Below are positions 1 to 64,000 of a stretch of 64,000 nucleotides of DNA, one piece after another. This DNA comes from Acidovorax sp. 210-6 (GTDB lineage Bacteria > Pseudomonadota > Gammaproteobacteria > Burkholderiales > Burkholderiaceae_C), in the NCBI RefSeq assembly GCF_010020825.1, contig NZ_JAACJE010000001.1, forward strand, positions 3,720,001-3,784,000, written 5' to 3'. The notes beneath the pieces were generated by a model that saw only the letters and a program-made list of their open reading frames with translations, searched no databases and was not told the DNA's origin. A program made the position numbers and the translations under genes. Position 1 is the first letter of the stretch. Every line of letters starts with the position of its first letter.

Positions 1-2249
1 TCGGAGCCCCACACATTCACGTCATAGTCCAAGACGCGTTGTGCCAGCGCCTGCATACGAAAAGCGGCCTCCTGCCCGTCCAGACTCAGTGCGTTGTGCA
101 GGCTTTGAATCATGCTTGCCTCATCGTAGGGGTTCGTCAGCACCGCGCCCTTGAGTTCCACGGCTGCGCCCGCAAACTCGGACAACACCAGAACCCCCAA
201 TGTATCGGAGGCTGATTTTGCCGAAATGTACTCTTTGCAGACCAAGTTCAGTCCGTCGCGCAGGGGGGTGATCCAGGCGACATCTGCAGCCACATAGAAC
301 GAGACCAGTTCTTCAAAGGGGAAGGAGCGGTAGAAGTACCGCACTGGCGTCCAGTCCATGCTGGAAAAGCGGCCATTGATTCTACCCACCACTTGGTCCA
401 GTTGCTCTCTGGTCTTTTCATAGATTTCCATGCCTGGCGCTGCCGGTGTAACGATATTGAGCATCACGACCTTGCCATGCCATTGAGGGTGCATGTCCAG
501 CAATTTTTCAAAAGCCAGCATTTTTTCAATAGGTCCCTTGACGTAGTCCAGGCGCTCTACCGAAAGAATCACCCGCCTGCCCTTTGTTTCGGCAAGCAAG
601 TTGCCCACCAAGGCCTGACTCTCCGTTGATTTGACGATTTTCCTGACTTTCTCATTGTCGATTCCTACCGGATGCGCCCCAACCCGCAGGACGCCCTGCG
701 GAGTTTGAATGGCGCGTGTGATTTCCTCGACCCCCAGCGCACATCCGTAGGAAAGATAGGTCGGTGCACAACACTCTCGCTCCAGTATCTGCGTAGGAAC
801 ATTGGAGCGGACAACGTCGATGAAATTTTCCACATAGCGCGGTATATGGAAACCCACATAGTCACACTTCAGCAGGCTCGACACTATTTGCCCCTTCCAA
901 GGAAGAATATTGAAAATGTCGGCGCTGGGGAATGCCGTATGGTGGAAAAATGCAATTTTCAAATCCGGTCGGAGTTCCCGCAGATACGCAGGCATCATCC
1001 ACAAGTTGTAATCGTGTATCCAGACCGTGGCGCCTTCGGCCGCAACCGCTGCCGTTCTTTCCGCAAAAAGTCTGTTTACCTCGCAAAACCGCACCCAGTG
1101 TGCTTCGATAAATGAGGCTCTCTCCGGAAAGGAAAATATGATCGGCCAGAAAGCTTCCTTGGAAAACTGCTTGTAAAAAATATTGATATCTTCCTCGGTA
1201 AGCGCCACCCGTGACGCAACCAAGTGGGGATATTTGAGCACGTCAACATAGACATCCACCTCGAAATCCTCAGGGGTTCTGCTGTCCTGCTGAGACCATG
1301 CGACCCACGCCCCTTTTTTACCCTCGGCAAAAAAACCCAACAACGTGGGCAGGATTCCATTCGGGCTGCGGGGAAGTCGGCGCAGGACATGCCCACCGTC
1401 TTGCCGGACTTCATCGAAGGGTTGGCGGTGGTAAACAATCACCAATTCCGCAGTACCCTCGGCCCTTGGGTTGCCTTCGAGAGGAGGGGCGGTTTCCAGT
1501 TTGAATCCATGGTGTCGAATGGCCTCCAGGATGCCACCCGGACCCGGCTGGCTGGCACGGAAAACCGGCAACGATGCATGGTGCGAAACCACAGCCTGGG
1601 TGAGCCCGGTTTCGGCATTACTCACAATCACGCCTTTGTAGCCCGTCTTCATGAGAGACAGGTCGTTGAGTGTGTCGCCCGCCACCAACACATTGTCCGG
1701 CGACAGGCCTTCGACCTCCAGCAATCGCCGCAGGCTGTCGCCTTTAGACACTCCTGGCGGCAGAAAATCGAGGTATTTTCCCGCCGACGTGAGTACATCC
1801 AGACCGATCGAGCGTCCAACTTCATGCACGGCAGGAAGAATCGAGGGGTCCTCATAGTAGAAAGAGCAGCGCCGCTCTTGCGGGACTTCCTGCCGCTGCA
1901 ATCCCCCGATAGAAGCGACTCGACTCCAGATGACGTCATGGCCTGGCCACTTTTCAGCAATTTCCTGCTGCAGCGGCATCACTGGAGCATAAGTATCTTC
2001 CTGTCGCTTCAATATGGTGCCTCCCACATCCGCAATGATGTAATCCGGCACAGGAATCAGAGGATCGTCCAACAGGGACAAAATACTTTCATAGGCCCGT
2101 CCGGTCACAAAAATCAACAGTATCTTTTCGAAATTGTTGCGGATCAATTTGTAAAGTTCTGAAGCACCTCCACCACCTTCTGGCGGCAAAAAAGTGCCAT
2201 CCAGATCCGTCGCCAATATCAATTCATGGGTAGAGCACATGTGATTCAT
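1..2249 (-). CDS. ggpPS: Glucosylglycerol-phosphate phosphatase/synthase fusion (partial at the window edge)
   Basis: About 749 codons are visible; the stop codon lies beyond the left edge. Residues 1-270 form an HAD phosphatase: motif I LATDLDGTFLPP near residue 12 and motif IV VAGDTLNDLSL near residue 190. From about residue 275 a GT20 glycosyltransferase begins with VIVYHRQPFDEV, then SPNGILPTL, SKEAFWPI, IHDYNLWMMPAYLR and, near the edge, WITPLRDGLNLVCKEY. These motifs fit glucosylglycerol-phosphate synthase better than trehalose-phosphate synthase OtsA. The known reaction joins ADP-glucose and glycerol 3-phosphate, and the phosphatase then releases the compatible solute glucosylglycerol. 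The ATG at 2249 is chosen for the GGAGG five bases upstream. The neighbouring MscS gene also suggests an osmotic-stress role. The substrate is inferred from motifs only; trehalose phosphate is the alternative. Confidence 0.85.
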   Translation of the reverse strand, partial: MNHMCSTHELILATDLDGTFLPPEGGGGASELYKLIRNNFEKILLIFVTGRAYESILSLLDDPLIPVPDYIIADVGGTILKRQEDTYAPVMPLQQEIAEKWPGHDVIWSRVASIGGLQRQEVPQERRCSFYYEDPSILPAVHEVGRSIGLDVLTSAGKYLDFLPPGVSKGDSLRRLLEVEGLSPDNVLVAGDTLNDLSLMKTGYKGVIVSNAETGLTQAVVSHHASLPVFRASQPGPGGILEAIRHHGFKLETAPPLEGNPRAEGTAELVIVYHRQPFDEVRQDGGHVLRRLPRSPNGILPTLLGFFAEGKKGAWVAWSQQDSRTPEDFEVDVYVDVLKYPHLVASRVALTEEDINIFYKQFSKEAFWPIIFSFPERASFIEAHWVRFCEVNRLFAERTAAVAAEGATVWIHDYNLWMMPAYLRELRPDLKIAFFHHTAFPSADIFNILPWKGQIVSSLLKCDYVGFHIPRYVENFIDVVRSNVPTQILERECCAPTYLSYGCALGVEEITRAIQTPQGVLRVGAHPVGIDNEKVRKIVKSTESQALVGNLLAETKGRRVILSVERLDYVKGPIEKMLAFEKLLDMHPQWHGKVVMLNIVTPAAPGMEIYEKTREQLDQVVGRINGRFSSMDWTPVRYFYRSFPFEELVSFYVAADVAWITPLRDGLNLVCKEYISAKSASDTLGVLVLSEFAGAAVELKGAVLTNPYDEASMIQSLHNALSLDGQEAAFRMQALAQRVLDYDVNVWGS

Positions 2250-2354
2250 CCTGACCTCCGCAAGAAATTCCAAAAAACGAGACACACTAGGCGATGTATT
2301 TCACACTCATGGATGGCACTGGTGGGCCCGCCTCCATGCCTTCGACGGTTGATT

Positions 2355-3446
2355 TCAGCCAACACTCGGAACGGTTTTTTGCAGCAAAGAAGGCACTGCT
2401 GTTGCCAGATGCAGTGTGTGTGTAGGAAATGCAAATTCGACGCCAGACTCCCGGAAGGAGCGCACCAGGGACAGATTGATTGCCTGCTGGATATCCATGT
2501 AAAGATTGAAGTCCGGATCCAGCACGTAGTAAACCGCTTCGTAATCCAGGGACGATGGCCCAAATCCCTTGAGATGCGCACGATCAAAACGGGTGGAACC
2601 CTGCGATCCGATGGCCTCTGCAATCATCCCGGGTATTTTTTCCAGACGGTCGTGGGGGGTGTCATACGTGACACCCACGGAAAACACAACACGCCGCTCC
2701 TGCATTCGCTTGTAGTTTCTGATTCGGCTTTTCAGCAGGTCATTGTTGGAAAAGATGATCTGCTCACCGCCCAGACTGCGCACACGGGTGGTTTTGAGCC
2801 CCACATGCTCAATCGTGCCCATCAAGTCGTCAACAATGACAAAATCACCAACCACAAATGGCTGATCGATAGCGATGGAGAGTGACGCAAACAGATCGCC
2901 AAGGATGTTCTGAACCGCCAAAGCCACCGCAATGCCACCAATACCCATGCTGGCCACCAATGCAGTGACGTTGAGCCCCATGTTGTCGAGCAGCAGCAGC
3001 CCGATCAATGCCCACAGAACCACTCGTCCAATGAATGCCAATATGGGGCGGGTGGTGGCTCTTGCAGCCCTGCTCGATACCTCATCGGTGGCAAGTCGCT
3101 GGCGCAAAAAGAAGTCCAGACCCCGGCTTGCCCAGAATCCAGACTGCAGGATCAACAACCCAATAAAGGCGCGATCTGCCAGCTCCTTGACGCTTTGAGG
3201 CAGCACCAATAAGTGCACCGCGACGTAGATGGCAACACCCAGTGCCAGAAAAATCCGCGTGGAACGCAATACCTCGACCAGAAAATCATCGATCTGGTTG
3301 TCTGTGGCATTTGCCGCATGTTCGAGGCGATTCAAGGCAATGCTGCGAACCAGCATCACCGTGAACATGGCTGCGGTGGCAGCCAACAGGGCGAACACCC
3401 AATCCTGCATGTTGTTGTCTGCAATAACCAGCTGAAGTGTGTTCAT
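2355..3446 (-). CDS. Small-conductance mechanosensitive ion channel, MscS family
   Basis: The 363-residue inner-membrane protein should open under membrane tension and release solutes at hypo-osmotic shock. Four to five hydrophobic segments fill residues 1-190. They are followed by the MscS pore helix and beta domain, seen in NMGLNVTALVASMGIGGIAV, ALAVQNILGDLFASL and DQPFVVGDFVIVDD. A mixed alpha/beta cytoplasmic part runs to the C-terminus. An upstream in-frame ATG at 3521 is possible, but the ATG at 3446 has an AGGA ribosome site and gives the normal MscS length. It lies upstream of the glucosylglycerol gene on the same strand with a gap of about 105 bases, so the two may be co-transcribed. 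That pairing of a solute synthase with a solute release valve is inferred from position only. Confidence 0.9.
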   Translation of the reverse strand: MNTLQLVIADNNMQDWVFALLAATAAMFTVMLVRSIALNRLEHAANATDNQIDDFLVEVLRSTRIFLALGVAIYVAVHLLVLPQSVKELADRAFIGLLILQSGFWASRGLDFFLRQRLATDEVSSRAARATTRPILAFIGRVVLWALIGLLLLDNMGLNVTALVASMGIGGIAVALAVQNILGDLFASLSIAIDQPFVVGDFVIVDDLMGTIEHVGLKTTRVRSLGGEQIIFSNNDLLKSRIRNYKRMQERRVVFSVGVTYDTPHDRLEKIPGMIAEAIGSQGSTRFDRAHLKGFGPSSLDYEAVYYVLDPDFNLYMDIQQAINLSLVRSFRESGVEFAFPTHTLHLATAVPSLLQKTVPSVG

Positions 3447-3684
3447 GGGATCCTCGTGTCGAGCAGACCCGCCGACAGTGGAAGTCGGTCGTTGCGCGAT
3501 CCGGGATTCAGTCCGCATCAACGCATGCGATTGCTGCGACGCTCAGGTCGGCAGAGCCTGCGATGGGGAAATAGAAGAGACGCTGTCAGCATCTGCGGAA
3601 ACCTCCGCGCAAGTACAGCTGACAGGCCTTGCGATGTGCAGAAAAGTGTACCGCAACAGACCGGCAGTCCCGTAGCGGCCTTGG

Positions 3685-4698
3685 CTACAACCCGTCAGGC
3701 ACCACCGTTTGCTCGATCGCGCCGCACAGGCTCAGCCCGTCGCGGCCCTTCATGTCGATGCGCAGGGTGTCGCCCGATTGCAGCCAGGGGCTCAGGGTCT
3801 TGGCGCCCTGCAGGGTTTCGATCCAGCGCTTTTCTGCCAGACAGCCCACGCCGCGGGGCCAGTCGCGGCGGCCCTGGGCATCCTGCACGGGCGGGTTGCT
3901 GACAGGGCCTGCCAGCACGATGCTGCCCGCACGCAGTGCGCGTGTGCGGCAGGCCTGGGCGATGAGCTGGCCGAAGTGAAAGCCCATGTCCGGCCCGGCC
4001 TCGCACAGGCCCAGCTTGCGGCCGTTGAGGGCGGTTTGCACCGTCAGGTGCACGCGGCCCTGCGCCCAGGCGGTGCCCAGTTCGTCCGGCGTGACGGCCA
4101 CCGGGCTGAAGGCTGTGGCCGGGCGGCTGAGCAGCGGGCCCTGGCCGCGCTCGCGCTCCAGCGCTTGCGGGCCACGCAGCACCACGGCGCTGGCCAGCAT
4201 CAGCAGGCGCACGCCCTCCAGCGCCTGCTCGGCCGTGCTGGCGCGCGCCACGTCGCCGGTCACCACGGCCAGTGCGGCAGCGGCGTCGATGTCCATGGCG
4301 GCACTCTCAACCACGATGTCCTCGCAGGGCCCTTGCAACGCATCGCTGGCCAGTTGCTCCAGCAGCGGCTCCTGCGTGCTGGCGCCCTGAACGCTGGCAG
4401 CGCCCGCCTCCTGCGCCAGCTGGGCATGGTGCGGGTAGGCCGATGCCTGCAGGCACTGGTAGGCGCGCGGCAGCGGTGCCAGGCAGTGCTGGGGGTCGAA
4501 GGGGAAAGCGTGGCGCGCCCGACCGGCATTGAGGCTGTCGTACAGGTCCTGCAACTGGGGCGAGAGGTAGCCCCAGTCGTCCAGCACCTGCTGCAGGCGG
4601 TGGGCAATGCCGGTGGCGTAGTGGGCACTGCCCAGGTCGCGCGAAACAACCACCAACTGGCCGTCGCGGGAGCCGTCCTTGAGGGTGGCGAGTTTCAT
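3685..4698 (-). CDS. Fumarylacetoacetate hydrolase family protein
   Basis: The 337-residue soluble protein begins MKLATLKDGSRDGQLVVVSR, a typical start for the longer FAH-family proteins with an N-terminal cap. The C-terminal half carries the FAH fold, including TALNGRKLGLCEAGPDMGFH, AGSIVLAGPVSNP and GDTLRIDMKGRDGLSLCGAI. FAH-family enzymes cleave carbon-carbon bonds or decarboxylate beta-keto acids in aromatic breakdown using a divalent metal. No other aromatic-degradation gene is nearby, so the substrate is unknown. The frame stays open far upstream, antisense to the next gene. The ATG at 4698 is preferred because homology-like sequence starts there, and the gene is then divergent from the DUF3108 gene at 4783. 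True fumarylacetoacetase (about 420 residues) is less likely on length. Confidence 0.85.
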   Translation of the reverse strand: MKLATLKDGSRDGQLVVVSRDLGSAHYATGIAHRLQQVLDDWGYLSPQLQDLYDSLNAGRARHAFPFDPQHCLAPLPRAYQCLQASAYPHHAQLAQEAGAASVQGASTQEPLLEQLASDALQGPCEDIVVESAAMDIDAAAALAVVTGDVARASTAEQALEGVRLLMLASAVVLRGPQALERERGQGPLLSRPATAFSPVAVTPDELGTAWAQGRVHLTVQTALNGRKLGLCEAGPDMGFHFGQLIAQACRTRALRAGSIVLAGPVSNPPVQDAQGRRDWPRGVGCLAEKRWIETLQGAKTLSPWLQSGDTLRIDMKGRDGLSLCGAIEQTVVPDGL

Positions 4699-4782
4699 GG
4701 TGCGGTGTAGAGGGTGAAGCGCGGGCGATTCTATTGCAGCCGCACCGGGGAGATGGCCGTGTGAGGTACGCTCGGGGGTTCC

Positions 4783-5937
4783 ATGATTCCGCGCCGTGCC
4801 CTGCTCTTGCTGACCGCTGCCGTCCTGGGCCTGCACGCGCTGGTGCTGGGGCTGGCGGCGCATTCGGGGCTGCCTGCGGCGGTCAGTCCCGCGCCGGTGG
4901 TGTTCCATACGCGCACGGTGGTGCCTGCCGCGCCTGCGGCGGTGGCAGCCACGGCCGCGCCCCCTGCCGCCCCAGCCCCCGCCCAACCACGCCCTGCGGC
5001 GCAGCGCAAGCCACGCCCCAGCAAGACGGCACCCCCACCGACGGAAACAGGTCTGTCCGATCCTCCACCCGCGGTGGATGTGGCGACGGCACCCGCCCCC
5101 ACGGCCAGTGCGCCGGACGACACCGCATCGAAGCCCTTGCCCCAGGCGGTGGAAACTGTGGCTTCTGCCCCCGAAGTGCCGCCTGCGCCCACCCCGCTGG
5201 CCGCGGCATCGGACAGCCACACACCCGCACCCCCACCCGGCATTGCCGTGTTGGCCCCTGGGGGAGCGCCCGACGGTGCAGGCGCGCCGCAGGTGCCGGT
5301 GCGCCTCCCGCCCCCGGCGCGGCTGGACTTTGAGGTGCGGGGCCAGGCCAAGCGCCTGCAGTACAGCGCCAGCGCCGAGCTGGTCTGGCAGCACGACGGC
5401 CAGCAGTACCAGGCGCGGCAGGAAATCCGCGTGCTGTTCCTGGGTTCGCGCGCGCAGACCAGTGTGGGTGAGATCACCCCGCTGGGCCTGCAGCCCCGGC
5501 GCTTTGGCGACCGCTCGCGCAGCGAAAAGGCGGCGCATTTCGACTTTGCCCAGGGCCAGGTAACCTTCAGCGCCAACAACCCGGCAGCACGCATTGCGCC
5601 GGGCGCGCAGGACCGGCTCAGCGTCTTCCTGCAACTCAGCGCCATGCTGGCCGCCGCGCCACAGGCCTACCCTGCGGGCACGCGCATCCAGGTGCCCACG
5701 GTGAGCTCGCGTGCCGCCGATCTGTGGACCTTCACCATTGGGGACACGGAAACGCTGGACCTGCCGCTGGGCCCGGTGCGTGCCGTGGCGCTGGAGCGCC
5801 TGCCGGTGCGCGACTACGACCAGAAGGCCCAGGTCTGGCTGGCCCCGGAGCTGGACTACCTGCCCGTGCGCATCCGCATCACCCAGACCAACGGCGACTT
5901 TGCCGAACTCAACCTGCGGGCGCACCAGGCGCCATAG
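4783..5937 (+). CDS. DUF3108 domain-containing exported protein
   Basis: The 384-residue protein has an N-terminal hydrophobic segment (about residues 8-28) that should be a signal peptide or anchor. Residues 30-180 are a low-complexity stretch rich in Ala and Pro. The rest is a predicted beta-rich domain of the DUF3108 type, with the landmarks LDFEVRGQAKRLQYSASAEL and DYDQKAQVWLAPELDYLPVR. DUF3108 proteins are periplasmic and resemble lipid-binding LolA-like folds; their function is not established. The gene diverges from the FAH gene with an 84-base gap. A short GC-rich palindrome at 5941-5956 follows the stop but has no T run, so it is a doubtful terminator. No clear ribosome site precedes the ATG. 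Confidence 0.8.
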   Translation: MIPRRALLLLTAAVLGLHALVLGLAAHSGLPAAVSPAPVVFHTRTVVPAAPAAVAATAAPPAAPAPAQPRPAAQRKPRPSKTAPPPTETGLSDPPPAVDVATAPAPTASAPDDTASKPLPQAVETVASAPEVPPAPTPLAAASDSHTPAPPPGIAVLAPGGAPDGAGAPQVPVRLPPPARLDFEVRGQAKRLQYSASAELVWQHDGQQYQARQEIRVLFLGSRAQTSVGEITPLGLQPRRFGDRSRSEKAAHFDFAQGQVTFSANNPAARIAPGAQDRLSVFLQLSAMLAAAPQAYPAGTRIQVPTVSSRAADLWTFTIGDTETLDLPLGPVRAVALERLPVRDYDQKAQVWLAPELDYLPVRIRITQTNGDFAELNLRAHQAP

Positions 5938-6060
5938 CCCCACCGGCGCGCCGGTGGCGTGCACAGGGACGCAGTTCGTGGAATACTGGCAGCGCAGCCT
6001 CTTGAACTTTGGGGGCTGCACAGCCATCTCATCCGGGAACGCCAATCAGGGAGAAATTAC

Positions 6061-6354
6061 ATGCACATGCTCTACGATTCGGATTCCTTCGTGGTGGTCC
6101 ACATGCTGGCCGACGCGGGCCTGTCCGCCCCGGCGAGCAACGACACCACGCCCCCCGAGCCCCAGCTCGTGCGCCACGGCTTCGAGATCGTGGACAAGCG
6201 CAGCGGCAAGGAGGTTTATCTCGATGGGTCCTGGGCCGAGATGTTCCAGCAACAGATCCAGGCCTGGCAGCGCGAGGCGCCGACCCAGGAAGAGGTCGAA
6301 GACATCCTCGACCGCTACACTGGGCTGGCGCAGAACCCGGTGGTGGTGCATTGA
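6061..6354 (+). CDS. DUF3567 family small conserved protein
   Basis: This 97-residue protein begins MHMLYDSDSFVVVHML and contains the conserved segment RHGFEIVDKRSGKEVYLDGS followed by a C-terminal acidic helix (EEVEDILDRY). These features match the small DUF3567 family that is widespread in Burkholderiales. No catalytic motif or membrane segment is visible and no function is known. A strong AGGGAG site precedes the ATG at 6061 by seven bases, which rules out the longer in-frame start at 5959. The gene stands alone between the DUF3108 gene and a dispersed repeat, with the next gene on the opposite strand. Confidence 0.85.
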   Translation: MHMLYDSDSFVVVHMLADAGLSAPASNDTTPPEPQLVRHGFEIVDKRSGKEVYLDGSWAEMFQQQIQAWQREAPTQEEVEDILDRYTGLAQNPVVVH

Positions 6355-6362
6355 GCTTTTTG

Positions 6363-6415
6363 AGGCCTCAGCGCCCATTCCATGGGCGCTAGCAGCTACT
6401 AATTTAATAGCAATC
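6363..6415 (+). repeat. Dispersed AGCGC/AGCTA repeat, copy 1 (intergenic)
   Basis: The copy starts at GGCCTCAGCGCCC, has a short inverted repeat (AGCGCCCAT...ATGGGCGCT), then AGCAGCTA and ends in AATAGCAATC. The same layout recurs seven more times in this window. It sits directly after the DUF3567 stop codon in the 125-base gap before the convergent nitroreductase gene. Confidence 0.7.
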
Positions 6416-6479
6416 AAGTCTGTCCATCCGCCCGCCTCCGCAAAGGATGCGCTGTGCGGCCATTGCGGGGTTCTTTCGG

Positions 6480-7103
6480 TCAGGTGTCGTGGCGCGGGCC
6501 GGGCTGGGGTGCCAGGTCTTGCCAATAGTCTGCGGGCTGCGGGCGCACCCGCGCGCCTTTGCGTGCCAGCACCGTGCCCAGGCTCACACAGCACAGCGCA
6601 TGCTCTTGCGGCCCCAGGCCCAGCAGGGCGCGCAGGGCGGCCGATTGCAGTGCCTTGCCGCTGGTGAGCGCCGAGCCAAAACCCAGCGCCGTGGCCATGA
6701 GCAGCACATTCTGCACGGCGCAACCCGCGCTGAGGATGCGCTCGTGCAGGCCGATATCGGCATCGCCCTTGGCGCCATCGACCACCAGCACCCACAGCTC
6801 GGGCGCCCGGTAGGCCTTCTCGCGCGCCTGCTCCAGCAACTCGGCACCCGCCTGCGGGTCGCGCTCGTGCAGTGCGGCGGCAAAGGCATCGGCCAGCAGC
6901 GGGCGCTGCGCAGGCAGCACGCGCACCAAACGCCAGGGCAGCAGTTGCCCGTGGTCCGGCGCATGCGCGGCCGCGCCCACGATGGCCAGCAACTGCGCTT
7001 CGTCCGGCCCCGGCGCACCCAGGCGCTTGGGCAACACCGTCTGGCGCGCCTGCATCAACGTTGCGGCCGCTGCGGCCATGTCGCAAGGGGAAGTGGAGTC
7101 CAT
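6480..7103 (-). CDS. Nitroreductase family protein
   Basis: The 207-residue flavoprotein shows the short nitroreductase pattern of the YdjA type: APDHGQLLPWRLVRVL near residue 50, RAPELWVLVVDGAKGD in the middle, and SAGCAVQNVLLMATALGFGS as the helix that lines the FMN site. These enzymes reduce nitro groups or quinones with NAD(P)H in the cytoplasm, and the physiological substrate is usually unknown. The ATG at 7103 lies ten bases after the nnrS stop, so both genes are probably one transcript. No clear ribosome site supports this start and translational coupling is likely; another ATG at 7130 would overlap nnrS. Confidence 0.8.
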   Translation of the reverse strand: MDSTSPCDMAAAAATLMQARQTVLPKRLGAPGPDEAQLLAIVGAAAHAPDHGQLLPWRLVRVLPAQRPLLADAFAAALHERDPQAGAELLEQAREKAYRAPELWVLVVDGAKGDADIGLHERILSAGCAVQNVLLMATALGFGSALTSGKALQSAALRALLGLGPQEHALCCVSLGTVLARKGARVRPQPADYWQDLAPQPGPRHDT

Positions 7104-7113
7104 GGGTGAATTG

Positions 7114-8460
7114 TCAGCCCGGTCGCCCATCGGGCCGCAAACGCCCATACCAGGAACCCAGGCGCACGCCCCACACAGCCACCACCGCAGCCCACAGCAG
7201 CGCGGCGCCCAGCAGCAGCGCCGTGGACAGGCGCCCTGGCACGCTGGCCGCAATGCGCAGCAGCGTCGCCAGTTGCAGCAGCCAGAACAGCGACCAGGCC
7301 ACGCTATCGGCCACTTGGGCGCGGCCGCTGTGCCCGCAGGACACGCGCGTGACCATGGCCAGCATCAGCGAGCCCAGGCAACCCATGGTGAGCGCATGCA
7401 GCGCGCCCAGGCCCAGTGCGGGCATGCCTTCGATCAAAGCCAGGCCGCGTGCCAGTCCGGCCAGCACCAGGGCCACGCCCAGCCACAAAAAACCGATGTG
7501 CAGCATGGCCATCATGCGGTTGCGCAGGCTCTGGGTCAGGCTCCAGAGGCGCGCAATCCACAGCAGCGCGCCGCCTGCCCCGAGTTGCCACGCGGCGAAC
7601 CCCCAGGCGCCAAGCCCTTGCGGTGCCCACCACAAGGCCAGCACCTCGCACACGGCAGCGCCCCACATCAGCCACAGCAACCAGAAGGCGTAGCGGCCTT
7701 CGATGAAAGGCATGGCGTGCGAGGTGAAAAACGGAACCATGCGGTGCGCCGCCGTGACAAACACCACCACCATGCAGCCCCACAGCGCGGACAGCACGCA
7801 GGTGCGTGCCACATCCCAGGCCTGCCCCGTAGCCGCCGCCAGCAGCCCCAGCAGGCACAGCACGCCCCAGGTCAGCGCCAAGCCCACGGCGCGTGGGTGC
7901 AGTTGGTCCGGCTCACGGCTGCACCGCACCATGCGCCAGAACCGGGCCGCCATCCAGGCCAAGCCCGCGGCCGCCAGCAGCACGCCACTCAGGGCCAGGG
8001 CAGAGCTGGCCAAGGCACCAGCGAGCCACAACAGCCAGCCCAGGGCCTGCAGCAGCAGCGCGGGGCGCAACGCGGCAAGGGGCAGCGGCTCCACGCGCAG
8101 CCATTTGGGCGCGGCGGTGAACAGGAAGCCCGCAAAAAACAGGGGCATGAAGCCGTACACCATGACGGCCGCATGCACCAGCGAGGGCGGCAGCGCCGCA
8201 GGCAGGGGAGGCACCAGACCGGCCTGCGCGGCCTGCACCAGCGCCCACCAGGCGCCAGAGGCGATGAGCAACACCATGGCCAGGAAGAATCCCAGCCGGT
8301 GCGGTGCCAACATCAGGTAACGCGGGCGCCAGCGGCGGTCTTGCCGCGCCAGCGCCTCGGGGGTCGGTTTGCCGCCTACCGGCCGCAGGGGCTGGAGGAG
8401 GCGCTCCTTGTCACCCACAGCTTCCCATGTGCCCGCACTGGGTGCAGAGGTCGCAGCCAT
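7114..8460 (-). CDS. nnrS: NnrS family heme/copper membrane protein
   Basis: The 448-residue polytopic inner-membrane protein has about twelve hydrophobic helices. NnrS landmarks are PHRLGFFLAM, VHAAVMVYGFMPLFFAGFLF, TAAHRMVPFFTSHAM, LHALTMGCLGSLMLAMVTRV and a SCGHSGR motif. NnrS proteins bind heme and copper and protect metabolism from nitric-oxide stress in denitrifiers and other bacteria. The start at 8460 overlaps the end of nrdJ by 50 bases. A later start near 8430 is also possible, so the first residues are uncertain. Its position after the B12-dependent ribonucleotide reductase suggests both serve low-oxygen, denitrifying growth; this is inference, since no nitrite or nitric-oxide reductase lies in the window. 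Confidence 0.9.
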   Translation of the reverse strand: MAATSAPSAGTWEAVGDKERLLQPLRPVGGKPTPEALARQDRRWRPRYLMLAPHRLGFFLAMVLLIASGAWWALVQAAQAGLVPPLPAALPPSLVHAAVMVYGFMPLFFAGFLFTAAPKWLRVEPLPLAALRPALLLQALGWLLWLAGALASSALALSGVLLAAAGLAWMAARFWRMVRCSREPDQLHPRAVGLALTWGVLCLLGLLAAATGQAWDVARTCVLSALWGCMVVVFVTAAHRMVPFFTSHAMPFIEGRYAFWLLWLMWGAAVCEVLALWWAPQGLGAWGFAAWQLGAGGALLWIARLWSLTQSLRNRMMAMLHIGFLWLGVALVLAGLARGLALIEGMPALGLGALHALTMGCLGSLMLAMVTRVSCGHSGRAQVADSVAWSLFWLLQLATLLRIAASVPGRLSTALLLGAALLWAAVVAVWGVRLGSWYGRLRPDGRPG

Positions 8461-10858
8461 CCTTGCGGATCATGGCGTGCGCACCGCACTCGGGGCATTT
8501 TTTGCCGGCGAGCACCGGCATCTGGTTGCCCTGGGCTGCCGTGGCGTTACCGCTGTCCTGCTCGATGGCACTGTGCTGCTGGCGCGCGCGGCGGGCCAGG
8601 ATGTTCTGGATGGCGTAGGCGATGGCTGCGACTTCGGAGTCGTGCCACTTGGGCACATGGGTGCCGTCGCTCTTCTGGTAGGTGCCCAGGCGCACCGGGC
8701 CACGGTCCCAGGCGACCTTGCGCATGTCCGACAGGGCGCGCTCCAGGAAGCCGCCACGTGCCGCCAGCGACAGCAGACGCATGCTGGAGGTGACCCACTG
8801 CTGCGACTCGCCGCTCTGGCCCACGGGCATGAAGAACTCGATGGCGCGGTCCACCGTGCCCGTGCCCTCGGCATTGGGCACCGGCAGGAAGGAGACGATG
8901 AGGTACAGGCGCTTCTGGCCTTCCTGCGTCCAGTACTCGACCTTCTCGGCCACAGCCGACAGGGCACCGCTGGGGCGGCTTTCGATCACGGTGCGCATGG
9001 GGTCCACCGGGGCGGACTCCGGCGCTGCCGCTTCGCTTTGGGCGGGCGCAGGCGCGGAGGCGTGGGTCTCCAGCACGGCACCCAGGATGTTGTTGGGCCG
9101 GTAGGTGGCCAGGCCCTTGAGGCGTGCGCGCCAGGCCTGCAGGTACAGGCCCTTGAAGTCGTCGTAGGGGTAGTCGGCTGGGATGTTCACGGTCTTGGAG
9201 ATGGCCGTGTCCACATAGGGTTGCACCACCTCCATCATGGCGATGTGGTCCTGGGCAGTCATTTCGAGCGCCGAGACAAAGTACTCGGGCAGCTTTTCCA
9301 CGTCGCCGCCCAGCTCGCGGTACAGGCGCCAGGAATGGTCTTCCACGGCGTACTCGGCCATGCTGCCGTCGGCCTCGCGCTTGCGGCGCTTGTACATCCA
9401 GGAGAACGGCGGCTCGATGCCGTTGGAGGCGTTGTCGGCAAAGGCCAGGCTGACCGTGCCCGTGGGCGCGATGGACAGCAGGTGGCTGTTGCGGATGCCA
9501 TGCGCGCGGATCTTCTTCTTGATGTCGGCAGGCAGTCGGCTGGCGAAAGTGCCTTCCTTGAGGTAGCCGTCGGCGTCGAACTTGGGGAACGGCCCCTTCT
9601 CGCGCGCCAGCTCGACCGATGCGGAGTACGCCGCATCGCGCATGCTCTCGGCAATCCGCTTGGCCATGGCGCGGCCGTCGGCGCTGTCGTAGCGCAGGCA
9701 CATCATGGCCAGGGTGTTGCCCATGCCGGTGAAGCCCACACCGATGCGGCGCTTGGCCTTGGCCTCGGCGTCCTGTTGGGCCAGGGGCCAGAAGGTGACG
9801 TCGAGCACGTTGTCCAGCGCGCGCACCTGGATGGCCACCGACTTGGCGAAGGCCTCGAAATCAAACACCGGCACGCCATCAAAACCAAAGGGGTTGCGCA
9901 CGAAACGCGTGAGGATGATGGGCCCCAGGTCGCAGCAGCCATAGGACGGCAGCGGTTGCTCGCCACACGGGTTGGTGGCCGAAATGGTTTCGCAGTAGTT
10001 GAGGTTGTTGTCGCGGTTGATGTGGTCCAGGAACAGGATGCCCGGCTCGGCGAAGTCGTAGGTGGACTTCATGATGGTGTCCCACAGCTCGCGCGCGGGC
10101 AGGCACTGGTACACCCACAGGCCGTCGTCGCGCTGGTAGGCGCCTTGCTCCATCACGGTGGCACCCGGCTTGGCGCGGTGCACCAGTTCCCAGGGCTGGT
10201 CGTCCAGCACGGCCTGGATGAAGGCGTCGCTCACGCCCACCGACACGTTGAAGTTGTTCCAGCGGCCGGGGGTGCGCTTGGCGGTGATGAAGTCGTGCAC
10301 GTCCGGGTGATCGATGCGCAGCACGCCCATCTGCGCACCCCGGCGGGCGCCGGCGCTCTCGACGGTGGAGCAGGATTGGTCAAACACGTTGATGTAGCTG
10401 CACGGGCCCGAGGCCATGGAGTGCGTGCCCTTGACCTCGGCGCCGCGCGGGCGGATGCGCGAGAAGTCATAGCCCACGCCGCCACCGCGGCGCATGGTTT
10501 CGGCGGCCTCGCGCAGGGCTTCGTAGATACCAGGGAAACCCTCGTCGTCCACGCCCTGGATGCAGTCGCCCACGGGCTGGACAAAGCAGTTGATCAGCGT
10601 GGCCTGGATGTCGGTGCCTGCGGCACTCATGATGCGGCCCGCGCCGATGGCGCCAGCATGCAGGTTGGCCAGGAACAGGGCTTCGTATTTTTCCTGGTCG
10701 GCCGGTTTTTCGACCGATGCCAGGGCGCGCGCCACGCGCCTGAACAGATCCTCGGCACTGGTTTCACCCGCCTTGAGGTATTTTTCCTTCAGCACATCAA
10801 GGCTGATGGGCTGCGTGGCCGTCACATCCTGTGCGCGGCCCAGGTTTTCTCGCTTCAT
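8411..10858 (-). CDS. nrdJ: Adenosylcobalamin-dependent (class II) ribonucleoside-diphosphate reductase
   Basis: The 815-residue enzyme makes deoxyribonucleotides with adenosylcobalamin as radical source, so it works with or without oxygen. Visible hallmarks are GPCSYINVFDQSCSTVESAG with the first redox cysteine, NPCGEQPLPSYGCCDLGPI near residue 300 with the Asn-Cys-Glu active-site triad, and a C-terminal zinc-ribbon-like tail (CPECGAHAM...CDLCTQCGHMG). The reading frame extends upstream to 11041, but the ATG at 10858 starts the recognisable protein (MKRENLGRAQ). The ribosome site is weak (ACGGAACC). The 5' region can fold into two hairpins, reported separately. NnrS overlaps the 3' end, suggesting one operon. 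Confidence 0.95.
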   Translation of the reverse strand: MKRENLGRAQDVTATQPISLDVLKEKYLKAGETSAEDLFRRVARALASVEKPADQEKYEALFLANLHAGAIGAGRIMSAAGTDIQATLINCFVQPVGDCIQGVDDEGFPGIYEALREAAETMRRGGGVGYDFSRIRPRGAEVKGTHSMASGPCSYINVFDQSCSTVESAGARRGAQMGVLRIDHPDVHDFITAKRTPGRWNNFNVSVGVSDAFIQAVLDDQPWELVHRAKPGATVMEQGAYQRDDGLWVYQCLPARELWDTIMKSTYDFAEPGILFLDHINRDNNLNYCETISATNPCGEQPLPSYGCCDLGPIILTRFVRNPFGFDGVPVFDFEAFAKSVAIQVRALDNVLDVTFWPLAQQDAEAKAKRRIGVGFTGMGNTLAMMCLRYDSADGRAMAKRIAESMRDAAYSASVELAREKGPFPKFDADGYLKEGTFASRLPADIKKKIRAHGIRNSHLLSIAPTGTVSLAFADNASNGIEPPFSWMYKRRKREADGSMAEYAVEDHSWRLYRELGGDVEKLPEYFVSALEMTAQDHIAMMEVVQPYVDTAISKTVNIPADYPYDDFKGLYLQAWRARLKGLATYRPNNILGAVLETHASAPAPAQSEAAAPESAPVDPMRTVIESRPSGALSAVAEKVEYWTQEGQKRLYLIVSFLPVPNAEGTGTVDRAIEFFMPVGQSGESQQWVTSSMRLLSLAARGGFLERALSDMRKVAWDRGPVRLGTYQKSDGTHVPKWHDSEVAAIAYAIQNILARRARQQHSAIEQDSGNATAAQGNQMPVLAGKKCPECGAHAMIRKDGCDLCTQCGHMGSCG

Positions 10859-10889
10859 GGTGTGGGTTCCGTTGGTGGTGCTTAGGAAG

Positions 10890-10947
10890 GGCATTCCCTG
10901 CGGCCACGCGGCCCGGGAAAGCGATGCCGCCCACAGATGCGGGCGGC
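10890..10947 (-). promoter_or_regulatory. Structured leader upstream of nrdJ
   Basis: In the nrdJ transcript two hairpins lie 30-90 bases before the start codon. The upstream one (10926-10947) pairs GCCGCCC with GGGCGGC. The downstream one (10890-10928) stacks three helices, GGCAT/ATGCC, TTCCC/GGGAA and GGCC/GGCC. They share three bases, so the ends compete. The bases I can see do not match the cobalamin riboswitch core. Whether this is a regulatory RNA of nrdJ genes is untested. The rest of the 312-base gap to the divergent chaN gene holds an AT-rich stretch at 11041-11060, likely the promoter zone. Confidence 0.4.
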
Positions 10948-11170
10948 GGCAGGGTGGCAGTTTAGCGAGTTGCGCTCGCCCCGTTTTGCGGGTTTTTCCG
11001 GCGCTGGCCCGGCAAGCCGCACCATGTCTGGATTTGGCCAATTGTAATATTTTGTTTCATCGGCATCGGCACGTGCGCGCGCCCTGGGACAAGCCCGTGC
11101 AGCCCTCCGGGCGGACCAGGAATGGGGACATTGCCGCTCGCCCACCATGCGGCCGTCGTAGCATCACGGC

Positions 11171-12010
11171 ATGTCGAAAGCATCTGGACTTCCACGGGCA
11201 GCGGCGCTGCTGACCACCCTGATGATCCTGGGCGGCTGCGCACTGACCCCACACCGCAGCGAGGTGCCGACCTGGCCCCAGGCCCTGGAGCGCCTGCTGC
11301 CCACCGAAATACTGCTGCTGGGCGAACGCCACGACGCCCCCCAGCACCAGGACATGCAGCGCCAGACGGTGCAATGGCTGGCCCAGCGCGGGCTGCTGGC
11401 GGCGCTGGTGATGGAGATGGCCGAAGCAGGCCGCAGCACCCAGGGCCTGGCGCCGCAGGCCAGCGAGGCCGAGGTGCAGACCGCACTGGGCTGGAGCGAG
11501 GCGCTCTGGCCGTGGCAAAACTACGGCCCCGTGGCCATGGCGGCGGTGCGCGCGGGCGTACCGGTGCTGGGCGGCAACCTGCCCCGGCCCCAGCTGCGCA
11601 CCGCGCAGACCGACACCAGCCTCGAAGCGCTGCTGGGCCCCGCCGCCCTGGAGCACCAGCGCCAGGCCGTGCGCGACGGGCACTGCGGCCTGCTGCCCGA
11701 GTCCCGCGTGCCCGGCATGGCCCGCATCCAGGTGGCACGCGACCAGTCCATGGCCCAGACCGCCAGCGCCGCACGGCGCACCGGCCAGGTGGTGCTGCTC
11801 GTGGCAGGGGCAGCGCATGTCAAACGCAGCCTGGGCGTGCCCGCACACCTGCCCCAAAGCCTCAACATCAAAGTGGCCATAGCGCACGCCGGAAAAGCGG
11901 ATTCAGCTATCAAATCAGAAGCAGACTGGTGGCATGCCACCCCGGCGCTCCCTCCCGATGACGCCTGCGACAAGCTGCGCCAGCGCTGGCAGGACAAGCC
12001 CGCCCGCTGA
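11171..12010 (+). CDS. ChaN family heme-binding-type lipoprotein
   Basis: The 279-residue protein has a lipoprotein signal with lipobox ILGGC, so the mature N-terminal cysteine is near residue 23. The ChaN domain (formerly DUF399) follows, with LLGERHDAPQHQDMQRQTV, LVMEMAE and, near the end, VVLLVAGAAHVKRSLGVP. ChaN of Campylobacter binds heme and has been linked to iron uptake; the role here is inferred. The gene is divergent from nrdJ and lies upstream of purU. A stretch near the C-terminus (about residues 240-252) is encoded by sequence resembling the dispersed repeat, which suggests a lineage-specific tail. Confidence 0.8.
   Translation: MSKASGLPRAAALLTTLMILGGCALTPHRSEVPTWPQALERLLPTEILLLGERHDAPQHQDMQRQTVQWLAQRGLLAALVMEMAEAGRSTQGLAPQASEAEVQTALGWSEALWPWQNYGPVAMAAVRAGVPVLGGNLPRPQLRTAQTDTSLEALLGPAALEHQRQAVRDGHCGLLPESRVPGMARIQVARDQSMAQTASAARRTGQVVLLVAGAAHVKRSLGVPAHLPQSLNIKVAIAHAGKADSAIKSEADWWHATPALPPDDACDKLRQRWQDKPAR
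11888..11926 (+). repeat. Repeat-like segment inside the chaN coding region
   Basis: AAAGCGGATTCAGCTATC followed by AAATCAGAAGC matches the second half of the dispersed repeat. It reads in frame as part of the ChaN C-terminus. Only half of the consensus is present, so this could be chance resemblance. Confidence 0.4.
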
Positions 12011-12089
12011 AGGGGTGCGAGCACACCTGGGCCGTGCCTGGACGGCCGGATTCCGGCATACCCGCCGGGCCTGCGAAAATGCACCCCCT

Positions 12090-12941
12090 ATGAATGCTCC
12101 CGCCTACATCCTGACCCTCTCCTGCCCCGACCGCCTGGGGCTGGTGCACGCCGTTTCCGGTTTCTTGCTGGAGCATGGCGGCAACATCGAAGAAGCCGCA
12201 CAGTTCAACGACCACGACACGGGTCTGTTCTTCATGCGCGTGCAGTTTGCCTGCAGCCAGCACGACCACGCCACGCTGCGCGAGCGGCTGGCGACATTCG
12301 CCGAGCCCTTCCAGATGCACTGGCGCCTGCACGCCACGGCAGAGCCCATGAAGACCGTCATCCTGGTCAGCAAGGAGGGCCACTGCCTCAACGACCTGCT
12401 GTTCCGCTGGAAGTCGGGCCTGCTGCCGGTGGACATCCGCGCCATCGTGAGCAACCACCGCGACTTCTACCAGCTGGCGGCCAGCTACAACGTGCCCTTC
12501 CACCACATCCCGGTCACGGCGGCCACCAAGGCCCAGGCCGAGGCGCGGCAGTTCGACATCATCCAGCAGGAGGGCGCCGAGCTGGTGGTGCTGGCGCGCT
12601 ACATGCAGATCCTGTCGGACGACCTGTGCCGCAAGCTCTCCGGGCGCGCCATCAACATCCACCACAGCTTCCTGCCCAGCTTCAAGGGCGCCAAGCCCTA
12701 CTACCAGGCGCATGACCGGGGCGTGAAGCTCATCGGCGCCACGGCGCACTACGTGACGGCGGACCTGGACGAAGGCCCCATCATCGAGCAGGACGTGGCC
12801 CGCGCCGACCACACCGACACGGTGGAAGACCTCACAGCCCGTGGCCGCGACACCGAGAGCCTGGTGCTGGCCCGCGCCGTTAAGTGGCACAGCGAGCACC
12901 GCGTGCTGCTCAACGGCCACCGCACGGTGGTGTTCCGCTGA
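12090..12941 (+). CDS. purU: Formyltetrahydrofolate deformylase
   Basis: The 283-residue cytoplasmic enzyme hydrolyses 10-formyltetrahydrofolate to formate and tetrahydrofolate, balancing one-carbon pools. An N-terminal ACT domain (residues 1-75, YILTLSCPDRLGLVHAVSGF) is followed by the formyltransferase fold. Catalytic-region motifs are INIHHSFLPSFKGAKPY with the Asn and His residues and GATAHYVTADLDEGPII with the Asp. The ATG at 12090 is the only one that fits the ACT domain; the frame is open upstream inside chaN. The LysR gene starts 23 bases after the stop, so the two are probably co-transcribed. Confidence 0.95.
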   Translation: MNAPAYILTLSCPDRLGLVHAVSGFLLEHGGNIEEAAQFNDHDTGLFFMRVQFACSQHDHATLRERLATFAEPFQMHWRLHATAEPMKTVILVSKEGHCLNDLLFRWKSGLLPVDIRAIVSNHRDFYQLAASYNVPFHHIPVTAATKAQAEARQFDIIQQEGAELVVLARYMQILSDDLCRKLSGRAINIHHSFLPSFKGAKPYYQAHDRGVKLIGATAHYVTADLDEGPIIEQDVARADHTDTVEDLTARGRDTESLVLARAVKWHSEHRVLLNGHRTVVFR

Positions 12942-12964
12942 GCAGCCCCCGCCAAGGCACGCCC

Positions 12965-13879
12965 ATGGCCACCGCAGCGCCCCCGCCCTCCCCGGCCCTT
13001 GGCAGCACGCTGGCGCGGCGCATCCCGCCCATCCAGTGCCTGCTGACCTTCGAGGCCCTGGCGCGGCTGCGCAGCGTGACGCTCACGGCCGATGAGCTGT
13101 GCGTCACGCCCAGCGCCGTGAGCCACCGCGTCAAGCAGCTGGAGCAGATGCTGGGCACGCAGCTCTTTGGCCGCGCCGACTTTTCGCTCACCACCGACGG
13201 CATCGCCTACCTGGCCCATGTGCGCGAAGGTTTGAGCGCGCTGCAGCGCTTTCCAGGCGTCTCCAGCACACCGGGCAAGCGGCGCCTGCGCATTGCCGTC
13301 ACGCCCACCTTTGCGCGCGTGGTGCTGATTCCGCGCCTGCGCCAGTTCACCGAGGTGTACCCCGAGATCGACCTGACGCTGCAGATCTCCATCCCGCTGC
13401 TGGACGTCGTGGCCGAGGACGCCGACCTGATGGTGCGCTTTGGCACCGGGCGCTACGCCGATGTGGAGCACACCGAAATTGCGCGCGACGTGGTCACCCC
13501 CCTGGCCTCACCCGCCTGGCTGCGCGAGCACGGCCCTTTCGAGCGCCCCGAGGACCTGGACCCCGCCACCCTGCTGCGCAGCCCGCTGGAACCCTGGCGC
13601 ACCTGGTTTGCCGCCGCCGGGCTGGACTGGCCCGAACCCAGCACCGGCTCGCAGTTCAACGACGTGGGCCTGATGTGCGACGCCGCCGCCGCCAGCATGG
13701 GCGTGGCGCTGGTGCGCCTGAAGCTGGGCGCCCCCTGGATCGAGAACGGCACCTTGGTGCGCCTGTACGACCTGGACGCCCCCAGCCCACACGCCCACTA
13801 CCTGTGCTGGCGCACCGGTGCCATGGACCGCTGGGAATGCGCCGCCTTTGCCGAATGGCTGCACAAGACGATTTTCTAA
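12965..13879 (+). CDS. LysR family transcriptional regulator (GcvA-like)
   Basis: The 304-residue DNA-binding protein has a winged helix-turn-helix at residues 20-80 (LTFEALARLRSVTLTADELC then VTPSAVSHRVKQLEQMLG). A periplasmic-binding-type effector domain starts near residue 105 (RLRIAVTPTFARVVLIPRLR). The pattern resembles the GcvA/AmpR subgroup of LysR. It follows purU on the same strand, and GcvA-type regulators control glycine cleavage and one-carbon genes in other bacteria, so a folate-linked target is a reasonable guess. The ligand is unknown. Codon use looks like that of neighbouring core genes. Confidence 0.9.
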   Translation: MATAAPPPSPALGSTLARRIPPIQCLLTFEALARLRSVTLTADELCVTPSAVSHRVKQLEQMLGTQLFGRADFSLTTDGIAYLAHVREGLSALQRFPGVSSTPGKRRLRIAVTPTFARVVLIPRLRQFTEVYPEIDLTLQISIPLLDVVAEDADLMVRFGTGRYADVEHTEIARDVVTPLASPAWLREHGPFERPEDLDPATLLRSPLEPWRTWFAAAGLDWPEPSTGSQFNDVGLMCDAAAASMGVALVRLKLGAPWIENGTLVRLYDLDAPSPHAHYLCWRTGAMDRWECAAFAEWLHKTIF

Positions 13880-13888
13880 GCAAAATAA

Positions 13889-13940
13889 GCCTTCAGCGCC
13901 TATCCAGCAAGCGCTGATAGCTATTATTTTGATAGCAAAC
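13889..13940 (+). repeat. Dispersed AGCGC/AGCTA repeat, copy 2 (intergenic)
   Basis: This is a full-length copy: TTCAGCGCCTATCCAGCAAG, then CGCTGATAGCTATTATTTTG and ATAGCAAAC. It begins ten bases after the LysR stop and occupies much of the 142-base gap before the GlcD-like gene. Confidence 0.75.
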
Positions 13941-14021
13941 TACCGCTGCTTGCAGGCGTTTCACGGCACCCTGCAAAAAGCATCCATGCAGTGCGGCGCC
14001 GATGGGACTACAGTGGCGCCC

Positions 14022-15509
14022 ATGAACGCCCCCCTTCCCACCGCTGCCCCCAGCCCCCAGGAGCGCGCCGCCCGCCAGGACCAGGTGGTGCAAGCCTTGC
14101 TGCAGGTGCTGCCCGCGCAGGCCCTGTTGTGGCACACCGAGGACACCACCCCCTACGAATGCGACGGCCTCACGGCCTACCGCCAGCGCCCATTGGCGGT
14201 GTGCCTGCCCGAGACCGAGGCCCAGGTGCAGGCCGTCTTGCGCACCTGCCACCGCCTGGGCGTGCCCGTGGTGGCACGCGGCACCGGCACAGGCCTGTCG
14301 GGTGGGGCCATGCCGCATGCCATGGGGGTCATCCTGTCGCTGGCACGCTTCAACCGCATCCTGGCGATCGACCCCGCCAGCCGCACCGCGCGCGTGCAGT
14401 GCGGCGTGCGCAACCTGGCCATCAGCGAGGCAGCCGCGCCGTACGGCCTGTATTACGCGCCCGACCCGAGCAGCCAGATCGCCTGCACCATCGGCGGCAA
14501 CATTGCCGAAAACTCGGGCGGCGTGCACTGCCTGAAATACGGCCTGACGGTGCACAACGTGATGCGCGTGCGTGGCTTCACCGCCGAGGGCGAGGAAGTC
14601 ACCTTTGGCAGCGAGGCGCTCGACGCGCCCGGCTACGACCTGCTGGCCGCCGTGATCGGCAGCGAGGGCATGCTGGCCGTGGCCATCGAGGTCACCGTCA
14701 AGCTCGTGCCCAAGCCCCAACTGGCGCGCTGCATCATGGCCAGCTTCGACAGCGTGCGCAAGGCGGGCGACGCCGTGGCTGCGGTGATTGCCGCGGGCAT
14801 CATCCCCGCCGGGCTGGAGATGATGGACAAGCCCATGACCGCCGCCGTGGAAGACTATGTGCACGCGGGCTACGACCTCACGGCCGAGGCCATCCTGCTG
14901 TGCGAAAGCGACGGCACACCCGAAGAGGTGGAAGAGGAAATCGGCCGCATGAGCGCCGTGCTGCAGAGCGCCGGCGCCACCGCCCTGGCCGTGAGCCAGA
15001 GCGAGGCCGAGCGCATGCGCTTCTGGAGCGGGCGCAAGAACGCTTTCCCCGCCAGCGGCCGCATCAGCCCCGACTACATGTGCATGGACTCGACCATCCC
15101 GCGCAAGCGCCTGGCCGACATCCTGCTGGCCATCCAGGACATGGAGAAGAAATACGGCCTGCGCTGCTGCAACGTGTTCCATGCGGGCGACGGCAACCTG
15201 CACCCGCTGATTTTGTTCGATGCCAACGACGCCGACCAGCTGCACCGCGCCGAGCAGTTCGGCGCCGACATCATGAAAACCAGCGTGGCCTTCGGCGGTG
15301 CCATCACCGGCGAGCACGGCGTGGGCGTGGAAAAGCTCGCCAGCATGCGCGAACAGTTCACCGACGCGGAGCTGCAGCAGATGGAAGGTCTCAAGCGCGC
15401 CTTCGACCCACAGGGCCTGCTCAACCCCGGCAAGGTCATTCCCACGCCCAACCGCTGCGGGGACATGGGCATGATGAAGGCGGTTCAGGGCGCGCTCAGC
15501 CGGGCCTGA
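14022..15509 (+). CDS. FAD-binding oxidoreductase, glycolate oxidase GlcD-like
   Basis: The 495-residue flavoprotein has the PCMH-type FAD domain at residues 50-230, with VARGTGTGLSGGAMP, SSQIACTIGGNIAENSGG and KYGLTVHNVMRVRGF. The C-terminal cap carries NVFHAGDGNLHPLILFD and GAITGEHGVGVEKLASM. These are standard for GlcD, the FAD subunit of glycolate oxidase, and for related D-lactate dehydrogenases. GlcE and GlcF partners normally follow glcD, but here a convergent LysR gene overlaps the 3' end by 25 bases. It may act alone as a D-2-hydroxyacid dehydrogenase, or its partners may lie elsewhere. The ATG at 14022 is the first with family-like sequence behind it. Confidence 0.9.
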   Translation: MNAPLPTAAPSPQERAARQDQVVQALLQVLPAQALLWHTEDTTPYECDGLTAYRQRPLAVCLPETEAQVQAVLRTCHRLGVPVVARGTGTGLSGGAMPHAMGVILSLARFNRILAIDPASRTARVQCGVRNLAISEAAAPYGLYYAPDPSSQIACTIGGNIAENSGGVHCLKYGLTVHNVMRVRGFTAEGEEVTFGSEALDAPGYDLLAAVIGSEGMLAVAIEVTVKLVPKPQLARCIMASFDSVRKAGDAVAAVIAAGIIPAGLEMMDKPMTAAVEDYVHAGYDLTAEAILLCESDGTPEEVEEEIGRMSAVLQSAGATALAVSQSEAERMRFWSGRKNAFPASGRISPDYMCMDSTIPRKRLADILLAIQDMEKKYGLRCCNVFHAGDGNLHPLILFDANDADQLHRAEQFGADIMKTSVAFGGAITGEHGVGVEKLASMREQFTDAELQQMEGLKRAFDPQGLLNPGKVIPTPNRCGDMGMMKAVQGALSRA

Positions 15510-16387
15510 GTCTCCAGCCAGTCGCGCAGCGCCTGCAGTGCGTCCGAGCCCGGACGGTGCTGCGGCTGCACAAACCAATAGCCCTGCGTGCCGGGCAGTT
15601 CCTGCGGGTGCGCCTGCACCAAGCGCCCGGCATCGATGGCCTCCTGCGCCAGCAACAGCGGCACCAGGCCCACGCCCAGACCGGCGACTGCCGCTGCCAT
15701 GACCATGGAAAACAGCTCGTGGCGCGGCCCGCGCGAGGCGTGCAGCGTGTAGTGCCAGCCGCGCGCGGCGTACCAGTCACGCCAGGCGTTGGCGCGCGAG
15801 GCCAGCGTGAGGTGCGGGCAGTGCAGCCAGGCAGCTTCGTCGTGCAGCGCGTGGGTGGCGGCGTACTGCGGGCTGCACACGGGCACGCAAGGCCCCTCGG
15901 GCACCACCATGCAGCCCTGGGTGTCGCTCCAGAGCCGGTCGCCGTAGTAAATGGCCGCGTCAAAGCCGCTTTCGTCAAAGGCAAAGGGCTCAGAGCGCAC
16001 CGACAGGTTGAGCGTGATGCGCGGGTGCAGCGCCGCAAACTGCGGCAGGCGCGGAATGAGCCACTGCGTGCAGAAGGTGGACACCACCGCCAGGTGCAGC
16101 ACATAGCCTTCTTCGCGGCCCACGCGGATTTCCTGCGTGTCGCGCTCGATCTGCTCCAGGTGCAGGCGGATGCGCGCGGCATAGCTGCGCCCGGTGTCCG
16201 TCAGCGCCAGGCGCTGGCGTGCACGCACGAACAGGGTGACGCCCAGGCGGTCTTCGAGCGCGGCCACGTGGCGGCTGACGGCGCTGGGCGTGAGGGCCAG
16301 TTCCTCGGCCGCACGCGAAAAGCTCTGCAAGCGCGCCGAGGCCTCGAAAGCCTGGAGCACGCCCAGGCTGGGAATGTCTTTCCGCAT
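15485..16387 (-). CDS. LysR family regulator, divergent from the ALDH7 operon
   Basis: The 300-residue protein has an N-terminal helix-turn-helix (LQAFEASARLQSFSRAAEEL then ALTPSAVSRHVAALEDRLG) and a LysR effector domain from about residue 90. It resembles the GcvA-like subgroup. It is transcribed away from the aldehyde dehydrogenase-FAD oxidase-TPP enzyme operon, the usual layout for a LysR activator and its target. An inverted repeat with a LysR-type T-N11-A core lies in the shared 5' region at 16405-16424. Its 3' end overlaps the GlcD-like gene by 25 bases, tail to tail. The inducer is unknown but is plausibly the substrate of the divergent operon. Confidence 0.9.
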   Translation of the reverse strand: MRKDIPSLGVLQAFEASARLQSFSRAAEELALTPSAVSRHVAALEDRLGVTLFVRARQRLALTDTGRSYAARIRLHLEQIERDTQEIRVGREEGYVLHLAVVSTFCTQWLIPRLPQFAALHPRITLNLSVRSEPFAFDESGFDAAIYYGDRLWSDTQGCMVVPEGPCVPVCSPQYAATHALHDEAAWLHCPHLTLASRANAWRDWYAARGWHYTLHASRGPRHELFSMVMAAAVAGLGVGLVPLLLAQEAIDAGRLVQAHPQELPGTQGYWFVQPQHRPGSDALQALRDWLETQARLSAP

Positions 16388-16404
16388 GGTTCAATCGCCC
16401 CGCA

Positions 16405-16424
16405 TTGTTCATAAAACTCAACAA
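16405..16424. promoter_or_regulatory. Candidate LysR operator
   Basis: TTGTT and AACAA form an inverted repeat with a 10-base spacer and contain a T-N11-A core. It lies between the divergent LysR gene and the ALDH operon. GTTCAAT also recurs nearby at 16389 and 16445. The role is inferred from position. Confidence 0.45.
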
Positions 16425-16553
16425 TTCTGACAGATTAAGCAGTTGTTCAATGCATGGAGCGCAATTACCATGGCGCAACCGCCTCGCCGTGGCCCCGGCA
16501 CCCGCCGGGCCTGGCCGGGGCCGATTCCACCCCGCATTCCCACCAAGCTCTCC

Positions 16554-18089
16554 ATGACCGCACCCTCCTCCACCGACCGTTTCGACACCGTTCTGCAGCA
16601 ACTGGGCCTCGACCTGGCCCCCTGGAAGGGCCAGGACATCGCCGTGCGCGCCCCGCGCGACGGCGTGGTCTACGCCCGCCTGGCCCGCCACGACAGCGCG
16701 CAGGCCCAGGCCATGATCGACAGCGCGCACGCCGCCTTCCTGCAGTGGCGCGCCACGCCCGCGCCCGTGCGCGGCGAACTGGTGCGCCGCCTGGGCCAGA
16801 AGCTGCGCCAGCACAAGGAGGCCCTGGGCCTGCTGGTGTCGCTGGAGGCGGGCAAGATCCGTTCCGAAGGGCTGGGCGAGGTGCAGGAGATGATCGACAT
16901 CTGCGACTTCGCCGTGGGCCTGTCGCGCCAGCTCCATGGCCTGACCATCGCCAGCGAGCGCCCGGGCCACCGCATGATGGAAACCTGGCACCCCATGGGG
17001 GTCGTGGGCGTGATCTCGGCCTTCAACTTCCCGGTGGCCGTGTGGGCCTGGAACACGGCGCTGGCCCTGGTGTGCGGCAACGCCGTGGTCTGGAAGCCCT
17101 CGGAAAAGACCTCGCTCGCGGCCATCGCCAGCCAGCACCTGATGCTGCAGGCCCTGGCCGAATTCAATGCCGACCACGCCGGCTGCGCCCCGGAGGGCCT
17201 GAGCCAGCTGCTGCTGGGCGAACGCGAACTGGGTGAACTGCTCGCGCGCTCGCCACGCGTGCCCGTGGTCAGCGCCACGGGCAGCACGCGCATGGGCCGC
17301 GCCGTGGCGGTGGACGTGGCACAGCGCTTCGGCCGCAGCATCCTGGAGCTGGGCGGCAACAACGCCATGGTGGTGATGCCCAGCGCCGACCTGGAGCTGG
17401 CCGCGCGCGCCATCACCTTCGCCGCCGTGGGCACGGCGGGCCAGCGCTGCACCACGCTGCGCCGCCTCATCGTGCACCGCGACGTGGCCGCACCGCTGCT
17501 GGCGCGCCTGGAAAAGATCTACGCCAGCGTGCGCGTGGGCGACCCGCTGGAGGACGGAGTGCTCGTCGGTCCGCTGGTGGACCGCGCATCGTTCGAGCAG
17601 ATGCAGAGCGCCCTGGCACAGGCGCGTGAACAGGGCGGCACCGTGCAGGGCGGCGAGCGCGAATGCCAGGCCCTGGGCGAGGACGCCTGGTACGCCCGCC
17701 CGGCCCTGGTGCGCATGCCGGCACAAAGCGCCGTGGTGCAGCACGAGACCTTCGCGCCCATCCTCTATGTGCTGACCTGCACCAGCCTGGACGAAGCCAT
17801 CGCCTTGCAGAACGGCGTGCCGCAGGGCCTGTCGTCCGCCATCTTCACCACCGACCTGCGCGAGGCCGAGCGCTTCCTCTCCAGCACGGGCAGCGACTGC
17901 GGCATTGCCAACGTGAACATCGGCACCTCGGGCGCCGAGATCGGCGGGGCCTTCGGTGGCGAAAAGGAAACCGGCGGTGGCCGCGAATCGGGCTCGGACG
18001 CCTGGAAGGGCTACATGCGCCGCGCGACCAACACCATCAACTACAGCGACGCTCTCCCATTGGCGCAAGGCGTGCGCTTCGACGTCTGA
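16554..18089 (+). CDS. ALDH7-family aldehyde dehydrogenase (AmaB/antiquitin-like)
   Basis: The 511-residue NAD(P)-dependent enzyme has the Rossmann-region motif GVISAFNFPVAVWAWNTALA, catalytic-region ELGGNNAMVV near residue 265 and the catalytic cysteine in GQRCTTLRR near residue 298. The tail NIGTSGAEIGGAFGGEKETG with the following GGRESGSDAWK is characteristic of ALDH7, which includes antiquitin and bacterial piperideine-6-carboxylate dehydrogenase (AmaB) of lysine breakdown to 2-aminoadipate. The ATG at 16554 is chosen by family length; the open frame begins earlier at 16443. The FAD oxidase gene follows after four bases. A lysine or pipecolate role fits the neighbouring oxidase but not obviously the TPP enzyme. 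Confidence 0.9.
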   Translation: MTAPSSTDRFDTVLQQLGLDLAPWKGQDIAVRAPRDGVVYARLARHDSAQAQAMIDSAHAAFLQWRATPAPVRGELVRRLGQKLRQHKEALGLLVSLEAGKIRSEGLGEVQEMIDICDFAVGLSRQLHGLTIASERPGHRMMETWHPMGVVGVISAFNFPVAVWAWNTALALVCGNAVVWKPSEKTSLAAIASQHLMLQALAEFNADHAGCAPEGLSQLLLGERELGELLARSPRVPVVSATGSTRMGRAVAVDVAQRFGRSILELGGNNAMVVMPSADLELAARAITFAAVGTAGQRCTTLRRLIVHRDVAAPLLARLEKIYASVRVGDPLEDGVLVGPLVDRASFEQMQSALAQAREQGGTVQGGERECQALGEDAWYARPALVRMPAQSAVVQHETFAPILYVLTCTSLDEAIALQNGVPQGLSSAIFTTDLREAERFLSSTGSDCGIANVNIGTSGAEIGGAFGGEKETGGGRESGSDAWKGYMRRATNTINYSDALPLAQGVRFDV

Positions 18090-18093
18090 CCCC

Positions 18094-19290
18094 ATGATCG
18101 CCAACCCCCAGGGCGCGCCGATCGCCATCATCGGCGGCGGCGCCATTGGCAGCGCCATTGCCTATTACCTGACGCAGATGGCACTGCAACAGCCCGTCGT
18201 CGTGGTCGAGCGCGACCCGAGCTATGCCCAGGCTTCGTCGGCGCTGTCGGCCAGCTCGATCCGGCAGCAGTTCTCCAGCCCGATCAACATCGCCATTTCG
18301 CAGTTCGGCATCGGGTTCCTGCGCGACATCGGCGCGCGCCTGCAGGTGGGCGGCGAGCGCCCGGACATCGGTCTGGTCGAAGCGGGCTACCTGTACCTGG
18401 CCAGCCCAGCGGGCGAGGCCGTGCTGCGCGACAACCACGCCGTACAACGCGGTATGGGCGCCGACGTGGCCTTGCTCACACCCGATGCGCTGCGCGAGCG
18501 CTTCCCCTGGCTCTCCACGGACGGCGTCTCGCTCGGTTCGCTGGGCCTGTCAGCCGAGGGCTGGTTCGACGGCTACAGCCTGCTGCAGGCCCTGCGCCGC
18601 AAGGCCCAGGCCCAGGGCGCGCGCTATGTGCAGGCCGAGGCCGTGGGCGTGGACGCGCAGGCCAGCGGCGGCGTGCAGCACATCCGCGCGCTGCACCTGG
18701 CCAACGGCGAACGCCTGGCATGCAGCGCCGTGGTCAATGCCGCCGGTCCCTGGGCGCGCCCGGTGGCGCAGTGGCTGGGCATTGACCTGCCGGTGTTTGG
18801 AAAACGGCGCACGGTGTTCCACTTCACCTGCCCCGAGGCGCTGCCCGGCTGCCCGCTGCTCATCGACCCCTCGGGCATCTGGCTGCGGCCCGAGGGCACC
18901 GGCTTCATCGCGGGCTATGCCCCACCCGAAGACGAAGACCCCGACAATGCACCGTTGGACCCGGACCACGCCGCTTTCGAGGACCATGTCTGGCCCACCT
19001 TGGCCGAGCGCATCCCAGCCTTCGAGGCGCTGCGCTTGCGCAGCACCTGGGCGGGCTACTACGAGATGAATGCGTTCGACCACAACGCCATCCTGGGCCT
19101 GCACCCGGCCTGCGACAACCTGTACTTCGCCAACGGCTTTTCGGGCCATGGCCTGCAGCAGTGCCCGGCCATCGGGCGCGGCCTGGCCGAGCTCATCCTC
19201 ACTGGCCGCTGGCAAACGCTGGATCTGGAGCCCCTGGCCTTCCAGCGCATCCTCGACAACCGCCCCCTGCTCGAACGCAATGTCATCTGA
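18094..19290 (+). CDS. FAD-dependent amino-acid oxidase-type oxidoreductase (DAO family)
   Basis: The 398-residue flavoprotein begins with a dinucleotide-binding motif, IAIIGGGAIGSAIAYYLTQM, at residues 10-29. It ends with the DAO-family C-terminal FAD motif YFANGFSGHGLQQCPAIGRG. The central part has substrate-binding beta strands (WAGYYEMNAFDHNAILG). Such enzymes oxidise secondary or D-amino acids such as sarcosine, glycine or pipecolate. Next to an AmaB-like dehydrogenase, an L-pipecolate oxidase role (AmaA-like) is attractive but unproven. It starts four bases after the ALDH stop and overlaps the next gene by eleven bases, so the three are translationally linked. Confidence 0.88.
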   Translation: MIANPQGAPIAIIGGGAIGSAIAYYLTQMALQQPVVVVERDPSYAQASSALSASSIRQQFSSPINIAISQFGIGFLRDIGARLQVGGERPDIGLVEAGYLYLASPAGEAVLRDNHAVQRGMGADVALLTPDALRERFPWLSTDGVSLGSLGLSAEGWFDGYSLLQALRRKAQAQGARYVQAEAVGVDAQASGGVQHIRALHLANGERLACSAVVNAAGPWARPVAQWLGIDLPVFGKRRTVFHFTCPEALPGCPLLIDPSGIWLRPEGTGFIAGYAPPEDEDPDNAPLDPDHAAFEDHVWPTLAERIPAFEALRLRSTWAGYYEMNAFDHNAILGLHPACDNLYFANGFSGHGLQQCPAIGRGLAELILTGRWQTLDLEPLAFQRILDNRPLLERNVI

Positions 19291-20971
19291 AACCAGCCCC
19301 TCCCTTCCCCGCACCGGCGGCCAGATCCTCGTGGACCAGCTCGTGCTGCACGGCGTGCAGCACATCTTCTGCGTGCCCGGCGAAAGCTACCTCGCCGTGC
19401 TCGACGCATTGCACGACGCGCCCATCGCACTGACCGTCTGCCGCCAGGAAGGCGGCGCAGCCATGATGGCCGAGGCGCACGGCAAGCTCACCGGGCGGCC
19501 CGGCGTGTGCTTCGTCACGCGCGGCCCCGGCGCCACCAATGCGGCGGCGGGCGTGCACATCGCCATGCAGGACTCCACGCCCCTGGTGCTGTTCGTCGGC
19601 CAGATCGAGCGCGGCGCGCGCGGACGCGAGGCCTTCCAGGAAGTGGACTACCGCGCCGCCTTCGGCCCGCTGGCCAAGTGGGCCACCGAGGTGGACGATG
19701 CGCGCCGCCTGCCCGAGATCGTGGCGCGCGCCTTCAGCGTGGCCTGCAGCGGGCGCCCCGGCCCGGTGGTGGTGGCGCTGCCCGAGGACATGCTGGTCGA
19801 GCGCACCGAAGTTTCCGACGCGCGCGCGCTCCAGCCCATAGCGACCGCGCCCGCACCGGCGCAGATGGCGCGCGTGCTGGAGCTGCTGCGCCAGGCCAAG
19901 CGCCCCATGGCCATCGTCGGCGGCAGCCGCTGGGATGCCGAGGCCGTGGCACGCTTCCAGGACTTCGCCGCCTCCCACACCCTGCCCGTGGCCTGCTCGT
20001 TCCGGCGCCAGATGCTGTTCGACCACCAGCACCCCTGCTACGCGGGCGACCTGGGCCTGGGCGTGAACCCCGCCCTGCTCGCGCGCATCCGCGCGGCCGA
20101 CCTGCTGCTGCTCGTGGGCGGGCGCCTGTCCGAGGTGCCCTCGCAGGGCTACACCCTGCTCGACATCCCCACGCCGCAAATCCCGCTGGTGCATGTGCAC
20201 CCCGACCCGGATGAACTGGGCCGCGTGTACCAGGCGCAGCTTCCCGTCAACGCCACGCCCACGGCCTTCTGTGCCGCCCTGCCCACGCAGGCCGCGCAAG
20301 CGCCCAGCCTGGAGCGCCAGCAGGCCGTGCAGGAAGCCCATGCCGCCTACCAGGCCTGGAGCGACCCGGCGCCGATCCGCATCCCCGGCGACCTGCAGAT
20401 GGGCGCGGTGATGCAGCACCTGCGCGCGGCGCTGCCGCAAGACACGGTGTTCTGCAACGGCGCGGGCAACTTCGCCACCTGGGTGCACCGCTTCTGGCCG
20501 TTCCGCCAGTTCGGCACGCAGCTCGCGCCCACCAGCGGCAGCATGGGCTACGGCCTGCCCGCCGGCGTGGGCGCGCAGCGCCTGTGGCCCGAGCGCACGG
20601 TGGTGGTGTTCGCGGGCGACGGCGACTTCCTCATGCACGGCCAGGAGTTCGCCACGGCCGTGCAGTACCGGCTGCCGATCATCGTGGTGCTGCTGGACAA
20701 CGGCATGTACGGCACCATCCGCATGCACCAGGAGCGCGAGTACCCGCGCCGCGTCAGCGGCACGGCATTGCAGAACCCCGATTTCGCCGCCTACGCCCGC
20801 GCTTTCGGAGGCCACGGCGAACGCGTAGAACGCACCGAAGATTTCGCCCCGGCGCTGGAGCGCCTGCGCGCACAGGCCCAGGCCACGCGCCTGCCCGTGC
20901 TGCTGCACTGCCTCATCGACCCCGAGGCGATCACGCCCACCAGGTCGTTGAGCCAGATACGGGGAAGCTGA
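19280..20971 (+). CDS. Thiamine-pyrophosphate-dependent enzyme, acetolactate synthase-like
   Basis: The 563-residue enzyme has the three domains of the POX/ALS family. The N-terminal Pyr domain holds the catalytic Glu in CRQEGGAAMMAEAHGK near residue 56. The central domain contains PMAIVGGSRWDAEAV. The C-terminal PP domain carries the TPP/Mg motif beginning GDGDFLMHGQEF near residue 446 and ending in LLDNGMYG. It should decarboxylate or ligate a 2-oxo acid. True acetolactate synthase is unlikely, since no small subunit gene follows and the context is catabolic. It is the last gene of the ALDH7-DAO-TPP operon and starts within the end of the oxidase gene. The substrate is unknown. Confidence 0.88.
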   Translation: MSSETSPSLPRTGGQILVDQLVLHGVQHIFCVPGESYLAVLDALHDAPIALTVCRQEGGAAMMAEAHGKLTGRPGVCFVTRGPGATNAAAGVHIAMQDSTPLVLFVGQIERGARGREAFQEVDYRAAFGPLAKWATEVDDARRLPEIVARAFSVACSGRPGPVVVALPEDMLVERTEVSDARALQPIATAPAPAQMARVLELLRQAKRPMAIVGGSRWDAEAVARFQDFAASHTLPVACSFRRQMLFDHQHPCYAGDLGLGVNPALLARIRAADLLLLVGGRLSEVPSQGYTLLDIPTPQIPLVHVHPDPDELGRVYQAQLPVNATPTAFCAALPTQAAQAPSLERQQAVQEAHAAYQAWSDPAPIRIPGDLQMGAVMQHLRAALPQDTVFCNGAGNFATWVHRFWPFRQFGTQLAPTSGSMGYGLPAGVGAQRLWPERTVVVFAGDGDFLMHGQEFATAVQYRLPIIVVLLDNGMYGTIRMHQEREYPRRVSGTALQNPDFAAYARAFGGHGERVERTEDFAPALERLRAQAQATRLPVLLHCLIDPEAITPTRSLSQIRGS

Positions 20972-20987
20972 AACTCGGCAAGCTCAG

Positions 20988-21039
20988 ATTGCTATCTTTT
21001 TGATAGCTATTTGCGCTTATTTATTGGGCGCTGGAGGCC
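20988..21039 (-). repeat. Dispersed AGCGC/AGCTA repeat, copy 3 (intergenic)
   Basis: Read on the minus strand it runs GGCCTCCAGCGCCC, AAATAAGCGCAAATAGCTAT, then GATAGCAATC. It fills the 72-base gap between the TPP enzyme and the convergent methyltransferase gene. Confidence 0.75.
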
Positions 21040-21043
21040 CATT

Positions 21044-21580
21044 TCATTCAAAACCCTCGGCCACCCAATCCCGCTGGGCCGCAGCGCCCTCCAGCGCCAG
21101 CAGCGCCCGCTTGCGCGGCAGGCCGCCGCCAAAGCCGGTGAGGCTGCCGTCGCTGCCGATCACGCGGTGGCAGGGCACGATGATGGAGACCTTGTTCTGC
21201 CCATTGGCCGCCGCCACGGCGCGCGCGGCGCTGGGGCGGCCGATGGCGCGGGCCTGTTCGGCGTAGCTGCGCGTCTGCCCATAGGGGATGGCGAGCAGGG
21301 CCTGCCAGGCGCTGAGCTGGAAGGGTGTGCCCACCAGGTCCAGCGGCACGCCAAAGCGCTGGCGTTGCCCGGCGAAATACTCCGCCAGTTCGTGGGCTGT
21401 TTGCGCCAGCACCGCGCTGTCGCCCGGCTGCACCGGGCCGCCGCGCGCGGCCTCGACCTGGGCCAGCTCGCGCTGCACGCCGCCCTGGCCCACGAATTCG
21501 AGCAGGCACAGGCCCTGGGGCGAGGCCACGGCCAGCATCTCACCCAAGGGGCTGGAGAACTGGCGCGAGAGCAAGGCCAT
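21044..21580 (-). CDS. ogt: Methylated-DNA--protein-cysteine S-methyltransferase
   Basis: The 178-residue suicide repair protein transfers the alkyl group from O6-alkylguanine or O4-alkylthymine to its own cysteine. The active site IIVPCHRVIGSDGSLTGFGG has the cysteine near residue 138. Upstream are TPFQLSAWQALLAIPYGQTR and AARAVAAANGQNKV, the DNA-recognition helix region with the arginine finger. There is no Ada-type regulatory domain, so it is the Ogt form. It starts eleven bases after the aminotransferase stop codon, suggesting a two-gene transcript, though no functional link between them is obvious. Confidence 0.93.
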   Translation of the reverse strand: MALLSRQFSSPLGEMLAVASPQGLCLLEFVGQGGVQRELAQVEAARGGPVQPGDSAVLAQTAHELAEYFAGQRQRFGVPLDLVGTPFQLSAWQALLAIPYGQTRSYAEQARAIGRPSAARAVAAANGQNKVSIIVPCHRVIGSDGSLTGFGGGLPRKRALLALEGAAAQRDWVAEGFE

Positions 21581-21591
21581 GGGCCGGGGGG

Positions 21592-22722
21592 TCAGGCGAT
21601 ACGGTCGAGCGCGGTGCGCAAATGCCCCACCGTGCGCTCCACGTTGTGCCACTTCTCCAGCCCGAACAGGCCGATGCGGAAGCTCTTGAAGTCCGGACCC
21701 TCGTCGCACTGCAGCGGCACGCCCGAGGCCGTCTGCAGGCCCACGGCGGCGAACTTGCTGGCGTTCTGGATGCCGGGGTCCGTGGTGTAGCTGACCACCA
21801 CGCCGGGCGCTTTCCAGCCCTCGGCCGCCACGCTGGGGAAGCCCTTGCTTTCCAGCAGCGCGCGCACCTGGGCGCCCAGTTCGATCTGCTCCTGGCGCAC
21901 CTTGGCAAAGCCGTATTCGCGCGTCTCCTGCATCACGTCGCGCAGGCGCACCAGCGCGTCGGTGGGCATGGTGGTGTGGTAGGCGTGCTGGCCTTTTTCG
22001 TAGCCTTCGGCGATCTGCATCCACTTCTTCAGGTCGCAAGCGAAGCTGCTGCTCGTCGTGCCCTCGATGGCCTGGCGCGCACGCTCGCTCAGCATCACCA
22101 TGGCGCAGCAGGGCGAGCCGCTCCAGCCCTTTTGCGGCGCGGAGATCAGCACGTCCACGCCGGTGGCCTGCATGTCCACCCACATGGCACCGGAGGCGAT
22201 GCAGTCGAGCACGAACAGTGCGCCCACCTCATGCGCGGCGGCGCTCACGGTGCGGATGTAGTCGTCGCTCAGGATGATGCCGCTGGCCGTCTCCACATGC
22301 GGCGCGAACACCACCTTGGGCTGCTCGGCGCGGATGGTGGCGGCCACTTCCTCGGCCGGGCACGGTGCCCAGGGCGCCTGCGCGCCCTCGCCCTGCTTGC
22401 GGGCCTTGCAGACCACGGCGCCGCCGCCCAGGCCGGTGTCGGCGTCGAAGATCTGGCTCCAGCGGAAGCTGAACCAGCCGTTGCGCACGATCAGCACCTT
22501 CTGCTTGTTGGCGAACTGGCGCGCCACGGCCTCCATGCCGAAGGTGCCGCTGCCCGGCACCAGCACGGCGGTGTGTGCGTGATACACCTCCTTGAGCGTG
22601 GCCAGGATGTCCTGCATGACGCCAGTGAAGCGCTTGGACATGTGGTTGAGCGCGCGGTCGGTGTAGACGACCGAGAATTCGAGCAAGCCGTCAGGATCGA
22701 TGTCGGGCAGAAGGCCGGGCAT
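21592..22722 (-). CDS. Class V aminotransferase (alanine--glyoxylate / serine--pyruvate type)
   Basis: The 376-residue PLP enzyme begins MPGLLPDIDPDGLLEFSVVY. Family motifs include VLVPGSGTFGMEAVARQF, the cofactor Asp in GALFVLDCIASGAM, and the PLP lysine in LISAPQKGWSGSPCCAMVML near residue 197. The C-terminal FKSFRIGLFGLEKWHNVERT completes the fold. Relatives transaminate small amino acids such as serine, alanine or 2-aminoethylphosphonate with glyoxylate or pyruvate. GGAG about eight bases before the ATG supports this start. The upstream side holds the MITE-like element at 22843-23104. Confidence 0.88.
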   Translation of the reverse strand: MPGLLPDIDPDGLLEFSVVYTDRALNHMSKRFTGVMQDILATLKEVYHAHTAVLVPGSGTFGMEAVARQFANKQKVLIVRNGWFSFRWSQIFDADTGLGGGAVVCKARKQGEGAQAPWAPCPAEEVAATIRAEQPKVVFAPHVETASGIILSDDYIRTVSAAAHEVGALFVLDCIASGAMWVDMQATGVDVLISAPQKGWSGSPCCAMVMLSERARQAIEGTTSSSFACDLKKWMQIAEGYEKGQHAYHTTMPTDALVRLRDVMQETREYGFAKVRQEQIELGAQVRALLESKGFPSVAAEGWKAPGVVVSYTTDPGIQNASKFAAVGLQTASGVPLQCDEGPDFKSFRIGLFGLEKWHNVERTVGHLRTALDRIA

Positions 22723-22842
22723 GGGGGTACTCCGTTCTTGGGAAAGCGAAAGGCCGCGCCCGGCGGCTGGCCCGGCGCGGCATCAAAGCATTTCAGCTTA
22801 GCACGGCCTATCGGCCCGTGCGGGCGCCACCCCACGGCCTAG

Positions 22843-23104
22843 GGCCTGTTAACACTATGGAAGGGGTCGCGAAGCTCATGACAGCCCGCCCATCAAGGCG
22901 CGTGACGCAGTGCGTGCGTCCGCACGTACAAGGAACGCAACACCGAGGGGTGGGCTGTCATGAGCATCCCTTCGGGTTGCCTCGCAAAGGGGCCGTCTGC
23001 GGCGTTGCCCGCACTTGCAAGGCACGAGCCTTGCGGCGCGCGGGCGCCTTGCATCCAGCCCCTTTGCGAGGCAACGCGATCCCCTTCCATAGTGTTAACA
23101 GGCC
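22843..23104. mobile_element. MITE-like element with 24-bp terminal inverted repeats
   Basis: Perfect 24-bp inverted repeats, starting GGCCTGTTAACACTATGG, bound a 262-bp segment. The four bases CTAG flank both ends (22839-22842 and 23105-23108), as expected for a target duplication. Inside are two further perfect inverted repeats: 14 bp (GCTCATGACAGCCC, 22874-22887 with 22952-22965) and 17 bp (GTTGCCTCGCAAAGGGG, 22976-22992 with 23059-23075). The whole can fold as a three-way junction. No transposase is encoded. The CTAG duplication fits IS5-type transposases, but which one mobilises it is unknown. Open frames across it are not convincing genes. Confidence 0.75.
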
Positions 23105-23119
23105 CTAGCGGGCCTTCCC

Positions 23120-26100
23120 TCACCAGGTATCGACGAAGCGCGGGCCGAGCGTGCCCACGCGTGCCGAGGCCAGGCCGCGCGCCAGCCAGGCGCGCGTGTC
23201 CGCCGGATCGACGACGGTGTCGATCTCCAGCGTGGCGGCCATGTGCATGGCCTCGCCATTGGCGTAGGACTTGGCCACGAGCTTCTGGAACAGCGCGTCG
23301 CGCTCGGCGCCTTCGGGCAGGGCTTCGAGCTCCTTGCGGAAGCCCAGGCGCACCGCCCCCTCCAGCCCCATGGCGCCGAACTCGCCCGTGGGCCAGGCGA
23401 TGGTGAACACCGGCGCATGGAAGCCCCCGGCCGCCATGCCCATGGCGCCCAGGCCGTAGCCCTTGCGCAGCACCACGCTGAAGAACGGCACGCGCAGGTG
23501 CGCGGCGGTGACGAACAGGCGGCTCACATGGCGCACCTGCGCCGTCTGCTCGACCTCGGGGCCGACCATGAAACCGGGCGTGTCCACCAGGCTCACCAGC
23601 GGCAGGCCGTGCGCGTTGCACAGCTGCATGAAGCGCGCGGCCTTGTCGGCGGCGGGCGCGTCGATGGCGCCGCCCAGGTGCAGCGGGTTGTTGGCGATCA
23701 GGCCCACGGGGCGGCCTTCGATGCGCGCCAGCGCCGTGTGGATGCCGGCGCCAAAGCCGGTGCGCAGCATCAGCAGGCTGCCCTCGTCCACCAGGCCGCC
23801 CATGGCGGCGCGCGTGTCGTACACGCGCAGGCGGTTCTCGGGCACCACGGCGCGCAAGGCGCGCTGATCGGGAGCGGTCCATTGCGAGAAACGCCCCTGG
23901 AAGAACGACAGGTAGTGGCGCGCGGCAGCCACGGCTTCCCGTTCGTCCTCGACCAGCACGTCGATCACGCCGTTGGCGTGCTGCACGTGGCTGGGACCGA
24001 TCTGCTCGGGCTTGAACACGCCCAGGCCGCCGCCCTCGATCATGGCCGGGCCGCCCATGCCGATGTTGCTGGCGCGCGTGGCGATGATGGCGTCGCAGCA
24101 ACCCAGCAGCGCGGCGTTGCCGGCGAAGCAGCGCCCCGCCGCGATGCCGACCACGGGCACCTGGCCCGACAGCGCGGCGTGGCTGGCGAAGGTGTGCACA
24201 TGCAGGCCCGCGACCACGGGGATGTCGGTGTCGCCTGGGCGCCCGCCGCCGCCCTCGGCAAACAGCACCACGGGCAACTGCTGGTCGAGCGCAATGCCGA
24301 GCATGCGGTCGGTCTTGGCGTGGTTGCGCGCGCCCTGGGTGCCGGCGAGCACGGTGGCGTCGTAGGCCATGACCACGGTGCGTGCCTTGTCCTCGCCGCA
24401 CTGCGCGCCGTTGACGGCGCCGATGCCCGTCACCATGCCGTCGGCCGGGGTGTTGGCGATCAGGTCCTCCATGCTGCGGCGGCGCGCCTGCGCGGCCACG
24501 GCGAGCTGGCCGTATTCGATGAAGCTGCCCGCGTCGCACAGGTCGGCGATGTTCTCGCGCGCCGTGCGCTGGCCCTGGGCGTGGCGTTTGGCCACGGCGG
24601 CCGGGCGGTTCGCGTCGAGCGTGAAGGCGTGGCGGTCGATCACGCGCTGCAGGTCGGGGCGGATGTGGCTGGGGTCCTGCGCCGCCTCCGGCCCGGCGGC
24701 GTCCAGCGCGGCATCGTGCACGGGTTCGAGCACCAGCAGTTTGTGGCCCTGCGCTACGTAGGCACCAGGCGCGGCGGCGAGGTTCAGCACGCGGCCCGCG
24801 TGCGGCGCGAGCAGCACGTGTTCCATCTTCATGGCTTCAAGCACGGCCAGCTCGGCGCCCGCCGCCACCACAGCGCCTTCGGCCACGGCGTACTGCACCA
24901 GGCGTGCGGGCATGGGGGCGCGCACGGCGTGCGGGTCGGCGTCCTCGGGGGCCGTCGCTGTATTTGAATGATTTTGGCCTCCAGCGCTTATCTGGCAAGC
25001 GCTTTCAGCTATTATTTTTGTAGCATCCAGCAATGCGGGCAGCACCTCCTCCACCCAGCGCGTATGCACCTGCTGGCGTTCCATCTCGGGCCGCTTGGCC
25101 AGGGCCTGGAGCAGCGCAAGATTGGTCGCCAGGCCGTCGATGCGGCACTCGGCCAGCGCGCGCCGGGAGCGGCGCAGCACGTCGGCAAAACTTCCGCCGC
25201 GCGTGGAGACGATGAGCTTGGCCAGCAGCGTGTCGTAGTGCGGCGAGGGCGCACGGCCCGCGAGCGCGTGCGTGTCCACGCGCACGCCCGGCCCCGTGGG
25301 CAACGCCAGCCGCGCGATGGTGCCGCTGCCCGGCTGGGCCTGGCCCTGGGCATCCAGCGTTTCGGCATTGATGCGCCACTGGATGGCATGGCCCTGCGCG
25401 CGCGGCGGCTGCGCCGGGTCCAGGCCCAGGCCCAGGCCCTGCAGGCGGCGGCCGGCCGCCAATGCCATCTGCGTCTGCACCAGGTCCACGCCCGTCACCT
25501 CCTCGGTGATGGTGTGCTCGACCTGCAGACGCGGGTTGCATTCGATGAACACGTAGGGCAGATCGCTGGACGCCAGGTCCACCAGGAACTCGAAGGTGCC
25601 CAGGCCCTCGTAGCGCACTTCGCGCGCCATGGCCAGGGCGTCCTGGATGATGCGTTGGCGCAGGCTTTCCGGCAGCGACGGGCTGGGCGCGATCTCCACC
25701 AGTTTCTGGAAGCGCCGCTGCAGCGTGCATTCGCGCTCGCCCAGCGCGACTACGTCCACGCCGTCGCCCAGCACCTGCACCTCGATGTGGCGCGCGTTCA
25801 CCATCAGGCGCTCGACGTACACGCCCGCCACGCCGAAGGCGGCCTGCGCCTCGCGCCGACAGGTGTCGTAGGCGGCGGGCAATTCGGCCGCCGACTGCAC
25901 GGCGCGCATGCCGCGCCCGCCACCGCCGCCGATGGCCTTGATGACGATGCCTGCGCCCTGCCCGCCCGCCTGCTGCGCGTGCCAGAAGGCCTGCGCCTCG
26001 TCGAGCGTGACCTCGTGCTGCGTGCCGGGCATCAGCGGCACGCCACAGCGCGCCGCCAGCGCGCGCGCCTGGGCCTTGTCGCCGAACAGCGCCAGCTGCG

Positions 26101-26431
26101 CCGGCGTGGGGCCGATGAAGCGCAGGCCCGCCGTCTGGCAGTCCTGTGCGAAGTCGGAGCGCTCGCTCAGGAAGCCGTAGCCGGGGTGCACGGCGTCACA
26201 GCCACGCTCACGCGCCAGGGCGATGAGGCGCGCGCCGTCGAGGTAGGCCGCCGGGCCCGTGGCACCGAGCGCGATGGCCTCGGTAGCCGCCTGCACATGG
26301 GGCGCACCGGCATCGTCGTCGGCGTACACCGCGACACTAGGAATGCCCAGGTCGTGCAGGGCGCGCGCGATGCGCAGCGCCACCTCGCCACGGTTGGCGA
26401 TCAGGACTTTGGAAAAGACCGGCGTGTTCAT
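23120..26431 (-). CDS. Single-chain biotin-dependent acyl-CoA carboxylase
   Basis: The 1103-residue protein carries all parts of an acyl-CoA carboxylase. Residues 1-455 are biotin carboxylase (KVLIANRGEVALRIARAL, IKAIGGGGGRGMRAV, FIECNPRLQVEHTITEEVTG). The biotinyl domain has its lysine in VLEAMKMEHVLLAP near residue 534. Residues 600-1103 are carboxyltransferase (VAGLHVHTFASHAALSGQVP, NNPLHLGGAIDAPAADKAAR). It should carboxylate an acyl-CoA using ATP and bicarbonate; the order resembles long-chain acyl-CoA carboxylases, but the substrate is unknown. The ATG at 26431 starts the conserved sequence. A dispersed repeat is read in frame in the linker at residues 468-486. The gene diverges from ltaE. 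Confidence 0.88.
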   Translation of the reverse strand: MNTPVFSKVLIANRGEVALRIARALHDLGIPSVAVYADDDAGAPHVQAATEAIALGATGPAAYLDGARLIALARERGCDAVHPGYGFLSERSDFAQDCQTAGLRFIGPTPAQLALFGDKAQARALAARCGVPLMPGTQHEVTLDEAQAFWHAQQAGGQGAGIVIKAIGGGGGRGMRAVQSAAELPAAYDTCRREAQAAFGVAGVYVERLMVNARHIEVQVLGDGVDVVALGERECTLQRRFQKLVEIAPSPSLPESLRQRIIQDALAMAREVRYEGLGTFEFLVDLASSDLPYVFIECNPRLQVEHTITEEVTGVDLVQTQMALAAGRRLQGLGLGLDPAQPPRAQGHAIQWRINAETLDAQGQAQPGSGTIARLALPTGPGVRVDTHALAGRAPSPHYDTLLAKLIVSTRGGSFADVLRRSRRALAECRIDGLATNLALLQALAKRPEMERQQVHTRWVEEVLPALLDATKIIAESACQISAGGQNHSNTATAPEDADPHAVRAPMPARLVQYAVAEGAVVAAGAELAVLEAMKMEHVLLAPHAGRVLNLAAAPGAYVAQGHKLLVLEPVHDAALDAAGPEAAQDPSHIRPDLQRVIDRHAFTLDANRPAAVAKRHAQGQRTARENIADLCDAGSFIEYGQLAVAAQARRRSMEDLIANTPADGMVTGIGAVNGAQCGEDKARTVVMAYDATVLAGTQGARNHAKTDRMLGIALDQQLPVVLFAEGGGGRPGDTDIPVVAGLHVHTFASHAALSGQVPVVGIAAGRCFAGNAALLGCCDAIIATRASNIGMGGPAMIEGGGLGVFKPEQIGPSHVQHANGVIDVLVEDEREAVAAARHYLSFFQGRFSQWTAPDQRALRAVVPENRLRVYDTRAAMGGLVDEGSLLMLRTGFGAGIHTALARIEGRPVGLIANNPLHLGGAIDAPAADKAARFMQLCNAHGLPLVSLVDTPGFMVGPEVEQTAQVRHVSRLFVTAAHLRVPFFSVVLRKGYGLGAMGMAAGGFHAPVFTIAWPTGEFGAMGLEGAVRLGFRKELEALPEGAERDALFQKLVAKSYANGEAMHMAATLEIDTVVDPADTRAWLARGLASARVGTLGPRFVDTW
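24976..25027 (+). repeat. Dispersed AGCGC/AGCTA repeat, copy 4, inside the carboxylase gene
   Basis: A full-length copy, GGCCTCCAGCGCTTATCTGG, then CAAGCGCTTTCAGCTATT and TTGTAGCATCC. It lies within the open frame, encoding about 17 residues of the linker between the biotin carboxylase and biotinyl domains. Confidence 0.75.
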
Positions 26432-26433
26432 GG

Positions 26434-26480
26434 TTTTGCTTCTGTTTTGATAGCTGCAACCGCTCATAAATTCTGCGGTC
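26434..26480 (-). repeat. Dispersed repeat, copy 5, at the carboxylase ribosome site
   Basis: On the minus strand it reads CCGCAGAATTTATGAGCGG, TTGCAGCTATCAAAACAG and AAGCAAAA, ending two bases before the carboxylase start codon. The repeat therefore seems to supply the ribosome-binding region. Confidence 0.55.
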
Positions 26481-26636
26481 TTGGTCATTTTGACCTGTCA
26501 AACCCGCAGCATATGCAGCCCGGCAGCAGAACACCAGCCAGCGCTATAACCCAGGCGACACGCCATGTTGGCCCCGCACAGGCACCGCGTCGCACTCGCC
26601 GATACCATGGGCGGCTTCTTCACGAGAGAACCACCC

Positions 26637-27704
26637 ATGCCCGACTTCCGCAGCGACACCGTCACCCAGCCCACACCCGCCATACGCGCGGCCATGCAGG
26701 CCGCGCCACTGGGCGACGACGTGTTCGGCGACGACCCCTCCGTCAACGCACTGCAGGAGCATGCGGCGCAACTGCTGGGCTTCGAGGCCGCGCTGTTCGC
26801 GCCCTCGGGCACGCAGACCAACCTGATCGCCCTCATGGGCCACTGCCAGCGCGGCGACGAGGCCATCGTGGGCCAGAGCTGGCACACCTACCGCTGGGAG
26901 GGTGGCGGCATGGCGGTGCTGGGCTCCATCCAGCCGCAGCCCGTGGAAACACAACCCGACGGCACGCTGCGCCTGGCCGACATCGCCGCCGCCATCAAGC
27001 CCGACGACCCGCATTTCGCGCGCACCCGCCTGGTGGTGCTGGAGAACACCACGGGCGGCCAGGTGCTGCCCACACCCTACATCGCCGAGGTGGCGCAACT
27101 GGCGCATTCCAGCGGCCTGGCCCTGCACCTGGACGGCGCGCGCCTGTTCAACGCCGCCACGGCCAACGCCGAGGCGAATGGCACCGACGTCTACGACGAG
27201 GCCCGTGCCCTCTGCCAGCACTTCGACACCGTGTCGCTGTGCCTGAGCAAGGGCCTGGGCGCGCCCGTGGGCTCGTTGCTGCTGGGCCGTGCCGACTTCA
27301 TCCACCAGGCCAGGCGCACGCGCAAGATCCTGGGCGGCGCCATGCGCCAGTGCGGCCTGCTGGCCGCCGCCGGACAGCATGCGCTGCAGCACCAGGTGCG
27401 CCGCCTGGCCGACGACCACGCCCTGCTGCGCCAACTGGCCGCCGGCCTGGCCGAGGCCGGACGCAGCCATCCGGTATTGCAAGGACGCCTGGCGGTAGCC
27501 TCGGCGCACACCAACATCCTGTTCACCGACGTGCATGCCGATGTGGCGCCCGCCTTCACCGCCTGGCTGGCCCAGCACGGCGTGCGCGTGACCAGCAGCC
27601 TCTATGGCGGCCAGACGCGCCTGCGCTGGGTGACGCACCTGGACGTGGGACCGCAGGATGTGGCGCAGGCGCTGGAGTGCGTTCAGCGCTTTGGCACAGC
27701 CTGA
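26637..27704 (+). CDS. ltaE: Low-specificity L-threonine aldolase
   Basis: The 355-residue PLP enzyme splits L-threonine or allo-threonine into glycine and acetaldehyde. It begins with the family signature MPDFRSDTVTQPTPAIRAAM. Other motifs are GDDVFGDDPSVNALQEHAA, LHLDGARLFNAA with the cofactor Asp, and the PLP lysine in SLCLSKGLGAPVGSLLLG near residue 205. The ATG at 26637 is the natural family start; an in-frame start at 26565 would add unrelated residues. It diverges from the carboxylase gene and converges on yggS. The roughly 200-base divergent gap holds repeat copy 5. Confidence 0.93.
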   Translation: MPDFRSDTVTQPTPAIRAAMQAAPLGDDVFGDDPSVNALQEHAAQLLGFEAALFAPSGTQTNLIALMGHCQRGDEAIVGQSWHTYRWEGGGMAVLGSIQPQPVETQPDGTLRLADIAAAIKPDDPHFARTRLVVLENTTGGQVLPTPYIAEVAQLAHSSGLALHLDGARLFNAATANAEANGTDVYDEARALCQHFDTVSLCLSKGLGAPVGSLLLGRADFIHQARRTRKILGGAMRQCGLLAAAGQHALQHQVRRLADDHALLRQLAAGLAEAGRSHPVLQGRLAVASAHTNILFTDVHADVAPAFTAWLAQHGVRVTSSLYGGQTRLRWVTHLDVGPQDVAQALECVQRFGTA

Positions 27705-27763
27705 TTCTTGCGATGGATTCCGCTCGCATCACCTGCCGTGCAGACAGGCTCTGTGGCGCGGCC

Positions 27764-28495
27764 TCAAATAGGCGTGTCTGAGGGCTCCGGCCGCGCCCTG
27801 CGACCAAAGATGCCGGTGCCCACCCGCACCATGGTGCTGCCGGCCGCGATGGCGGCGTCCAGGTCGTCCGTCATGCCCATGGACAGGGTGTCAAAACCCG
27901 CCAGGCCCGGCAGACCGCTGGCGCGGATGGTGTCAAACACCTCGCGCGCGCGCAGATGCAGGGCGTATTGCGCATCAAAACCCGTGGCCGGTTCCGGGAT
28001 GCTCATCAGCCCGCGCAGGCACAACTGTGGCAAGACCGCCACGCTTTGCGCCAAAGCCAGGGCCTCCTGCGGGGCCACGCCCGACTTGTTGGCGCCCCCG
28101 TCCACATTGATCTGGATGCAGACCTGCAGTGGCGGCAGATGGGCCGGACGCTGGTCGGACAGGCGCTGCGCGACCTTGAGCCGGTCCACGGTATGCATCC
28201 AATCAAAGTGCTCGGCCACCAGCCGGGTCTTGTTGCTTTGCACCGGCCCAATGCAGTGCCATTGCAGGGTGGGCGCGCCCATCTGGCGCAGTGCCGCCAT
28301 TTTTTCTACAGCTTCCTGCAGGTAGTTTTCGCCAAAGGCGTGTTGCCCGGCGCGAGCGGCTTCGAGCACGGCATCGGGCCCGAAGGTTTTGGATACAGCC
28401 AGTAACAGAACGCTGGCCGGGTCGCGCCCGGCACGCTCGCAGGCATGTGCCACCCGGTGCTGTACCTGTTGGAGCTTGTCGGCAATCGTGGTCAT
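27764..28495 (-). CDS. YggS family PLP homeostasis protein
   Basis: The 243-residue protein is a single-domain alanine-racemase-like barrel that carries PLP and keeps free vitamin B6 balanced. Visible motifs are LLLAVSKTFGPDAVLEAA with the PLP lysine near residue 36, FGENYLQEAVEKM, WHCIGPVQSNKTR and the C-terminal LSMGMTDDLDAAIAAGSTMV then RVGTGIFG. The ATG at 28495 is 36 bases from the GTG of pilT on the other strand, a divergent layout. yggS next to pilT is common in proteobacteria. Confidence 0.93.
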   Translation of the reverse strand: MTTIADKLQQVQHRVAHACERAGRDPASVLLLAVSKTFGPDAVLEAARAGQHAFGENYLQEAVEKMAALRQMGAPTLQWHCIGPVQSNKTRLVAEHFDWMHTVDRLKVAQRLSDQRPAHLPPLQVCIQINVDGGANKSGVAPQEALALAQSVAVLPQLCLRGLMSIPEPATGFDAQYALHLRAREVFDTIRASGLPGLAGFDTLSMGMTDDLDAAIAAGSTMVRVGTGIFGRRARPEPSDTPI

Positions 28496-28531
28496 AATGG
28501 CTGTCGAGCGTACCAAACGTCAGAGGGAACC

Positions 28532-29575
28532 GTGGACATTACCCAACTGCTGGCCTTCAGTGTCAAGAACAAAGCATCGGACCTGCACCTCTCTGCGGGA
28601 TTGCCACCCATGATCCGTGTGCACGGCGACGTGCGACGCATCAATGTCGAAGCACTGGACCACAAGACGGTGCACGCCATGGTGTACGACATCATGAGCG
28701 ACTCGCAGCGCAAGACCTACGAAGAATTCCTGGAGGTGGACTTCTCGTTCGAGATCGAGGGCCTGGCGCGTTTCCGCGTGAACGCATTCAACCAGAACCG
28801 CGGCGCGGCTGCCGTGTTCCGGACGATTCCGAGCAAGATCCTCACGCTGGAGCAGCTCAACGCGCCCAAGATCTTCGCCGACCTGGCGCTCAAGCCGCGC
28901 GGGCTGGTGCTGGTGACCGGCCCCACGGGTTCGGGCAAGTCCACCACGCTGGCGGGCATGGTCAACCACCTCAACGAAACCGAGTACGGCCACATCCTCA
29001 CCATCGAAGATCCGATCGAGTTCGTGCACGAGTCCAAGAAGTGCCTGGTCAACCAGCGCGAGGTGGGGCCGATGACGCTGTCGTTCGCCGCGGCCCTGCG
29101 CTCTGCGCTGCGCGAGGACCCGGACGCCATTCTGGTGGGCGAAATGCGCGACCTGGAAACCATCCGCCTGGCCATGACGGCCGCTGAAACGGGCCACTTG
29201 GTGTTCGGCACGCTGCACACGTCCAGCGCCGCCAAGACCATCGACCGGATCATCGACGTGTTCCCCGCCGAAGAAAAGGAAATGGTCCGTGCCATGTTGT
29301 CCGAATCGCTGCAGGCCGTGATCTCGCAAACGCTGTGCAAGCTCAAGGACGGCTCGGGCCGCGTGGCCGCGCACGAAATCATGCTGGGCACCAGCGCCAT
29401 CCGCAACCTGATCCGCGAGGCCAAGGTGGCGCAGATGTACTCGACCATCCAGACCAGCAACAGCGTGGGCATGCAGACGCTGGACCAGAACCTCACCGAT
29501 CTGGTGCGCCGCAACATCATCAGCCCGGCCGAAGCCCGCGCCAAGGCCAAGATGCCGGAAAACTTCCCTGGCTAA
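28532..29575 (+). CDS. pilT: Twitching motility ATPase PilT
   Basis: The 347-residue hexameric cytoplasmic ATPase powers type IV pilus retraction. It starts at GTG 28532 (VDITQLLAFSVKNKASDLHL), supported by AGAGGGA six bases upstream and by the usual PilT length. Features in order are the N-terminal PAS-like domain, Walker A GPTGSGKSTT near residue 130, the Asp box (ILTIEDPIEFVH), Walker B (DAILVGEMRD) and the His box (AAETGHLVFGTLHTSSAA). The C-terminal AIRNLIRE helix is the PilT-specific AIRNLIRE motif, here in exact form. It is followed by the cyclic-nucleotide-binding gene and pilU. Confidence 0.97.
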   Translation: MDITQLLAFSVKNKASDLHLSAGLPPMIRVHGDVRRINVEALDHKTVHAMVYDIMSDSQRKTYEEFLEVDFSFEIEGLARFRVNAFNQNRGAAAVFRTIPSKILTLEQLNAPKIFADLALKPRGLVLVTGPTGSGKSTTLAGMVNHLNETEYGHILTIEDPIEFVHESKKCLVNQREVGPMTLSFAAALRSALREDPDAILVGEMRDLETIRLAMTAAETGHLVFGTLHTSSAAKTIDRIIDVFPAEEKEMVRAMLSESLQAVISQTLCKLKDGSGRVAAHEIMLGTSAIRNLIREAKVAQMYSTIQTSNSVGMQTLDQNLTDLVRRNIISPAEARAKAKMPENFPG

Positions 29576-29635
29576 ACGTCCCCCAGCCGTTCCGATCCAC
29601 AGACACCGGCCGCGCGCGGCCCACTGGAGCACCCC

Positions 29636-30271
29636 ATGAAAGGCATTCTTGGTCTGTTGCGCATGTCTTCGCGCAACAACAAGCCACAGCAAGACCACAG
29701 CGATTCCGTTTTCTTTTCCACGGCCTTTGCCAACCAGGGTGTCGATCCGGCGATGCTGGTGCCCTGGGAGGCACGTGCCGTGGAGGTGGGCGCCAAGCGC
29801 CTGCCCGCCAGCAAGGGCGGCAAGCTGCTGCAGGCACTGTGGTCCAAGGACAAGTACATGGCGCACCTGGACCAGGACGCTGTGCGGCGCATGGAGAACT
29901 TCTTCGAGTTTGCCCAGGTGCCGCCCAACCGCGATCTGATCCGTCAGGACGAGTACGGCAATTTCATGATCGTGCTGCTGTCGGGCACCATCGCGGTGGA
30001 TCGACTGCAGCCCTGGGGTGAGCAGTTGCGTCTGGCAGAAACCCGCCCTGGCGACATCCTCGGAGAGATGTCCTTGCTGGACAGCGGCATCCGCTTCTCT
30101 GCCTGCACCACGCTGACCGATTGCGAAGTCGCCGTGCTCAGTGCCGAGGGCATGGACGACATGATGGTCAAGGACCCGCAACTAGCCGCCAGTCTGGTGG
30201 CGCTGCTGGCACGCAAGCTGTCGCTGCGGCTGCGTGCCGTGAGCGCGCGGCTGAGCGAGAACCAAAAGTAA
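29636..30271 (+). CDS. Cyclic-nucleotide-binding domain protein between pilT and pilU
   Basis: The 211-residue protein has a single CNB domain in its C-terminal half, with the cassette GDILGEMSLLDSGIRFSACT near residues 140-158 holding the Glu and Arg that contact cyclic nucleotide phosphate. The N-terminal 75 residues are polar and match nothing I recognise. No helix-turn-helix, kinase or membrane segment is seen, so it is not a CRP-type regulator. It starts 60 bases after pilT and ends 39 bases before pilU. It probably tunes pilus retraction in response to cAMP or c-di-GMP; this is inferred from position and domain. Confidence 0.85.
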   Translation: MKGILGLLRMSSRNNKPQQDHSDSVFFSTAFANQGVDPAMLVPWEARAVEVGAKRLPASKGGKLLQALWSKDKYMAHLDQDAVRRMENFFEFAQVPPNRDLIRQDEYGNFMIVLLSGTIAVDRLQPWGEQLRLAETRPGDILGEMSLLDSGIRFSACTTLTDCEVAVLSAEGMDDMMVKDPQLAASLVALLARKLSLRLRAVSARLSENQK

Positions 30272-30310
30272 ACCCCTGACCCGTTAGCACCCTCGGAGGG
30301 AGACACACAG

Positions 30311-31447
30311 ATGGAACGCGATCAGGCGAGTAAGTTCATCAACGATCTGCTGAAGCTGCTGGTGAGCCGCAACGGCAGCGACCTGTTCATCACGGCTGAG
30401 TTTCCGCCTGCCATCAAGGTGGACGGAGCGATCACCAAGGTATCACCCCAGGCGCTCACGCCCAACCACACGCTGACGCTGGCCCGCTCCATCATGAGCG
30501 ACAAGCAGGCCGCCGAGTTTGAGCGCACCAAGGAATGCAACTTCGCCATTTCGCCCTCGGGCATCGGTCGCTTCCGTGTCAATGCATTCATCCAGCAAGG
30601 GCGCGTGGGCATGGTGCTGCGGGTGATTCCGCTGACGCTGCCCACCATTGACGGCCTGGGTCTGCCCCAGGTGCTCAAGGAAGTGGCCATGACAAAGCGG
30701 GGGCTGTGCATCTTTGTGGGTGCCACGGGCTCGGGCAAATCGACCTCGCTGGCCGCCATGGTGGATTGGCGCAACGAGAACTCCTTCGGTCACATCATCA
30801 CGGTGGAAGACCCGGTCGAGTTCGTGCACCCGCACAAGAACTGCGTGGTCACGCAGCGCGAGGTGGGGCTGGACACCGACAGCTGGGAAGCCGCGCTCAA
30901 GAACACGCTGCGCCAGGCACCCGACGTGATTCTGATGGGCGAAATCCGCGACCGCGAGACCATGGAACATGCCGTGGCCTTTGCCGAAACCGGCCACTTG
31001 TGCCTGGCCACCCTGCACGCCAACAGCGCCAACCAGGCCCTGGACCGGATCATCAACTTCTTCCCGGAAGAGCGCCGCGCGCAGTTGCTGATGGACCTGT
31101 CGCTCAACCTGCGCGGCATGATCTCCCAGCGCTTGATCCCCAAGCAGGACGGCAAGGGGCGCGCGGCTGCGGTGGAAGTGATGCTCAACACCCCGCTCAT
31201 TGCCGACCTGATCTTCAAGGGCGAAGTGGCCGAGATCAAGGAAATCATGAAGAAGAGCCGCAACCTGGGCATGCAGACCTTCGACCAGTCGCTGTTCGAT
31301 TTGTTCGAGTCCAACGTCATCAGCTACGAAGACGCGCTGCGCAACGCCGACTCCCTCAACGACCTGCGTCTGCAGATCAAGCTCTCCAGCCAGCGCGCCA
31401 AGAGTGCGGACCTGGCTTCGGGCACCGAACATTTCGCGATTGTCTGA
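30311..31447 (+). CDS. pilU: PilT-dependent twitching motility ATPase PilU
   Basis: The 378-residue ATPase starts MERDQASKFINDLLKLLVSR after a GGAGG site. It has Walker A GATGSGKSTSLAAMVDWRN near residue 136, the Asp box IITVEDPVEFVHPHKNC, Walker B DVILMGEIRDRETM and His box AETGHLCLATLHANSANQA. PilU works with PilT to increase retraction force and cannot replace it alone. The longer, more variable C-terminus after TFDQSLFDLFESN distinguishes it from PilT. It is the last gene of the pilT-CNB-pilU unit, followed by a palindromic repeat region. Confidence 0.96.
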   Translation: MERDQASKFINDLLKLLVSRNGSDLFITAEFPPAIKVDGAITKVSPQALTPNHTLTLARSIMSDKQAAEFERTKECNFAISPSGIGRFRVNAFIQQGRVGMVLRVIPLTLPTIDGLGLPQVLKEVAMTKRGLCIFVGATGSGKSTSLAAMVDWRNENSFGHIITVEDPVEFVHPHKNCVVTQREVGLDTDSWEAALKNTLRQAPDVILMGEIRDRETMEHAVAFAETGHLCLATLHANSANQALDRIINFFPEERRAQLLMDLSLNLRGMISQRLIPKQDGKGRAAAVEVMLNTPLIADLIFKGEVAEIKEIMKKSRNLGMQTFDQSLFDLFESNVISYEDALRNADSLNDLRLQIKLSSQRAKSADLASGTEHFAIV

Positions 31448-31448
31448 C

Positions 31449-31515
31449 ACCCCCTGGGCGCTACGCGCCCTCCCCCCTTCCCTCGGCGATGGCCGGGAAA
31501 GGGGTTCCCGCCAGT
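31449..31515. repeat. Palindromic REP-like segment after pilU
   Basis: Two hairpins are seen just after the pilU stop: GGGCGC-TAC-GCGCCC, and CCCCTTCCCTCGG pairing imperfectly with CCGGGAAAGGGG. There is no T run, so this looks more like a REP element than a simple terminator. Confidence 0.5.
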
Positions 31516-31601
31516 AGCCTGGGGATGCCAGCTCCACAGCGTCCGCGGGCCTGGGCCACGCGCCTTTCTCCCGGTACCGTCTTTCTTGCAAGAGCCATCA
31601 C

Positions 31602-32516
31602 ATGCCAAGCACCAATCCTCGCAACTACGACGCCACCCCTTCGCGCAAGGTCGCCTTTGTGGGACTGGGCGTGATGGGCTACCCCATGGCCGGCCATTTG
31701 GCGATGGCCGGGCATTCGGTCACCGTGTTCAACCGCACCGCTTCCAAGGCCCAGGCCTGGTGCGTGGAGTTTGGCCAAACGGCGAACCCGCAACAGGCGG
31801 CCACCCCCCGGCTGGCGGCGCAAGGGGCGGACATTGTGTTTTGCTGCGTGGGCAACGACGAGGACTTGCGCTCCGTGACGCTGGGGGCAGACGGAGCCTT
31901 TGCCGGCATGGCGCCGGGCAGTATTTTTGTGGACCACACCACGGCATCGGCCGAAGTGGCACGTGAGCTCTATGGTGCAGCCCGTGCCCTGGGTCTGCAG
32001 TTCATCGACGCACCAGTGTCGGGTGGTCAGGCAGGAGCACAGAATGGGCTGTTGACCGTGATGTGCGGTGGCGACCCCGAGGCCTTTGATGCCGTGCAAC
32101 CCGTGGCCATGGCATTTTCGCGCGCCTTCACGCGCATGGGCGCCTCGGGCGCCGGCCAGCTCACCAAGATGGTCAACCAGATCTGCATTGCCGGGTTGGT
32201 GCAGGGCCTTTCAGAGGCCATTGCCTTTGGTCAGCGCGCTGGCCTGGACATGCCCCTGGTGCTGGACGTGATTGGCAAGGGTGCCGCCCAAAGCTGGCAG
32301 ATGGACAACCGCGGAAAAACCATGGTGGCCGACCAATTTGACTTTGGCTTTGCCGTGGACTGGATGCGCAAGGATCTGGGCCTGGTGCTGGCCGAAGCAC
32401 AACGCAATGGTGCTCGGCTGCCCGTGACCGCGCTGGTGGACCAGTTCTATGGCGACGTGCAGCAAATGGGCGGCAAGCGCTGGGACACGTCCAGCCTGAT
32501 CAAACGACTGCGCTAG
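31602..32516 (+). CDS. NAD(P)-dependent beta-hydroxyacid dehydrogenase (3-hydroxyisobutyrate dehydrogenase-like)
   Basis: The 304-residue enzyme has the Rossmann motif VGLGVMGYPMAGHLAMAG at the N-terminus and FNRTASKAQAW for cofactor choice. The substrate loop is DAPVSGGQAGAQNGLLTVMC, and the catalytic lysine lies in GASGAGQLTKMVNQI near residue 190. The all-helical C-terminal domain ends RWDTSSLIKRL. The family includes 3-hydroxyisobutyrate, tartronate semialdehyde and related dehydrogenases, and the sequence alone does not choose between them. It stands alone between pilU and the convergent dolP gene. Confidence 0.88.
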   Translation: MPSTNPRNYDATPSRKVAFVGLGVMGYPMAGHLAMAGHSVTVFNRTASKAQAWCVEFGQTANPQQAATPRLAAQGADIVFCCVGNDEDLRSVTLGADGAFAGMAPGSIFVDHTTASAEVARELYGAARALGLQFIDAPVSGGQAGAQNGLLTVMCGGDPEAFDAVQPVAMAFSRAFTRMGASGAGQLTKMVNQICIAGLVQGLSEAIAFGQRAGLDMPLVLDVIGKGAAQSWQMDNRGKTMVADQFDFGFAVDWMRKDLGLVLAEAQRNGARLPVTALVDQFYGDVQQMGGKRWDTSSLIKRLR

Positions 32517-32552
32517 GGAGTGGGATGCGCCGCCAGCGTCGGCGGCACGCTT

Positions 32553-33227
32553 TCACTGGGCCGGACGCGTTTCCGGCACCTCGCCATTCACCGCATTGGC
32601 CGGTTTTGCTTGCTTGCCGGCGTTCAGACTTGCGGCTTCTTCCTCGGTGAGGTACTCAAACACCCGCACCACCTTGCTGACGCCGGTGATGCCTCGGGCA
32701 ATGGCCGTCGCACGTCCGGCTTCGCGCTGCGACACGCGGCCCATCAGGTACACCACGTTGCGTTCGGTCACCACCTTGAAGCTGTTGGCCGACAGGTCTT
32801 TGGCATCCACCAGACTGGCACGCACCTTGCCCGTGATGAAGGTATCGTTGGAGCGCTGCCCGATCGTGCTGTTGGGCATCACGGCCAGATCATTGACCAC
32901 GCTGCGCACGTTCTGCTCGGCGGCAACGGTTTTTTCGACGGCATCCCGAACCTCGGCGCTGGGCACTTCGCCGGTCAGCAATACCTGGCGGTTGTAGCTG
33001 GTGACGTTGACATGGACCTTGTCGCCATAGATACCGTGGATACGGTTTCCAGCGCGCAACTCAATGCCCTCGTCCTCCACCTGCGTGCCTACGGTGCGGC
33101 GGTCCAGCGCCATCATGCCGCCCACAGCCGCCCCCCCGACCACCGCCGCAGCACATCCAGACAGACTGACGACCAACACGGCAGACGCCAGCGCGGCACA
33201 AGCCGCTCGATAGTTCTTGAACATCAT
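32553..33227 (-). CDS. dolP: BON-domain outer-membrane lipoprotein (DolP/YraP)
   Basis: The 224-residue protein has a lipoprotein signal ending in the lipobox VSLSGC, so it should be anchored in the outer membrane. A glycine-rich stretch is followed by two BON domains (about residues 70-125 and 130-190; VNVTSYNRQVLLTGEVPSAE and FKVVTERNVVYLMGRVSQRE). DolP helps maintain outer-membrane integrity at the division site. The ATGATG start overlaps the diaA stop (TGA within ATGATG), so translation is coupled. The yraN-diaA-dolP order matches that in Escherichia coli. The second ATG at 33224 is an equally possible start. Confidence 0.9.
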   Translation of the reverse strand: MMFKNYRAACAALASAVLVVSLSGCAAAVVGGAAVGGMMALDRRTVGTQVEDEGIELRAGNRIHGIYGDKVHVNVTSYNRQVLLTGEVPSAEVRDAVEKTVAAEQNVRSVVNDLAVMPNSTIGQRSNDTFITGKVRASLVDAKDLSANSFKVVTERNVVYLMGRVSQREAGRATAIARGITGVSKVVRVFEYLTEEEAASLNAGKQAKPANAVNGEVPETRPAQ

Positions 33228-33817
33228 GACAAAACCTCCTGTTCACCAAACAACTGTGCATCCATGCCATCAGACAGGCAATTGAGCACCAGGGTATGCA
33301 CCTCGCGCACCCGTGCAGCACGGTCATGGGGCACAGAGATACAGACATCTGTTTCGCGCAAAAGGTTCGCCAAGCCTCCGCCCAGCCGCCCCGTCAAGGC
33401 CACCACCGACATGTCGCGTTCATGGGCTGCCTGTACGGCCCCCAGCACACTGGGGTCGTTGCCACTGGTGCTCAACACCACCAGCAGGTCCCCGGTTTGC
33501 CCCAGCGCACGCACCTGCCGGGCAAACTGCTGGGTGGCATCACCACCGCCGATCGTGAGCAGGGCACCGTCGGTGCACAAAGCCATGGCTGCCAGTTCCG
33601 GGCGCTCGCGCTCGAAGCCTGCGACACAGCACGCGGCAAACTGCTGCGCATCGGTGGCCGAAACGCCGCTGCCGCACACCAGGACCTTGCCACCACTCGT
33701 CACACAGGCGAGCAGCGCCTGGACCGCGTCGGCAATGGGCCGAGCCAAGGTCTGGGCGGCCTGGTATTTCAGGTCAGCGCTGTCGATGAATTGCTGCTGG
33801 ATGCGTTGCTCGATCAT
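33224..33817 (-). CDS. diaA: SIS-domain DnaA initiator-associating protein (DiaA-like)
   Basis: The 197-residue protein is a sugar-isomerase-fold (SIS) protein, with VTSGGKVLVCGSGVSATDAQ near residue 40, DLLVVLSTSGNDPSVLGAVQ and VREVHTLVLNCLSDGMDAQL. DiaA binds DnaA tetramers and times chromosome replication; phosphoheptose isomerase GmhA is the closest alternative by sequence. The position between yraN and dolP favours DiaA. The ATG at 33817 gives the normal length; the open frame extends upstream to 33946 without family sequence. It overlaps dolP by four bases. Confidence 0.85.
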   Translation of the reverse strand: MIEQRIQQQFIDSADLKYQAAQTLARPIADAVQALLACVTSGGKVLVCGSGVSATDAQQFAACCVAGFERERPELAAMALCTDGALLTIGGGDATQQFARQVRALGQTGDLLVVLSTSGNDPSVLGAVQAAHERDMSVVALTGRLGGGLANLLRETDVCISVPHDRAARVREVHTLVLNCLSDGMDAQLFGEQEVLS

Positions 33818-33857
33818 GGGTTCTACGATGCATAAACCTTGCGCAAGGCAGTGATGA

Positions 33858-33891
33858 TAACCGCTGCGTGTTATCAATTTTGTAGCATTCT
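33858..33891 (+). repeat. Partial dispersed repeat between yraN and diaA
   Basis: TTATCAATTTTGTAGCATTC matches the AGCTATCAA...TAGCAT half of the dispersed repeat. It lies in the 98-base gap between the two genes, in a low-GC patch. Confidence 0.45.
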
Positions 33892-33915
33892 GTGGCTGCC
33901 GCCTGAGCTGGCGCC

Positions 33916-34311
33916 TCACTGTGCGTCGAAGGCCCCCCGAATCCACGAGATATCGGGCTCCAACAACACGGCGTCAAACCGACACGGCGGCTGCGCCCCC
34001 AGTCGCAGCAAAAAATGCTGCGCAGCAAACACAATGCGCCGCTGCTTGGTCGCGCCAATGCTTGCCCCTGCGCCGCCCCAGGCTTGACTGGAGCGGCTGC
34101 GCACTTCAACGAACACCACCGTGCCATCGGGCTCGCGCATCACCAGATCGATCTCGCCCCCACCGCGCCCTGGCGTCCGATAATTGCGTGCCAGCAAACG
34201 CAGGCCTGCAGACTGCAAATGGGCCAGCGCACGGTCTTCCGCCCACTGGCCCTGAGTCCGCGTGTTTGCCGTCGCTACCGTACCCGGTTTGTTCTTGCCA
34301 AGGAAACCCAT
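33916..34311 (-). CDS. yraN: YraN family endonuclease-like protein (UPF0102)
   Basis: The 131-residue protein has a restriction-endonuclease-like fold: GQWAEDRALAHLQSAGLRLL, NYRTPGRGGGEIDLVM with the Glu-Ile-Asp metal site, and TVVFVEVRSRSS with the Glu-Val-Arg strand. The family may process Holliday junctions or repair intermediates but is poorly understood. The ATG at 34311 (MGFLGKNKPG) is preferred. Its first base is also the first base of the TTG start of rsmI on the other strand, so the two start codons overlap head to head. Confidence 0.88.
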   Translation of the reverse strand: MGFLGKNKPGTVATANTRTQGQWAEDRALAHLQSAGLRLLARNYRTPGRGGGEIDLVMREPDGTVVFVEVRSRSSQAWGGAGASIGATKQRRIVFAAQHFLLRLGAQPPCRFDAVLLEPDISWIRGAFDAQ

Positions 34312-35237
34312 TGAGCGCCTCTTTTGCCCCCGTTCTGGACGCTGCACGCCATGCAGCCGGCTCGCAGCATTATCCCCAGGGCGCCCTGTATGTGGTGGCC
34401 ACCCCCATCGGCAACCTGGCAGACATCACGCTGCGCGCTCTGCATGTATTGCAGCTGGCCGACACCTTGGCCTGCGAGGATACGCGCCACAGCCACAGCC
34501 TGCTGCGCGCCTACGGCATCGACAAACCCCCCAGCCAGTGGCTCGCCGTGCACCAGCACAACGAGGCCCAGGCCGCGCAGGAGGTCCTGGCCCGTTTGCA
34601 GGCAGGTCAGCGCGTGGTTTACATGAGCGACGCAGGGACCCCCGGCATCAGCGATCCAGGCGCACGCCTTGCCGCCGCTGTGGCGACAGCGGGTTTGCGT
34701 GTGCTGCCTTTGCCGGGTGCCAGCAGCATCACCACCGCGTTGAGCGTTGCGGGCGCCGTGGCGCAGGGCGGAGGTGACCAGGGTTTTGTGTTTGCTGGGT
34801 TTCTTCCCACCCGCAGTGCAGAACGCAAGGCCGCCGTGGAGATGCTGCGCACCGAACCCCGCTGCATCGTTGTGCTGGAGGCACCGCACCGCATCGCCGA
34901 TCTGGCCCAGGCACTGGCCGTACTGGAGGAGCGCCCGGTCACCCTGGCGCGGGAATTGACCAAGCAGTTCGAACAAATCTCCACCCTCCCCGCCCACCAG
35001 GCTGCGCCTTGGCTGCAGGAAGACCCCCAGCGCTGCCGGGGTGAATTCGTGGTGGTGCTGCATCCGGTGGCCAGCTCCAACGATGCCGAGGCCGGACTGC
35101 GCGTGCTCGATCGCCTGCTTCAGGAGTTGCCGCTGAAGTCGGCGGTACGCCTCGCGGCCGACATCACCGGCGTACCGCGCAACCAGCTGTACGAAGCTGC
35201 ATTGCAGCGAAAGAACGCGCCAGAGCAAGAAGGCTGA
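34311..35237 (+). CDS. rsmI: 16S rRNA (cytidine-1402-2'-O)-methyltransferase
   Basis: The 308-residue SAM-dependent enzyme methylates the 2'-OH of C1402 in the decoding centre of 16S rRNA. Motifs are LYVVATPIGNLADITLRALH, ACEDTRHSHSLLRAYGI, VVYMSDAGTPGISDPGARL with the SAM-binding turn, and LPGASSITTALSVAG. The TTG at 34311 is chosen because AAGGA lies six bases upstream and no ATG precedes the conserved sequence. The C-terminal domain ends NAPEQEG before a bidirectional terminator. The yraN-rsmI divergent arrangement is common. Confidence 0.93.
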   Translation: MSASFAPVLDAARHAAGSQHYPQGALYVVATPIGNLADITLRALHVLQLADTLACEDTRHSHSLLRAYGIDKPPSQWLAVHQHNEAQAAQEVLARLQAGQRVVYMSDAGTPGISDPGARLAAAVATAGLRVLPLPGASSITTALSVAGAVAQGGGDQGFVFAGFLPTRSAERKAAVEMLRTEPRCIVVLEAPHRIADLAQALAVLEERPVTLARELTKQFEQISTLPAHQAAPWLQEDPQRCRGEFVVVLHPVASSNDAEAGLRVLDRLLQELPLKSAVRLAADITGVPRNQLYEAALQRKNAPEQEG

Positions 35238-35251
35238 GACGCCCAAAGCAA

Positions 35252-35287
35252 AACGCCCAACTGAACACAGTTGGGCGTTATTTTCTT
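35252..35287. terminator. Bidirectional rho-independent terminator
   Basis: AACGCCCAACT pairs with AGTTGGGCGTT around a six-base loop. T-rich runs follow on both strands (ATTTTCTT on plus, TTTTGCTTT on minus). It ends rsmI and, before the island inserted, would have ended the tRNA-Phe transcript from the other side. Confidence 0.85.
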
Positions 35288-35334
35288 GGTGGCCTGGGAC
35301 GGAATCGAACCGCCGACACAAGGATTTTCAATCC
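35287..35334 (-). repeat. Attachment-site repeat: displaced tRNA-Phe 3' end
   Basis: These 48 bp are identical to 39412-39459 and cover the tRNA-Phe sequence from anticodon-loop side to CCA. No acceptor or D-arm sequence follows, so this is not a functional tRNA. The next 170 bases to the first island gene hold no recognisable feature. Confidence 0.92.
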
Positions 35335-35504
35335 ACAAACAAAAGCCCGTTGAATCAACGACTTGTCAAATTGTCCCTCTACAAACGGGTCACTTTCGTA
35401 CGCGGCCGTTCCAAGGGTAAATCTTAAACAAGGGCGCGATTGTAGAAGGCCTGAGCCTTGACGGGCCCTGATTCAATAGATAAATTACGGCCCGTCACCT
35501 ATGT

Positions 35505-36086
35505 GTGAGGCATCAGCGCAATGCTGACTGTCGGTCAACTCCGAGAGTTGATCCAGCGCGTTCTCCGGTCAAGCCCGAGCGTGCACCTCGTGACTTCCTT
35601 ATCGAAGTTCTTGATGCATTCTTGGAGCTAACATTGCCCTCTCCACGTCAAAAGCGCCGCCAGCGCGCATTTCAGCAACAACAAGGCCTCTGCTTTTACT
35701 GCCAGCGTCCCATGGTACCGGCGACCGCCGCAGGTGCGATCAACCGCTGCACAGCGGAGCACCTGATCCCAAAAGCTGACCGGGGCACCGACGCCCAGCG
35801 GAATCTTGTCGCTGCATGCTGGTTCTGCAACCATCATCGTCACGAGGGCCGGCGAAATGCCCGAACGCCGGCAGAGTGGGCAACCTACGTCCGTTATCAA
35901 GTGCACTGCGGACGTTGGCCAACTGCCTTCACTGTAGCCGCTTCGATTTCGTCAGAAATCGATGCGGAACTAAGGGCAACTGAAAACCCCTCCGAACTGA
36001 TATCCTGCGCGGATGGTCAAGCCGAAATCCAACACCCCTCCCCTGACGTCCGAGCAAGCCGCGCGCTTTGCGGAGATAGCGCGTGA
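35505..36086 (+). CDS. HNH endonuclease domain protein (island gene 1)
   Basis: Up to 193 residues. The HNH core is GLCFYCQRPMV, then AEHLIPKADRGTDAQRNLVA and ACWFCNHHRHEGRR, that is CxxC, the His-containing strand, Asn and a second CxxC. It is a likely metal-dependent DNA-cutting domain. The start is uncertain: GTG 35505 is the longest choice, but family-like sequence begins only near PERAPRDFLIEVLDA, so a TTG near 35620 is possible. The C-terminal 45 residues overlap the next gene by 74 bases. It may be defence, exclusion or transfer cargo; nothing in the sequence decides. Confidence 0.7.
   Translation: MRHQRNADCRSTPRVDPARSPVKPERAPRDFLIEVLDAFLELTLPSPRQKRRQRAFQQQQGLCFYCQRPMVPATAAGAINRCTAEHLIPKADRGTDAQRNLVAACWFCNHHRHEGRRNARTPAEWATYVRYQVHCGRWPTAFTVAASISSEIDAELRATENPSELISCADGQAEIQHPSPDVRASRALCGDSA
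35521..35631 (+). CDS. Possible 36-residue leader peptide
   Basis: A short frame starting MLTVGQLRELIQRVL overlaps the start of the HNH gene in another frame. The beginning looks protein-like, resembling small phage-type proteins with an LTVGQLRE start, but it stops after 36 residues. It may be a broken gene, a leader peptide or chance. Confidence 0.2.
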   Translation: MLTVGQLRELIQRVLRSSPSVHLVTSLSKFLMHSWS

Positions 36087-36381
36087 AGCGGTGCACAACT
36101 TTTCCGGCACCAGCGACGAGCTGGAGGCTGCGCTCGGCATGTACGTCCTGGGCGTTTACATGGGCTGGAAACCACTGGTCCTCATGCACAGCAAGAAGAC
36201 GATTCGGAAGTACGAACAGATTCTGGGCATCACCGTGCGCGACGAGTTTGCAGAGACGGGGCCCAACTCGGAGCGCTCCAAGGCCTACATGATCTCTCGC
36301 ACCGTTTCGAACTTCTGGAAGGCTGTCTCGGGCGAAGACAAGTCAATCGACAAAAGCGAACGGAAGCTGATTCAGGGGTAA
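36013..36381 (+). CDS. Hypothetical protein (island gene 2)
   Basis: The 122-residue protein begins MVKPKSNTPPLTSEQAARFA and is mostly helical and charged, with one moderately hydrophobic segment near MYVLGVYMGWKPLVLM. I recognise no family. It starts inside the HNH gene and ends shortly before the repeat-palindrome region in front of rep. Its position suggests an operon with the HNH gene and possibly a regulator, immunity or copy-control role; this is speculation from context only. Confidence 0.6.
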   Translation: MVKPKSNTPPLTSEQAARFAEIAREAVHNFSGTSDELEAALGMYVLGVYMGWKPLVLMHSKKTIRKYEQILGITVRDEFAETGPNSERSKAYMISRTVSNFWKAVSGEDKSIDKSERKLIQG

Positions 36382-36386
36382 TCCAA

Positions 36387-36460
36387 GTCTCCTTTATGCA
36401 ACAGGGGAATTGAATTCTCCTTGACGGTATTTCATGTCTCCTTCAAAGTAAGGAGACATG
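36387..36460. promoter_or_regulatory. TCTCCTT repeats and palindrome at the rep start
   Basis: The motif TCTCCTT occurs at 36388-36394, 36416-36422 and 36437-36443, and inverted as AAGGAGA at 36450-36456. The last two form a perfect palindrome, CATGTCTCCTT-6 nt-AAGGAGACATG (36433-36460), which contains both the ribosome site AAGGAG and the ATG of rep. It could be a Rep binding or nicking origin, an operator, or a hairpin blocking rep translation. Confidence 0.6.
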
Positions 36461-37339
36461 AATGCACCCTTTCTATCCCAACACTTGAAACAGCCGCCGG
36501 CTACGGCGGTTGAGACGCTGGCGCGGACGCAGCGGAGCGGGGCCGCGCCAGCGGCGCAGCCGCTGAGCGCTGGGCTTGTCTCAATTAAAACAAGTGACAC
36601 GCTACTCCCTGAAGAAGTAGAGATAGACCAGAAGAAGGCACGACTCACCCGCCTTCGGCGCTCTGTCCTCACTGCTGCCCATCTGTTCCAACAGCCGTGG
36701 TCCGGATTCAGGACTCGCACGGCCATGCTCACGCTCACCTACCGCGACGTAGGAGCGTTTGAGCCTTGTCATATCTCCCTGCTGATCAAGCACATCCGCC
36801 AGTGGCTGCAGCGCCGCGGCTATCGAATGTTGTACGTGTGGGTGGCAGAGCTGCAACAGCGTGGCGCCCTGCACTACCACGTGCTCATCTGGCTCCCCAA
36901 GGGCCTGACTCTCCCCAAACCCGACAAACAAGGATGGTGGCCGCATGGAAGCACACGAATCGAATGGGCCAAGCGCCCTATCGGATACCTCTGCAAATAC
37001 GTCAGCAAACTGGATATCGCGGGCGGACTTCCGAAGGGTGCTCGACTTCACGGAGCGGGCGGATTCGTCCAGGCCGCTCAGCAAATTCGACAATGGTTCA
37101 ACCTGCCCACATGGCTCAAGCATCTCGCCGGAGTCGGCAGCCGCTTTGTGCGAGTCAAAGGTGTTGGCTTGGTGGACCGGGATTCGGGGGTTTGCGTGCA
37201 ATCGCCCTGGCGGGTGTCCGTCAGCGGCAAAAGAGTCACTGCTCAAAAGGTTTTCGAATACATCGGGGGAATGACAAACGTCGCAGGTCCTTACTCGTTC
37301 CTTGGTCGCCCGACCCTTTTCGCACCTGTGGCGCCATGA
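36458..37339 (+). CDS. HUH rolling-circle replication initiation protein
   Basis: The 293-residue protein carries the two signatures of HUH Rep nucleases: the metal site ALHYHVLIWLP (His-x-His) near residue 138 and the tyrosine motif GYLCKYVSKLD near residue 178. MLTLTYRDV upstream fits motif I. It should nick one strand at an origin and stay bound through tyrosine, as Rep proteins of small plasmids and filamentous phages do. No helicase or primase domain is present. The start lies within the palindrome described separately. It overlaps the DUF4224 gene by four bases, so rep, DUF4224 and integrase form one operon. Confidence 0.82.
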   Translation: MNAPFLSQHLKQPPATAVETLARTQRSGAAPAAQPLSAGLVSIKTSDTLLPEEVEIDQKKARLTRLRRSVLTAAHLFQQPWSGFRTRTAMLTLTYRDVGAFEPCHISLLIKHIRQWLQRRGYRMLYVWVAELQQRGALHYHVLIWLPKGLTLPKPDKQGWWPHGSTRIEWAKRPIGYLCKYVSKLDIAGGLPKGARLHGAGGFVQAAQQIRQWFNLPTWLKHLAGVGSRFVRVKGVGLVDRDSGVCVQSPWRVSVSGKRVTAQKVFEYIGGMTNVAGPYSFLGRPTLFAPVAP

Positions 37340-37563
37340 ACACCGATCCCCTATTCCTCACTCCCGAAGAGGTGAGCACGCTCACAGGCTTTCGGCTTCC
37401 ATCGCGCCAAGTGCAATGGCTGCGCACCAAAGGCTGGCGCTTTGAGATCAACGGCAATAGGCAAGCCATCGTGGCCCGCAAATACGCAGAAAAGATGCTG
37501 GGTTGTGGAGCGCCAGAGGAACAGAGCTACCAGCCCAATTTCCGGGCTTTGCAGGGGGCGTGA
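37336..37563 (+). CDS. DUF4224 domain protein
   Basis: This 75-residue protein contains FLTPEEVSTLTGFRLPSRQV followed by QWLRTKGWRFEINGNRQAIV, the pattern of DUF4224. These small proteins typically sit immediately before phage-type integrases and may act as excision or regulatory factors. It overlaps rep by four bases at its start and the integrase by one base at its end (TGATG), so its expression is tied to both. Confidence 0.8.
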   Translation: MNTDPLFLTPEEVSTLTGFRLPSRQVQWLRTKGWRFEINGNRQAIVARKYAEKMLGCGAPEEQSYQPNFRALQGA

Positions 37564-38540
37564 TGGGTCGGCGTAGGCAGTCCAATTTCGATGATCCCCC
37601 GCGCTTTCACCGCAAGGGCAACGTCTGGTATCACGTAAGCGGCACCCTGCCCCGCGTCTGGACCAAGCTCTCCAACGACCGCGCCGAAGCCCTGCGCCTC
37701 TGGGCCCAACGTGAGGGAGTGCGCGAGGATGAATCCACCCGGCTTTTCTCGGTGGTGGCCAGGCGGTACGTGCGCGAGGTGTTCCCTATCAAGAGCGTTC
37801 AGACCCGGCGCGACAACGACAAGGAACTCGCCAACCTGCTGCGCGTGTTCGGTCACATGCCCATCGAGGCCATCGCCCCTATGCACATCCGCCAGTACAT
37901 GGACCTGCGGGGCCAGGTGGCAAAGGTGCGCGCCAACCGCGAGAAGGCCCTGTTCTCGCACATCTTCAACAAGGCCAGGGAATGGGGCTTCACCACCGCT
38001 CAGAACCCCTGCCAGGGCGTGAAGGGCTTCAAAGAAATGGGCCGCTCGCGCTATGTCACCGACGAGGAATTCGACCGCGTGCGTGCCAACGCACATTGCA
38101 CGGTGGTCGACGCCATGGATATTGCCTTGCTCACCGGCCAGCGGCCCGCCGATGTGCTCAAGATCAAGCGCACTGACATTCGGGATGGCGCCTTGTGGAT
38201 CGTGCAGAACAAGACCGGGGCACGCCTGGGCATCGAGATAACCGGCGAGCTGGCCGTGGTCATCGACAGGATCAACCAACGGCCCAGGCAGGCAATCAGC
38301 ACATTTCTGATTCAGGACCAGAACGGCCAGCCGCTCAGCCAGGGGGCGCTGCGCTCACGCTTTGACAAGGCGCGCACGCTGGCAAAGGTGGATTTTCAGT
38401 TCAGGGATATTCGGGCGAAGGCGGCCACTGACACAGGGGATCTAGGGCACTCACAGAAGCTACTGGGGCACAAGAATCGAGAGATGACCGAACACTACGT
38501 CAAATCTCGACAAGGTGAGCGAGTTAAACCATCTCGGTAA
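37563..38540 (+). CDS. Tyrosine-family site-specific integrase
   Basis: The 325-residue recombinase has an N-terminal SAM-like DNA-binding domain (about residues 60-150) and a catalytic domain. Catalytic residues visible are Arg in LLTGQRPADVLKIKR near 193, Lys in QNKTGARLG near 216, the second Arg in FRDIRAKAATD near 283 and the C-terminal LLGHKNREMTEHYVKSR with His and the nucleophilic Tyr near 311. The first motif of the His-x-x-Arg pair has Asp in place of His, as in some phage integrases. It presumably catalysed insertion into the neighbouring tRNA-Phe. Its end overlaps the convergent HNH gene by 17 bases. Confidence 0.93.
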   Translation: MGRRRQSNFDDPPRFHRKGNVWYHVSGTLPRVWTKLSNDRAEALRLWAQREGVREDESTRLFSVVARRYVREVFPIKSVQTRRDNDKELANLLRVFGHMPIEAIAPMHIRQYMDLRGQVAKVRANREKALFSHIFNKAREWGFTTAQNPCQGVKGFKEMGRSRYVTDEEFDRVRANAHCTVVDAMDIALLTGQRPADVLKIKRTDIRDGALWIVQNKTGARLGIEITGELAVVIDRINQRPRQAISTFLIQDQNGQPLSQGALRSRFDKARTLAKVDFQFRDIRAKAATDTGDLGHSQKLLGHKNREMTEHYVKSRQGERVKPSR

Positions 38541-39321
38541 ATGCTGTGCCACCGGCACGCTCTGCTTTGCGTCGCTGGAATTCGGCCTCGTCGAGAAACA
38601 CCGCGACAAGCATTGCCATTGAGCCGCGAAACTGGATCCAATAGCCGGAAGCCTCGCCATCACCAACCACGCCGAAACGGTAGCGGAACTGGTCTGCCAG
38701 CGGAGTCACGTCCCTTCGCAGAACAGGAACGCCTCCAAGAAGCGCGAAAAACTTCTCCGGCATATTGGAGTTGAGGAGATCGGCGTTGGTAAAGGTATGC
38801 GTAACTACTTTCCCGGTAGACGGAAGTATTTTTCCAGCATGAAGGTAGTGCAGTGCTTTCCCCAGCTTCTCTGCATACCTCTGAGTCACGTCTATGACGG
38901 TAGCGGGCACGGTCACCATGTAGACCTCCCCTATACCTGGGAGAGTTGTTCCCCTGACACCTCTATCTCGCAAAAAACGCCGCGTTTCGATACGAGACAC
39001 CTCACGCAAGCTTTGGTACACCTGCGGCAGTCGAAAGCGTAGACCGCTAAGCACGCGCTCAAGGTCAGCTTCGCCTTCTGCTGTTAAATCCGCCATGACC
39101 CCCAGCCTGACGAGTGCGGCCATCACAAGCTCATCGTCGCTTGAACCTGCGTTGCATGCCCTGCAAGCGGGGAAAACATAGCCCTCTGGCCATCGTCGAT
39201 TCAGGAAAAGGGATCGGGCAGGAAGGTGATCTTCTGTCTCTGCAGGTGTTTGCCCGCCACAAAAACAGCATATTGGGTTTCGAGTCAGAAACTCTCTCTT
39301 TCGCTGACTGTGACGACCCAT
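38524..39321 (-). CDS. HNH endonuclease-like protein (island gene 6)
   Basis: The 265-residue protein starts MGRHSQRKREFLTRNPICCF at 39321 with AGGA seven bases upstream. The nuclease core is CCFCGGQTPAETEDHLPAR, then FPACRACNAGSSDDELV (two CxxC pairs, His and Asn). About 190 residues of unrecognised sequence follow, including a region ending TAFTEMV. It is unlike the other island HNH protein apart from the core. It lies opposite and convergent to the integrase, at the end next to tRNA-Phe, a typical place for cargo. A defence role is possible, but no partner gene is visible. Confidence 0.75.
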   Translation of the reverse strand: MGRHSQRKREFLTRNPICCFCGGQTPAETEDHLPARSLFLNRRWPEGYVFPACRACNAGSSDDELVMAALVRLGVMADLTAEGEADLERVLSGLRFRLPQVYQSLREVSRIETRRFLRDRGVRGTTLPGIGEVYMVTVPATVIDVTQRYAEKLGKALHYLHAGKILPSTGKVVTHTFTNADLLNSNMPEKFFALLGGVPVLRRDVTPLADQFRYRFGVVGDGEASGYWIQFRGSMAMLVAVFLDEAEFQRRKAERAGGTAFTEMV

Positions 39322-39365
39322 CGCAATCCTATCTCTGCCGAAATTGTAGAAATTCAGACTTGAAT

Positions 39366-39402
39366 GTAGAAACGCCCCAGAACCCTTTCGGGCGCTGGGG
39401 CG
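39366..39402 (-). terminator. Terminator after tRNA-Phe, inside the island
   Basis: CGCCCCAG pairs with CTGGGGCG, and on the minus strand a TTTCT run follows. It lies between the tRNA and the HNH gene, so the island supplies a new terminator for its host tRNA and insulates its own cargo. Confidence 0.65.
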
Positions 39403-39411
39403 CATAAACAC

Positions 39412-39487
39412 TGGTGGCCTGGGACGGAATCGAACCGCCGACACAAGGATTTTCAATCCTCTGCTCTACCGACTGAGCTACCGGGCC
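39412..39487 (-). tRNA. tRNA-Phe (GAA)
   Basis: The 76-nt gene on the minus strand reads GGCCCGGTAGCTCAGTCGG in the D arm, GGATTGAAAATCC in the anticodon arm (anticodon GAA) and GGTTCGATTCC in the T arm, with CCA encoded. It is the intact copy; its 3' 48 bases are the integration target of the island. Confidence 0.97.
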
Positions 39488-39497
39488 AGAGACATAA

Positions 39498-39527
39498 ATT
39501 ATAACCTGAAAAAAGCACCTGTCGCAA
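39498..39527 (-). promoter_or_regulatory. tRNA-Phe promoter
   Basis: On the minus strand, TTGCGA and TATAAT are 18 bases apart, ten bases upstream of the tRNA 5' end. This is a good sigma-70 match. Confidence 0.65.
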
Positions 39528-39539
39528 AAGCTGCGCAAA

Positions 39540-40211
39540 TCACGCGCGTTTGCCGCGCCCCAGGTCCACGCCCAGCTGACGCAACTTGCGGTAGAGGTGG
39601 GTACGTTCGAGGCCGGTCTTCTCAGCGACGCGCGTCATCGAGCCGCCTTCACGCGCCAGATGGAATTCAAAGTAGGCCTTCTCGAAGCCATCACGGGCCT
39701 CGCGCAAAGGGCGGTCCAGATCAAAACCCTGGTGCGCCAAGGGACCGGGGTCTGCCTCCATGGTGACGGGCATGCTGCCCACACCTTGCTGCGTCATGTC
39801 TGACGATGACGACGTTGCGGCCGCCGACAGCGCCGCAGGGCGTGCAGCATTGCGCGCCAGTCCCTGCTCCACTGCCTTGAGCAGCTTTTGCATGGTGATG
39901 GGCTTCTCCAGAAACGCAAACGCACCGATGCGCGTGGCATCCACCGCCGTGTCGATGGTGGCGTGGCCGCTCATCATGATGACGGGCATGGTCAGGAGGC
40001 CGCTTCCGGCCCACTCCTTGAGCAACGTGACACCGTCGGTGTCCGGCATCCAGATGTCCAGCAGCACCAGATCGTACACATTGGCAACGCGCGCGCTGCG
40101 GGCCTGGGTCGCGTTTTCTGCGAGGTCCACGCTGTGCCCCTCGTCGTTCAGGATCTCCGACAGAAGGTCTCGAATGCCGAGCTCATCGTCGACCACAAGA
40201 ATGTTTGCCAT
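39540..40211 (-). CDS. NtrX-like response regulator without the AAA+ domain
   Basis: The 223-residue protein has a receiver domain at residues 1-120 (ILVVDDELGIRDLLSEIL, phospho-acceptor Asp in LVLLDIWMPDTDG near residue 53, Lys in FLEKPITMQKLLKA). After a low-complexity linker comes a Fis-type helix-turn-helix (MTRVAEKTGLERTHLYRKLR) at the C-terminus. Full NtrX proteins are about 450 residues with a sigma-54 AAA+ domain between these parts, which is missing here. It sits 35 bases after the sensor kinase gene ntrY, its certain partner. The tRNA-Phe gene follows. Confidence 0.9.
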   Translation of the reverse strand: MANILVVDDELGIRDLLSEILNDEGHSVDLAENATQARSARVANVYDLVLLDIWMPDTDGVTLLKEWAGSGLLTMPVIMMSGHATIDTAVDATRIGAFAFLEKPITMQKLLKAVEQGLARNAARPAALSAAATSSSSDMTQQGVGSMPVTMEADPGPLAHQGFDLDRPLREARDGFEKAYFEFHLAREGGSMTRVAEKTGLERTHLYRKLRQLGVDLGRGKRA

Positions 40212-40246
40212 GAATGATTGCCTTGCGTCTGCAGTGCTGGGTGTTG

Positions 40247-42532
40247 TCAGGAAGCAACTATTTGCTCAGGGGCGAATGATAGCGACACTTGTGCGCCCTG
40301 TACTACCCCTTCTTCCTGTCGATTGACAAGTTCTATGCGCGCGCCGTGTTCGTCCGCGATCTTCTTGACCACCGCCAGACCCAATCCGGTGCCACGCGCC
40401 TTGGTGGTCACATAGGGCTCGAATGCACGTTGCAGGATGTGCGCGGGGAATCCGCCCCCCTGGTCGCTGATGCGCAGGCGCACACGCTTGGAGGCCTCGT
40501 TCCAGTGCGTGCTGATGCAAACCGGGGGGGGCCGGCTGTCTCCGCGCGCAGCACTCGCCTGCTCTGTGGCGTCCTGTGCGTTCTGCAGCAGGTTGTGCAC
40601 GATCTGGCGCAGTTGCTGCGCGTCACCCATGATGCGTGGGCAGGCAGAATCAAGCTGTGCCTGCACTGCCACGGTGGCGCGCTCGGACTCATAGAGGTGC
40701 AGGATGTCCGCGATGAGCGCATTGAGGTCCACAGGCTTGAGCTCCGCAGCGGGCAGTCGCGCATAGTCGCGAAACTCGTTGACCAGGCGCTTCATCGCAT
40801 CGACCTGGTCCACGATGGTCTTGACCGACTTGGCAAGCACCGCCTGCTCAGGAGCCGGCAACTTGGCATGGAGTTTCATTTCCAGCCGTTCCGCAGACAG
40901 TTGGATGGGTGTAAGCGGGTTCTTGATCTCGTGCGCCAATCGCCGCGCCACCTCACCCCAGGCCTGGGCGCGCTGTGCGGAAACAATTTCGGTAATGTCG
41001 TCAAATACCAACAGACGGGCCGCGTCCGGCAGCTCTGCACCGCGGGCAACGATGCTGGTGGCATGTTGCGCGACCGCGCCTTCGGCGGAACCCGAGCCAT
41101 GCAGATCAAAAGACTGCTGCCAATGGTCGAGTCCGTGCTGGTCGCGGTGGCTCAGGAAGGTTTCGAACTGCTGCTGCACCGATTGTGCAAAGGCCTGCAA
41201 GCCAGGCACATCGGCCAGGGGCTGCCCCTGGAATGCGGCCAAGGGTTCACGCAGGATGCGTGTGGCACCAGGGTTGGACGAACGGATGGTGCCCTGGGCA
41301 TCAAGCACGATGACCCCGGCCGTGAGGTTGTCCAGAATGGTCTGCAGGCGTGCGCGGGCGCTGTCCACGGCCTCCATGCTGCGCTCCACCTGGCTGCGTG
41401 CATCGGCGAGTTGCTGGGTCATGGAAGCAAAGGAACGCGTCAACCCACCCAGCTCGTCCTTGCCTTGCAGCACGGCCTTGGGACTGAGGTTGCCCTGCGC
41501 CACCTCGCGCACCCCTTCGGCCAGGACCAACAATGGCCGTGCCAACTGATTGCCCAACAGCACCGCCAGGAGCACAGCGCCAAACACCGCGAGAAACAGG
41601 CTCAGCGTCAAGGTGCCGATGTACATGCGCCGCAAGCCACCGCGCGCCAGGGCGCGCTCCTGGTATTCGCGGTGGGCTTCCTGCACGGCGACGGCGTTGT
41701 CCACGAGCACCGGCGGCAAGGGCACGACGGCCTGGAGATAGCGCGGCTCTGCCACCAGGCCCATGCCGGGGTTGGGCACCAACACCAAGACGGAAACGCG
41801 CACATTGCGCAAGGCCTCCGGGCGGGTGACATCGGGCAGTTCGTCCAAACCCTCGAGTTGCCCTATCGCACGCTGCTGACGTACGGTGCGCAATTGCTGG
41901 GCGGTGGGGCGCTCCTGGTCAAGCCGATAGCGCGATTGGCCCACACTCGCGACCAATTGACCCGCAGCGTTCCACAACAGCAGATCGCTGGCTCCGAGCT
42001 GGTCCCGAATGCGCTCCAACACCAGGCCCGCAGTGGCATCGGAAGTTTGCGACAGCTGCGCGCTGAGGCTGCGCGCCCGCGTCGCCGTCTCGCTGACCTG
42101 CATCTCCAACGTGGCACTGGCCAAACTGACCCCTGCGGCCAGCGCACCCTCGACCTTGACGTCGAACCAGCTTTCGATGGAGCGCGAGACAAACTGGTAC
42201 GACACGTAATAGATCAGCAGGCCCGGCATCAGCCCCACCAGGGCAAAGATGGCCGCCAGCTTGACCAGCAAGCGGCTACCGAAACGCCCCCGCCGCAAGC
42301 GCAGCAGCAGACGCACAGCCACCCACAGCAACACGGCCAGCAAGAGCAGCGCCACCACCACGTTGACGCCAAACAGCCACCCGTAGTTGCGCTCGTACAG
42401 GACCCGGTTGTTGGTGGTGAGGGTCAGGAGAAAAAAGAGCACCAGGGCGATGGCCGCCATGATGGCCGTCCCCACCCCTACGGCCCAGCGCACCGCCCGC
42501 GAAGGGCGTAGCGCGTTCTGCGTCTCGCTCAT
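40247..42532 (-). CDS. NtrY-like membrane sensor histidine kinase
   Basis: The 761-residue kinase has N-terminal transmembrane segments near residues 15-38, 48-72 and 85-110, a periplasmic region and a fourth membrane helix near residue 300. Then follow HAMP (LARPLLVLAEGVREVAQGNL), PAS (LQTILDNLTAGVIVLDAQGT), the phospho-acceptor His in RRLAHEIKNPLTPIQLSAER, and the ATPase domain (LLQNAQDATEQ, RISDQGGGFP, GTGLGLAVVKKIADEHG). It phosphorylates the NtrX-like regulator; such pairs respond to nitrogen or redox state. The ATG overlaps the DUF4390 stop (ATGA), so the genes are coupled. Confidence 0.93.
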   Translation of the reverse strand: MSETQNALRPSRAVRWAVGVGTAIMAAIALVLFFLLTLTTNNRVLYERNYGWLFGVNVVVALLLLAVLLWVAVRLLLRLRRGRFGSRLLVKLAAIFALVGLMPGLLIYYVSYQFVSRSIESWFDVKVEGALAAGVSLASATLEMQVSETATRARSLSAQLSQTSDATAGLVLERIRDQLGASDLLLWNAAGQLVASVGQSRYRLDQERPTAQQLRTVRQQRAIGQLEGLDELPDVTRPEALRNVRVSVLVLVPNPGMGLVAEPRYLQAVVPLPPVLVDNAVAVQEAHREYQERALARGGLRRMYIGTLTLSLFLAVFGAVLLAVLLGNQLARPLLVLAEGVREVAQGNLSPKAVLQGKDELGGLTRSFASMTQQLADARSQVERSMEAVDSARARLQTILDNLTAGVIVLDAQGTIRSSNPGATRILREPLAAFQGQPLADVPGLQAFAQSVQQQFETFLSHRDQHGLDHWQQSFDLHGSGSAEGAVAQHATSIVARGAELPDAARLLVFDDITEIVSAQRAQAWGEVARRLAHEIKNPLTPIQLSAERLEMKLHAKLPAPEQAVLAKSVKTIVDQVDAMKRLVNEFRDYARLPAAELKPVDLNALIADILHLYESERATVAVQAQLDSACPRIMGDAQQLRQIVHNLLQNAQDATEQASAARGDSRPPPVCISTHWNEASKRVRLRISDQGGGFPAHILQRAFEPYVTTKARGTGLGLAVVKKIADEHGARIELVNRQEEGVVQGAQVSLSFAPEQIVAS

Positions 42533-43203
42533 TGCGTGGGCTCCGGACTCCAGCGCAGGCTGCGCGCCAGAGAGAGGTTCCAGCCCGAGCGTCCCAGCGC
42601 GCCGATCTGCAAGGGGCGCGGGAGCTGCGACAGATCCAGCCTGAAGCGCAGCTGCACCTGGTACTGTTCCTGGGGATCTATGGCGGCCGCAGGCGCAATC
42701 TTCCAGCGCACAATGCGCTGCATGGCAGCCCGCACGTCGGCCAGGTCGTCGAAGTTTTGCCCCAGGGCAACGCCCAGCCCGCTCGAGTCAAAAGGCGCGG
42801 AGGACACATTGAGGCGCCATCGGCGCGTCAATGGCTGGTAGCTCAGGCGCAGGTAGCGCACCTCGGTGGCAATGTGCTGGTCGTACCAGTACCAGCGCCG
42901 CCGGGTCAGTTCCGCCTCCGAGACGAAGTACATCGGGATGCCCTTGCGCAGCGCATCTTCGGCGAGCGTGGGCAGTTCGAACTCCAGCACGGCCGTCAGG
43001 AAGAGGCCTTCATCGGTCTGCTCCAGGCGCATGTCCGGTATGGCTGCCGGGTTCGCCGCCTGCGCTTGGCCGCACAGGGCCAGCAGGGCGAAGAGCACCC
43101 AGCGCAGCCCCCACAGGGCCGAGCGTCGCCACAGCACCTCGGCCGCACGGGAAACCGCATCAGCCGGGCTGTTTCTCGAGCAGCGCGTAGAAGAAGCCGT
43201 CAT
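42529..43203 (-). CDS. DUF4390 domain exported protein
   Basis: The gene gives about 224 residues from ATG 43203, or about 202 residues from GTG 43137. A hydrophobic signal segment (ALWGLRWVLFALLALCGQAQ, then the cleavage-like AQAA) is followed by the DUF4390 domain: MRLEQTDEGLFLTAVLEFEL, MYFVSEAELTRRRWYWYDQH and WRLNVSSAPFDSSGLGVALG. It is probably periplasmic, and its function is unknown. The GTG start would place the signal peptide at the N-terminus, while the ATG overlaps rsmB by 44 bases. Its fixed place between rsmB and ntrY suggests an accessory role to the NtrY sensor. Confidence 0.8.
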   Translation of the reverse strand: MTASSTRCSRNSPADAVSRAAEVLWRRSALWGLRWVLFALLALCGQAQAANPAAIPDMRLEQTDEGLFLTAVLEFELPTLAEDALRKGIPMYFVSEAELTRRRWYWYDQHIATEVRYLRLSYQPLTRRWRLNVSSAPFDSSGLGVALGQNFDDLADVRAAMQRIVRWKIAPAAAIDPQEQYQVQLRFRLDLSQLPRPLQIGALGRSGWNLSLARSLRWSPEPTQ

Positions 43204-44569
43204 GTTCACCCGACAGATTGTCCGGGACACCCTCGGCCTTGTGGGGCACACCTGGCAACAAATGGCCCGGTGACGGCAGCAAGCGTGCGTCAGTGTTGTG
43301 TGCAAGAAACGCCTGGATCTGATCGCTCCCCTCGGCCCGGAACACCGAACAGGTGCAATACAGCAAGCGCCCCCCGGGTCGCACCAGGGGCCACAGTGCG
43401 CGCAGCAATTGCGCCTGGATGGCGGCCAGCTGCGCCACGTCGCACTCGCGGCGCAACCAGGCCACGTCCGGGTGGCGGCGCACGATGCCCGATGCGGTGC
43501 AGGGGGCGTCCAGCAGGATGGCATCAAACAGCTCGCCGCCACAATGCGCCCGCCACCAGTCCTCGGGGCGTCCGGCATCGGCGACCAACACCTGGGCCTT
43601 CAACTGGCAGCGTTCCAACGTAGCGCGGATGCGTTCGCAGCGCTGCGCATCCACATCCAGCGCCGTGAGCCGCAGATCCGCCTGGGGCCCGGCGCATTCG
43701 AGCAAGTGCGCCGTCTTGCCACCGGGCGCAGCACAGGCATCCAGCACGCGCAAAGGCCGGTTCAGATTCAGTCCCTGGAGCAGCAGGGGCGCGGCCAGTT
43801 GCGCCCCCGCATCCTGCACCGACACGTCGCCCTGCGCAAACCCCGGCAAGGACTGCACGGCCACGGCCCGCTGTAACACCAGTCCGTCGGCCCCGATGTC
43901 AATTGCTCCCAAATTGATAGCTGCTAGCGCTTTCTGGTATTGCCCTGGGGTCGTTTTTTGCTTGTTAACTCGCAACACCATGGGTGCCTGGTTGCGGGGG
44001 GCTTGCAGTACGGCCTGCCAATGCTGGGGGTGGTCCTTGCGCAGCCTTTGCACCCACCAGGCCGGGTGGTTCCAGCGCGCCAGATCGTCCCGTGCGGCGG
44101 CATCACACAGCGCCTGGCGCTCGCGCAGAAAACGGCGCAGGCAGGCGTTGACAAACCCCGCCTGGGGCCGCGTACTGCGCTGGGCCTTGGCCGCTTCCAC
44201 CGCCTGGTTGACCAGCGTGTGGGGCTCGTAGGCCGCACTGGCGTCCGGCGCCATCAGTGCCAGCGCAGTGCACAGCAACGCATCGATGGCGGCAGCAGGC
44301 TTGCGCGGTGCCAATTGGCTGCGCAGGGCCTGCGCCATGCCCAGATGGCGCAGCGTCTCGAAAAACAAGGCCTGCACAGCGGGCCGCAGCGCGGCAGGGA
44401 CCGTCTCCAGCGCTGCAGTCCCCGAGCGGCCGGCACGCACGGCCTGCAGGCAGGCGGCCACCGATTGGAGCACCACCGACAGCGCAGGCGCAGCACCCGC
44501 GCCGGGACTGGCCACGGGGGCCTGCGCATCGGCACCAGGCCGCTGAGGGATGCGGGTGTTTCCGGTCAT
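43160..44569 (-). CDS. rsmB: 16S rRNA (cytosine-967-C5)-methyltransferase
   Basis: The 469-residue enzyme has an N-terminal NusB-like RNA-binding domain (residues 30-170) and a C-terminal SAM methyltransferase. Motifs include VLDACAAPGGKTAHLLECAG, LTALDVDAQRCERI, ILLDAPCTASGIVRRHPDV with the first catalytic cysteine, and RPGGRLLYCTCSVFRAEGSD with the second. A dispersed repeat is read in frame at 43900-43943, encoding about QYQKALAAINLGAID between the two domains. It is the first gene of the rsmB-DUF4390-ntrY-ntrX run. Confidence 0.94.
   Translation of the reverse strand: MTGNTRIPQRPGADAQAPVASPGAGAAPALSVVLQSVAACLQAVRAGRSGTAALETVPAALRPAVQALFFETLRHLGMAQALRSQLAPRKPAAAIDALLCTALALMAPDASAAYEPHTLVNQAVEAAKAQRSTRPQAGFVNACLRRFLRERQALCDAAARDDLARWNHPAWWVQRLRKDHPQHWQAVLQAPRNQAPMVLRVNKQKTTPGQYQKALAAINLGAIDIGADGLVLQRAVAVQSLPGFAQGDVSVQDAGAQLAAPLLLQGLNLNRPLRVLDACAAPGGKTAHLLECAGPQADLRLTALDVDAQRCERIRATLERCQLKAQVLVADAGRPEDWWRAHCGGELFDAILLDAPCTASGIVRRHPDVAWLRRECDVAQLAAIQAQLLRALWPLVRPGGRLLYCTCSVFRAEGSDQIQAFLAHNTDARLLPSPGHLLPGVPHKAEGVPDNLSGEHDGFFYALLEKQPG
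43900..43943 (-). repeat. Dispersed repeat, copy inside rsmB
   Basis: On the minus strand it reads CAATACCAGAAAGCGCTAGC, AGCTATCAATTTGGGAGCAA. It lies within the open frame and keeps it intact. The GC content drops sharply there compared with the flanks. Confidence 0.75.
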
Positions 44570-44593
44570 GGATTCAAAGAGGTGAGAGACCCA

Positions 44594-44638
44594 TAAAAAA
44601 ACTCCCGGTCTGCCTGAAACCAGACAGGCCGGGAGCGC
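44594..44638 (-). terminator. Terminator after rpoC
   Basis: On the minus strand CTCCCGG-CCTGTCTGG pairs with a matching strand ending CCGGGAG, followed by seven T residues. It ends the rplKAJL-rpoBC operon just before rsmB. Confidence 0.9.
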
Positions 44639-44660
44639 GCTAGGTCATGCTGCCTGCGGA

Positions 44661-48905
<4,245 letters not shown>

Positions 48906-48926
48906 AAGACTCTTTCCCTTTCCGAA

Positions 48927-51900
48927 TTAGGAGCGCTCAAGCTCGATGTCCAGGCCCAGGGAACGGATTTCCTTGACCAGCACGTTGAACGATTCGGGCA
49001 TGCCTGCCTCGATGGTGTGCTCACCCTTGACGATGTTCTCGTACACCTTGGTACGGCCTTGCACGTCGTCGGATTTGACAGTGAGCATTTCCTGCAGCAC
49101 GTAGGACGCGCCATAGGCCTCCAGCGCCCACACTTCCATCTCACCGAAGCGCTGGCCACCGAACTGTGCCTTGCCGCCCAGCGGCTGCTGCGTGACGAGC
49201 GAGTACGGGCCGGTCGAGCGGGCGTGCATCTTGTCGTCCACCAAGTGGTGCAGCTTGAGGTAGTGCATGTAGCCCACCGTGGTGGTGCGCTCGAAGGCGT
49301 CGCCGGTACGGCCGTCGTACAGCTGTGCCTGGGTGCGCGTTGGCGTCAGACCCTTGGCCTTGGCGACATCGTCCGGGTAGGCCAGCTTGAGCATGTCGCG
49401 GATTTCCTGCTCCGTGGCTCCGTCGAACACGGGGGACGCAAAGGGCACACCCGTGGTCAACTCTTGCGCCATGGCGCGCAGCTCGCCGTCCGACAGCTTG
49501 GCAAGGTCTTCCTTGCGGCCAGCGGTGTTGTAGATCTGCTCCATGAAGGTGCGGATCTCGGCGGCGGCGGCCTCGCGCTGAAGCATGTCGCCAATGCGCT
49601 GGCCCAGGCCCTTGCCGGCCCAGCCCAGGTGGACTTCCAGCACCTGCCCGATGTTCATGCGCGAAGGCACGCCCAGCGGGTTGAGCACGATGTCCACAGG
49701 CGTACCGTCGGCCATGTAGGGCATGTCTTCCACCGGCGTGATCTTGGAGACCACGCCCTTGTTGCCGTGGCGGCCGGCCATCTTGTCGCCAGGCTGCAGG
49801 CGGCGCTTGACGGCCAGGTACACCTTGACCATCTTCAGCACGCCTGCGGGCAGCTCGTCGCCTTGCGTCAGCTTCTTGCGTTTTTCTTCGAAGGCCAGGT
49901 CGAAGCTGTGGCGGGTCTGCTCCAGCGAATTCTTGATCGACTCCAGTTGCGCGGCGACTTCGTCTTCGGCGGGGCGGATGTCGAACCAATGGAACTTGTC
50001 CACGCCGTCGAGGTAGGCCTTGTCGAGCTTGGTGCCCTTGGCCAGCTTCTGCGGACCACCATTGGCCACACGGCCGATCAGCAGCTTCTCGATACGGTCG
50101 AAGGCGTCGGCCTCGACGATGCGCAGCTGGTCGTTCAGGTCGAGGCGGAAGCGCTTGAGTTCATCGTCGATGATCTGCTGGGCGCGCTTGTCGCGCTGGA
50201 TGCCTTCGCGGGTGAAGACTTGCACGTCGATCACCACGCCCTGCGAGCCCTGGTCCACGCGCAGCGAGGTGTCCTTCACGTCGGACGCCTTCTCGCCGAA
50301 GATGGCGCGCAGCAGCTTTTCTTCGGGCGTGAGCGTGGTCTCGCCCTTGGGCGTGACCTTGCCGACCAGCACGTCGCCAGGCTGCACTTCGGCACCCACG
50401 TAGATGATGCCGGACTCGTCCAGACGGTTGAGCTGTTGCTCCGACAGGTTGGGGATATCGCGCGTGATTTCCTCTGGCCCCAGCTTGGTGTCGCGGGCCA
50501 TCACCACCAGCTCTTCGATGTGGATGCTGGTGTAGCGGTCATCGGCCACCACACGTTCGCTGATCAGGATCGAGTCTTCGAAGTTGTAGCCGTTCCAGGG
50601 CATGAAGGCGATCAGCATGTTCTGACCGATGGCGATCTCACCCAGGTCGGTGGAGGCACCGTCGGCAATCACATCACCCTTGGCCAGCTTGTCACCCTTC
50701 TTGACGATGGGACGCTGGTGGATATTGGTGTTCTGGTTGGAGCGCTGGTACTTGATGAGGTTGTAGATGTCCACACCCACTTCACCGGCCACGGCTTCGT
50801 CGTCGTTCACCCGGATCACGATACGGGTGGCATCGACGTAGTCCACCACGCCGCCGCGCGTGGCCGTGACCACGGTGCCGGAGTCGACGGCGGCAACGCG
50901 CTCGATGCCCGTGCCCACCATCGGTTTTTCCGGGCGCAGCACAGGCACGGCCTGGCGCGACATGTTGGCGCCCATCAGTGCGCGGTTGGCGTCGTCGTGC
51001 TCCAGGAAGGGCACCAGCGAAGCAGCCACCGACACGATCTGCGCAGGCGACACGTCCATGTACTGGATCTGGTCGGCGCTGACCAGCACCGATTCGCCTT
51101 TTTCGCGCGCAGACACCAGTTCGTCGACGAGACGCCCTTCAGCGTCGAGACCGGCGTTGGCCTGGGCAATGACGTACTTGCCTTCTTCAATGGCCGAGAG
51201 GTAATCAATCTCGTTGGTCACCTTGCCATTCGCCACTCGGCGGTAGGGCGTTTCGATGAAGCCGTACTCGTTCAGGCGTGCGTACAGCGCCAGCGAGTTG
51301 ATCAGGCCGATGTTCGGGCCTTCCGGCGTTTCGATAGGACAGACGCGGCCGTAGTGGGTCACGTGCACGTCGCGCACCTCGAAGCCAGCGCGCTCGCGGG
51401 TCAGACCGCCCGGGCCCAGGGCCGAGACGCGGCGCTTGTGCGTGATCTCGGCCAGCGGGTTGGTCTGATCCATGAACTGCGACAGCTGCGAGGCACCGAA
51501 GAACTCCTTGAGCGCCGCGGAAATCGGCTTGGAGTTGATGAGGTCGTGAGGCATCAGCGGCTCTTGCTCGGCCTGGCCCAGACGCTCCTTCACAGCCTTT
51601 TCGATACGCGCCAGACCCGTGCGGTACTGGTTTTCCGCCAGTTCACCCACGCAGCGCACGCGGCGATTGCCCAGGTGGTCGATGTCATCGACTTCGCCGC
51701 GGCCATTGCGCAGATCGACCAGGATCTTGACCACAGAGAGGATGTCCTCGTTGGTCAGCACCATGGGGCCTTCGGCGCTATCGCGGCCCACGCGGGCGTT
51801 GAACTTCATGCGCCCGACGCGCGACAGGTCGTAGGTGTCTGCGCTGTAGAAGAGACGCTGGAACAGCGCCTGCACGGCGTCCTCGGTGGGAGGTTCGCCA

Positions 51901-53039
51901 GGGCGCATCATGCGGTAGATGGCAACACGCGCGGCGAATTCGTCCGTGGTTTCGTCGATGCGCAGGGTCTGGGAAATGTAGGGACCCTGATCCAGTTCGT
52001 TGGTGTAGATGCACTGCAGCTCTTGCACCGACGCCGAACGCAGCTTCTTCAGCAGTGCCTCGGTCAGTTCTTCGTTGGCCTTGGCGAGGATTTCGCCGGT
52101 GTCGCCGTCAACGATGTTGCGCGCCACCACGCGGCCAATCAGGAAGTCTTCAGGGACGCTGATGTGCGTGGTGCCGGATTGTTCCAGCTCGCGGGTATGG
52201 CGCGCGGTGATGCGCTTGTCCTTGGCCACCACCACCTTGCCCGACTTGTCGGTGATGTCGAAACGGGCCACCTCGCCACGCAAGCGCTCGGGCACGAATT
52301 CCAACAGGGCGCCGCTGTCCATCAGGCGGAAGTTGTCATTGACGAAGAAGTTCGCCAGGATGGACTCGGGGTTCAGGCCGATGGCCTTGAGCAGGATGGA
52401 GACCGGCATCTTGCGACGGCGGTCCACGCGGAAATACAGAATGTCCTTGGGGTCGAATTCGAAGTCGAGCCAGGAGCCACGGTAGGGGATGATGCGCGCC
52501 GAGAACAACAGCTTGCCAGAGCTGTGCGTCTTGCCCTTGTCATGCTCGAAGAACACGCCTGGCGAACGGTGCAGCTGCGAAACAATGACGCGCTCTGTGC
52601 CGTTGATGATGAAGGAGCCCTTGTCGGTCATCAGGGGCACTTCACCCATGTAGACCTCTTGTTCCTTCACTTCCTTGACCACCTTGGACTGCGCCGTGGA
52701 CGATTCGCGGTCATAGATAATCAGCTGAACCTTGGCACGCACGGCCGACGCGAAGGTGAGTCCGCGGGTCTGGCATTCGCGCACATCGAAGGCGGGCTTG
52801 GCCAGGTTGTACTCCAGGAATTTCATCTCGACAAAACCGTTGTGCGAGACGATGGGGAAAGCCGAATTGAATGCGGCCTGCAAGCCTTCAATGGTTCGTT
52901 TTTTCGGCGGTACGTTGGCCTGCAGAAACGCTGTGTAGGCGTCCTTTTGCATCTGCAGGAGGTAAGGTACCTTCAGCACGCTGTCGCGGCTGCCGAAACT
53001 TTTGCGGATACGCTTGCGTTCGGTATAAGAGTAGGCCAT
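48927..53039 (-). CDS. rpoB: DNA-directed RNA polymerase subunit beta
   Basis: The 1370-residue subunit starts [20 protein letters not shown]. The rifampicin pocket reads [20 protein letters not shown] then [12 protein letters not shown], with the wild-type Asp, His and Ser residues, so no classical resistance change is present. The C-terminal [17 protein letters not shown] and the final EKRxR-like region complete the enzyme. It lies about 275 bases after rplL; that gap carries two inverted repeats, listed separately. Confidence 0.99.
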
Positions 53040-53200
53040 GAGATCTCCGGGCTAAGACTGGGGTCCTGGGTCTTCGACGACGGAACTGCGGAAGGAAATG
53101 CCGCAGGCTTGGCGGTTGGCCACTACCAACCATGGCGGACGGCGATGCCTTGCACATCGCCCGGACCAAGGCGCCTTCTGCTGTCGGGTTCGTCAGAAGA

Positions 53201-53302
53201 CACTTGAAAACTGGTGGGAAGCATCCGTCTGCTCCAGCCAGTTTTCAAGTGCGCTCTGGAAGCGCCAAAGGCTGGAGGCCCTGTGAGGACGCTCCAGCCC
53301 TT
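53201..53302 (-). promoter_or_regulatory. Hairpins in the rplL-rpoB gap
   Basis: CACTTGAAAACTGG (53201-53214) and CCAGTTTTCAAGTG (53238-53251) form a perfect 14-bp inverted repeat. GGCTGGAG (53270-53277) pairs with CTCCAGCC (53292-53299), followed by TTTGG on the transcribed side. In Escherichia coli this gap holds an attenuator and an RNase III site, so a similar role is likely here. The remainder of the gap (53040-53200) shows nothing further. Confidence 0.55.
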
Positions 53303-53315
53303 GAAAGAGACCGAA

Positions 53316-53693
<378 letters not shown>

Positions 53694-53737
53694 TTTGATT
53701 TCCTAACAATTAGTTAACAGGTCGGTCAGCACATTGC

Positions 53738-54244
53738 TCAGGCAGCAACGGCTTCGCCTTCGCCTTTTTTGGCCGCCAGGGCACCCAGCACCACGGCGGT
53801 GCGGGACATCGGCGACATCAGCAAGCCACACAGCTGGGCCAGCAGCACTTCCTTCGTAGGAATGTTGGCCAGTTGCTTAACGCCGTTGACGTCCAGGGCC
53901 TTGCCACCGAAAGCACCGCCACGAATCACCAGCTTGTCGTTGGTTTTCGCGAAATCGGCCACCACCTTAGCGGCGGCCACGGCGTCTTCGGAGAAGCCAT
54001 AGATCAGCGGACCGGTCATCTGGTCTGCCACCACGTCAAACTGGCTGCCTGCCACAGCACGGCGTGCCAGGGTGTTCTTCAGAACACTCAGGCTTACACC
54101 CTTGCTGCGTGCATCAACGCGCAGTTTGGTCATGTCGGCGACCGTGATGCCACGGTATTCCGCAATCACAAGCGTTTGAGCTTTAGCGGCGAGGCTGGTC
54201 ACTTCACTGATGACCGCTTCTTTCTCACTGCGATTAAGACTCAA
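53738..54244 (-). CDS. rplJ: 50S ribosomal protein L10
   Basis: The 168-residue protein anchors the L7/L12 stalk to 23S rRNA. It begins [20 protein letters not shown] and contains [20 protein letters not shown] and [12 protein letters not shown]. The C-terminal helix that binds L7/L12 dimers ends GEGEAVAA. L10 with L7/L12 represses its own mRNA through the leader in the 223-base gap upstream. Confidence 0.99.
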
Positions 54245-54467
54245 GGTCTACTCCTTTAAATGCACTTCGGGACAAGTCCCTTCATGCGCTCTTATTGCAG
54301 CGACCAACTGTGGAGGAAAAATCATTCCATCTGCAGCGGGATCGCCATCTGCGCTGGCCTTGAAGGATTAAGCGCCTGTCGGCACACCAGCGGTCTTGGA
54401 TGGCCCACCACACGGGTGCGGTAGCCCACCACCGAGGCACCTTTCGGCGCCTCAAGATTTCGCGCAA
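54245..54467 (-). promoter_or_regulatory. L10 leader region of rplJL
   Basis: This 223-base untranslated stretch between rplA and rplJ is where the known L10-(L12)4 autoregulatory leader lies. Several GC-rich hairpins can be drawn, and a purine-rich site (GGAG) precedes the rplJ start. The assignment rests on position and family knowledge; I could not verify the kink-turn by eye. Confidence 0.6.
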
Positions 54468-55163
54468 TTACGCTGCGATGGTTTGCGTGTCGATGCGAAC
54501 ACCCACACCCATGGTCGAGGACAGGGCAACCTTGCGCAGGTACAGACCCTTGCTCGTAGCAGGCTTGGCCTTGTTCAGGGCTTCGATCAGCGCAGACAGG
54601 TTGGCCTGGAGCTTGTCGTTGTCGAACGAGCGGCGACCAATGGTGCTGTGCACGATACCGGCCTTGTCCACACGGAACTGGACCTGGCCAGCCTTGGCGT
54701 TCTTCACGGCAGTGGCCACATCCGGCGTCACCGTGCCGACCTTGGGGTTAGGCATCAGGCCGCGGGGGCCCAGGATCTGACCCAAGGTACCAACCACACG
54801 CATTGCGTCCGGTGCAGCAATCACGACGTCGAAAGGCATGTCACCCGCCTTGACCATGGCGGCAAGATCGTCCATACCCACGATGTCAGCGCCCGCTGCC
54901 TTGGCCTCTTCAGCCTTGGCGCCTTGTGCGAACACTGCGACACGGGTGGTCTTGCCGGTACCGGCAGGCAGCACCACGGCGCCGCGCACGACTTGATCCG
55001 ACTTCTTGGCGTCCACGCCCAGTTGCACGGCCACATCGATCGACTCGTCGAACTTGGCAGTGGCGGCATCCTTGACGATGGCCAATGCCTCGGTCAAAGG
55101 GTACAGACGGGTGGATTCCACCTTGCCCTGCAGGGCTTTTTGCTTCTTGGTCAGCTTGGCCAT
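54468..55163 (-). CDS. rplA: 50S ribosomal protein L1
   Basis: The 231-residue protein forms the mobile L1 stalk that ejects deacylated tRNA from the E site. It starts [20 protein letters not shown] and includes [39 protein letters not shown] and GKAGIV-like [14 protein letters not shown]. It abuts rplK with no gap, so the two are translationally coupled, and L1 probably represses both by binding the rplK leader. Confidence 0.99.
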
Positions 55164-55595
55164 TTACACACCCTCCACCGTCACGCCCATGGAGCGCGCA
55201 GAACCTGCAATGGTACGAACAGCAGCATCTAGAGATGCAGCGTTCATGTCCTTCATCTTGGTCTTGGCGATTTCTTCCAGCTGAGCGCGGGTGATCTTGC
55301 CGACCTTGGTCTTCAATGCATTGGCGGAACCCTTTTCCAGCTTGATCGCCTTTTTGATCAACGTGGTCGCCGGAGGGGTCTTGATAATGAAAGTAAAGCT
55401 CTTGTCTGCGAATGCCGTGATCACGACGGGCAGAGGAAGGCCGGGCTCCACACCTTGGGTCTGCGCGTTGAACGCCTTGCAGAACTCCATGATGTTGAGA
55501 CCGCGCTGGCCCAGAGCAGGACCAATGGGGGGAGAGGGATTGGCCTTACCAGCTGGCACTTGCAGCTTGATGAAGCCGACGATTTTCTTCGCCAT
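55164..55595 (-). CDS. rplK: 50S ribosomal protein L11
   Basis: The 143-residue protein binds the GTPase centre of 23S rRNA. It begins [20 protein letters not shown] and has [20 protein letters not shown], the proline-rich N-terminal domain that senses stalled ribosomes for RelA. The C-terminal RNA-binding domain ends [11 protein letters not shown]. It is the first gene of the ribosomal run, 122 bases after nusG. Confidence 0.99.
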
Positions 55596-55717
55596 TTTTA
55601 AGACTCCTTACGGGTACCAGCGCCTACCGCAAAAACTGCACGCAGGCTCCCCGGGGGTTGTCGACTCGTTGATACACAGGGCGTTGAGTCGTTGAAACGC
55701 CAATGGACCCGCTGTGT

Positions 55718-56305
55718 TCAGGTTTTTTCTATCTGGCTGAATTCCAGCTCGACCGGCGTGGAGCGCCCGAAAATCATCACGGATACGCGCACACGGCTCT
55801 TTTCGTAGTTGACATCTTCCACAGTGCCGTTGAAGTCCGTGAACGGACCTTCCTTGACGCGCACCATCTCACCCACCATGAACTCGATCTTGTGGCGCGG
55901 CTTGTCGGTACCTTCCTGCATCTGACTGACGATCTTCTGCACTTCGTCTTCAGAGATGGGAGCGGGGCGATTTTTGGCGCCCCCCACAAATCCGGTCACC
56001 TTGCTGGTGTGCTTGATCAGATGCCAGGTGTCATCGTCCATGACCATCTCGACAAAGACGTAGCCAGGGAAGAGGCGCCGCTCGGTCGTCTTGCGCTGGC
56101 CATTCTTCATCTCGACCACCTCTTCGGTGGGCACCAGAATGCGACCGAACTTATCCTGCATTCCAGAACGTGCGATACGTTCAGCGATGTTGCGCTCTAC
56201 CGCCTTCTCCATGCCGGAGTAGGCATGAACGATGTACCAGCGCAAATCGGGATTGGCAGCAGAAGCGCCCTGCGCAGCACCACCCAGTTCAACATCAGCG
56301 CTCAT
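55718..56305 (-). CDS. nusG: Transcription termination/antitermination protein NusG
   Basis: The 195-residue elongation factor has the NGN domain ([40 protein letters not shown]) and a C-terminal KOW domain ([20 protein letters not shown]) that contacts Rho or ribosomal protein S10. The first 20 residues form a short N-terminal extension. It abuts the secE stop codon, so the two are co-translated. Confidence 0.98.
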
Positions 56306-56692
56306 TTATTTTCTCCAGCCCAGGATCAGATCGTAGAGCACCCACTCGAGGGTTTTGTCCGTGAACCAAAGGAACAGAGCCATCACGACAGCAAACGCAA
56401 ATACGTAGCCCGTCATCTGGACCGCTTCTTTGCGGCTGGGCCAGACCACCTTTTTGGCTTCGCGCCAGGCGTCTTTGGAGAAAGCAACAAGCTGGCGACC
56501 AGATTCCGACACCAAAAAGACTGCCGCAGCCAGAGCCAGCCCCACAATCAAAGCACCCCATTGAATCATGGGGCCCTGCTTGCTCAGCAGGTAAAAGCCA
56601 GCCACCGAGCCCAAAACCAGCAGCACTACCGCCGCCAACTTTGCTTTGTCCTGCCCTGTACTGACTGTCTCAACTTGCGAAGTGGCCATCAC
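56306..56692 (-). CDS. secE: Protein translocase subunit SecE
   Basis: The 128-residue inner-membrane protein has three transmembrane segments (near residues 18-38, 45-65 and 95-117), the long form seen in proteobacteria. The conserved amphipathic segment SKDAWREAKKVVWPSRKEAV precedes the last helix and clamps SecY. It is followed directly by nusG and lies downstream of tRNA-Trp. Confidence 0.97.
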   Translation of the reverse strand: MMATSQVETVSTGQDKAKLAAVVLLVLGSVAGFYLLSKQGPMIQWGALIVGLALAAAVFLVSESGRQLVAFSKDAWREAKKVVWPSRKEAVQMTGYVFAFAVVMALFLWFTDKTLEWVLYDLILGWRK

Positions 56693-56772
56693 TGCCTATC
56701 CTCAATAATTCGGTGCCTCTCAAGACACTGAAGCCCGCCAGAGACTGGCGGGCCTTGGTTGCCACTATCAGA

Positions 56773-56848
56773 TGGCAGGGGCAGTAGGAATCGAACCTAC
56801 AACCTTCGGTTTTGGAGACCGACGCTCTGCCAATTGAGCTATACCCCT
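56773..56848 (-). tRNA. tRNA-Trp (CCA)
   Basis: A 76-nt minus-strand gene beginning AGGGGTATAGCTCAATTGG, with anticodon arm CGGTCTCCAAAACCG (anticodon CCA), T arm GTAGGTTCGATTCCTAC and encoded CCA end. It sits eight bases after tuf, the position conserved in proteobacteria. Confidence 0.97.
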
Positions 56849-56856
56849 AGACCTTA

Positions 56857-58047
<1,191 letters not shown>

Positions 58048-58121
58048 TTTTCGACTCCGAAAAAAACAATAGCCAAACAACAGGATTACGACGCAGCCAT
58101 CAACAGACCGCACCACAAAGA

Positions 58122-58196
<75 letters not shown>

Positions 58197-58236
58197 AGCG
58201 CGAACAGCATTCGCACAAAAAAACAAACCGCAAGAC

Positions 58237-58310
58237 TGGAGCGGGAGACGGGAATCGAACCCGCGTCATTAGCTTGGAAGGCTAGGGTTCTACCATTGAA
58301 CTACTCCCGC
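58237..58310 (-). tRNA. tRNA-Gly (TCC)
   Basis: A 74-nt minus-strand gene starting GCGGGAGTAGTTCAATGG, anticodon arm TAGCCTTCCAAGCTA (anticodon TCC), T arm GCGGGTTCGATTCCCGT and encoded CCA. Confidence 0.96.
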
Positions 58311-58364
58311 AGCTCTCGCTTCTCGCCACAGAACGCCAGGCATTACTGGCGCTCTGCTTGCATT

Positions 58365-58450
58365 TGGTGGAGGAGGCTGGATTCGAACCAGCGTAGGCGT
58401 AAGCCAACAGATTTACAGTCTGCCCCCTTTAGCCACTCGGGCACCCCTCC
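58365..58450 (-). tRNA. tRNA-Tyr (GTA)
   Basis: An 86-nt class II tRNA on the minus strand, starting GGAGGGGTGCCCGAGTGG, anticodon arm CAGACTGTAAATCTG (anticodon GTA), a long variable arm and encoded CCA. It leads the Tyr-Gly-Thr-tuf-Trp transcript. Confidence 0.96.
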
Positions 58451-58462
58451 GGAGAATCTCAA

Positions 58463-58492
58463 ATTATAGCAGAATTTTTTCCGCAAACTCAA
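58463..58492 (-). promoter_or_regulatory. Promoter of the tRNA-Tyr/Gly/Thr-tuf unit
   Basis: On the minus strand TTGAGT and TATAAT are 18 bases apart, with the -10 box about 13 bases before the tRNA-Tyr 5' end. Confidence 0.7.
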
Positions 58493-58523
58493 GAGATCGC
58501 GTTCAATGCAACATCCATTCCTG

Positions 58524-58599
58524 TGGCGCGGCTGGCGGGGATCGAACCCACGACCCTTGGCTTCGGAGGCCAATACTCTATCCACTGAGCTACAGCCGC
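58524..58599 (-). tRNA. tRNA-Arg (CCG)
   Basis: A 76-nt minus-strand gene starting GCGGCTGTAGCTCAGTGG, anticodon arm TTGGCCTCCGAAGCCAA (anticodon CCG), T arm GTGGGTTCGATCCCCGC and encoded CCA. A GATAAT box at 58642-58647 upstream may be its promoter. Confidence 0.95.
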
Positions 58600-58680
58600 T
58601 GCGGCACGGAGGGATGCGATTGCATCTTTCGCGAGCCCGCGATTATCGCACGATTGATGACATGTCGGCCAACGCCAGCC

Positions 58681-58709
58681 AGGACAAGGGCAGACTTCCT
58701 TTTTATAAT
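58681..58709 (+). promoter_or_regulatory. Candidate promoter of the cytochrome gene
   Basis: AGGACA and TATAAT are 17 bases apart. The -10 box is a perfect match and lies 38 bases before the cytochrome start; the -35 is weak. Confidence 0.5.
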
Positions 58710-58747
58710 TTACTGATTTGCATCAACACAACACCAGGAGCCAACCC

Positions 58748-59257
58748 ATGCACGTCAATGACACCACTCACTCGGGAACTGGCCCTGTCAAATCGCCCAA
58801 GCAGCTGCTGTCAGCGAGTTTGCTCGGGTTCATTGTTCCCATCGTGACCATCATTGGGCTGGCCAGCTACGTAGCATCCGGATACAAGACATCCCCAGGG
58901 TCCACAGACATGGAGCGGTCGGTGAACGCGCGCATCCAAAAGGTTGGTACGGTGGAGATTCGCGATGCAAATCGCCCACTGAAAACTGGCGAGCAGGTTT
59001 ATCAAGCCCAGTGTGGAGCTTGCCACACCTCCGGAGCCTTGGGCGCTCCCAAGCTGGGCGACAGCCAGGCCTGGGATCCACGCGTCAAACAAGGCTTTGA
59101 AAGCCTCTTGCAATCGGCACTCAAAGGGAAGAATGCGATGGCAGCACAGGGTGGAGGGGCCTTCAACGATCTGGAAATCGCTCGTGCCGTGGTGTTTCTG
59201 GCCAACAAGGCCGGTGCAGGGTTCAGCGAACCGAAGGCTCCTGAGGTGGCACAGTAG
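58748..59257 (+). CDS. Monoheme c-type cytochrome (cytochrome c5 type)
   Basis: The 169-residue protein has an N-terminal membrane anchor (residues 22-44, LLSASLLGFIVPIVTIIGLA) and a periplasmic heme domain. The heme site is CGACHTSG near residue 95, and the distal ligand Met is likely in GKNAMAAQGGGAFNDLEIAR, typical of cytochrome c5. AGGAG eight bases before ATG 58748 fixes the start. It would shuttle electrons, for example to a terminal oxidase or a nitrogen-oxide reductase; no partner is adjacent. Its end overlaps the convergent gene by 35 bases. Confidence 0.9.
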   Translation: MHVNDTTHSGTGPVKSPKQLLSASLLGFIVPIVTIIGLASYVASGYKTSPGSTDMERSVNARIQKVGTVEIRDANRPLKTGEQVYQAQCGACHTSGALGAPKLGDSQAWDPRVKQGFESLLQSALKGKNAMAAQGGGAFNDLEIARAVVFLANKAGAGFSEPKAPEVAQ

Positions 59258-59786
59258 CAATTGCACTGTAGACGCCCGGACTTTTCACGTAGCCATATTT
59301 CCGTTCAAAGTCTTTGCTGCTGGCTTCCTCGATGGCGAGGAGCCGGTCATCTATGTGCTCCGCCAGCAATGCGACCTCGTGCGAATGAAGCAACCCTAGG
59401 CCAATCGGAGTTTTCGCATAGACGTATCCGTGCTCATCCTGCACGAAGCCCAAGGACTCGGTGAGCACCCCCGTGTGGGAGATCAATTCTGTGACCGTCT
59501 TTCCGAACCGAAAGACCCAGGGAGTGACCTCCAGTTCGACGAAGACCCTCTGAGGACCGTTCTGGAAAAACCAACAGCCGTTGGCATCGGCGGCATAGTT
59601 CCGGCCCATGAACGCAATCCACTTGGAGTGCACTATTTTCTCCCCCTTGATCTGAGGGAAGCTTCCCTGCGCCTGCACCGCAAGATCCCGGAGATACCAG
59701 TCACCACGCGCATCCAAGCCCAGCCACCCGTAGCAAGCCGGTACATTGGGCCACTTGCCCATCGCTTTGATCACAATGTCGTCCAC
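59223..59786 (-). CDS. Conserved protein of unknown function (DUF2946-annotated type)
   Basis: The 187-residue soluble protein begins at GTG 59786 (VDDIVIKAMGKWPNVPACYG) and continues with WLGLDARGDWYLRDLAVQAQ, FMGRNYAADANGCWFFQNGP and QRVFVELEVTPWVFR. I recall this pattern from Burkholderiales proteins annotated as DUF2946; the family name is from memory. No motif suggests a function. It lies between the cytochrome gene and the atpC terminator, converging on the former. Confidence 0.7.
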   Translation of the reverse strand: MDDIVIKAMGKWPNVPACYGWLGLDARGDWYLRDLAVQAQGSFPQIKGEKIVHSKWIAFMGRNYAADANGCWFFQNGPQRVFVELEVTPWVFRFGKTVTELISHTGVLTESLGFVQDEHGYVYAKTPIGLGLLHSHEVALLAEHIDDRLLAIEEASSKDFERKYGYVKSPGVYSAIATVPPQEPSVR

Positions 59787-59854
59787 TTTGCAGTCCCGTC
59801 AATGCCTACATGGAATGCTGGATCGCACGCCGCCCATCATAGGCACCCATTACA

Positions 59855-59885
59855 CAAAGAAAAAACCCCGCGATTCGCGGGGTTC
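59855..59885 (-). terminator. Terminator of the atp operon
   Basis: CCCCGCG pairs with CGCGGGG around three bases, and TTTTTTCTTT follows on the minus strand, 29 bases after atpC. Confidence 0.93.
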
Positions 59886-59910
59886 TTGCGGATGCTAGAG
59901 CGGAGTCTTC

Positions 59911-60330
59911 TCACTTCTTCTGGCGGAACTTGCGCAAAGCGGCAATCTGAGCTGCCATGACTGCCAATTCCGACTGGGCACGGGCCAAATCAATTTCGCT
60001 CTTCGCGTTCTTGACAGCCTCTTCCGCTGCGAGACGGGCCTGGTTGGCCTTCTCATCATCAAGATCCTTGCCGCGAACAGCGGTGTCAGAAAGAACGGTC
60101 ACTCGATCCGGCTGAACCTCAAGAATTCCGCCTGCAACAAAGACAAACTCTTCGCTGCCATCGGTCATCTCGATGCGCACCGAGCCAGGCTTGATGCGCG
60201 TGATCAACGGAGTATGGCGCGGATAGACACCCAGCTCACCAGCCTCGCCAGGCAGTGCGACAAAACGCGCCTCGCCGGAGAAGATGGATTCTTCGGCACT
60301 GACAACGTCTACATGAATGGTGTTGGCCAT
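59911..60330 (-). CDS. atpC: ATP synthase epsilon subunit
   Basis: The 139-residue central-stalk subunit begins [20 protein letters not shown] and contains [20 protein letters not shown] and [15 protein letters not shown] in the beta barrel, then a helical C-terminal pair ([20 protein letters not shown]) that can inhibit the motor. It is the last gene of the atp operon and is followed by a strong terminator. Confidence 0.98.
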
Positions 60331-60414
60331 CTGAATTCCTTTGAAATCTTCGAAAGTGCTTGCGCTGGGTCAGGGTCGTCAACCGGTGGTCAGACGCCCC
60401 TTTCACCCCGGAAC

Positions 60415-61866
<1,452 letters not shown>

Positions 61867-62739
61867 TCAGCCGCTGATGGCCGCAGCCCCGGACACGATT
61901 TCCGACAGTTCCTTGGTGATGGCGGCCTGGCGGGTCTTGTTGTAGACCAGCTTCAATTCGCCAATCACGTTGCCTGCGTTGTCCGTGGCGGCCTTCATCG
62001 CCACCATGCGGGCGGAATGCTCGGACGCCATGTTCTCGGCCACGGCCTGGTAGATCAGCGATTCGACGTAGCGCACCAGCAGTTCGTCGATCACGGTCTG
62101 CGCGTCGGGCTCGTAGATGTAGTCCCAGCCGTGCTGGCCTTCGTCGGCCTGGAGCGTGTCGGCCTTGAGCGGCAGAAGCTGCTCGATCACCGGCTCCTGC
62201 TTCACCGTGTTGATGAACTTGGTGTACGCGAGGTACACCGCGTTGATCTTGCCTTCGGCATACGCATCGAGCAGCACCTTGACCGGCCCGATGAGCTTGT
62301 CCAGGTGCGGACGGTCGCCGAGCTGCGTGACCTGCGACACCACCTTGGCGCCGACGCGGTTCAGGAAGCCCAAGCCCTTGTTACCGATGGCCACGGCCTC
62401 GGTGGAGACGCCCTGCCCCTGCAGCTCGCGCAGCTTGCCGGTGACGGCCCGCAGCACGTTGGTGTTCAGACCGCCGCACAGCCCCTTGTCGGTCGTCACC
62501 ACGATGAGGCCCGCGACCTTGGCGTCGTTGGGCTTCATGAACGTGTGGACGTACTCGGGGTTGGCCTTGCCCAGATTGGCGGCAATGTTACGGATCTTGT
62601 CGCTGTAGGGACGGGCCGCACGCATGCGGTCCTGGGCCTTGCGCATCTTGGACACGGACACCATTTCCATGGCCTTCGTGATCTTCTTCGTGTTCTCGAA
62701 GCTCTTGATCTGGCCGCGTATTTCCTTGCCTGTTGCCAT
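61867..62739 (-). CDS. atpG: ATP synthase gamma subunit
   Basis: The 290-residue rotor subunit begins [20 protein letters not shown] and has [20 protein letters not shown] at the N-terminal coiled coil, [15 protein letters not shown] in the middle, and the C-terminal helix [20 protein letters not shown] then [18 protein letters not shown] that turns in the catalytic ring. It follows atpA after 18 bases. Confidence 0.98.
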
Positions 62740-62757
62740 GATGGCTCCTCGTCCGGT

Positions 62758-64000
62758 TTAAGCGAACGACTTCTTGAACGCGGCGATCGCAGCGGTCAGT
62801 TCGGCTTCGGCATCCTTGTCCAGGGCCTTGCTCTTCTCGATCTTGTCGAGCAACGCGGCGTGGCTGGTCTTGAGGAACTGGTGCAGGCCGTGCTCGAAGG
62901 GCAGAACCTTCTTCACGTCGATGTCGTCCAGGTAGCCCTTGTTCACCGCGAACAGCGAGGCGCCCATCAGCGAGATGGACAGCGGGCTGTATTGCGGCTG
63001 CTTGAGCAGTTCGGTCACGCGCGCGCCGCGGTCCAGTTGCTTCTTGGTGGAAGCATCGAGGTCGGAGGCGAACTGCGCGAACGCGGCCAGTTCACGGTAC
63101 TGCGCGAGGTCGGTACGGATACCGCCGGACAGGCCCTTGATGACCTTGGTCTGTGCCGACGAACCCACGCGCGACACCGAGATACCGGCGTTGATGGCGG
63201 GGCGGATACCGGCGTTGAACAGGTTGGTTTCCAGGAAGATCTGGCCGTCGGTGATCGAGATCACGTTGGTCGGAACGAACGCAGACACGTCGCCGGCTTG
63301 CGTCTCGATGATGGGCAGCGCGGTCAGCGAGCCGGTCTGGCCCTTGACTTCGCCCTTGGTGAAGGCTTCGACGTAGTCGGCGTTCACGCGGGCTGCGCGC
63401 TCCAGCAGACGGCTGTGCAGGTAGAACACGTCGCCGGGGTAGGCTTCGCGGCCTGGGGGACGGCGCAGCAGCAGCGAGACCTGGCGGTAGGCCACGGCTT
63501 GCTTGGACAGGTCGTCATAGACGATCAGCGCGTCCTGACCGCGGTCACGGAAGTATTCACCCATCGTGCAGCCGGAGTAGGCCGACACGTACTGCATGGC
63601 GGCAGATTCGGAAGCCGAGGCAGCCACGACAATGGTGTATTCCATCGCGCCGGCTTGCTCCAGTGCGCGCACCACGTTCTTGATCGACGAGGCTTTCTGG
63701 CCGATGGCAACGTAGATACACGTCACGCCCTGGCCCTTCTGGGCGATGATGGCGTCGATGGCCACAGCGGTCTTGCCGGTCTGGCGGTCACCAATGATCA
63801 GCTCGCGCTGGCCACGGCCCACGGGCACCATGGAGTCGATACACTTCAGGCCCGACTGCAGCGGCTGGTCCACCGATTGGCGTGCGATCACGCCGGGCGC
63901 GACCTTTTCGATCACATCGGTCAGCTTGGCGTTGATGGGACCCTTGCCGTCAATCGGCTGGCCCAGGGCATTGACCACACGACCGATGAGTTCGGGACCG
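62758..64000 (-). CDS. atpA: ATP synthase alpha subunit (partial at the window edge)
   Basis: About 413 C-terminal residues are visible; the N-terminal part lies beyond the right edge. The frame runs [20 protein letters not shown] at the edge, then the P-loop in [20 protein letters not shown], the signature [17 protein letters not shown] and the C-terminal helices ending [10 protein letters not shown]. The non-catalytic alpha subunit alternates with beta in F1. atpH, atpF, atpE and atpB presumably precede it outside the window. Confidence 0.98.

Follow-up and report, generated by a model that had tools for sequence, protein, structure and literature searches.

The window analysed here, a stretch of 64,000 nucleotides from Acidovorax sp. 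210-6, contains a 4.1-kb piece of mobile DNA inserted in a tRNA-Phe gene. We consider it likely that this is a small integrative, non-conjugative element which leaves the chromosome as a circle and is copied by rolling-circle replication. By the criterion of sequence, it is a member of a family of very small elements marked by a protein here called ORF2.

Insertion in tRNA-Phe and empty sites

A repeat search of the region returned a single perfect 48-nt direct repeat, with copies at 35287-35334 (attL) and 39412-39459 (attR) and a spacing of 4125; a perfect 48-mer repeat within 6 kb is beyond chance. The repeat is the 3′ part of tRNA-Phe. The attR copy lies within the sole intact tRNA-Phe (GAA), placed by ARAGORN at 39412-39487 on the minus strand, and the target gene is kept intact. 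The rsmI gene, with its stop codon ending at 35237, lies 49 bp ahead of attL. The first-pass annotation had claimed identical 48-bp repeats, one of them the 3′ half of the intact tRNA-Phe, and both the repeat search and ARAGORN bear this out.

Integration was also tested against unoccupied sites in the genus, for which 20 stretches from 18 genomes were read. Two of the 20, L105 and L106, are by this comparison empty sites at tRNA-Phe. They are the closest relatives by rsmI identity (93% and 91%), their rsmI match stops 52 bp short of tRNA-Phe, and each contains a single copy of the 48-mer (2 and 0 mismatches, respectively). An empty site lacking the 48-bp match had been named beforehand as an argument against integration; both sites keep one copy. 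The other 18 stretches are uninformative on this question because rsmI lies farther from the tRNA or outside the stretch. In L003, a core matching that of the window occupies the same tRNA, with a Rep that is 94% identical, an IS3-type gene within int and different cargo. Integrase fragments are found close to the tRNA in L107, and also in L103.

Gene content and the ORF2 family

The genes of the element lie in the order HNH1, ORF2, HUH Rep, DUF4224/Xis, tyrosine integrase and HNH2 (HNH-like). HNH1 (35505-36086, plus strand) is an HNH endonuclease by its match to PF01844 (E 3.6e-7); it overlaps ORF2 (36013-36381, plus strand, 122 aa) in a different frame, and relatives that are 32-38% identical lie 5′ of ORF2 in L009, a related element of Diaphorobacter nitroreducens DSM 15985, and in L082. 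The HUH initiator Rep (36458-37339, plus strand) is of the inovirus rolling-circle type, matching PF23343 (REP_ORF2-G2P) at 3.6e-34 and phrog_2969 at 1.7e-44; its match to Pfam RepSA is weak (3.4e-5) and under the cut-off. Its residues H139-Y-H141, Y177 and Y181 are invariant across 11 aligned sequences. The DUF4224 protein (37336-37563, plus strand) is a probable excisionase (PF13986, 2.7e-11; PHROG 'excisionase', 9.7e-17), and the tyrosine integrase follows at 37563-38540 on the plus strand (PF00589, 1.4e-14). HNH2 (38524-39321, minus strand) has no Pfam match and matches a PHROG HNH profile at 6.5e-5 only; it occupies the slot adjoining attR, which holds other genes in other members of the family. 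These matches agree with the six genes listed in the first-pass annotation (HNH, unknown, HUH Rep, DUF4224, integrase, HNH), though weakly for HNH2. The overlapping frames that it described for the middle three are also present, with Rep and Xis sharing 4 nt (ATGA) and Xis and Int 1 nt, and its suggestion of one switch is in keeping with the compact, overlapping arrangement of rep, xis and int downstream of a promoter-like region that is conserved. As it had likewise stated of capsid, secretion and conjugation genes, profile searches matched no capsid, secretion or relaxase family among the six proteins.

Searches of Pfam, PHROGs, NCBIfam and PADLOC gave no match for ORF2, which we propose to be a regulator; its model is helical with one part weakly helix-turn-helix-like. 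Searching with ORF2 recovered 21 loci; an integrase is present in 17 of them, and a replication protein likewise in 17. Twenty ORF2 elements are bounded by matching end repeats of at least 25 bp (10 of the 13 loci in one set, a second copy in L007 and 9 of the 21 ORF2-search loci), which fits the earlier idea of a family of very small satellites or integrative-replicative plasmids. What defines this family, namely an ORF2 homologue with an integrase and a HUH Rep nearby and tRNA/tmRNA repeats flanking them, is found in the window element. The targets are tRNA-Phe, -Cys, -Lys and -Arg, tmRNA or, where no tRNA was called, a tRNA-like repeat; members alternate among four HUH Rep types, and integrase, target and cargo vary too. 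Other members have exchanged the Rep type and the excisionase for others, and the hallmark is therefore ORF2 and not the Rep-DUF4224-integrase trio. Several members carry defence or toxin-antitoxin genes, the cargo including Drt5, a CBASS-like cyclase with 2TM effectors, GmrSD, HicAB and ParE.

Control region and putative replication origin

A predicted sigma-70 type promoter of rep-xis-int lies at 36421-36449 on the plus strand (TTGACG, 17 bp, CAAAGT), with a -10 box that matches TATAAT at 3 of 6 positions. A perfect 13-bp inverted repeat at 36431-36462 is centred on this box and spans the Rep start codon. When 19 intergenic regions of this kind were compared, the best inverted repeat outscored 95% or more of the mononucleotide shuffles in 17, and it was centred no more than 2 bp from the chosen -10 box in 10, among them those of the Rep_trans elements L214 and L219. 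Because it is found with two Rep types, the palindrome before rep is probably the operator of ORF2, and we annotate it as putative.

Within rep itself, at 36572-36595 on the plus strand, conservation at the DNA level points to GGGCTTGTC-N9-ACAAGT as a candidate double-strand origin (nick region), and a G+C-rich inverted repeat lies just 5′ of it, at about 36516-36553. The motif is exact in 11 of 14 element Reps, in all three mini-plasmids, in 12 of 23 other genome loci and in 29 of 68 viral contigs, while a single one of the 110 shuffled regions reached 2 mismatches or fewer. It is also exact in XacF1 and phiXv2, the two Xanthomonas phages checked, where it lies within rep as in the element and the fixed positions are identical to those of the window motif. 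Among 47 genes, the motif codons are GGG in 45 and CTT, GTC, ACA and AGT in 46 each; elsewhere in those genes the same codons make up 16% (GGG), 21% (CTT), 39% (GTC), 18% (ACA) and 9% (AGT) of synonymous codons. The motif, common to the element, filamentous phages and 1.5-kb plasmids, is probably a replication origin.

The inovirus type of both rep and origin would suit the decayed remnant of an inovirus prophage, with the structural genes lost and rep and an integrase retained. We regard this explanation as very improbable, because decay would not yield a repeated architecture: the compact set without structural genes is found again and again in different genomes, bounded by perfect end repeats and with any of four Rep types that replace one another. 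ORF2, moreover, is unmatched among 50,697 phage records.

Transfer between cells

The first-pass annotation remarked that the mechanism of spread is not evident, and we agree. One possible but doubtful explanation is that the element is a filamentous-phage satellite, a minimal one with its own integrase and defence cargo, for whose single-stranded DNA circles a helper inovirus would provide packaging and export. A related Rep occurs in 10 phage records, every one of them an inovirus (best identity 40%), the putative origin is identical in the Xanthomonas phages, and at L224 and L240, both inovirus loci, ORF2 directly follows zot. Among the four Rep types, three (PF23343, PF02486 and PF05144) are known from filamentous phages. 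However, no Zot was found in 8 of the 9 examined genomes with window-type (G2P) ORF2 elements; the window's own genome gave none at E 0.001, and the element's six proteins include no match to a Zot/pI assembly ATPase or to coat genes. Among 399 Burkholderiales genomes, Zot is not enriched with ORF2: 4 of the 15 genomes with ORF2 carry it and 58 of the 384 without (Fisher p 0.27), and three of the four matches in ORF2 genomes are weak (29-41 bits). When 11 elements were compared with 101 records, we saw no common packaging signal, since the matches are confined to 250-bp bins overlapping rep, except one in L008 (bin 7750). A search by short peptide patterns placed ORF2 in just two IMG/VR contigs.

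The Xanthomonas filamentous phages Cf1c, XacF1, phiLf and phiXv2, whose Rep is about 40% identical to that of the window, differ in having the full structural gene set, and phiXv2 in having an annotated XerC/D attachment site. The inovirus satellites RS1, TLC and a plasmid satellite resemble the ORF2 elements in being small and without structural genes and in using rolling-circle replication. TLC is an inovirus satellite, and Schmid et al. are said to have described the plasmid satellite of an inovirus in 2024. RS1 is given as one in PMC11389934. The ORF2 elements differ in having their own tyrosine integrase at tRNA/tmRNA and, in several members, defence cargo. It is unlikely, in our estimate, that they are satellites of filamentous phages forming a new family across Burkholderiales and other Proteobacteria, about 3-9 kb in size, with an ORF2 regulator, interchangeable phage-type initiators, their own integrase and an anti-phage slot, which would ride in filamentous particles and guard the host against lytic phages.

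HUH Reps are related to relaxases, and Rep could also serve as the relaxase of a mobilizable element whose circle is moved by a co-resident conjugation system. A relation of the MOBT family to Rep_trans proteins, noted in PMC11389934, points the same way. We hold mobilization to be quite unlikely, as searches of the element proteins matched no family of relaxases or mobilisation proteins, and related Reps occur in 5 plasmid records, all of them typed non-mobilizable.

Tailed phages or natural transformation could conceivably carry the element, as is the case for other defence-bearing tRNA/tmRNA islands, and we entertain this tentatively. According to PMC12595487, I55-type tmRNA islands of Pseudomonas have an integrase, direct repeats and defence genes, one was moved by a jumbo phage, and many related islands carry an 'inovirus Gp2-like' gene; they resemble the ORF2 elements in the tmRNA target, the direct repeats, the defence cargo and the inovirus Gp2-like protein, but are much larger (shared region about 18 kb), with AlpA, YqaJ and RadC. 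The PICMI satellites of Vibrionaceae, according to PMC10803314, protect their hosts, have as few as six genes, are ranked by the authors among the smallest satellites, and include a gene that overlaps int by ATGA. Their DNA is packaged as concatemers, a form that could come from rolling-circle replication. They differ in their core of integrase, AlpA and primase, their fis site and their virulent helper phage. The window element has no AlpA or primase match, which weighs against a tailed-phage route of this kind, and its site is tRNA-Phe, not fis.

The overlapping rep-xis-int cluster with integrase recalls the pSAM2-type AICEs of Actinobacteria, from which the window element differs in coming from Proteobacteria and in having ORF2 instead of Pra. 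None of its six proteins matches the FtsK/SpoIIIE-type Tra protein of AICEs, and pSAM2 is much larger.

Proposed life cycle and significance

The anatomy and the empty sites support a first step in which the integrase would join the 48-bp core to the 3′ part of the tRNA, leaving the tRNA intact. During residence, rep-xis-int may well be silenced at one promoter, with the palindrome over the -10 box and start codon as the control site and ORF2 as its reader; we favour this arrangement with some reserve. Upon release, Rep, Xis and Int would be co-produced, as their overlapping genes suggest, so that excision and replication would start simultaneously. Rep would then nick GGGCTTGTC-N9-ACAAGT in its own gene, the DNA-level conservation of which suggests that rolling-circle replication starts there, yielding double- and single-stranded circles. 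These circles would enter new cells aided by another agent and reintegrate. The slots flanking the core appear to hold exchangeable genes, in several members for anti-phage defence or toxin-antitoxin systems, which would repay the host for keeping the element.

The vehicles that carry defence genes between bacteria are often unidentified. The ORF2 family would be near the smallest conceivable vehicle, with one regulator, an initiator, an excisionase, an integrase and a cargo slot, and a size so compact that the switch, replication and transfer come within reach of direct testing. The conserved 24-bp DNA site, as a predicted replication origin common to all three, links 1.5-kb plasmids and filamentous phages with chromosomal elements, and ORF2 itself offers a handle for locating further elements and the new defence genes that may lie next to it.

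Structure and occupancy of the integration site

The repeat search found a perfect 48-bp direct repeat in the window, with copies at 35287-35334 and 39412-39459 that are spaced 4125 bp apart. The rsmI stop codon lies 49 bp before the start of the left copy, and the right copy forms the 3′ portion of a tRNA-Phe gene that is intact and on the minus strand. Between them lie, in order, HNH1, ORF2 (36013-36381, plus strand), Rep, DUF4224 (a probable excisionase), the integrase (37563-38540) and HNH2, with Rep and DUF4224 overlapping by ATGA and DUF4224 and the integrase by one base. HNH2 occupies one of the slots that hold variable cargo in other members. A TTGACG and an inverted repeat upstream of HNH1 (35455-35500) are possibly that gene's own promoter. 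The integrase and its relatives in L004, L006, L009 and L082 have FRDIR at the position where most tyrosine recombinases have HxxR.

A query for the tRNA-Phe region was matched in all 26 genus genomes searched, and 20 stretches, drawn from 18 of these genomes, were compared at the site. In L105 and L106, from the nearest relatives (rsmI 93% and 91% identical to that of the window), there are 52 bp between the end of the rsmI match and tRNA-Phe, and only one repeat copy is present, so that the site is empty. The remaining 18 stretches are uninformative on the empty site because rsmI is more distant or lies beyond the stretch. L003, which is on the same contig as L101, has the same core, tRNA and 48-bp repeats as the window but different cargo; the gene inserted within its integrase gene appears to us to be of the IS3 type. 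An integrase fragment remains about 450 bp from the tRNA in L107, and for L103 an integrase fragment and a repeat copy with one mismatch are found on another contig of the same genome. The tRNA-Phe to rsmI intervals of two genus members, about 4.6 kb in L102 and 1.7 kb in L113, are possibly other insertions.

The ORF2 family and its exchangeable parts

ORF2, the 122-aa hallmark protein of the family, had no match in Pfam, PHROGs, NCBIfam or PADLOC, nor among plasmid or phage records. Counting the window's genome, it is present in 15 of 399 Burkholderiales genomes (14 of the 392 high-quality ones) and in 4 of 370 genomes sampled from the class. An integrase lies within 5.5 kb of ORF2 in 30 of the 36 copies examined, window copy included, and the loci found by the ORF2 search, window excluded, have an integrase in 17/21 cases and a Rep in 17/21. 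Repeats of at least 25 bp span ORF2 at 9 of these 21 loci and at 10 of the 13 loci of a further set, the exceptions being L006, L007 and L012 (a contig end truncates L012); with the second L007 copy, also flanked by such repeats, the total is 20 elements. At L007:887-6744 two family members lie in tandem at one tRNA-Cys, which suggests repeated insertion at a single site.

The integrase varies among members, as does the target (tRNA-Phe, -Cys, -Lys, -Arg or tmRNA). The Rep is of type PF23343 (G2P) in elements of the window type, PF02486 (Rep_trans) in L214, L215, L217 and L231, PF05144 (Phage_CRI) in L232 and PF05840 (gpA) in L225 and L234; well supported branches of the ORF2 tree force at least three changes of the G2P label. 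The cargo comprises Drt5 in L005 (PADLOC, 5.6e-197), two 2TM effectors together with an oligonucleotide cyclase (6.1e-122) in L215, GmrSD in L216, HicAB in L082, ParE in L007, MT-A70 in L217, Vsr with a methylase-like protein in L218, a ClpP-like protease in L003 and, in L010, a weakly TIR-like protein with an 8xMP membrane domain. Defence-model scans gave no match for the cargo proteins of L003, L004, L007, L008, L009, L082, L217 and L223.

A putative replication origin within rep

The motif GGGCTTGTC-N9-ACAAGT lies inside rep at 36572-36595, 114 bases from the rep start. Exact copies occur in 11 of 14 element Reps (the remaining three have 2, 2 and 4 mismatches), in all three mini-plasmids of 1452-1595 bp (Halomonas, Acinetobacter, Sulfuricurvum), in the two Xanthomonas phages checked, in 12 of 23 additional genome loci and in 29 of 68 viral contigs, and one of 110 shuffled control regions came within two mismatches of it. 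The peptide L[VI]..TS was identified in 47 of the 108 sequences scanned, which are related and do not represent 47 independent events; at the motif they use GGG in 45, CTT in 46, GTC in 46, ACA in 46 and AGT in 46, whereas elsewhere in the same genes these make up 16, 21, 39, 18 and 9% of synonymous codons. Selection at the amino-acid level would not by itself fix synonymous codons in Reps with only 35-50% identity. The 24-bp site is probably the nick region of the double-strand origin. The nick site of phiX174/pC194-type initiators contains CTTG. The very small plasmid records L235 (Halomonas, 1571 bp), L236 (Sulfuricurvum, 1452 bp) and L237 (Acinetobacter, 1595 bp) carry the same Rep family and 24-bp site, with rep taking up at least about half of each record.

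Possible routes of spread

Of 399 genomes of the family, 25 have Rep relatives. An ORF2 homologue adjoins rep in eight of the 25. In 12, rep and a Zot gene are 2.3-3.0 kb apart (gaps computed from the listed positions), and these loci are therefore inoviruses. Three (G057, G163, G284) have neither ORF2 beside rep nor a nearby Zot, and two with fragmentary matches (G038, G156) were left out of the Zot test.

Carriage of the element in filamentous particles, one possible route, is suggested by the Rep type, by the putative origin and by ORF2 directly following zot in two inovirus loci, L224:6612-11349 and L240:1094-6387, which have a CRI-type Rep, a coat protein (coat B-like in L224), Zot and the ORF2 homologue. 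However, Zot is not significantly enriched in ORF2 genomes (4 of 15 versus 58 of 384 others, p 0.27), none was found in the window's genome, and in a binned tally the DNA common to elements and inovirus records is confined to the region around rep. Transfer by tailed phages is equally likely, by analogy with the tmRNA islands (PMC12595487) or PICMIs (PMC10803314). The genome of L224 also holds a separate ORF2-integrase element, L225, and just beyond the left end of the L216 element, about 3.3 kb to the left of its ORF2, is a zot fragment (72% identical).

The nearest known system in layout is pSAM2, whose int, xis and repSA form a single operon (PMC3218068); in contrast, the Tra protein of AICEs is missing from the window element. 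Judged by titles and abstract openings, none of the papers searched describes the ORF2 family. We classify the window element as a small integrative replicon, in a family that often carries defence genes.
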